Assembly (NCBI GenBank): GCA_937859745.1
Contig: CALMAQ010000165.1
Coordinates: forward strand, 1 to 36,209
Length of the DNA: 36,209 nucleotides
Origin: an uncultured Verrucomicrobiota bacterium
Lineage (GTDB): Bacteria > Verrucomicrobiota > Verrucomicrobiia > Chthoniobacterales > SZAS-18
Direction of reading: 5' to 3'
Made by a program: the position numbers and the translations under genes. Below are positions 1-36,209 of the stretch, piece by piece; within the stretch, counting starts at the first letter, position 1, and every line of letters starts with the position of its first letter. The notes beneath the pieces were generated by a model that saw only the letters and a list, made by a program, of their open reading frames with translations, was not told where the DNA came from and ran no database searches.

Positions 1-10
1 GCCCCCGCCC

Positions 11-111
11 GGTGTCCCGCAAAGGGAAGTTGCCTCCGGCTGACATCGTGGGTAGCCTCCTCCTCCCCGCTCCCGTGGGAGGTTCCTGCCCGATTCCGCG
101 ACGCCTTTTTT
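11..111 (+). ncRNA. Candidate structured RNA or leader ending in a U-tract, abutting the DAHP synthase start codon
   Basis: Read by eye: GGTGTC (11-16) can pair with GACGCC (100-105); ATC (45-47) with GAT (92-94); GGGTAG (50-55) with CTGCCC (86-91, one wobble); CCTCCC (62-67) with GGGAGG (77-82); then TTTTTT at 106-111. Family not identified; may extend left of the window. Confidence 0.35.
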
Positions 112-1182
112 ATGATCATCGTCATCAAGCCCCACGCCACGCAGAGCCAGATCGACGAAGTGACCGCAGAGGTCGAAAAGCTCGGCTACACGCCGCACAC
201 GATCTCGGGCGCGCTACAGACCGTCGTCGCGGCCATCGGCGACGAGACCACCCACCACACGCTGGAGAGCCTCAACGCGCTGGCGCAGGTCGAGCGCGTC
301 CTGCCCGTGCAGAAACGCTACAAGCTGGCCAGCCGCGAATCTCATCCACAGCCTACGGTCATCGACGTGGACGGCGTGCCGATGGGAGGGGCGGCGTTGG
401 CCGTGATCGCCGGCCCCTGTTCGGTGGAAAGCGCGGACCAGCTCCTGGCGACCGCCCGCGCGGTCAAGGCCGCCGGAGCGACCCTCCTGCGCGGCGGGGC
501 CTACAAGCCGCGCACCAGCCCGTATGAATTTCAGGGGCTGGGCAAGGAAGGCCTGCGGCTCCTGCGAGCGGCTAAGGAGGAAACCGGCCTCAAAATCGTC
601 ACCGAACTGCTTAGCGAATACGACGCCGACATCGTGGCGGAGACGGCGGACATGCTCCAGATCGGGGCGCGCAACTCGCAGAACTTCCGCCTTCTGGTAG
701 CCGCGGCGCGGACCGGCAAGCCCATCCTGCTCAAGCGCGGGATGAGCCAGCGCATCGAGGAATGGCTGCTGAGCGCCGAGTACATCCTCAGCAGCGGCAA
801 CCCCAACGTCATGCTCTGCGAGCGCGGCATCCGCACGTTCGAGACCTACACGCGCAACACCCTCGACCTTGCCGCCGTCGCCGCCGCGAAAAGCGAGAGC
901 CACCTGCCCGTCATCGTCGATCCGAGCCAGGGCTGCGGCCGGGCCGACCTGGTGCCCGCGCTCTGCGCCGGTGCAGTGGCGCTGGGGGCGGATGGGCTCA
1001 TCATCGAAGTGCATCCGAACCCGGCCGAGGCCCTCAGCGACGGTCAGCAGCAGGTGGATTTCGGCATGTTCCGCCAACTGATGGCGGGCCTGGAACCTTT
1101 CTTGAAGGCGGTGAACAAGCCGGGCATCCATGCCGCGTCCGGCAGCCTCGCCACTTTTGACGCGGCTTCAGCGTCGGCTTAG
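112..1182 (+). CDS. aroF: 3-deoxy-7-phosphoheptulonate (DAHP) synthase with N-terminal ferredoxin-like regulatory domain
   Basis: MIIVIKPHATQSQIDEV N-terminus; VIAGPCSVES, LLRGGAYKPRTSPYEFQGLG, KPILLKRGM and VIVDPSQGCGR motifs. Confidence 0.93.
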   Translation: MIIVIKPHATQSQIDEVTAEVEKLGYTPHTISGALQTVVAAIGDETTHHTLESLNALAQVERVLPVQKRYKLASRESHPQPTVIDVDGVPMGGAALAVIAGPCSVESADQLLATARAVKAAGATLLRGGAYKPRTSPYEFQGLGKEGLRLLRAAKEETGLKIVTELLSEYDADIVAETADMLQIGARNSQNFRLLVAAARTGKPILLKRGMSQRIEEWLLSAEYILSSGNPNVMLCERGIRTFETYTRNTLDLAAVAAAKSESHLPVIVDPSQGCGRADLVPALCAGAVALGADGLIIEVHPNPAEALSDGQQQVDFGMFRQLMAGLEPFLKAVNKPGIHAASGSLATFDAASASA

Positions 1183-2352
1183 CCGGTAGAAGAGCACCCC
1201 GCCGAGCACAAGGAAAATCACGTTCGGCAGCCAGATCAGCATCTCGGGGTGCAGGTTAGCCTTCGAGCGGATCGTGTTCACCACAATGATGATCAGGAAG
1301 TACGTGAAGGCCACCAGCAAGCTCAACCCGAATCCCGCGCTGGTTTCCTGGCGGTTGGCGGTGATGCCGAGCGGGATGCCGATCAGGGCGAACGTCAGAC
1401 AGGCCATCGAGAAGGAAAACCGTTTGTTGAGTTCGGTGGAAGCTTCGGCAAACGCCTGGAGGTCGATCCTGACCGCTTTCTTCGAGGCGTCGTCGTGTTT
1501 TTCGCCCAGGATCTTGCGGTCGTCGCGGAGTTGCCGGCGCTTGTTGGCGAGGTTGTCGCGCAACTCCTGAAACGTGAACGACTCGACGCGTCGGCGGCCG
1601 TGCCTCTGCGCGTAAAGTTCTTCGAGGGAGATGGGGAAGACCCAGTCGTTGATCAGGATGCCATCCTTGATCTTGGTCAGGTCGTCGGGCTGCGTCTGGT
1701 CGCGCTGCTCGAAGCGGGTATTCCCGAGCCGCATCTTGATCTGATGGTGCGGCAGGTCGGTCTCCAGGCTGCCGCTCCGTGCGAAGACGACGCTCAGTGG
1801 TTTGTTGTTCGCGTCGAGGCTGAAGACGTGGATGTTCTCCAGGCGGTTGCCCTCTGCACTGCCGATGAAAATTCGCTTGCCGGGAAACTGGTCGATAGGT
1901 CGGTCAGCATCGAACGCCGCCGCCGGGTCGTTCGTGGCTACCTCGAAAAAGGCGTCCTTGAGGCTCTGCTGCGCCCGCGGCGCGACGTACAGGTTGATCC
2001 AGAGGCACAGGCCCGAGAACGCTACCGCCACGACCAGCACCGGCCGCGCGATGCGGGGGATGCTGATGCCCGCCGTCCGCAAGGCGGTCAGCTCGTTGCC
2101 GCCCGATAGACGGCCGAAGACGAGGAGCACCGCCGTCAGGAATCCCCAAGGGATGCTCAGGATCAGCGAGACCGGCAGAAAGTACGCGATGAACGTGATG
2201 ACGTAGGTCGCCGGGACGTTGTGGTCCACCATCAATTCGAAGAGCCGCTTGAAGATCTGGCCCAGCACCAGGACAAAGCTCAGCGTGCAAACGGCGAACA
2301 CCGCCGAGGTGAGCAGTTCCCGGGCAAGGTAACGGTCGATGAGGCGGAACAT
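1168..2352 (-). CDS. LptF/LptG (YjgP/YjgQ) family LPS export permease
   Basis: MFRLIDRYLARELLTSAVFAVCTLSFVLVLGQIFKRLFELM; C-terminal hydrophobic helices. Start moved to ATG at 2352; the upstream part of the 602-aa ORF is antisense to dnaG. Convergent, 15-nt overlap with the DAHP synthase gene. Confidence 0.88.
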   Translation of the reverse strand: MFRLIDRYLARELLTSAVFAVCTLSFVLVLGQIFKRLFELMVDHNVPATYVITFIAYFLPVSLILSIPWGFLTAVLLVFGRLSGGNELTALRTAGISIPRIARPVLVVAVAFSGLCLWINLYVAPRAQQSLKDAFFEVATNDPAAAFDADRPIDQFPGKRIFIGSAEGNRLENIHVFSLDANNKPLSVVFARSGSLETDLPHHQIKMRLGNTRFEQRDQTQPDDLTKIKDGILINDWVFPISLEELYAQRHGRRRVESFTFQELRDNLANKRRQLRDDRKILGEKHDDASKKAVRIDLQAFAEASTELNKRFSFSMACLTFALIGIPLGITANRQETSAGFGLSLLVAFTYFLIIIVVNTIRSKANLHPEMLIWLPNVIFLVLGGVLFYRLSRR

Positions 2353-2439
2353 GTCGGCGGGGACGGTGGCGAAAAACGGGCTCCCCACCATTGCGGAAGG
2401 CCAGGTCCGGCGCAATGCTGGATTCTTGGCGCTCCCGGC

Positions 2440-4275
2440 ATGATCCCCCAGGAAACACTCGAACAGGTCGCAGCCGCCAACGATATCGTCGAGGTGATCA
2501 ACAGCTATGTGCCGCTCAAGCGCGCGGGCTCGACCTACAAGGCGTGCTGCCCGTTCCACCCGGAGAAAACGCCATCGTTCAACGTCAACCCCGCCCGCCA
2601 GACGTTCAAATGCTTCGGGTGCGGCGTCGGGGGAACCGTTTTCAAGTTCATCACTTTGCGGGACAACATCGACTTTCCCTCTGCGGTGAGACTCCTGGCG
2701 GAGCGGGCGGGCATCCCGATCATCGAGGAACGCTTCGGCCGCTCCGAGGGCGAGCAGGGCACGGGCGATCTGCGGCGGCGCTTGCTGGCACTCCACACGG
2801 AAGCCGCCGCGTGGTTCCATCGCAACCTGCTCAAAACCAACGAGGCGGCCAAAGCGCGCGAATACCTCAAGGCGCGTGGCCTGACGAGCGAGGTCGCCGC
2901 CCGCTGGCAACTCGGCTACGCCCCGGACTCGTGGGACGCCCTGCTGCGCTGGGCGACCGAGCGCCGCTACAAGCACGAGGAGTTGCTCAAGAGCGGCCTC
3001 ATCAAGCCGCCCAACGATCCCGGCAAGGGCAACTCGCGTGGTTACGACACGTTCCGCGACCGCCTGATGTTCCCGATCTGCAACGAGTCAGGCAACGTCA
3101 TCGCCTTCAGCGGCCGGGTGCTCTCCGCAGACGCCAAGGGCGGAAAATACGTCAACTCGCCCGAGACGCCGATTTTTACCAAGGGGAAGGTGCTTTTCGG
3201 CCTGCACATGGCTAGGAAAGAACTCATCGAGTTGGGCTTCGCCATCGTGTGCGAAGGGCAGATTGACCTCATCGCCGCGTTCGAGGCGGGCATCAAGAAT
3301 GTCATCGCCCCGCAGGGCACGGCGTTCACCAGCCAGCAGGCCGTGGTCCTGAAGCGGTTCGCCGACGAAGCCGTGCTCTGCTTCGACGCCGACGCCGCCG
3401 GGCAGCAGGCCGCCGAACGCTCCCTGGCGTCGCTGCTCGAAGCGAACGTCTCCGTGCGCGTGGCTACGATGCCGCCGGGCGAGGACCCGGACTCGCTGAT
3501 CCGCGGGCAGGGAGCGATGGCGTTCGCCGAGCGGATCGCCGCCGCGCAGGACTTCTTCGACTTCCAGATGGAAAGGTTGAGCGGGATGTTCGACCTGAAC
3601 ACCCCGCGCGGGAAGTCCGGGTTCAGCCAGCGGATGGCGGAATCGGTGGCGCTCATCACCGAGACGGTCCTGCGCGAGGCGGTGGTGAACAAGGTCAGCG
3701 CCCGGCTGGGCATCTCGGCGGAGGATTTTCGGCGTCTGCTCAAGAAGCGCCGTCCGGCCAAGACCTACGAGCGCGGCGAGGCCGACCTCCGCGCCGGGGA
3801 AGCGCGGGAGGGTGGGGCGGCCGCGCCGGACGCGCCGACGACTTTCGAGCGTCCTCCGAACTCGGTCGTCTTCCTGTTGCGGCTGGCACTGGAGAACGAG
3901 GAAGCCCGCGCGTGGCTGCTCGCACAACCCTGGCGGGAACTCCTGCCTCAGATCGCCGGGACTGAACTGCTCGTGCAGGCGCTGGAAGCGAAGTTGAACG
4001 TGCAGGACCTCTCGGAGACCAGCGCCTTCTTGGCCACCCTGCCGCCGGAGGCCGAGTCGTTCCTGACCGGTCAGCTGATGGAGCGCCCGTTCGGCCAGCC
4101 GATGATGGTCGCATGCGACAGTTGGCACGATCTCGCCAAGACTCTGCTCAAGGAGCGGATCACCGCCCTGGAAAGCCGGATACGTTTACCGGACGCGACC
4201 GCCGAAGAAACGACTCGCTTGCTGAAAGAAATCCTTGACCTTCAACTTCGGCTTAAAGATATTGCCAGGCTCTGA
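2440..4275 (+). CDS. dnaG: DNA primase
   Basis: [65 protein letters not shown] zinc-binding domain; TOPRIM region [15 protein letters not shown] and [11 protein letters not shown]. Confidence 0.96.
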
Positions 4276-4345
4276 TGATCCCGGCCATGCTCACCGGGTG
4301 CTTGATTATCAGGGCCTTCTAACCGACCGCCCTGTTCCCGTCACC

Positions 4346-6193
4346 ATGGCCAAAGCGAATCCGTCTGCGTCCGCCTCTCCGTCTCCCCGCGCTGCAGCCC
4401 CCGCGAATCCGCCATCCAAAAGCAAGCCCAAGGCCGCTGTCAAGGGCAAAGCCGATGTCTCCCCCGCCAAGGGCGCGGTACCGGCCAGGAAAGCCGCCGC
4501 TCCCGAGGCGATTCCGCACGTCGCGCCGCCCATCAAGCGGGTGCAGGCCGAGGCGCACGAGACGCAGGAGAAAATTCGCGAACTGATCAAGCTGGCCAAG
4601 GAGCAGGGCTATCTCACCTGGGACGATCTCAACGAGGCGCTGCCGGACGGCGTCAACGATCCCGACCTCATCGAATCCATCCAGACGCGCCTGCGCTCGA
4701 TGGAGTTCGACATCATCGAGGCGTCGGACGTGGACCGCTTCAAGGACCTCAAGAAGGAGCAGGAAGCCGATGCGGACGACGAGAACGAGGAAGAGGAAAA
4801 GGAAGACAAGTCCGACGAGGAGAAGGGCGACAGCACGGGCCGACTCGACATCCTCGACGATCCCGTGCGGATGTACCTCAAGCAGATGGGGCAGGTGCCG
4901 CTGCTGACTCGCGAGCAAGAAGTCGAAATTTCCAAGCGCATCGAGGATGCGGAATCCCGGGTGCAAAAGAACCTCAACCGTTTCGGCTTCATCTCCCGGG
5001 CGCACCTCGACCTCGCGCAAAAGCTGTTGGAAGGCCGCGAACGTTTCGACCGGGTGATCCTGGACAAGAAGATCGAGAGTCGCGAACGCTACCTCAAAGC
5101 CCTCCCGAAACTCTGCGAGCAGTTGGAACAGCTCAGCAACGATTCCACCCGGCTCTACCACGAGCAGGCCGGACAGGGCCAGAAGGTCGGCGCGGAAGGA
5201 CGCAAGGAGTTCCAGCGCCAGCTCGACGGGCTGCAGAAGCTTTATCCCAAGTTTTACTTCAAGCAGAAGGTCACGGAGGAGTTCGTCAGCCTCGCCGACG
5301 ACCACTTCAACACCTTGCACAAGGTGCAGTCGCAGGTTCATGCGTCGGCCAATCCGCAGTACGGCGCGAAGCTCAAGGAGATGGAGCACCAATTCTGGCT
5401 GACGCCCGACGACTTCATCAAGGAATACCACGAACTCAAAGGCTGGCTCCGCAAGGCTCGCAAGGCCAAGGACGAGATGGTCGAGGCAAACCTGCGCCTC
5501 GTGATTTCTATTGCCAAGAAGTACACCAACCGAGGCCTTTCCTTCCTGGACCTCATCCAAGAAGGCAACATGGGTTTGATGAAGGCCGTGGAAAAGTTCG
5601 AATACCGGCGCGGCTACAAGTTCTCGACCTACGCGACGTGGTGGATCCGGCAGGCCATCACCCGTTCCATCGCCGACCAGGCACGGACGATCCGCATCCC
5701 GGTCCACATGATCGAGACGATCAACAAGCTGATGCGCGTGCAGAAGCAGTTGGTCCAGGAATACGGCCGGGAACCAACCCCCGAGGAGGTGGCCGAAGAG
5801 GTGCATCTGCCGGTCGAGCGCGTGCGTGCCGTGCTGAAGATGGCGCAACAGCCGATCTCGCTTCAGGCCCCTGTTGGGGACAGCGAGGACACCAACTTCG
5901 GCGACTTCATCGAGGACAAGGGCGCGGACAACCCGTCCGACATGACGGCCATCGTTTTGCTCAAGGCCAAAATCAAGGACGTGCTCGAAACGCTGACCGA
6001 ACGCGAGCGGCAGGTGCTCGAACAGCGTTTCGGACTGATCGATGGCTACAGCCGCACGCTGGAAGAGGTCGGGCGCCAGTTCAAGGTGACGCGCGAACGT
6101 ATCCGGCAAATCGAGGCCAAGGCGCTTCGCAAGATGCGTCACCCTACCCGCATCCGGCAATTGGAAGGCTTTCTCGAAGCGACCGAAGCGTGA
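4346..6193 (+). CDS. rpoD: RNA polymerase primary sigma factor (sigma-70, RpoD)
   Basis: [105 protein letters not shown]; region 4 [20 protein letters not shown]. Start chosen at ATG 4346. Confidence 0.96.
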
Positions 6194-6265
6194 AATGCCG
6201 GGCTGCACGCGGCAGCTCGGTCAGAAGGCTTGCCCGTCATGCGAGAGGGTGCTAGAAGCGCCCTT

Positions 6266-7816
6266 ATGTTCCGTTCTCCCGTCATCGCCAGTTTCCTGGT
6301 GGAGGGACTCCGGGCGGACCTGACGGCCGAAATCTTGCTCGCCGCCCTCGTCAGCTACCTGCTGCTGGTGGCGGTGGGCCGGTTGCTCAAGCGGCGCCTC
6401 GGCGCGCGGCTGGGCCGGGTGTACCAGATCTGCGCGGTGGCGCTCGGTCCCTACCTGGCGATGGTGTTGCTGAGGGTCGATGTGCCCGGTCGGCGCGAGC
6501 TGGGAGCGGTGGCTGCGCTGCTGGGCAGCGGTGTGGCGTGCAGGCTGATCGATCAGTTTTTCTGGCGCTGGTATTTCGAGGAGCGGCGTCGGGCCGCCGT
6601 CCCGAAGTTGGTCCGGGAGATGACCGCCGGGGTCCTGCTCCTGGCCGCAGGGCTGCTCGTGCTGGAATTTGGCTACGGCGTCCGCGTGCCTGGCTTACTC
6701 GCGGCTTCCGGGGTGGTAGGCATCATCCTGGGCTTTGCCTTGCAGGACTCTCTGGGCAACGTCGTCGCCGGGTTTGCCTTGCAATTCGGCCGGCCCTTTA
6801 CGGTGGGCGACTGGCTGCTGATCGACAACCGGCACGTGCGGGCTGTCGAGATCAACTGGCGTTCGACCCGGTTCATCACGGCCGACGACGTGCAACTCGA
6901 TGTGCCCAACCAGCAGATCGTGCGGCAGACGTTGGTGAACTTCCACGGCGGCAACACCCGGCACGCCATGCGCCTGGAAATCGGCTTGGACTACGATACA
7001 CCGCCCAACCTGGTCAAGGACCTACTCGTGCGCGCCGCCTCCTCTGCGAGAGAGGTCCTCGATCAGCCGACGCCGAGCGTCTTCCTGAAGGAGTTCGGGG
7101 AAAGCGCGGTCATCTACGAGGTGCGTTTCTGGCTGGACGACCACCGCCTCCATGCGGCTGCCGCCGATGCGGTGCGCACGAACATCTGGTACGCTCTGCG
7201 CCGCCAGCGCATCAAGATTCCCTACCCGACCCGCCAGTTGCACGTCGAGCGCGCCCACAAACCCCTGCGCGAGCACTTGGAATCCGCCGAGGAACAACGC
7301 GCGAGCGCCACCCAACAGCTCCTGCGCGCTCAACCGTTGTTCCAGAGCGTCGGGGACGATCACCTCAAGCAACTCGTTATACGTTCTGCGGCTCACCACT
7401 ACGGGCGCGGTGAATCGATCATCAAGGAAGGTGCCGAGGGCTCCTCGATGTTCGTGCTGATCAAGGGCGAGGCGCGCGTCAGCGTGCTGCACGGCGACGC
7501 CTCCACCTGGCTGGCTTCCTTGCACAGCGGCGACTGTTTCGGTGAGATGTCACTGCTCACCGGCGAGAAGCGTAGCGCCAGCATCTACGCCGTGACCGAT
7601 TGCGAGGTGATCGAGATCACCAAACCCTTGTTCGCGGAGATTTTCACGCGCGATTCCGGGCTGCTCCCGCGGTTGAGCGAACTGCTGGCCAGCCGACAGA
7701 TGCAGACGGAAGGCATCGTGCAGGCGGCGGTTCAGCAAACCGGGGTCCTGGCGGCCAAGGAAGAGGCATATCGTGCTGGGTTCGTGGACAAACTCAAATC
7801 CTTCTTCGATCTGTAG
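6266..7816 (+). CDS. MscS-family mechanosensitive channel with C-terminal cyclic-nucleotide-binding domain
   Basis: GVVGIILGFALQDSLGNVVAGFALQFGRPFTVGDWLLID (MscS pore/beta domain); C-terminal GEARVSVLHG...LHSGDCFGEMSLLTGEKRSASIYAVTDCEVIEI (CNBD). Start uncertain (6239 or 6266). Confidence 0.88.
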   Translation: MFRSPVIASFLVEGLRADLTAEILLAALVSYLLLVAVGRLLKRRLGARLGRVYQICAVALGPYLAMVLLRVDVPGRRELGAVAALLGSGVACRLIDQFFWRWYFEERRRAAVPKLVREMTAGVLLLAAGLLVLEFGYGVRVPGLLAASGVVGIILGFALQDSLGNVVAGFALQFGRPFTVGDWLLIDNRHVRAVEINWRSTRFITADDVQLDVPNQQIVRQTLVNFHGGNTRHAMRLEIGLDYDTPPNLVKDLLVRAASSAREVLDQPTPSVFLKEFGESAVIYEVRFWLDDHRLHAAAADAVRTNIWYALRRQRIKIPYPTRQLHVERAHKPLREHLESAEEQRASATQQLLRAQPLFQSVGDDHLKQLVIRSAAHHYGRGESIIKEGAEGSSMFVLIKGEARVSVLHGDASTWLASLHSGDCFGEMSLLTGEKRSASIYAVTDCEVIEITKPLFAEIFTRDSGLLPRLSELLASRQMQTEGIVQAAVQQTGVLAAKEEAYRAGFVDKLKSFFDL

Positions 7817-7837
7817 GAAGGCGGCAGAGAGCCCGGC

Positions 7838-9019
7838 TCAACGGTACAAAGGATGGTCCAACCAGTACGGATCGGCGACCCCGCGCCGGTATGCTTCGAG
7901 CGAATCCGGCGACGAGTTGATGCGGAGGTTGCTGTAAAGCTGGGTGGGCGAGTTTTGCCATCGCTCGTTCCAGTAGATTGCCGCCTTGATCCGCGGATAG
8001 GATTTGATCATGCCCTCAAACCCCTCGCTGATGAAGTCTGCCTTGCTGCCGTTGTTGGGGAACTCGCCACAACCCCACTCCGTCAGCATCATCGGCTTGT
8101 TCGCATCGACGGCGGCCAACTCGGCATAGGGTTTGTCAATCATGTCCTCGAACTCGTCCCACTTTCCTTTGGGGTACATCTCGCCGTAAACGCTTAGTCC
8201 CATCCAATCCACATAGTCCGGTCCCGGGTAAAACTCCTTGAAGGCGTTCCAGGGTTCGTATGGTTCGCTATAATTGTTCACGTGGAAGACCCAGAGGATG
8301 TTGTTTGCGCCCCGCGCGCGCACTCGGTCCACGATGTATCGATAAGTCCGCTTGAAGAACTCCGGTCCGGCGTATCGTGGCGGGTTGGTGTCGGGGATCA
8401 CTTCCGCCCCCCCGTAGTAGCTAGCCGACCATGGAAACCAGTCGCCGTTCATCTCGTTGCACAACGAGACGAAGATCGGCTTGCGGGCCGCTTTCGCCGC
8501 GTCCGCCCAGGCGTCGATGTAACTGTCCCACTGCCCGGCGACGATGCTGTCGAGCCGGAACTTGTCGGGACCAGCGGCTTCCTTGTAAGGATAATCCCAA
8601 GGCGACCAGAAAATCAGCGGCACCGACCCGTGCGCCATCACGATCTCCGCTTGGAGGCCGGGGAACCTGCCCTCCCCCCACCAACTGGAAAAAGCGATGA
8701 TGGCCTGGTGTTTGCCCGTGTCCGCCTCGAACGCTTCGATCCCTTCGAGCGTCACGTTGTCCTCGGTGTCGCCGAAGTCGATGTAGGCACCCGTGTACGC
8801 GCCCTGCGAGGGCACGAGCAGCGTGAGAAGCGCGCCTAGTCCGGGCGGTGGCGTCTCGTGGGTGGCAGGCGTCTTCCCGCACGCCGCCAGCAAGAAGGCG
8901 AGCGCCAGCAGCCCGGCGGTCGAGCCACCCCGGGCGACGGCGGCTCGGATGAACCTGCCGTGCGGTCGGCGCACTTGTGTTCCGATCTTCATCTTTTTGC
9001 GTCCGCACCCTCGCTTCAC
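7838..9019 (-). CDS. GH26-like (beta-mannanase-like) lipoprotein
   Basis: Lipobox LLALAFLLAACGK; GAYTGAYIDFGD, IIAFSSWWGEGRFPG, NEMNGDWFPWSASYYG, LTEWGCGEFPNNGS. Confidence 0.72.
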   Translation of the reverse strand: MKRGCGRKKMKIGTQVRRPHGRFIRAAVARGGSTAGLLALAFLLAACGKTPATHETPPPGLGALLTLLVPSQGAYTGAYIDFGDTEDNVTLEGIEAFEADTGKHQAIIAFSSWWGEGRFPGLQAEIVMAHGSVPLIFWSPWDYPYKEAAGPDKFRLDSIVAGQWDSYIDAWADAAKAARKPIFVSLCNEMNGDWFPWSASYYGGAEVIPDTNPPRYAGPEFFKRTYRYIVDRVRARGANNILWVFHVNNYSEPYEPWNAFKEFYPGPDYVDWMGLSVYGEMYPKGKWDEFEDMIDKPYAELAAVDANKPMMLTEWGCGEFPNNGSKADFISEGFEGMIKSYPRIKAAIYWNERWQNSPTQLYSNLRINSSPDSLEAYRRGVADPYWLDHPLYR

Positions 9020-12000
9020 ACCCGCGACGGCACCTTGACCGAAGCGGTCCGCTCCAGTTTACCCCAGCCCACCAGCACACCGCGCACGGCGTTGACGATG
9101 GACTTCCAGACGACCCAGCTCAACAGCGGACGATAGATCAGACGCATCGGGATCATGATCCAACTGCGCCGCAGGGGCTCTTTTTCCAGCGCGCAGGCCA
9201 GCATGGCCAGCATCTGGTCGAGCACCAGGAACGTCAGGAAATAAGGCAGGACCGCCCCGCCGTCCCCCAGCAGCACGGACGCCAGCAGCAGCAAATCGAC
9301 CATCGGAGTCAGGGCGACCAAGATAATCTGGAAAAACCAGATGCTCGGCAGGCTGAAGAAGCCCAAGGCGCGGAACCTGGGATTGAACAGCATGTCCCGA
9401 TGTTTCCAGAGACATTGCATGGTGCCGAAGCACCAACGGAATCGCTGCTTGGCCAAGGAGCTGATCGTCTCGGGCGCTTCCGTCCAGGCCACGGCACCAG
9501 CCATGTAGCGGACGTGGTAGCCGTGCCGGTGCAGGCTCAGGGTCAGGTCGGTGTCTTCCGCCAGGGTGTCGGAACGGAACCCGCCCACGGCGCGCAACGC
9601 CTGCCGGCGGACGGCGCTCACCGCGCCGGGCGCGACCGTGATGCAGTTCCAGGCGTCGTAGGCGCGCCGGTCCAGGTTGAACCCGCAGATGTATTCCAGC
9701 GACTGGCAGCGCGCGACGAAGCTCCGCAGATTGCCCACCCGGGCGTGCCCGGAGACCGCGCCAACCTGCGGGTCAGCAAATGGGGCGACGAGGTGGCCCA
9801 ACGTGTCGGGTTGGAAATGGGTGTCGGCGTCGAGGAAGACCAGCAGATCGTGCGCGGCCAGGTCCACGCCGCGCCGCAGCGCCTCGCTCTTCCCCGCGTT
9901 GTCCTGGTTGAGCAGCCGGATCCGGTTGTCCCTGGTGACCGCCGCTTCCACGACGCCAGCCGTGCTGTCTTTCGAGCCATCGTTGATGACGAGCACTTCC
10001 ACGTCGCCGGGATAGTCGGTGGCGAGCACCGAGTCCAGCGTGGCAGCGATCACTTTCTCCTCGTTGTAGGCCGCGATGATGACGCTCAGCGGGAAAACGC
10101 CGGGGTGCCCACCCACCCCGGCCGGTGGGGAACCGGCGGCCGACGGCGCGGCGCGGCGATGCCGGAGCGCCAGATAGATGATGAGTAGCGTCCGCAGCAC
10201 GATCATGATCGTCGCCACAATCATGAACGCCCACAGGAAGCTGAACGCCGCGTGCAGGGCGCGGAAGCCGATGCCGCTGGCGACCCTCGCCAAGGATTGG
10301 TCGCCCGCTTTCAGCAGCGGGTTAACCGAGTCGCGGTTCGTGCCGATCAACTCGCTCAACGTCACGATCTGGTCGCCCCGCGCTCGCAGGTAATCGATGA
10401 TCTTGGGCAGGGCTTCGACCGTCTGGGAGCGGTCTCCGCCCGCGTCGTGGAGCAGGATGATGCTGCCGTTGCGGCGCTGCTGCTTGACACGCTGGAAGAT
10501 CACGTCCGCGCCGGGCCGCTCCCAATCTTCCGGGTCGATGCTCTCCATCACCGTGAGGTAGTCGCGGTTCTGGGCGATCACCAGCGGCGTGATCTCCGAG
10601 AGTTCGTTGGGGCGGGAATCCGCCTCGTACGGTGGCCGGAACAGAGTGGTGGCCCTGCCCGTAACCGTCTGGAGCAGCCGCTGCGTGGCGTCCAGTTCGA
10701 TCCGCACCCGCTCGGGGCTCACCAGCGAAAGATTGGCGTGGGTGTAGGTGTGGCTGCCGAATTCGTAGCCCTCGGCGACCAAGCGGCGCGCCACGCCGGG
10801 ATAGTTCTCCGCGTTCTGACCGATCAGGAAGAACGTCGCCGGGACGTGCTTTTCCTTGAGGATGTCGAGGACCTTTGGCGTCCACGTCGGGTCGGGCCCG
10901 TCGTCAAAGGTCAGCACGACCTGGTGTTCGCCGCCCGCGCCTTGGTGGTACAACGTGGGGTAGCGCGGGAACTTGTCGTAGTTCGTGGCTAGCAGGGAGG
11001 TCTTCTCGTCGAGTTCCACCTGCCGGTGCCCGGAGTCGGGTGAGATGTCCGCGGTGACGATCTCGCCTTGGCCGATGTTGGTGATGGCCAGCCCGGTCCG
11101 CAGGTCCTGCAACGCCGCGAGGTCACTCTTGGTCAGCCGGGGGTTGCCGATCATATCCATGGCCGTCCAGAGCAGCGGGTCTTCGGTGCCCAAACGGCTG
11201 ATGGCCAGTCCGGTGAAGCCTTTCGCGCGCGCCGCCCGCGCCTGGTTGAGAAAGCTCGGGGCATCCAGGAACCAGACCTCGTGGTTCACGCCCGCGAGCG
11301 TGTAGTCGAACGAGGGATTGTACTCGGGGGAACCGCTTTCCGTGTTCCCCTCGCCCGCGTAGGCGGCGCGGCTCATGGCGTCGGCGAAACTGATCGTGTC
11401 CGCGCGCTGCCAGCCGGTGCGGTTGGTGGGGGCATCGTCCTTGGGCCAATCATAACCGTAGGTGCCGAGCGAGATGACCCACTGTTCCTGGTCGTCGTAG
11501 CTGGCGATGGCCGAAAGCCAGTTCTCGTACCAGTTCTGCGCCGCCACGGGCCCCGGCGGGTCGCTCTCGGCCACCTGGTCGTGGAGCGAGGCGACGAAGA
11601 AGTCCACCACGTCCCCGAGGGTATTGATGTCGTACGCCTGCCGCTCCTCGCCCACCGGGACTTGGAGCCAGAGCTGGAGCCCGGCGTCGTGGAGCCCGAA
11701 AGACACCTTCGTCAGGAACTTGCTCAGGTCGTCCTGGTAGGCGGCGTCAATGTTCTCCCAGTCGATCAACACCCCGCCCGCATGGATGTCGAGCAGTTGC
11801 CGCTTGAGGTTTTCAACGAAGAGATCCTGCGGTCCCGCAGGGCCGTGGGCCAAGTTCTCCACCGCTTCGGGAACCCGCGTTTCGCCCGAGACGTTCGTGA
11901 GCAAAGGCAGTAGCACCAGGTGCTTGTTGGCCGCCATGAACTGGAGCAGCGGCACGTTATTCTCCCCCGAGAAGGTGCCGTCCGCCGCCGTCAGGGTAAA

Positions 12001-12480
12001 CCACTCCGGGCAGACGTGGGTGATCTTGTCGGCGTGGGCGGAGAGCGAATCGAAGCTGTTCGGGTCCCACCCCACGGTGAAGGCGAGGCGGATCTGGTTG
12101 GAAGGCTTGATCGGGCGCGCGTTCTTCGCCGCCATCTGCTTTTGCAACGCCTCCAGTCGCTGTTTCCCGGCCGGCGTCTGGTAGAACGATTTGATGGCCT
12201 CGGCGTTCGCCGCCGCGGTGGTCGGAGCGACCGCGCCCTGTTTTTGCAACGCCTTGAGCTGTTCCTTGAGCTTCTTGAGCTTCAACGGCAGCACCAGCGG
12301 CGGGGCAATCACCAGCGATTGCACGAAGAACACGGCACCCAGGAAAAGCAGCAGCCCGAGGAGGACCAGCAGACGCCGCGTGCGCGGCCAGCGCTTGCCT
12401 CCAAGGTCAAAAAAGACAGGTCGTTCGCCGAGATTACTGCTCATCGATTCGGAATTCTTCAAAGCAAAAGCGGTTCCCAT
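9016..12480 (-). CDS. Fused GH18-like / polysaccharide deacetylase (CE4, NodB) / family 2 glycosyltransferase membrane protein
   Basis: N-terminal TM, then LAFTVGWDPNSFDSL...GGVLIDWENID (GH18-like); VVLTFDDGPDPTWTPKVLDIL...GSHTYTHANLS...LFRPPYEAD (CE4); PLSVIIAAYNEEKVIAATLDS...VFLDADTHF...LAEDTDLTLSLHRHGY...KQRFRWCFGTMQ (processive GT2 with QxxRW); C-terminal TM helices. 4-nt overlap with the downstream gene. Confidence 0.88.
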   Translation of the reverse strand: MGTAFALKNSESMSSNLGERPVFFDLGGKRWPRTRRLLVLLGLLLFLGAVFFVQSLVIAPPLVLPLKLKKLKEQLKALQKQGAVAPTTAAANAEAIKSFYQTPAGKQRLEALQKQMAAKNARPIKPSNQIRLAFTVGWDPNSFDSLSAHADKITHVCPEWFTLTAADGTFSGENNVPLLQFMAANKHLVLLPLLTNVSGETRVPEAVENLAHGPAGPQDLFVENLKRQLLDIHAGGVLIDWENIDAAYQDDLSKFLTKVSFGLHDAGLQLWLQVPVGEERQAYDINTLGDVVDFFVASLHDQVAESDPPGPVAAQNWYENWLSAIASYDDQEQWVISLGTYGYDWPKDDAPTNRTGWQRADTISFADAMSRAAYAGEGNTESGSPEYNPSFDYTLAGVNHEVWFLDAPSFLNQARAARAKGFTGLAISRLGTEDPLLWTAMDMIGNPRLTKSDLAALQDLRTGLAITNIGQGEIVTADISPDSGHRQVELDEKTSLLATNYDKFPRYPTLYHQGAGGEHQVVLTFDDGPDPTWTPKVLDILKEKHVPATFFLIGQNAENYPGVARRLVAEGYEFGSHTYTHANLSLVSPERVRIELDATQRLLQTVTGRATTLFRPPYEADSRPNELSEITPLVIAQNRDYLTVMESIDPEDWERPGADVIFQRVKQQRRNGSIILLHDAGGDRSQTVEALPKIIDYLRARGDQIVTLSELIGTNRDSVNPLLKAGDQSLARVASGIGFRALHAAFSFLWAFMIVATIMIVLRTLLIIYLALRHRRAAPSAAGSPPAGVGGHPGVFPLSVIIAAYNEEKVIAATLDSVLATDYPGDVEVLVINDGSKDSTAGVVEAAVTRDNRIRLLNQDNAGKSEALRRGVDLAAHDLLVFLDADTHFQPDTLGHLVAPFADPQVGAVSGHARVGNLRSFVARCQSLEYICGFNLDRRAYDAWNCITVAPGAVSAVRRQALRAVGGFRSDTLAEDTDLTLSLHRHGYHVRYMAGAVAWTEAPETISSLAKQRFRWCFGTMQCLWKHRDMLFNPRFRALGFFSLPSIWFFQIILVALTPMVDLLLLASVLLGDGGAVLPYFLTFLVLDQMLAMLACALEKEPLRRSWIMIPMRLIYRPLLSWVVWKSIVNAVRGVLVGWGKLERTASVKVPSRV

Positions 12481-12552
12481 CCGAGGCGCGCCGTTTCATG
12501 AGGGTGTCCACCGCCCATTCCATGCAAGCCATGCCGATCGAAACGGGGATTT

Positions 12553-13488
12553 TCAAGGCGAACGAGGGGGCGGCACAAGCACATTCAGGCGTTCCTTGTC
12601 CACGCGGATCGTGACGGGCGCGTAGCCCGCCAGTTCGCCGTCCGCCTCGAAGGGCACGTCCTCACCGGAGACGGAATCTACCACCAGCCCGGCGGTTTGA
12701 AAATAGTCCACGTCGGGCAAACCGAGGTGCGTGCCCATGAGAACGTGCTGGATGTAGCGGAAGATGTCCAGGTAGCCCAAGCTCTTGAACACGAGCACGT
12801 CAAGTTTGCCGTCGTCGATCACCGCTTCCTTGAAGACCTTGATCGGCCCGCCGTAGAACCGGCCATTGCCCACCAGTACAAACGAGCCTTCGCGCGTCAC
12901 GCCGTCGCTGGTTACACGCAGCAGCGGCGGGCGGTGCGCGGCCACCTTGGCGGCCGAGATAATGTAGCTCAGCGGCCCGAAGTTCTTCTTGGACGCCCAA
13001 TCGACTCCCGCCACGGCCTGGGCGTCGAACCCGATTCCCGCCAGTTGCACGAAGTAATGCGAATTCGCCCGCGCGAGGTCCACGGCGCGCGTGTGGCCCC
13101 GAGCGATGATCTCCCAGCCACGCTTGAGTCGGTTTCCCGGGATGCCCAGCTCGGCGGCGAACACGTTCATGGTTCCGAGCGGGAGCAGTCCAAGGGTGGC
13201 GTCCGAACCGGCCAGCCCGTTGACGACCTCGTTGATCGTGCCGTCGCCGCCCGCCGCCACGACCGTGCGAAACCCGGCAGCGACTGCCTCCGCGGCCAGC
13301 GCCGCCGCGTCGCCCGGCCCGACCGTCGGACGGATGACCGCCCGCGGGTCGAGGGCCTGGATTTTCTCCCGCAATCCCCTAGAACGCTCGCTGCGCGCGG
13401 CAGGGTTGTAAATCACGAAAACCCGGTCGTCGGACAGGCACCGACTTTCACCCTTCCCTTCCAGGCGCGAGCGATTAGGTTGTTTCAA
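12553..13488 (-). CDS. Diacylglycerol kinase-family lipid kinase
   Basis: VFVIYNPAARSERSRG, VVAAGGDGTINEVVNGLAGSDATLGLLPLGTMNVFAAELGIP, GIGFDAQ. Start uncertain: 13488 is an in-frame TTG; the ORF track extends to 13569, overlapping the divergent gene. Confidence 0.85.
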   Translation of the reverse strand: MKQPNRSRLEGKGESRCLSDDRVFVIYNPAARSERSRGLREKIQALDPRAVIRPTVGPGDAAALAAEAVAAGFRTVVAAGGDGTINEVVNGLAGSDATLGLLPLGTMNVFAAELGIPGNRLKRGWEIIARGHTRAVDLARANSHYFVQLAGIGFDAQAVAGVDWASKKNFGPLSYIISAAKVAAHRPPLLRVTSDGVTREGSFVLVGNGRFYGGPIKVFKEAVIDDGKLDVLVFKSLGYLDIFRYIQHVLMGTHLGLPDVDYFQTAGLVVDSVSGEDVPFEADGELAGYAPVTIRVDKERLNVLVPPPRSP

Positions 13489-13489
13489 C

Positions 13490-15025
13490 GTGAGAAAACT
13501 CGGCTGGTTCGCGGTGAGCGCAGCGGTGGCGGCGATGATTGGCTTCGGTGCCCTGCTGCTCGTCGCCAATCTTTATGTGCAATCGCAGGGCGCGCAACAA
13601 CGCATCCGGCAAATGCTCACCACGGCCTTGCACGTTCCCGTGACGCTGAAGAAGACCACGCTGACCCCCTGGGAAGGTCTGCGGCTCGACGGGATCACCT
13701 TGCAACCGGCGCTGCTACCCTCGGAGGAACACTCACTAGACGGAGCATTGCTGACGGCCGACAGCTTCCGCCTGCGTGCCGCCTGGTGGCCGCTGCTGCG
13801 ATATCGGCGCCTGGAGGTCGAGGCAATCCTGCTCGACCATCCCCGTCTGGTCTGGGCACAGAACCAGGAGGGGCGCTGGGTCTGGCCAGAGGCTTCCCCG
13901 CTGCGTCCCCAAAAGAACGATGCTGCGCTCGCAGTCCCGCCCGCAGATTTAACGCTCCTCCCGCCGGACGCGACCACTTCCACCTCATCGGCCGGAGCGC
14001 CTGCGCCCGCCGACAGGGAGCCGGCCACCCGCGTTGCCCAAGCATCGTCTGTCACGCGGACGCCGTCGCTGACCACGGTGGAAAAGCTCCGGGTACGGCA
14101 TGGCTCGTTCGACCTGCTCAACCAGCAGCGCAAGCTGCTCGGGCGGTTGGAAGAATTGAATCTGGACGGTTGCCTGATGGATGACGGGCAAGCCCGCGGC
14201 GAGTTGCACATTGGCCGTGCGATCCATGCGCGGTCCGGAATCCTGTTGACCAACTTTCGCTCGAACTTCGCCTACGACGAAAGCTCCGGGTTGTCCATTG
14301 ACAACGGCCGCAGCGAACTCGCCGGCGGCGAGTTGCAAGCCGAGTACCGCCTGCGGAGCGGAGAAGCGGGCTCCCCGTTTTCCGCGCGGTGCCGCGTCGA
14401 TGGCGTGGACCTTGCCGAGTTGATCCGGGAAGCGGGCAGCCAGTTGCGGCTGATGGATGGGCGGTTGCAGGGCGGGTTCAGCTTGCAGGGAAGCTCGGAC
14501 AACCCCGAGCACCGGCAGGCGACGGGACAGTTGAGCCTGGTCGGCGCGGAGATCCGCAATTTTCCCGTCCTCCAGCTCCTCGGGGACATGCTCCGCATCC
14601 AGGACCTGAGCCACTTGCAGTTCAAGGAGGCCAAGCTGGATTGCCGCCTCGATGGCGACGAACTCCAGATCGCGCCGCTGCGCTTGGCTTCAAACGACCT
14701 GCAGATTCGCGCCGAGGGCCGGTATTCCACGGGCGAGGACGAACTCGAACTCCATGGCCGGTTAACCATCGACCAGGCCATCAGCCACCAACTGCCGCAG
14801 TTCATCGAGATGAACTTCACCCCGTCGAACGGCGATGCGCCGGGCAGCCGTTACATCGACTTCGACGTGACCGGCCCGCTCGACAAGCCCACCACTAATC
14901 TCTTTGACCGGGTGCTCGCCGGGCCTTCCACTGGCCTCCTACGCAACCTCCTCGCCCCTAAATCGAAGCGGCTACACCCGAAGAACCCGAAAGCGGAAGC
15001 CACCCTGCCGCCCGGCAATCCTTGA
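13490..15025 (+). CDS. AsmA-like envelope protein
   Basis: N-terminal TM (FAVSAAVAAMIGFGALLLVANLYV), then QGAQQRIRQMLTTALHVPVTLKKTTLTPWEGLRLDGITL; repetitive beta-type C-terminus. Confidence 0.6.
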   Translation: MRKLGWFAVSAAVAAMIGFGALLLVANLYVQSQGAQQRIRQMLTTALHVPVTLKKTTLTPWEGLRLDGITLQPALLPSEEHSLDGALLTADSFRLRAAWWPLLRYRRLEVEAILLDHPRLVWAQNQEGRWVWPEASPLRPQKNDAALAVPPADLTLLPPDATTSTSSAGAPAPADREPATRVAQASSVTRTPSLTTVEKLRVRHGSFDLLNQQRKLLGRLEELNLDGCLMDDGQARGELHIGRAIHARSGILLTNFRSNFAYDESSGLSIDNGRSELAGGELQAEYRLRSGEAGSPFSARCRVDGVDLAELIREAGSQLRLMDGRLQGGFSLQGSSDNPEHRQATGQLSLVGAEIRNFPVLQLLGDMLRIQDLSHLQFKEAKLDCRLDGDELQIAPLRLASNDLQIRAEGRYSTGEDELELHGRLTIDQAISHQLPQFIEMNFTPSNGDAPGSRYIDFDVTGPLDKPTTNLFDRVLAGPSTGLLRNLLAPKSKRLHPKNPKAEATLPPGNP

Positions 15026-15035
15026 TCTCCCCCAC

Positions 15036-15656
15036 ATGGCGATGCGAGTCGTTGCCGGCATCGCCGGTGGTATTCCCTTGAAGTGTCCGCGTGGCGGCCA
15101 GGTGCGGCCGACGATGGACCAGGTGCGCGCCGCGGTCTTTTCGAGCCTCGCCGAGCGGGTTGAAGGAGCCGCTGTCCTGGACCTTTTCGCCGGGACCGGC
15201 GGCTTGGGCATCGAAGCCTTGAGCCGCGGAGCCACCAGCGCGGTCTTCGTGGAAAAGGATCGTGGCACGGCTGATTGCATCCGGCAGAACCTTGCCAAGG
15301 CGCGTCTGGAAACGGGCGGGGAGGTGATCTGCTCGGACGCGCATGGCTACTGCTCGCGCTCGGCCAGGAACCCGTCGTACCGCCGGTTCGACCTGATCTT
15401 TGCCGACCCGCCCTACCAGACGAAGGATCACCCCGAAGACATCGCCACGCGGTTGCTGCGCGACGACCATCTGAGGACGCTGCTCGCCCCGGAAGGAATC
15501 TTCGTGTTGGAAAAGTCTCCCAGGACCCCGCTGCTGGTTGCGGAGCACCTTTGGCAGGTGCTGCGGCGAAAGCGTTACGGCACGGCTGAGGTGGTGTTCC
15601 TGGCCCGTGTCGCCGCTGCCCCGAGTCACCCGCCGCCTGAGCGGCATCCCTCCTGA
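15036..15656 (+). CDS. rsmD: 16S rRNA (guanine966-N2)-methyltransferase RsmD
   Basis: MRVVAGIAGGIPLKCPRGGQVRPTMDQVRAAVFSSL; LDLFAGTGGLGIEALSRGA; FADPPYQ. Start set at 15036, after the upstream stop. Confidence 0.93.
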   Translation: MAMRVVAGIAGGIPLKCPRGGQVRPTMDQVRAAVFSSLAERVEGAAVLDLFAGTGGLGIEALSRGATSAVFVEKDRGTADCIRQNLAKARLETGGEVICSDAHGYCSRSARNPSYRRFDLIFADPPYQTKDHPEDIATRLLRDDHLRTLLAPEGIFVLEKSPRTPLLVAEHLWQVLRRKRYGTAEVVFLARVAAAPSHPPPERHPS

Positions 15657-15662
15657 CACGCT

Positions 15663-17030
15663 TTGTTTCTCTGGTTCTACAACCTGTGCTTCCCGTTCGT
15701 CTTCCTCGCCCTCCTGCCAAGATACCTGTGGCGGATGGTTCGCCGCGGTGACTATCGCGCGCATTTCGGCCAGAGGCTGGGATGGTACTCGCCGGAGTTC
15801 AAAGCGCGGCTGGCCGGGGGTCCGCCCCGGATGTGGCTCCAGGCGGTCAGCGTGGGCGAGATGCTCGTCGCGCTCAAGTTCATCGCCGCGTTGCGCGCAC
15901 AGGCTCCCGGCCTGACGCTGATCCTTTCCACGACGACGACGACGGCCTACCGGCTGGCGCAGGAACGTACCGATGCCACCGTGGAAGTGGTTTATTCCCC
16001 CATCGACCTGCTCCCCCTGGTGCGGTGCGCCTTTCGCACCCTACGGCCCGCCTCGCTAGTCGTGGTGGATGGAGGCCTCTGGCCGAACCAACTGGCCGAG
16101 GCTCGCCACCGGGGCATCCCCACGGCGCTCGTGAACGCCCGTCTATCGCCGCGCTCCGAGAGACGGTTCCGCCGTTTTCCACGTCTCAGCGCCACATTGT
16201 TCGGTCGCCTGGACCTCGTTTGCGTCTCGGAAGAAACCGACGTGCCCCGGTGGTCCCGCTTGGGAGTGCCGACCGCGAACATTCGCTACACCGGCAGCAT
16301 CAAGTACGATGATTCGACCTCGTTCTTGCCGCTGACCTTGGCAAACGGGACATCGCCCGGAGAATCGGTGGCAGAAATCTGGCGGAAGTTGCTGCCCGTC
16401 CTCGGCGTGAGCCCCGACCGCCCGGTGCTGCTGGCCGGCAGCACGCATCCGGGGGAGGAAGTCGTCCTCGCCGAAAGCCTGCTCGTCCTGCGGAAAACGT
16501 CGCCGCATCTGTTCCTGGTCATCGCGCCGCGCCACGTGGAGCGGACGCCGGAAATACTCAAGTCGCTGCAACCGCTCGGATTGCGCGTCGCGTGCAGAAG
16601 TACCTTCCAGGGGACGGATCTCTCCACTGCCCGGGCGGGAAGTTTGGCCACGCCCGACTTGCTGCTGTTGGACACCACCGGAGAACTAGGCACGTGGTAC
16701 TCCGCGGCGACGGTGGTCTTCATCGGCAAAAGCCTGACGGCGGTGGGCGGCCACAACCCCGCTGAAGCGGTCAGTGCGCGCAAACCGGTCGTCACGGGCC
16801 TCCACATGGAGAACTTCGCCGACCTGATGCGCTTTCTGGTTGCTGCGGATGCCGTCGTTCAGGTCGGTGACGGCCGCGGCTTGCAGGAAGCTTGTGCCCG
16901 TTTGCTGGTGGATGCGCCCGAACGCCAGCGGCTCGCCGAAGCCGCATACCAGGTGCTCGGGAGCCACCGTGGCGCGGCGGCCCGCAGCGCCGCTCTCGTA
17001 CTCGCCCAAGCCAAACATTCCGCTTGCTAG
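15663..17030 (+). CDS. waaA: 3-deoxy-D-manno-octulosonic acid (Kdo) transferase
   Basis: MWLQAVSVGEMLVALKFIAAL, LILSTTTTTAYRLAQE, LTAVGGHNPAEAVSARKPVVTG. TTG start. Confidence 0.9.
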   Translation: MFLWFYNLCFPFVFLALLPRYLWRMVRRGDYRAHFGQRLGWYSPEFKARLAGGPPRMWLQAVSVGEMLVALKFIAALRAQAPGLTLILSTTTTTAYRLAQERTDATVEVVYSPIDLLPLVRCAFRTLRPASLVVVDGGLWPNQLAEARHRGIPTALVNARLSPRSERRFRRFPRLSATLFGRLDLVCVSEETDVPRWSRLGVPTANIRYTGSIKYDDSTSFLPLTLANGTSPGESVAEIWRKLLPVLGVSPDRPVLLAGSTHPGEEVVLAESLLVLRKTSPHLFLVIAPRHVERTPEILKSLQPLGLRVACRSTFQGTDLSTARAGSLATPDLLLLDTTGELGTWYSAATVVFIGKSLTAVGGHNPAEAVSARKPVVTGLHMENFADLMRFLVAADAVVQVGDGRGLQEACARLLVDAPERQRLAEAAYQVLGSHRGAAARSAALVLAQAKHSAC

Positions 17031-17086
17031 GCCGGGGACTTCCGACATATTCAACCTTCTGGAGCGTCTGTGGACGCTGCCGTTCA

Positions 17087-17158
17087 GACCCTATCGTCCA
17101 GTGGTTAGGACAACGGCCTTTCAAGCCGTGAACACGGGTTCGAATCCCGTTAGGGTCG
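17087..17158 (+). tRNA. tRNA-Glu (anticodon TTC)
   Basis: Acceptor GACCCTA/TAGGGTC; anticodon arm ACGGC-CTTTCAA-GCCGT; T arm GGTTCGAATCC; no encoded CCA. Confidence 0.96.
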
Positions 17159-17535
17159 CTGGACTTTTCTCCTCTGGTACTCAGCCCGGCGGATGTCGTC
17201 TACCCCGTCGTGCTACAATCCGGTCACTGCGTCCGCGACCTGCCGGAACCCGCCGCGAGCGTGCCTGACGCCAACTCGACGCCCGCCAAACGTCGGCAGG
17301 CGTTGGACCGGTGAGGAACGCTAGCATGGGAGCGGGAAGTTCATCGTGCCGTCTAGTATTCCGGCTTGCCTGTGAGGCGGCAGGACAGCACGTTGACGTT
17401 GGCCTTCGAGACCTTTGGAGCACGCATGACAGCTATGCAGGATAGGAACGCAACGCGCCACCGGCGCGCCACCCGAAGTTGCCGGCTGCCCTTTGGAGCC
17501 GGTGGTGCTGGCACGCTCCGACCACTTTCTCACCC

Positions 17536-18648
17536 GTGAAACACCCGAGAGTCCGGTTTCTGTTGCGCGCCTTGGGCTCTCTCGCGCTCATCGCCGTTCT
17601 GCTCAGCCGGTTGGATTGGTTCGCGGTCATCCGATTGGTTCGCGGGGTCGTTCTCGTCCCCCTCCTGGCGGGCTCGCTCACCGGGATCGCCAGCCAGTTC
17701 CTGATGGCGGAGCGCACCCGGCGAATGCTCCGTCATTGGGGGGTGCGCCTGAGCCGCGCGAGCGCCTGTTCGGTGACGTGGACGGGACAATTTTGCAACA
17801 ACTTCCTGCCGGGCGGCATGGGCGGCGACATGGTCAAGTTCTACCGCGTGGGTCAGCTTTTTCCGCATGCCCGGGCGGCGACGCTCGTCGCCCTCGTGGC
17901 GGATCGTCTCATGGCGCTGGTGGCGCTGGTGGCGCTTTCGACCGTGGCACTCGCGTGCGGGGACCGCGCGATGCTCCGCCAACTGGCGCGGGGGGTGGCA
18001 CCGGGTTCGTGGAGGGATCACCTTCCGGCCTGGGGTCTGGCCTTCCTGGTCGGATTGGCGCTGGCCGCGTGCGTCTCGCTAGTGGCATGGCGTCGCCGTC
18101 GGGCAATCATGGCTAGGGTAGGAAGCCATCTGCAAAGCGTGCGACGGGCGCTCGCGCAAGGTGGCCGCTTGGATGGCACGGTGGCGAGCGCATTTCTGCT
18201 CGCCGTGGCGGTTCATTCTCTCGGGATGATCAGCGCGCTCCTGTTCGCGCGCTCCCTGGCAATTCCTTTAGGCGTGGGGCAAGTGTTCCTCGTCTGGCCC
18301 GTGGTGCTCGTCGCGATGATGATGCCTGTTTCAGTGAACGGCTACGGTCTGCGTGAGTTCATCCTGCTTTACTACTTCGAGCAGTGGCACCTGACCTCGC
18401 ACGTCGGGGCGGGAGCGGGCGTCAAAGAGTCGATCGTTGCGCTCTCGCTGCTGACCGTGGTGAACGACCTGTTGTGCAATTTTCCGGGGGGTCTCCTTTT
18501 GCTGTTGTCGGGAGGATCATCCACGGCGTCGGCAGACGCGGCGGAAGGCGGAATTGATCGCTCCTTGCCCGGAGCGGGAAGTTCCGGTGGGTCGGACGCT
18601 TCAAGCCTTGGCGTAAAGATAAGCCCAGGCAATCAACGCAGCCTGTAG
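17536..18648 (+). CDS. Lysylphosphatidylglycerol synthase TM-domain / UPF0104 family membrane protein
   Basis: GQFCNNFLPGGMGGDMVKFYRV, MPVSVNGYGLREFILLYYF, multiple TM helices. GTG start. Confidence 0.8.
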   Translation: MKHPRVRFLLRALGSLALIAVLLSRLDWFAVIRLVRGVVLVPLLAGSLTGIASQFLMAERTRRMLRHWGVRLSRASACSVTWTGQFCNNFLPGGMGGDMVKFYRVGQLFPHARAATLVALVADRLMALVALVALSTVALACGDRAMLRQLARGVAPGSWRDHLPAWGLAFLVGLALAACVSLVAWRRRRAIMARVGSHLQSVRRALAQGGRLDGTVASAFLLAVAVHSLGMISALLFARSLAIPLGVGQVFLVWPVVLVAMMMPVSVNGYGLREFILLYYFEQWHLTSHVGAGAGVKESIVALSLLTVVNDLLCNFPGGLLLLLSGGSSTASADAAEGGIDRSLPGAGSSGGSDASSLGVKISPGNQRSL

Positions 18649-18951
18649 CGGCAAGCGCACCCATAGCGTCCAGACGGGGATGCGTGGGAAAAGCTCCGGG
18701 TGCAGCGCCATGTAAACGTTCGCGGGGAACACAGCCACTAGCAACACGATGAGCCCCCAACCGGCGAGGCGCGTTGTGACCGGGACGAGCAGCGCCGCGC
18801 CGAGCAAGATCTCGGCGACCCCGCTGATCAGCACGATCAATCTTGGCTGCGGGAACACGGGCGGCACGATCCGCTGGTACGCACCGGTGAAGCCGAAATG
18901 GCCGAACCCTGCCACGATGAACAGGCAGCCGAACATGAATTTGGCGATCAT
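18601..18951 (-). CDS. DoxX-like small membrane protein
   Basis: MIAKFMFGCLFIVAGFGHFGFTGAYQRIVPPVFPQP...GVAEILLGAALLVPVTTRLAGWGLIVLL; convergent, 48-nt overlap with the preceding gene. Confidence 0.7.
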   Translation of the reverse strand: MIAKFMFGCLFIVAGFGHFGFTGAYQRIVPPVFPQPRLIVLISGVAEILLGAALLVPVTTRLAGWGLIVLLVAVFPANVYMALHPELFPRIPVWTLWVRLPLQAALIAWAYLYAKA

Positions 18952-19267
18952 TGCTCTGTTCGGTTGGGCATGTCGGTCGGTAGGTTAGGAGGATCGCACG
19001 GCGAGTCCAAGCTCGAAATCATCAGGCCTCATCGGATATGGGCGATGCCAGTCCAAGCCCATGACGCAAATGGCAACCGGGGATTTTACGCTTGCGGCAG
19101 CCACGCTCCGGCTGGAAACTTCTCCCGTGGCAGTGCTTTTTGCCTCCGTGGCTTGACTTCGTGGCGTGTTAAGTCCGGAAGGCAGACTACAAAGCGCGGC
19201 ACAGACATTGCAGGCGTTGCGCAGCACAGCACTCAACCCGTTCAAAGATAGAGTTTGGTTGGCAATA

Positions 19268-19352
19268 GCCGATGTGGCGAAATGGCAGACGCAACGGACT
19301 TAAAATCCGTTATTCCGAAAGGGGTGTGTGGGTTCGAGTCCCACCATCGGCA
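19268..19352 (+). tRNA. tRNA-Leu (anticodon TAA)
   Basis: Acceptor GCCGATG/CATCGGC; anticodon arm ACGGA-CTTAAAA-TCCGT; long variable arm; T arm GTGGG-TTCGAGT-CCCAC. Confidence 0.96.
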
Positions 19353-19353
19353 A
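19328..19353 (+). repeat. Putative att repeat copy 1 (3' end of tRNA-Leu)
   Basis: GTGGGTTCGAGTCCCACCATCGGCAA; direct repeat of 28176-28201 with 3 mismatches in 26. Confidence 0.6.
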
Positions 19354-19522
19354 CTGTCCAATTCATGCCAATTTACGACGGTTCTCCCGCCAGGAGATTT
19401 GCCGCCGAAAATGGCTGGTTCCCGAGCTGGCCTTGCCAGATTCTCGCCACATCTTGGATGCCCCCACCCTGCAAGGATACCACGCTCAGCGGAAAATAGG
19501 TCGCCCTGGGTAGAGTAGCTAT

Positions 19523-20005
19523 GTGCTCAGAACGAGCTACAGTTTCAAAGTGACCGTGCCGCCCGAATTGAACGGCGGGAAACGAGGGCGCAAGTTTTTC
19601 CACGCGCGCAAGGCGGCTCAACAGTTCGCCGACGATCTTCGTGCGCGGCGGGAGAACTCCAGCACGCGACTAGCCTAGATGCCTGAACCGCCACGTCATG
19701 AGGACCTGGAGTGCGTGGAACGGTTAAAGCCTTTTTCCACTACCTTGAGCCAAGCCACCGAGTTTTTCATCCAGCACCGGCTTGCTGCGGAGCGCGGTTG
19801 CACGGTCCCCAACCTGATCACCAAAGTGATCGAAAGTAAAAGGCAGTCGGCACGCTCGAAAGCTACCTGTCTGATCGTCGGCATCGCGCCCGAGCGCCTC
19901 GTCTTCAACGACGAGAGCAGAGTCAACCGCGCGCTGACGCGCATCGCCAAACACGACTGCACTTTCTGTCGTGCGTTCTTCCCCTACGATCAACCAACGG
20001 AGTAG
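19523..20005 (+). pseudogene. Decayed site-specific integrase, N-terminal region
   Basis: One frame reads VLRTSYSFKVTVPPELNGGKRGRKFFHARKAAQQFADDLRARRENSSTRLA*MPEPPRHEDLECVERLKPFSTTLSQATEFFIQHRLAAERGCTVPNLITKVIESKRQ (in-frame TAG at 19676-19678). The expected continuation GTLESYLSDRRHR lies in another frame from 19849. Resembles the N-terminal/core-binding region of verrucomicrobial tyrosine recombinases. Confidence 0.6.
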
Positions 20006-20007
20006 TA

Positions 20008-20394
20008 TTAGGGGCACTGCTTCGAGATGATCTGACCAGTGCTGAACACGTAGAAATAGCGCACCCCGTTCATGTTGTAGTGGCCGGCGTTGGACGGACT
20101 AGGGTAACAGTACACGGTCGAGTTCAGCCCAAAGTCGTACAAATAAGGAAACGGGAAGTTCGAGCCCGTGTAGAAGAAGTCGCTGCTGGCGAATACATGA
20201 AAATACACCCCGCCCTTGCCGTCCTGCGCGTCAAAGATGTACTCGCAGCCCAGGTCGAAGTGGAAAATGTAGCGTGGGTCGTACGACTCGGAAAATACGG
20301 AAGGACGGCCAGAGCGATTGCCTCGCGTAAGCTGGCACTGTTTGCCGTGCAACCGCTCAAACCACACCGTCTGGCTGGGCCGCTCAGAACCCAT
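20008..20394 (-). CDS. Hypothetical protein or C-terminal fragment, aromatic-rich
   Basis: FFYTGSNFPFPYLYDFGLNSTVYCYPSPSNAGHYNMNGVRYFYVFSTGQIISKQCP; looks like an orphan C-terminal surface-protein domain; the true start is unclear. Confidence 0.35.
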   Translation of the reverse strand: MGSERPSQTVWFERLHGKQCQLTRGNRSGRPSVFSESYDPRYIFHFDLGCEYIFDAQDGKGGVYFHVFASSDFFYTGSNFPFPYLYDFGLNSTVYCYPSPSNAGHYNMNGVRYFYVFSTGQIISKQCP

Positions 20395-20487
20395 GCCCTT
20401 CTAAGAAGTCGAGGCTTACCACCGGGTGGCTCCGGAAGTTGGCGCCTCGTCCAGCCATGCGCCGCCAAGACACCTTCCGTGGATCCT

Positions 20488-23400
20488 TCAGGCTCCAGGA
20501 CCGCGCTTTACCTTAGCTGGTTTGAGCAACGCTTGGGCAACCGTGACATAGCTTCGGATTTTGTCGAATCCGCGTGGTATCGATGACAGGATGGATTCCG
20601 CGCTCCCCTGATCTCCAGCCCTTGCCTGCGCGGCAGCGATCCCCGCGAGGGCTTTGGTTTTGGAGACCACCGCCGGGATGTCCCGTGCCGTGCTCAACGC
20701 GGCTGAAATGTCCCCAGCCTGCGCCTGAATAGCGGCGATCTCCCCAAGAGCCGAGGCTTTGTCTTCGGCCCCCGAGACGTCCTGCGCCGTACTCAACGCG
20801 GCTGACACATCCCCTGCCTTTGCCTGCCCGACCGCAACCTCGGCGAGGGTCCTGGCTCTGGAGAGAACCCCGGTGATGTCCCGTGCCGTGCTCAACGCGA
20901 CGGCAAAGTTCTGCCGACTGCCCTCCTGATCTCCTGCTTTTGCCTGCACGACCGCAATCGTGGCGAGCGCCGAGACTTTGTAGTCGGCTTTCATGATGTC
21001 TCGCGCAGTGCTCAATGCGGCTGGAATGTCCCCAACCTGGGCCTTTGCGTCAGCAATTCCTCTGAGGGCCCTCGCCTTGTCAAAATCGTTTGTCATGTCC
21101 CGTGCCGTGCTCAACGCGACGGCAAAGTTCTGCCGACTGCCCTCCTGATCTCCCCCTTCTGCCTGTGCGGCGGCAATCTCTGCGAAGGTCCTGGCTTTGT
21201 CGAAAGCGTCCGTGAGTCCCACCGCGTCATCCAGAGCTTTGGACAAATAGGCTTTCGCCTGCGCGGCGCGCACAGCTTCGAGGGTGAGAGAAGATGCTGC
21301 GGACCCTGGCGGCTTTTGGCCAGACTGCCTGCTGCTGGCTATCCAGGCCAGAGTGTGCCCCGCAGATTTGACGAAAGACCACACGAGCGTTGTGCCTAGG
21401 AGGAGCACCACGAAACCTGCCAAACCCAACCAGTGAGAAAGAGGCTTTCCGCTTGAAGGATCGATGGTGGTATTCGTGGATGCTCGGGAGGGAGGAATGT
21501 CCACCTCCGTATCACTGTGCCCAACCACGCTGGAGGCTTCTTCACTAGGTACCGAGGGCTGCTTCGGCAACCTGTCCGTTGGGTTGGACAAATTGGATGG
21601 TGGTTGCGACACCATCTCCAAGGGAGTGGCCGCCATCGCTTGTGCGGGCGTAGGTTGCCCACCCAACTTCGGTGCGCTGGCTTGTCTAGGCGATGTTAGG
21701 ACGGGTCGGTTACTCTCGCGGCGCGAAACTGGTCGGGCGGAGGCCGCTGGGGCAGCTTGGAAAGGCGACGGAGACGAGGTAGCGGGCAGGGTAGCCAATG
21801 GATGGCGAACGCGGACCACCCCTTCGTTTCCGCCCACCCGCGCGGAACTCAGCCCACAGGTGGCGAACAGCGTGTCACAGAAATCTCTCTCCGTTTGGAA
21901 GCCAGACCCATCCGTCCAGACGGAGTGCAAGGTGGCATTGGCTTCTTCGCTCAGATTCGCTGATGGCACGAACTCTCCGCTCGCTCCCGCATCCGGCAAG
22001 GTGCCACCGACCATCCGAAGAAAAAGATCAGCTAGTGCTAGCACGTACCACGGCTTGACCGGCTTTTGTCTACCCGCAGCGGTATTGCCAACCGTTGGCA
22101 ACTGGGGCGTAAGAGCGTCCAGCATCATGGACACCTGCGGCCATGTTGAAGACGGCAGGCGCAAGCGGCTTCGGGCGGCGGCGAGATCACCGGCTGGTAC
22201 GCCGGACACGACCAATAAAATCTGATGGGTGCCGAGGGCAAGTTTACGCAGACCGTGAGCACGGCAATGCTCCGCCGCATCGAGTGCTTGCATGAGGAGG
22301 CGTACCGCGCCGTCCACTGCCAGCGGTTCTTGCCCTGCCAATAAGTCCGCCAGCGAGAAACCTTCAATCCACTCCGAAACGACGTACTTGTAACCGTGAA
22401 CTCGCTCCAGACAGACGGGGTGGATGAGGCGTGGATGCGGGGCGTCCCGCAGCCGCCCGATGTCACCCTGGAGCCGGTAAAATGCTTGCGCCGTCAGCCA
22501 CGGGCCTGGATGCAGGACTTTCACCGCCACCACCCGCCCATCCTGTCGCGCATCGAACGCACGGAAAACCTTTCCGCTGGCCCCCTCGCCGACCAGTTGC
22601 GTGAGTTGGTAGCGTCCCCCATAGATTTGTCCCACGCGCGGTGGGTTGCTGACCACCGTGGCACCAACCATGGTTTCATCGGCTTTCTCATCGTCCAGGG
22701 GGGCGGGCGGTTCAGGAGCATCCACGGGCGAGGGAGATTGCCGCAAGCAGGCGTCGATCTCCCGGCGCAGGTCGGCGGGCGTTTGGGGGCGATCGGCACG
22801 CTCCTTCGCAAGCATCCTACCCAGCAGGGCACGAACGGGATCGGGTAGCTCGGCAGGCAGTTGGTCGAACGGCGGCGGACTGTCGAGATGCTGCTTGAAC
22901 ACTTTGCCGCGCGAGCCAATGAAGGGCGGCGCGCCTTTGAGCATGTACCAGACGGTGACACCCAGGCTGTAGATGTCCGAGCGGGTGTCGGGGGGAAGGT
23001 CGTCGCATTGCTCGGGACTCGCGTAGAGCGGCGTGCCCAGAAAACCGGTCGTGTTCGTATTAAAGATGGCGTCGTCACCCTCGACGAGGGACTTGGCCAA
23101 GCCGAAGTCGATGAGCTTGACGATCCGCTCGTCCTCCCCCACCTCTTCGACCAACATGATGTTGGCGGGTTTGATGTCGCGGTGGACGAGGTGTTTGTTG
23201 TACGCCGCCATCAAGGCGTTGGTGACCTGCAAAGCGACGTTGAGCGCAGACCGCCAGGGTAAAGGGCCCGCGCGCGTGACGAGGTGCTCGATGGTCTCGC
23301 CATCGATGAACTCCATCGCGTAGAAAAAATTAGCGGAGTTGTTGGCCAAGTGGTACACGCTGGCCACATTGCGGTGGTGCAGGCTCGCGGCGGCGCGGGC

Positions 23401-23649
23401 TTCGCGCACGAAGCGTTCCCGGGCACTTTCCCGGTCGATTAGAACCGCGTTGATGACCTTGAGGGCGACCGGGGACTCCAGGTTGGTGTCCAGGGCCTTG
23501 TAGGTGACTCCCATGCTGCCGCGCCCAAGTTCCCAGAGTTTGCCATCCTCACGGCGGCAGATTCGGAAGTGCTCGAAGGCATCGTCCACGGCGGCAGCGC
23601 AATCCCCACCGGGTCCGGAAGAGGGGTCGGAGGTTAGGTTCTGCGGCAT
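20488..23649 (-). CDS. Membrane Ser/Thr protein kinase: active-type kinase + degenerate kinase + TM + helical repeats
   Basis: Kinase 1: LGRGSMGVTYKALD, VALKVI, HRDIKPANIM, DFGLAKS, SPEQCDD. Kinase 2: LVGEGASGKVFRAFD, VVAVKVL but HRD and DFG not recognisable. TM: WLGLAGFVVLLLGTTLVWSFV. C-terminal ALSTARDI...IAAAQAxAGD repeats. Confidence 0.88.
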   Translation of the reverse strand: MPQNLTSDPSSGPGGDCAAAVDDAFEHFRICRREDGKLWELGRGSMGVTYKALDTNLESPVALKVINAVLIDRESARERFVREARAAASLHHRNVASVYHLANNSANFFYAMEFIDGETIEHLVTRAGPLPWRSALNVALQVTNALMAAYNKHLVHRDIKPANIMLVEEVGEDERIVKLIDFGLAKSLVEGDDAIFNTNTTGFLGTPLYASPEQCDDLPPDTRSDIYSLGVTVWYMLKGAPPFIGSRGKVFKQHLDSPPPFDQLPAELPDPVRALLGRMLAKERADRPQTPADLRREIDACLRQSPSPVDAPEPPAPLDDEKADETMVGATVVSNPPRVGQIYGGRYQLTQLVGEGASGKVFRAFDARQDGRVVAVKVLHPGPWLTAQAFYRLQGDIGRLRDAPHPRLIHPVCLERVHGYKYVVSEWIEGFSLADLLAGQEPLAVDGAVRLLMQALDAAEHCRAHGLRKLALGTHQILLVVSGVPAGDLAAARSRLRLPSSTWPQVSMMLDALTPQLPTVGNTAAGRQKPVKPWYVLALADLFLRMVGGTLPDAGASGEFVPSANLSEEANATLHSVWTDGSGFQTERDFCDTLFATCGLSSARVGGNEGVVRVRHPLATLPATSSPSPFQAAPAASARPVSRRESNRPVLTSPRQASAPKLGGQPTPAQAMAATPLEMVSQPPSNLSNPTDRLPKQPSVPSEEASSVVGHSDTEVDIPPSRASTNTTIDPSSGKPLSHWLGLAGFVVLLLGTTLVWSFVKSAGHTLAWIASSRQSGQKPPGSAASSLTLEAVRAAQAKAYLSKALDDAVGLTDAFDKARTFAEIAAAQAEGGDQEGSRQNFAVALSTARDMTNDFDKARALRGIADAKAQVGDIPAALSTARDIMKADYKVSALATIAVVQAKAGDQEGSRQNFAVALSTARDITGVLSRARTLAEVAVGQAKAGDVSAALSTAQDVSGAEDKASALGEIAAIQAQAGDISAALSTARDIPAVVSKTKALAGIAAAQARAGDQGSAESILSSIPRGFDKIRSYVTVAQALLKPAKVKRGPGA
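20876..20934 (-). repeat. 59-bp exact repeat, copy 1, in the kinase C-terminal repeat region
   Basis: atgtcccgtgccgtgctcaacgcgacggcaaagttctgccgactgccctcctgatctcc, identical to 21095-21153. Confidence 0.9.
21095..21153 (-). repeat. 59-bp exact repeat, copy 2
   Basis: Identical to 20876-20934. Confidence 0.9.
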
Positions 23650-24060
23650 TGATGGTTGGATGGGTCTCCCGTTGGGGTATCAGAAGCGTCCGTGCAAGAC
23701 AAGGATATGGTCTTGTCCGGCTGGACGTGGGCGACATGCTTACGGGTTCGCCTCTTTTCTCCGTCTCTTCCAGCCAAAGGATTCATCTTTTCTCCAAGCG
23801 GAGCGCCGCAGGACAATGGACGATACGAGCCAAGCAGACGATTTTAGGTCACCGCTTCCATCCGTCGCATCGCCGCGACCCTGACCGACCACAGCAACGT
23901 GTCTGCATCACCGAGGCTTCTGCACGAAACGCGCCTTTCCGGGTGACAGGAAGCCACTTTTACCACTTTGAACCCGCGCCCCATCGCTATGGCGTGGCCG
24001 AGGGCCGGTTCTAGTGCAGACGCAACGCGCGTGACACGATCTCTCCACAGCACGAGATCG

Positions 24061-26508
24061 CTATTTGGTCACCGTGCCATTCAGGTAAAAGGCCGCCGGG
24101 GATGGATTGCTGCCGCTGTCACTGGCCTGGAAGCCGAAGCTGACCGAGCCTCCCGCCGGAATCGTGGCGTTGTAGCTCATGTTAGTGACCTTCACGCCCT
24201 GCCCAATCTGCGTGACGTTGCCATTCCAGAGGTTGGTGATCGCCTGATCGCCTGGGAAGGTCCAGGTGAGCGTCCAACCGTTGATTGCCGTGGTGCCACT
24301 GTTGGCGATGGTTACGTTGGTGGTGAACCCATTGTTCCACTGACTATTCACCGCGTAGCTGACACTGACCGCGCCGGCTGGCGTGACAGTCGGGGTCGGC
24401 GTTGGAGTCGGTGTGGCGGTAGGCTTCGGAGTCGGCGTGGGTGTTGGTGTTGGGACCGGCGTGGGCGTTGGGACCGGCGTCGGTGTCGGCGTAGGAGTGG
24501 GTGTGGCCGTCGGAGTTGGAGTCGGGATCGGGTTGCCGGAGGACGCACCGTTGACCACAAAATTCGTCGGGTTGACGTTGTTGCCGCTGTAGCTGGCCTG
24601 GAAGCCGAAGCTGACCGAGCCTCCCGCCGGGATTGAGGCGTTATAACCGGCATCGGTCACCTTCACGCTTTGCCCATTTTGCGTGACACTGCCGTTCCAA
24701 AGGTTCGTGATGGCTTGGTTACCTTGGAAAGTCCAAGTGAGCGTCCAACCGTTGGTGGCCACCGTGCTGTTGTTGGTGAGAGTGACGTTGGCGGTAAACC
24801 CGTTGCTCCACTGATTATTGACCACATAGCTGACGGTGTAGTTACCTGAGGGTACCGGCACCGGAGTTGGCGTGGGCGTTGGTGCGGGGGTTGCTGTCGG
24901 CTTCGGAGTAGCGGTTGGGGTTGGAGTCACCGTCGGCTGCGGGGTAGGTATGGGGGTTACCGTGGGCGCAGGCGTGGGCGTAGGGATGGTGCCGCTGGAT
25001 CGCATTACCACCGTTGTCAGCGAGTACGGTGGCACGGTGCGCGTGAAAGTGCTTCCCGCCGCGCTGGTGGCCGAAGCGATGCCGCCGCTGCCGGTGGACT
25101 CACCATAAAAATAGTCGGTCGAACTCGTCGCGGGCGTATATCCGCTGATCGACACATTGGCGGCGTACGAGTTGGCGGGGTCCTTGTTGATGAGCAGCAA
25201 CGCCAAGTTGCCACCCGCCTGCCGCATCGCGTGAACGCCGAGCAGCCCCTGGCTGGAGGACACGCCCACGAACTGGTCGCCCGCCTTGCCCAGGTAGCTG
25301 AGCATCTGGATGCCGTAGTAAGCAGGGAAGGGTGTGTCCGCCGCCGGTTCCGGCCCCTGCCCGGCCGAGAGGATGCCGTAGTCGCCGAATGTCGCGCTGC
25401 CGTAGAGCGAGCCGCTGTTGTTGTTGTAGCTGGCGCTGTTGTGCAGCGTCCACACGTCCACGTTGGCGGCTCCCTGCTCCAGCCAGGTCGCGTAGTCGTC
25501 GGCGATGAACAGACCGTTGACCAAGCTGACCGTCTGCTTGCCCGGGTTGTAGGCAACGGAGTTCGTCTCCGTCACGAAGATCTGCACGTTGGCGGCGTTG
25601 GCTCCGCAATGTTGGCTGATGAGCGAGCGCAGCGTCGCCACCATGCCGCTGATCTGGCTGGCCGGTGCGTTGAGCAGGAAGCTGTCGCCCTCGCTGCCCG
25701 GTTCCTGCGGATACCAGTGGACGATAACGAAGTCGATCACTCCGCCGCACTGCGCCAGGACGTTGGTGTTCCAATTTGGTGACTGGCCGTCGGGATACTG
25801 ACCGGGGGCAGTCAGGACCGCACCGACCTTGATCGTCGCGTCTTTGGCCTTCATGGCGTTGACGTACTGCACGACGTTCTGGCCGTAGGCCGTGGGCGAG
25901 TGGTCGCCGTGCAGGTCGGTCTCGAAGGAGGAGCCGTACTCGCCGTTGCCGTAGACCTCGTTGCCGACCTCCCAGTATTTGACGCCGTAGCGCTTCGTGT
26001 TGTTGGCGTAGTCCACCCAGGCGGCGGCCTCGTTGGGGTCGCCCCCGGCGTTGCCCGCCAGGTTGGTGCCGTAGTTCACGCACAGGAGCGCCTGCGCGCC
26101 GCTCGCGGCCACGACGCCCATGAAGGCATCAAAGGTGTTGCTCGGGTTGATGTACTGGCCCTGGCTCGCCGTGTTGTTCTGCCAGTGGTAAACGTCCGTG
26201 ACGCTGCCGCCCGGGAAGCGCAGCGTGTGGATGCCGGCCTGCTGGAGCCGGTTCGGCACGGGGCCGTCGAGCAGCAGGCCGTCCCAGGCGGCGGTGTTCA
26301 CCCCGAACGCACCGCTTGGAAGGGTGCTCAGCGGCGTACCGGCCTGCACCGTCACGCTGGCGGCACTCTGGGCCGAGGATTTCTGCGCTGTTTGGGAGAT
26401 CAAACAGACAACAGGTACGCCGTACCCTAACATCCAGTACGAACCGAGAGCGGCGGCCAAGCCGCGAGCGAGCAACTGGTGCGGTTTGGAGGAGCGAGAC
26501 ATAAACAT
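24061..26508 (-). CDS. Secreted glycoside hydrolase (clan GH-A, arabinofuranosidase-like) with two C-terminal CBM2 modules and Thr/Pro linkers
   Basis: LQQAGIHTLRFPGGSVTDVYHWQN, YWEVGNEVYGNGEYG, IFVTETNSVAYNPGKQ; linkers PTPTPTPTVTP; two CBM2-like blocks (YVVNNQWSNGFTANVTLTN...NGWTLTWTF and YAVNSQWNNGFTTNVTIAN...NGWTLTWTF). Confidence 0.85.
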   Translation of the reverse strand: MFMSRSSKPHQLLARGLAAALGSYWMLGYGVPVVCLISQTAQKSSAQSAASVTVQAGTPLSTLPSGAFGVNTAAWDGLLLDGPVPNRLQQAGIHTLRFPGGSVTDVYHWQNNTASQGQYINPSNTFDAFMGVVAASGAQALLCVNYGTNLAGNAGGDPNEAAAWVDYANNTKRYGVKYWEVGNEVYGNGEYGSSFETDLHGDHSPTAYGQNVVQYVNAMKAKDATIKVGAVLTAPGQYPDGQSPNWNTNVLAQCGGVIDFVIVHWYPQEPGSEGDSFLLNAPASQISGMVATLRSLISQHCGANAANVQIFVTETNSVAYNPGKQTVSLVNGLFIADDYATWLEQGAANVDVWTLHNSASYNNNSGSLYGSATFGDYGILSAGQGPEPAADTPFPAYYGIQMLSYLGKAGDQFVGVSSSQGLLGVHAMRQAGGNLALLLINKDPANSYAANVSISGYTPATSSTDYFYGESTGSGGIASATSAAGSTFTRTVPPYSLTTVVMRSSGTIPTPTPAPTVTPIPTPQPTVTPTPTATPKPTATPAPTPTPTPVPVPSGNYTVSYVVNNQWSNGFTANVTLTNNSTVATNGWTLTWTFQGNQAITNLWNGSVTQNGQSVKVTDAGYNASIPAGGSVSFGFQASYSGNNVNPTNFVVNGASSGNPIPTPTPTATPTPTPTPTPVPTPTPVPTPTPTPTPKPTATPTPTPTPTVTPAGAVSVSYAVNSQWNNGFTTNVTIANSGTTAINGWTLTWTFPGDQAITNLWNGNVTQIGQGVKVTNMSYNATIPAGGSVSFGFQASDSGSNPSPAAFYLNGTVTK
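24122..24159 (-). repeat. 38-bp exact repeat within the second CBM2 (paired with 24593-24630)
   Basis: ctggcctggaagccgaagctgaccgagcctcccgccgg in both CBM2-coding segments. Confidence 0.85.
24593..24630 (-). repeat. 38-bp exact repeat within the first CBM2 (paired with 24122-24159)
   Basis: Identical to 24122-24159. Confidence 0.85.
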
Positions 26509-26894
26509 AGGGGTCAGAATTTGTTACCGATACGAGCTTTGCGGGGGGATTGGACTTGAAAAGGATTTTGCAGGCAGCAGTTGACTGACCATCAGCACAG
26601 GTGGGATGGAGGAAGATGGGTTCGGTGCGAGAGCATCACGCTGAAACGCACACGAGTGGTCCTGATTCCCTCGTGAAAAGAAGGACCACGAAACGCAGCC
26701 ACTTCCATGCCGTGTCAGGTTCGCCGCTAAAGAGGATTCAATTCAAGGCCGAGGAGAACCTTTTCCTCGGATGGACTATCCGCCGGGCAAGCCACGTTTC
26801 CGCGCGGGTGCAACGGCACGGAACCCAGAATGAGAACACGGTGACAACGTCCAGATCATCGGAACACTGTTAGGCACACCCAGTCGAATCGTGA

Positions 26895-27134
26895 AAGGCG
26901 GGCGTAAACTTCTACGCCACCGACATCCATCAGCGCAGCCTCGGCAAGGGCACGAACGACGACAGCCTGGACGGAATGAAGGAGATCAAGGGCGAATTGC
27001 TCATGATCTGGGGCAGGCAGGACCCGCCTGTGCCCAAGGAGAGCCGCGCGCTCATCTACAAGGCCATGCGCGTGCGTTCGATCTCGGAGCGCACTGGCGA
27101 ACCACGGCAGTCCTGCGGGGCTGGCCGGGGCTGA
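26895..27134 (+). pseudogene. Dienelactone hydrolase-family C-terminal fragment
   Basis: Frame without a usable start: KAGVNFYATDIHQRSLGKGTNDDSLDGMKEIKGELLMIWGRQDPPVPKESRALIYKAM, then unrelated residues to a stop. Confidence 0.5.
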
Positions 27135-27514
27135 CGTTTTGAAGAGTGGGATCGAGGTTGGTGGTGTTCTTGTTCATACTGTTTGGTTTGTTTTTGGTGT
27201 AGTGCTAAATGCGGTCGGGCGTCGTCGCGCGATGGAAGCCAACAAAAAGCCTTGGGTGATGACCCAAAGCTGACAGGTGGCAAACCGGCGCGATGCCGCG
27301 CGCCTTCGCCGCGTGTGGTGAGGTAACGGAAAAGGTTTTCCGCCGGGATCAGCCAGGCGCCGCGCAACGCGGCTTGTGGGTGCGGAGGTACACAGGAGAT
27401 GGCCAGCCATCCAGTTCGACGCGGTTAGGCACCTCCCCGACCAAAATCTCGTGCGCGGCCTAATCGCCCTTCTCCTCCAGTGTTTGCAGGGCCGCGAACA
27501 ATACGCGCAGCGAG

Positions 27515-27829
27515 GTGCTTGGAATGGGAACGCTCTTCTTTCCCCACGAACGGGGGGCTAACGCAAACCGACCTTCGAGGAGGAGTAAGCCTGTAATCAC
27601 CGCTGTTTACCATGCGCCCAACCCCCGCTCTCCTCGTCTCCTCACCGCCCGAGAGGCGGCTGAGCGGATGGGGGTTTGCCGGGACACTATCTGGGACCGG
27701 TGTCAGAACAAGCGGCTGAGTCGCCGTGAAATTCGGCGAATGACCCACATCCACCCGCGCGAGCCGGAAGAGTTCGAGGCCCGGGTGACGGTCGAGCTGC
27801 GCCGTTGGTTCGCCCGCCTCTGGTGCTAG
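27515..27829 (+). CDS. Excisionase-like helix-turn-helix protein (possibly decayed)
   Basis: LLTAREAAERMGVCRDTIWDRCQNKRLSRREIRRMTHIHPREPEEFEARV fits the MerR/excisionase-type HTH pattern. Confidence 0.5.
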   Translation: MLGMGTLFFPHERGANANRPSRRSKPVITAVYHAPNPRSPRLLTAREAAERMGVCRDTIWDRCQNKRLSRREIRRMTHIHPREPEEFEARVTVELRRWFARLWC

Positions 27830-28175
27830 GGACAGGGCGCAGCTGGTTTCGGCTTGACGCCGACGACCGCCCCTTCACCGCGTGACCGCAGCCAGGCCCC
27901 CGGGGTCGATGGTTCCAAGGAAGGCACAGGCGGCCCGGGAGGAATGGCCGGGAACACCGGCTATTGGCAAACTTCGACCCTTGGCGTAGAATCTTCGTTG
28001 CCCGGGGCCACTTGATCTTGTCCCCACGCAGGCCACAGAATCCTTGCCATTTATTGCCAGATACGCTTTCCACCATGGCCTGTTTGACCCGCTCCAACCA
28101 CACTCAATTCCCAGGTAAATGTTTTTCCACGAAAGACTTAGGCGGGATTAACGCCGTTTTTTGGGGAACCGGAGC

Positions 28176-28201
28176 GTGGGTACGAATCCCATCATCGGCA
28201 A
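28176..28201 (+). repeat. Putative att repeat copy 2 (tRNA-Leu 3'-end remnant)
   Basis: GTGGGTACGAATCCCATCATCGGCAA; 23/26 match to 19328-19353, same orientation; no intact tRNA 5' half upstream. Confidence 0.6.
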
Positions 28202-28329
28202 ACGGTTCGTGCAAGGAAGGAGTGGCCGACCACCACGAATCGGTGAGGGAACAATCCGAAGCCGCCCCCATCCACGAATGAGATGAGGGCTGGAAGCGTC
28301 CCCGCCACCACCACCACCACCATCCACCC

Positions 28330-29496
28330 ATGTCGATCCACTGGCTCTGGCAAGGGCTCTACCACGCGGTCTTGATGGGCTGGGAAACCTTCTGGGCGCT
28401 GGTGGTCGGCTTCGCCGTCTCGGCCGGGTTGCAAACTTTCGCCTCCAAGGAGCGAATGGGCGAGATTTTTGGCCGCGTGAACTTCCGGTCGATGGCGCTC
28501 GCCACGGGTTTCGGAGCCGCGAGTTCATCGTGCTCCTACGCCGCCGCCGCCGCCGCGCGGAGCGCGTTCACACAAGGGGCAGCCCTCGTTCCGGCGCTGG
28601 CTTTCATGTTCGCTTCCACAAACCTCGTCATCGAACTCGGGGCGGTGTTGTGGCTGCTCCTGGGCTGGCGCTTCGTGCTGGCGGAGGTGATCGGCTCGTT
28701 CGTGCTCGTCGGGCTGTTGTGGTCGCTGGCCCGGCTCCTCTTCCCACGCGACCTGGAAAGCTCCGCGCGCGCCCACGCCGAAGCCCAAGGACCGGACGAT
28801 GGCGGTGGATGCTGCCACCACGGGAACGACGCACACCACGGCCACGAACCTGCCGCGTCCGGGCACGCGCAGCCGGGCCGCTGGCAGCGCCTGGGCACTG
28901 CGTTCGTCATGGATTGGCAGATGCTATGGAAGGAAATCGCCGTTGGTTTCCTGATCGCTGGCTACCTTTCGGTCCTCATCCCGGAGGCATGGTGGAAGGC
29001 GCTCTTCCTTTCACACGGCCCCGCGGGCTGGCGGCTCGTGGAAAACGCATGCGTCGGTCCGTTGATCGCGGTGGCCAGTTTTGTTTGCTCGGTAGGCAAC
29101 CTGCCGCTGGCGAATCTGCTCTGGAGCGACGGCATCAGCTTCGGCGGCGTGCTTTCCTTCATCTTTGCCGACCTGCTCATCATTCCGTTGATCCTGATCT
29201 ACCGGAAGTCCTTTGGCGGCCGGCCAGCCGCCTACATCACCGCCGTGCTCTTCCTGTCCATGGTCGGCGCGGGCATCGTCGTGGACCTGATTTTCAGTGC
29301 TTGCGGCTGGCTGCCAACGGGCCCCCGGCCGCCGAGCACCCTCCAGCACATGCACCTGCAATGGAACTACACCTCCTGGCTGGACCTTGCCGCCCTGCCG
29401 GTGGCGGCGATCCTCTTCTGGCTGCATCACAGGGGCTCCGCCCACGGCTCGGATGCCGCACCGCACGAGGCGGAAACGGTGATGCATCATCATTGA
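28330..29496 (+). CDS. ArsP/YraQ-type (DUF318-like) permease with His-rich loop
   Basis: GFGAASSSCSYAAAAAARSAFTQGAALVPALAFMFASTNLVIELG, SVGNLPLANLLWSDGISFGGVLSFIFADLLIIPLILIYRK; His-rich GGGCCHHGNDAHHGHEP and C-terminal MHHH. Confidence 0.82.
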   Translation: MSIHWLWQGLYHAVLMGWETFWALVVGFAVSAGLQTFASKERMGEIFGRVNFRSMALATGFGAASSSCSYAAAAAARSAFTQGAALVPALAFMFASTNLVIELGAVLWLLLGWRFVLAEVIGSFVLVGLLWSLARLLFPRDLESSARAHAEAQGPDDGGGCCHHGNDAHHGHEPAASGHAQPGRWQRLGTAFVMDWQMLWKEIAVGFLIAGYLSVLIPEAWWKALFLSHGPAGWRLVENACVGPLIAVASFVCSVGNLPLANLLWSDGISFGGVLSFIFADLLIIPLILIYRKSFGGRPAAYITAVLFLSMVGAGIVVDLIFSACGWLPTGPRPPSTLQHMHLQWNYTSWLDLAALPVAAILFWLHHRGSAHGSDAAPHEAETVMHHH

Positions 29497-29534
29497 AGCC
29501 GCCGCCACTCGCCCGACCGCGCACCCGGACACCG

Positions 29535-30443
29535 ATGATCGCGTCTTCCTCGACCATCGCCGCATCCGTGCGCCGCTGGCCCTTGCGGGGCAGCACGCGG
29601 ATTCCCCCCGCCGTGGCGGACTACTCTCCGACGGCGTGGTGGCTGTGGCCGCACGTCCTGAGCCTGGATGCCCCGCTCGTCGCGGTGGTCTGGCAATGGG
29701 GATGGGCTAGCGCGGCGCATGTGCGCCTGCCTTGGCCCGCTCCTTGCGTGCTGGGGCTCGGCGTCTGGCTGATCTATCTGACCGACCGGCTCGTCGATGC
29801 CATCCGCGCGGTGCCGGGCGACCCCGTCTCGCTGCGCCACACCTTTCATTCCCGCTGGCGTCGGCCTTTGTCGGTCCTCGCGGTCGCGGTGGCGGGAGTT
29901 CTGGCCATCCTGAGCCCCTGCCTGCTCACCCGGGCCGAGTTCCGGCACGGCCTGATCCTGCTGGCAGTGGCGTTGGCCTATTTTTGGCTGGTCCACGGCG
30001 GAGGATCACGCGAGTGGACCCGGCACCTGCCCAAGGAGGCAGCGGTCGGCGCAATGTTCGCGGTCGGGACCGCGTTCTTCCCGTGGAGTCAGGCGGGCGT
30101 GGGCAGTCCCTGGACCGTGCTAGCCGTCACGCTCTTTGGCGGGCTCTGTTTTTGCAACTGCGCGCTGATCACCGTCTGGGAGGCGCATGCCCAGGACGTA
30201 CGCAACCCCGCCTCGCTGCTCAACGCCTACCCCCGACTCACCGCGCGGCTGCGGCCGTGCTGCTTCGCGCTCGCGGCGGCATCGGCGGGTGGCTGGCGGC
30301 TCTCAGGGTCGGCGATCTTCCTGCCGTTGGCGGCCAGCGCCCTGCTGCTGGGCCTGCTCGATCAACAGAGCAAACGTTTCACCCTGAACGTCCTGCGTGT
30401 CCTGGCCGACGCTGCCTTGTTGAGCCCGCTCCTCCTGATTTGA
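29535..30443 (+). CDS. Polytopic membrane protein, weakly UbiA-prenyltransferase-like
   Basis: LGLGVWLIYLTDRLVDAIRA and several TM helices; start chosen at ATG 29535. Confidence 0.5.
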   Translation: MIASSSTIAASVRRWPLRGSTRIPPAVADYSPTAWWLWPHVLSLDAPLVAVVWQWGWASAAHVRLPWPAPCVLGLGVWLIYLTDRLVDAIRAVPGDPVSLRHTFHSRWRRPLSVLAVAVAGVLAILSPCLLTRAEFRHGLILLAVALAYFWLVHGGGSREWTRHLPKEAAVGAMFAVGTAFFPWSQAGVGSPWTVLAVTLFGGLCFCNCALITVWEAHAQDVRNPASLLNAYPRLTARLRPCCFALAAASAGGWRLSGSAIFLPLAASALLLGLLDQQSKRFTLNVLRVLADAALLSPLLLI

Positions 30444-30482
30444 GTGGCTCGTCCGTGACCGGCATGAACCGCCCTTTTTCCG

Positions 30483-31871
30483 ATGCACATGTCACCTTTC
30501 CACCGCTATCTCCTTCCTCTCGCCCTGGCGCTCGCCGCCGCCGCGGCCCGGGCGGATGAACCTGTCACGACGATTGTGAACAGCGCGAGGATCATCGACG
30601 GCACGGGCCATCCGGCACTGGAAAACGCCACGCTCACCCTCCGGGGCGACCGGATCGTGTCGGTCGCGGCGTCGGGCTCCGCCCAACCGCCTGCGCCCGC
30701 CGGCAGCCGCGTCATCGACGCCCACGGAATGACGATCATCCCGGGGCTCATCAGCGCGCACAGTCACCTGGGGCTGGTCAAAGGCAGCGCGACTCCCTCG
30801 GTGGAGAACTACACGCGCGAGAACGTCGCCACGCAACTCGCGCGGTACGAGGGTGACGGCGTGCTGGCCGTCATGTCGCTGGGCGTCAACCAGGACGTGC
30901 TCTACCAATGGCGCGAGGAGCAGCGCGCGGGCAAGCTGCCCGGCGCGGACATCTTCACGGCGGACCGCGGGCTGGGCGTGGGCGGTGGCGTGCCGCCCTT
31001 CCCCGTACCCAGCGGCCAGGTGTACCGCCCCGGGAACGCCGAGGAAGCGCGTGCCGCCGTCCGCGAGACCGCCGCCCGCCACCCCGACCTCGTCAAACTC
31101 TGGCTCGACGATATGTTCGGTACCTTGCCGAAGATGAGCCCGGAGGTCTCCGCGGCAGCCATCGACGAGGCGCACCGGCAGGGTTTGCGCGTCGCGGCCC
31201 ACCTGTTCTACCTCGCCGATGCCAAGGCGCTCGTCGCGGCGGGCGTGGACGTGGTCGCGCACAGCATCCGTGACAAACCGGTGGACGACGAACTCATCTC
31301 CCTGATGAAGCAGCGTCGGGTCGCCTACATCCCCACCCTGGCGCTGGACGAATCGCAGTTCGTTTACGCGGAGCATCCCGCCTGGATGAGCGAGCCGATG
31401 TTCCGAGCCTCGGTGGACCCGGCGTTGCTCGCCAATTGGCTCAGCTCCCAATACCGGGAAAAGATCAACGGCGAAATGAGCACGGCGCGGAACCGTCAAG
31501 CGTTCGCCATGGCGATGCGGAACGTCAAGACCCTCCACGATGCGGGCATCCCCACCGCCATGGGCACGGATTCCGGCGCGCTGCCGACGCGGGTCGCCGG
31601 GTTCAGCGAACACCGCGAACTCCAGCTTCTGGTCCAGGCCGGACTTTCCCCGGCCGATGCCCTCGTCTGCGCGACCTCCCGCAGCGCGGAGGTCATCGGC
31701 CAGGCAGCCGACCGGGGCACGCTGGAGGCAGGCAAGCGCGCGGACTTTCTCGTGCTGGAAGGCAACCCGCTCGACGACATCCGCCAGACGATGCGCCTGG
31801 GTGCCATCTGGCACGGCGGCGCGCCGGTCATCCCGCTGGCGAAGCGCCCGTTGCCCACGGCTGCCCCGTGA
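30483..31871 (+). CDS. Secreted amidohydrolase-family (imidazolonepropionase-like) protein
   Basis: Signal peptide LLPLALALAAAAARA; ARIIDGTGHPALENATLTLRGDRIVSV; IDAHGMTIIPGLISAHSHLG; AMGTDSGALP; GTLEAGKRADFLVLEGNPLDDI. Confidence 0.88.
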   Translation: MHMSPFHRYLLPLALALAAAAARADEPVTTIVNSARIIDGTGHPALENATLTLRGDRIVSVAASGSAQPPAPAGSRVIDAHGMTIIPGLISAHSHLGLVKGSATPSVENYTRENVATQLARYEGDGVLAVMSLGVNQDVLYQWREEQRAGKLPGADIFTADRGLGVGGGVPPFPVPSGQVYRPGNAEEARAAVRETAARHPDLVKLWLDDMFGTLPKMSPEVSAAAIDEAHRQGLRVAAHLFYLADAKALVAAGVDVVAHSIRDKPVDDELISLMKQRRVAYIPTLALDESQFVYAEHPAWMSEPMFRASVDPALLANWLSSQYREKINGEMSTARNRQAFAMAMRNVKTLHDAGIPTAMGTDSGALPTRVAGFSEHRELQLLVQAGLSPADALVCATSRSAEVIGQAADRGTLEAGKRADFLVLEGNPLDDIRQTMRLGAIWHGGAPVIPLAKRPLPTAAP

Positions 31872-31957
31872 CCGCTGGCGTCGCGGCGGCATGCGCCGAG
31901 AAAGAAATTGTTCTGGGTGAGGCAGGCATGTAATCCTTGTCGTTGTCCCCTCCCTGT

Positions 31958-32722
31958 ATGAATTCCCCCCGTCCCCGTCTGCGTTCGGCCCCAGCACGTT
32001 CGCGCCAGGGCGCATTCACCCTCATTGAACTGATGGTCGTCATTGCGATCATCGCGGTTCTGGCCGGTTTGCTCCTGCCGGTGGTCAGCAGTGTGACCAC
32101 CAAGGCGAAGGCCGTGGAGACGAAAGCGATGGCGGTGCAGATCGTCACCGCGGTCAAGAACTATCAGGTGGAGTATGGCCAATATCCTAATCCCGTGGCG
32201 GCGGGGGGAGCGCCGGGCGCTTCTGGCGTGGACACCACCTACGACATCAGCACCGGCAATGCCGAGCTTTTCAAGGTCCTCCAGGCTATCAACACCGCCG
32301 TCGACCCTAACAGCACGACCGGAGCGTTGGCTTACAACAACCGCCACGTCAAGTACTTCGAAGCCCGGACAGCCAAAAACCCGACCGCGCCCAGATCGGG
32401 TTTTGTCCCCACTGGGGGTAATCTCAGCGGCGGAAACCCCGCCCCGGGTTCGCAAACCAGAACGGTGGCGGTGGGAGATCTGGTCGATTCGTGGGGGAAT
32501 CGCTACTGCATCCGGATGGACGCGGGTTACAACGAATCTATCTACAATCCCTACTCCCCCGCCGGAACATCGGTGAACGCTGACGATGCGGCCGCCACAG
32601 ACCCCACCCAGGTTCTCCGGTTCGGAGCGATTGCCTACACTTACGGGCCTGACGGACAATATGGGAAAGCCGGCACGGCGAGCACGACGAGCACCGGCGA
32701 CGACGTTCTCTCGTGGCAGTAG
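31958..32722 (+). CDS. Type II secretion / type IV pilin-like prepilin
   Basis: QGAFTLIELMVVIAIIAVLAGLLLPVVSSVTTKAKAVETK (prepilin cleavage/methylation motif). Confidence 0.88.
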   Translation: MNSPRPRLRSAPARSRQGAFTLIELMVVIAIIAVLAGLLLPVVSSVTTKAKAVETKAMAVQIVTAVKNYQVEYGQYPNPVAAGGAPGASGVDTTYDISTGNAELFKVLQAINTAVDPNSTTGALAYNNRHVKYFEARTAKNPTAPRSGFVPTGGNLSGGNPAPGSQTRTVAVGDLVDSWGNRYCIRMDAGYNESIYNPYSPAGTSVNADDAAATDPTQVLRFGAIAYTYGPDGQYGKAGTASTTSTGDDVLSWQ

Positions 32723-32778
32723 CCCGGCATCTTGAGCCTTGACGGGCCGCCGCGCACGGCGCATGATAGCCCGACAAC

Positions 32779-32849
32779 GCGGGTGTAGTTCAATGGTAGA
32801 ACGGCAGCTTCCCAAGCTGCATACGAGGGTTCGATTCCCTTCACCCGCT
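32779..32849 (+). tRNA. tRNA-Gly (anticodon CCC)
   Basis: Acceptor GCGGGTG/CACCCGC; anticodon arm GCAGC-TTCCCAA-GCTGC; T loop GGGTTCGATTCCC. Confidence 0.95.
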
Positions 32850-33125
32850 CTCCTTTTCGTCCACTCGGCGCGGTGACGTTCGACGCATTCCTCCCCCGTT
32901 CGCTGTTCCTCCAAGGTCAGCCCCTTCCTCCGTCCGCTGGAGTCCGCCGCCCAGACCGCCGAGTCCGGGCAGTCCCACCTTCAACCCCGGACTGACCGAG
33001 CGCTAGAACCGGGTTCCGTCCGGCCCGAAACCCTGCCTGGCGCGGAAGGTGCACCCGGCGATGCCCGGACCAACGGCGAACAGGCAAGCGGCCAGACCGT
33101 GCCTCCGACGGAAGGCGGTCATCGC

Positions 33126-33754
33126 TCAGGAACGGGGGTGATGCGTGCCGTCGGAACGGCTGATCGTGTCGGTGGTCGCCGTGCCCGGCACATCCACGTC
33201 CGCCTGTTGCAGGATTGTGCGGTTGCTGGCGTGCTCCTCCAGGCGCGCCTAGCGGGTCAGCGCGTTGGCCGCGCTGGCAAGATTGAAGCTGGTCGCTTTG
33301 GCCTGTCCGGCCTTCGTCACGATGGCCGTCAGCACTCCGGTGGTGCCGCCTCCGGCGGTGCCGCCTCCGGCGGTGAACGTGCCGGTGCCGACCGCGCTCT
33401 CGTCGGGGCCGCGCGTGTACGCGGTGGTGGTAGTGAAGGCGGTGGTGGCACCGAAGCCGAGGTCGCGAACTCGACCGTCGTCATCCCGTCGGTGTTGGCC
33501 GTCGTCACGGTCGTGACGGTGCGCCTCTCCGCCGGGTCCGTCAGGGTGTAAACCACCGTGTCGGTGGCCACGGTCCCCGCCACCGTCTAGGTTTCGACAG
33601 ATGTGCCCCCGGTCCCGTCAGCGGTCTGCAAGACCCCCGACGCAGTGCCGCCCTGCGGCCTGTCGGGCTGCGGCGCTGCCATCAGGCCGGTCCAGGAGGA
33701 AGCGAGGTAGCATCCGAGGGCGATGCCGGTCGTGAGGAGAAGCCGGGAAGTCAT
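33126..33754 (-). pseudogene. Decayed secreted-protein gene
   Basis: MTSRLLLTTGIALGCYLASSWTGLMAAPQPDRPQ...TGGTSVET*TVAGTVATDTVVYTLTDPAERRTVTTVTTANTDGMTTVEF, then frame switch to FGATTAFTTTTAYTRGPDESAVGTGTFTAGGGTAGGGTTGVLTAIVTKAGQAKATSFNLASAANALTR*ARLEEHASNRTILQQADVDVPGTATTDTISRSDGT. Confidence 0.5.
33342..33371. repeat. 15-bp tandem repeat x2 (ggtgccgcctccggc)
   Basis: Two adjacent identical 15-bp units inside the decayed gene. Confidence 0.85.
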
Positions 33755-33918
33755 CTGCCTTAAACGTTCAACCCCCGCTTGTAAGGAACTGATGGCGAAA
33801 CCCTCCATTTTTTGAGGGAAAGGTAATTTTCCGCTCTGCGGGCAACCCGTTCGACAAGGTTCCCCCCGGGAAAAGGGTATGCTAGACTCAGGGACATCGC
33901 CGTCCGCGCCGCTCTTTT

Positions 33919-35031
33919 GTGAACGAATCGCCGCCCAGGTTGGACGAGGCTCCGGGAACGTCCCGCAAGATCATCCATGTGGACATGGATTGCTTCTACG
34001 CCGCCGTGGAAGAACGCGAGCAGCCCGGCCTGCGCGGGTTGCCGCTCGCCGTCGGCGGTTCGCACACCCGGCGCGGGGTCCTCACCACCTGCAACTACGA
34101 GGCGCGCAAGTACGGCATCCATTCCGCCATGCCCACCTTCCAGGCGCTGGCGAAGTGCCCCCACCTCATCGTGGTCCCCACCCGCTTCAACCTTTACCGC
34201 GCCGAGAGCGCGCGCATCCGCGAAATCTTCTTTGCCTACACGCCGTTGGTCGAACCGCTCTCGCTCGACGAGGCCTACCTCGATGTCTCGCACTTGCACC
34301 GTCCCGCCACGGAGGTGGCGCGCGAGATCCGGCAGCGGATCACGGCGCTCACTGGCCTGACCGCTTCCGCGGGGGTGGCCCCCAACAAGATGCTCGCCAA
34401 GATCGCCAGCGACCTCAACAAGCCCGACGGCCAGCACACGATCAAGCCCGCGGCGGTGGCCGCGTTCATGCGCGACCTGCCCGCGCGCAAGATCCCGGGC
34501 ATCGGCGAGGTGACGGCCGCCCGGCTGGCGGGCGAACTCGCCGTGGAAACCTGCGGCCAGCTCCAGACGTTCGACCGCGCCGATTTGCAGGCGCGCTTCG
34601 GCAAGTTCGGCCACGACCTGTACGACCGCTGCCGGGGCATCGACGTGCGCCCCATCGAGGCGAACCGCATCCGCAAGAGCCTCTCGAACGAGAACACCTT
34701 TCCCACCAACCTCCTCACGCTCGCCGAATGCCGCGAGCGGTTGCAGGAACTCCATGCCGACCTGCTGCTCGACCTGCAAAAGCAGACGGACCGCACCGTG
34801 GCCAAGCTGTTCGTGAAGCTGCGATTCGCGGACTTCAGCCACACCACGGTCGAACGCGGGGGCACGCGCCCGGAACTGGCCGCCTACGAGGCCCTGTTGG
34901 AAGAAGGCTGGATGCGGCGTGAGGGGGCGCGCCGCGTGGTGCGCCTGCTCGGCGTCGGGGTGCGTTTCGTTGAACCCGTGCCGGACCTGCCCGCCGCGCG
35001 GGACGGCGACCAGCTTGCTTTCGAGTTATGA
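33919..35031 (+). CDS. dinB: DNA polymerase IV (Y-family)
   Basis: IIHVDMDCFYAAVEEREQPGLRGLPLAVGG, GVLTTCNYEARKYGIHSAMP, EPLSLDEAYLDV, ASAGVAPNKMLAKIASDLNKPDG. GTG start. Confidence 0.95.
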   Translation: MNESPPRLDEAPGTSRKIIHVDMDCFYAAVEEREQPGLRGLPLAVGGSHTRRGVLTTCNYEARKYGIHSAMPTFQALAKCPHLIVVPTRFNLYRAESARIREIFFAYTPLVEPLSLDEAYLDVSHLHRPATEVAREIRQRITALTGLTASAGVAPNKMLAKIASDLNKPDGQHTIKPAAVAAFMRDLPARKIPGIGEVTAARLAGELAVETCGQLQTFDRADLQARFGKFGHDLYDRCRGIDVRPIEANRIRKSLSNENTFPTNLLTLAECRERLQELHADLLLDLQKQTDRTVAKLFVKLRFADFSHTTVERGGTRPELAAYEALLEEGWMRREGARRVVRLLGVGVRFVEPVPDLPAARDGDQLAFEL

Positions 35032-35084
35032 GAAAGCCCGCGAGGGTCTACCCCGCCGCAGGCGGAGTGGCCTCTTACACGCCG

Positions 35085-36156
35085 TTACGAAGCGCGCAGC
35101 AGGTCGAGCAACCGGCGGTCGAGCGCGTGGCCGTGCCACGGCTCGTAGCCCATGTCGCCGCGTCCCGAGTCGAGCACGCCGAACGGCCCGCGGAAGTTCC
35201 ACAGCGCCCAGCCGATCCCGCTCTCGCGCAGCACGGCCAGCACCTCCGCGAACCACCGCAAGAACACGTCGTGACTTGTGTGGTGATAACAACCCGCCTC
35301 GCCACAATGGACGCCGACGCCCCGTTCCACCAGCGCGCGCCAGGGGGCGTACACCCGTTCCAGCCGTGCGCGGGCCCACCGGCGTCCGAACAGGTCGCGC
35401 CGCAGCGGCCAGTCGGGCTCGCGCCAGCGCCCGCCGCCGGGGACCCATTCAGCCCTGTAATGGGTAAGATCAAAGGGTTCGTAGGCCCGGCAGCTCTGCG
35501 CGACGTTGGGCAGATCGGCCAGTTCCGGGCACGGCTGCCGCCCGTAGTTGAGCCCGTCGAGCAGGATCAGGCGGTCGGCGTCCACCGCCCGGATGGCCGC
35601 CACGGCGGCGCGCATCACCCGCTCGTGCCGCCGCCGGGTGGACCCACCCCCCCCACCCCGCCGCCGCGGCGCGGTGTGGAGGGCGCAGGACCCGCGGTGT
35701 CACCCCCCCCCCCACCCCGGCCGGCGGCGGCTCGTTGAGCAGGTCGAAGCTCAGGCGGTCCCGGCCGATCCCACGGTAGCGGCGGGCCAGCGTGCGCCAG
35801 TGCAGGCAGAACGCCTCCAGGGCTTCGGACGAACGCCACAGGTTAAACGGTTCCCGGGGCTGGCGCGCAACACAGTAGCCGGGGGCGCGGTGCAGGTTCA
35901 GGCAGACGTGTAGGCCATGCCGCCCCGCGGCCTCGACCGCCGCGTCCAGCCGGGCGAACGCTTCGCCGTCCGCGTCGGGGCAGAAGGGATCGCTGCCGCG
36001 CGTCCAGAGCGTGTAGCAGAGCGGCAGGCGCACAAAGTCGAAACCCCAGCCGCCGATCCAGCGGAAATCGTCCTCCCGGAACGGCTCCCGGCTGTCCGGG
36101 GTGAACATTTCCAGCAGGTTGAACCCGCGCCAGCGGGGCAGGATGTTGCGCGGCAT
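35085..36156 (-). pseudogene. GH5-like (cellulase-type) glycosidase split between two frames
   Basis: Frame A: WRGFNLLEMFTPDSREPFREDDFRWIGGWGFDFVRLPLCYTLW...LSFDLLNEPPP. Frame B: ERVMRAAVAAIRAVDADRLILLDGLNYG...GVHCGEAGCYHHTSHDVFLRWFAEVLAVLRESGIGWALWNFRGPFGVLDSGR. The frame switch falls in the poly-C region 35640-35720. Confidence 0.75.
35703..35713. repeat. Homopolymer C11
   Basis: Direct reading; a second run, C8, at 35647-35654. Both are followed by ACCCCG. Confidence 0.9.
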
Positions 36157-36209
36157 ACGGCGATCCGCTGCCAGCAGTCAATCACTAGCGCCGTCCGCCG
36201 GTCCTGCGA

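Follow-up and report, generated by a model that had tools for sequence, protein, structure and literature searches.

Synthase-dependent exopolysaccharide systems are best known from models in proteobacteria and firmicutes, where they comprise at least four genes. In the cellulose and alginate operons, BcsZ/CcsZ and AlgL are polymer-cutting enzymes encoded with their synthases. An active hydrolase inside exopolysaccharide operons is a recognised theme (PMC5933820). Fusions of glycosyltransferases to PgaB/IcaB-like deacetylases, without pgaA and pgaD, are reported in passages of Bundalovic-Torma et al. 2020 (PMC7112194), according to which other export routes may exist for them. Here we analyze a window, a stretch of 36,209 nucleotides from an uncultured Verrucomicrobiota bacterium, in which a GH18-like/CE4/GT2 fusion gene (9016-12480, minus strand) is followed by a gene for an exported GH26 (lipo)protein (7838-9019, minus strand). 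The module is a real, conserved and coherent variant among synthase-dependent exopolysaccharide modules. We give a probability of roughly 60% to the reading that the pair is a compact two-gene module of this kind, producing a partly de-N-acetylated GlcNAc-type polymer that is cut by the GH26. Such a system of only two genes, one of them the constant GH26 partner, found across Verrucomicrobiota and in deltaproteobacterial MAGs, is a small testable unit. It raises the questions of which polymer is made by abundant soil and freshwater Verrucomicrobiota, how it exits without a known porin and whether a GH26 can act on amino-sugar polymers, and the GH26 partner could yield a new biofilm-cleaving enzyme.

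The locus resembles PgaABCD of E. coli, since a PgaC-related GT2, a CE4 deacetylase and a hydrolase are encoded in the same operon. However, synthase and deacetylase are here fused in one protein and in another order, the CE4 is NodB-like, and a GH18 domain plus a separate GH26 replace GH153. PgaA and PgaD were not found. In the genome of the window, which is 90.6% complete, nothing exceeded the cut-off for PgaA (TIGR03939; weak generic matches only), and both PgaD (PF13994) and the PgaB hydrolase domain GH153 (GHL13, PF14883; E. coli control matched) are absent. There is no outer-membrane exporter gene near the locus. The chitooligosaccharide pathway of rhizobia is also similar, the CE4 being 41% identical to NodB and the GT2 28% to NodC, but the rhizobial enzymes are separate proteins, come without GH18 or GH26 and make an oligomer. 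As with BcsZ/CcsZ and AlgL, the principle would be that a synthase gene is accompanied by one for an enzyme that cuts the product, although these belong to other hydrolase families and act on other polymers. The clades of PMC7112194 have in common with it a Gram-negative fusion of glycosyltransferase and deacetylase without an outer-membrane pore gene; the glycosyltransferase is N-terminal there and C-terminal in the window fusion, and the passages covered of that paper describe neither a GH18 domain nor a GH26 partner.

It had been supposed that the fusion architecture may exist elsewhere in databases, and it does. Records from Sphingobium, Novosphingobium, Deinococcus, Prevotella and Sulfitobacter contain proteins annotated as 'glycosyltransferase' that have the same GH18-CE4-GT2 architecture, over 87-90% of the length and with 30-37% identity. 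No GH26 lies beside these fusions where the neighbourhood was read. The fusion alone already has database entries, and the novelty lies in its fixed GH26 partner. No title or abstract describing GH18-CE4-GT2 fusions or a link between GH26 and exopolysaccharide was found in an open-access library. Beyond Verrucomicrobiota, the distribution is drawn from records of plasmids and a single pattern scan. On a Sphingobium plasmid (AP027340.1, locus L079, 6827-13453), the genes after the fusion, which overlap or nearly overlap, encode a VirJ-family protein and a lysyl-phosphatidylglycerol synthase, possibly a different partner set. On a Sulfitobacter plasmid (L082, 5752-11552), a DUF3131 protein follows the fusion with a 4-nt overlap and is perhaps a different companion enzyme in the place of GH26.

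Architecture of the fusion protein and its GH26 partner

The fusion ORF encodes 1154 aa and overlaps the GH26 gene by 4 nt, both exactly as the sequence-only reading had stated. Relatives begin at Met13 (~12444), which is the likelier start, so the natural protein probably has 1142 aa. The overlap is a GTGA stop/start (9016-9019, minus strand), GTG being the start codon of the GH26 gene, and an alternative ATG start for the latter lies 23 nt past the fusion stop. All domains of the fusion are encoded on the minus strand. The N-terminal transmembrane anchor (residues 40-58; 12307-12363) was assigned by hydropathy and corresponds to a helix at 32-57 in the predicted model. It is followed by a GH18-like domain of YaaH/SleL/chitinase type (residues ~130-440, with DWE at 240-242; 11161-12093), a NodB-like CE4 polysaccharide de-N-acetylase domain (516-716; 10333-10935), a transmembrane segment (737-772), a GT2 processive synthase domain (795-1020; 9421-10098) and the C-terminal membrane helices of the synthase (1021-1150; 9031-9420). 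This three-domain organization, proposed earlier, was borne out by Pfam, phmmer and Foldseek. Pfam matches cover residues 516-619 for CE4 (E 1.6e-35) and 798-1019 for GT2 (E 2e-36). The GH18 domain has no Pfam match above threshold in the fusion protein; by phmmer, residues 132-441 align with the solved chitinase 5jh8 (E 5.6e-17) and SleL is also matched, and in a Foldseek search with the predicted model 5jh8 (TM 0.87 by target) and SleL are top-ranked.

The catalytic motifs of CE4 (D526, D527, H577, H581, R615, D652, H678 and D679) and GT2 (D834, DAD 884-886, ED 975-976 and QRFRW 1012-1016) are invariant in 33 of 33 members. The GT2 has all the marks of a processive synthase, that is D, DxD, ED and QxxRW together with C-terminal transmembrane helices. 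The GH18 domain is less conserved, with a mean identity of 43% versus about 60% for the other domains. Its acid position is E in 19 members, whereas Q, S, G and N occupy it in 5, 4, 3 and 2, respectively; the acid residue is thus gone in 14/33, and the idea that the GH18 is active in all members is not supported. The window protein retains D240 and E242, so its GH18 may be active. To judge from the alignment, hydrolysis by GH18 looks dispensable across the family as a whole. This suggests that the GH26 may do the cutting.

Comparisons with PNAG and Nod enzymes point in two directions. The best NCBIfam match of the GT2 is TIGR03937 (PgaC/IcaA), with 184.5 bits versus 93 for NodC and a curated PgaC cut-off of 422. 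Pairwise, it gives 147 bits with PgaC (29% identity to the E. coli protein) and 101 bits with NodC. The CE4 gives 134 bits with NodB and only 29 bits (22% identity) with PgaB, and also scores well against PdaB/PgdA. The proposal that one protein combines the functions of PgaB and PgaC stands as regards a PNAG-like division of labour, given the PgaC/IcaA match of the GT2, and is not supported as regards a direct equivalence to PgaB. As a PgaB homologue the CE4/GH18 part is rejected, since the CE4 is NodB-like, the hydrolase domain is GH18 and not GH153, and no GH153 was found in the 90.6% complete genome.

The GH26 ORF (393 aa) has a signal peptide and a lipobox (LAAC47), the lipobox being absent from about 15 of 35 GH26 members. 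Its Pfam match, above cut-off, covers residues 168-294 (E 1.6e-14), and the predicted acid/base E189 and nucleophile E314 are invariant in 35/35. The sequence-only reading had called this lipoprotein mannanase-like. Its nearest solved relative, by sequence (E 3e-28) and by fold (TM 0.91 by target, 28% identity; predicted model with mean pLDDT 81), is instead the GH26 lichenase CtLic26A (PDB 2BV9, 2CIP). Both rankings place lichenases first and mannanases far behind, and the mannanase assignment is rejected on that basis. CtLic26A shares with it the fold and the acid/base and nucleophile Glu, but is a secreted plant-glucan enzyme, and the His that precedes its acid/base Glu is replaced by N, L, C, V or I in all 35 GH26 members. 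This loss is not clade-specific, as clostridial GH26 matches, chosen by that very peptide, also lack the His. None of the clostridial relatives (27-38% identity) adjoins such a synthase. A second, stand-alone GH26 (~54% identical) was found at G000:C47:7-951, with counterparts in G001, G002 and G004 and no synthase beside it; such paralogues occur in the genus and family of the window.

Conservation of the pair

The fusion/GH26 pairing is well supported. In a tblastn survey that covered the order and public MAGs, almost all fusion loci had a GH26 immediately after the fusion and in the same orientation. The sequence-only reading was to fall if the GH26 neighbour were not conserved in relatives, and this check found it conserved. 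Among 57 relatives, with GH26 presence called at E <= 1e-20, 32 genomes have both genes (an identical set) and 25 have neither. In a sample of 289 genomes from the phylum, the 7 with a fusion are the same 7 with a GH26. Five genera mix species that have both with species that have neither, which indicates that the pair is gained and lost as a unit. Adjacency by itself makes co-loss easy and partly explains co-absence in incomplete MAGs, and the Fisher values for co-occurrence were computed without regard to relatedness. The unlinked and duplicated pairs, the recurrent overlap and the deltaproteobacterial loci described next carry more weight. Two genomes (G030 and G050) carry fusion and GH26 on different contigs and retain both, while another (G003) has two tandem fusion-GH26 pairs (L099), the pair being duplicated as a unit.

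Of 31 non-redundant verrucomicrobial loci, 25 show a 4-nt overlap between the stop of the fusion and a start codon for the GH26 (ATG in 17, GTG in 6 and TTG in 2), which supports translational coupling from the fusion to the GH26, as had been deduced from the window. The arrangement recurs in many genera with protein identities of 40-76%, far above chance. Fusion and GH26 trees show largely the same groups, and the fusions from GH26-bearing genomes form one clade (100/100), to which the fusions on plasmids from other phyla do not belong. Three 'orphan' GH26 loci (L043, L047 and L050) sit in one GH26 subclade with linked copies of the same family. In three deltaproteobacterial MAGs (L042, L044 and L048), the fusion is followed by two GH26 copies; these tandem copies are diverged and do not overlap the fusion, and flanking genes are shared in the MAGs compared. 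At L111 (G022:C84, 6670-10024), the fusion appears as two overlapping ORFs of 797 and 335 aa, with the break where the GT2 begins and the GH26 coming next, which may reflect a frameshift, an assembly error or a true split. At L091 (G046:C177), fusion and GH26 are separated by an ORF of 711 aa in the opposite orientation, either inserted there or called spuriously.

Proposed mechanism and candidate polymers

In the mechanism that we favour, the cytosolic GT2 of the membrane-anchored fusion would polymerise an amino-sugar (UDP-GlcNAc-type) chain, which the fusion would pass across the inner membrane. The periplasmic CE4 domain would de-N-acetylate the emerging chain, and the GH18-like domain may guide it, acting in many members as a binding module and not as a hydrolase. 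The exported GH26 (a lipoprotein here), coupled in translation to the fusion, would then cut the chain after this processing, whether to release it, to set its length or to allow its export, a role that would parallel those of BcsZ, AlgL and the PgaB hydrolase domain in their own systems. This chemistry, with the topology, the sugar identity, the linkage and the action of the GH26 on the polymer of the module, we infer. A GT2 nearest to PgaC and a CE4 nearest to NodB point to a GlcNAc-type polymer, partly de-N-acetylated, and are compatible with both 1,6 and 1,4 linkages. A retaining, lichenase-like GH26 with a Glu/Glu pair could cut glucosamine stretches. Against the module count the lack of an outer-membrane exporter gene nearby, the failure to find PgaA and PgaD in the genome and the missing lipobox in about 15 of 35 GH26 members; moreover, action on amino-sugar polymers is not known to us for any characterised GH26. 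Tentatively, the fusion-linked GH26 clade may have a specificity new to GH26, cutting de-N-acetylated (GlcN-rich) exopolysaccharide as retaining endo-hydrolases and taking over the processing role of a decaying GH18, with the polymer leaving the cell without a known outer-membrane porin. A mixed polymer, as suggested earlier, may be made, and nothing shows one.

A chitosan-like beta-1,4 GlcNAc/GlcN polymer is possible, though we would not presume it. It would be made by NodC/NodB-type chemistry, with the GH18 recognising beta-1,4-GlcNAc and the GH26 cutting de-acetylated stretches. The 41% identity of the CE4 to NodB fits it, GH18 and its SleL/YaaH relatives act on beta-1,4-GlcNAc, CtLic26A cleaves beta-1,4 bonds, and Glu/Glu retaining chemistry requires no N-acetyl group. 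However, the GT2 scores higher with PgaC (147 bits) than with NodC (101 bits), and to our knowledge there is no GH26 chitosanase.

The same affinity of the GT2 for PgaC/IcaA (184 versus 93 bits) argues for ordinary beta-1,6 PNAG, made by fused PgaB/PgaC functions with the GH26 in place of the PgaB hydrolase, and the fusions to PgaB-like deacetylases without pgaA and pgaD in the passages of PMC7112194 cited above would agree with it. We nevertheless find PNAG unlikely: the CE4 hardly matches PgaB, GH153, PgaA and PgaD were not found in the 90.6% complete genome, and the GT2 score is far under the curated cut-off. It is very improbable that the GH26 serves nutrition or defence as a glucanase and is merely co-transcribed with the synthase: GH26 lichenases digest plant glucan and stand-alone paralogues exist in the same genus (G000:C47 and others), but co-occurrence is perfect, the overlap is conserved across large divergence and both genes are retained when unlinked.

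Genes flanking the pair

A lipid-kinase gene (12553-13569; TIGR00147 above cut-off) lies upstream of the fusion and is co-oriented with it. The gap, given earlier as about 70 nt, measures 72 nt for the ORF as annotated and is probably 108 nt, as relatives begin at Met13. The corresponding loci of other relatives contain no homologue of the kinase, and a role for it in the system is not supported; as a part of the module it is rejected, since upstream genes differ even in the same genus. Genes on both flanks of the pair vary between loci, even within one genus. The fusion might modify peptidoglycan or make a glycolipid instead of producing an exopolysaccharide: an upstream lipid kinase would fit a glycolipid, and the GH18 of YaaH/SleL type (closest to chitinase and SleL) and the CE4 with its good scores against PdaB/PgdA recall enzyme types that act on wall glycans, but we hold this for scarcely probable, because the GT2 is a processive synthase with QxxRW and the kinase is not conserved. 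On the other side of the pair, the window contains a fusion of an MscS-type mechanosensitive channel with a cyclic-nucleotide-binding domain (6230-7816, plus strand), convergent to the GH26 gene.
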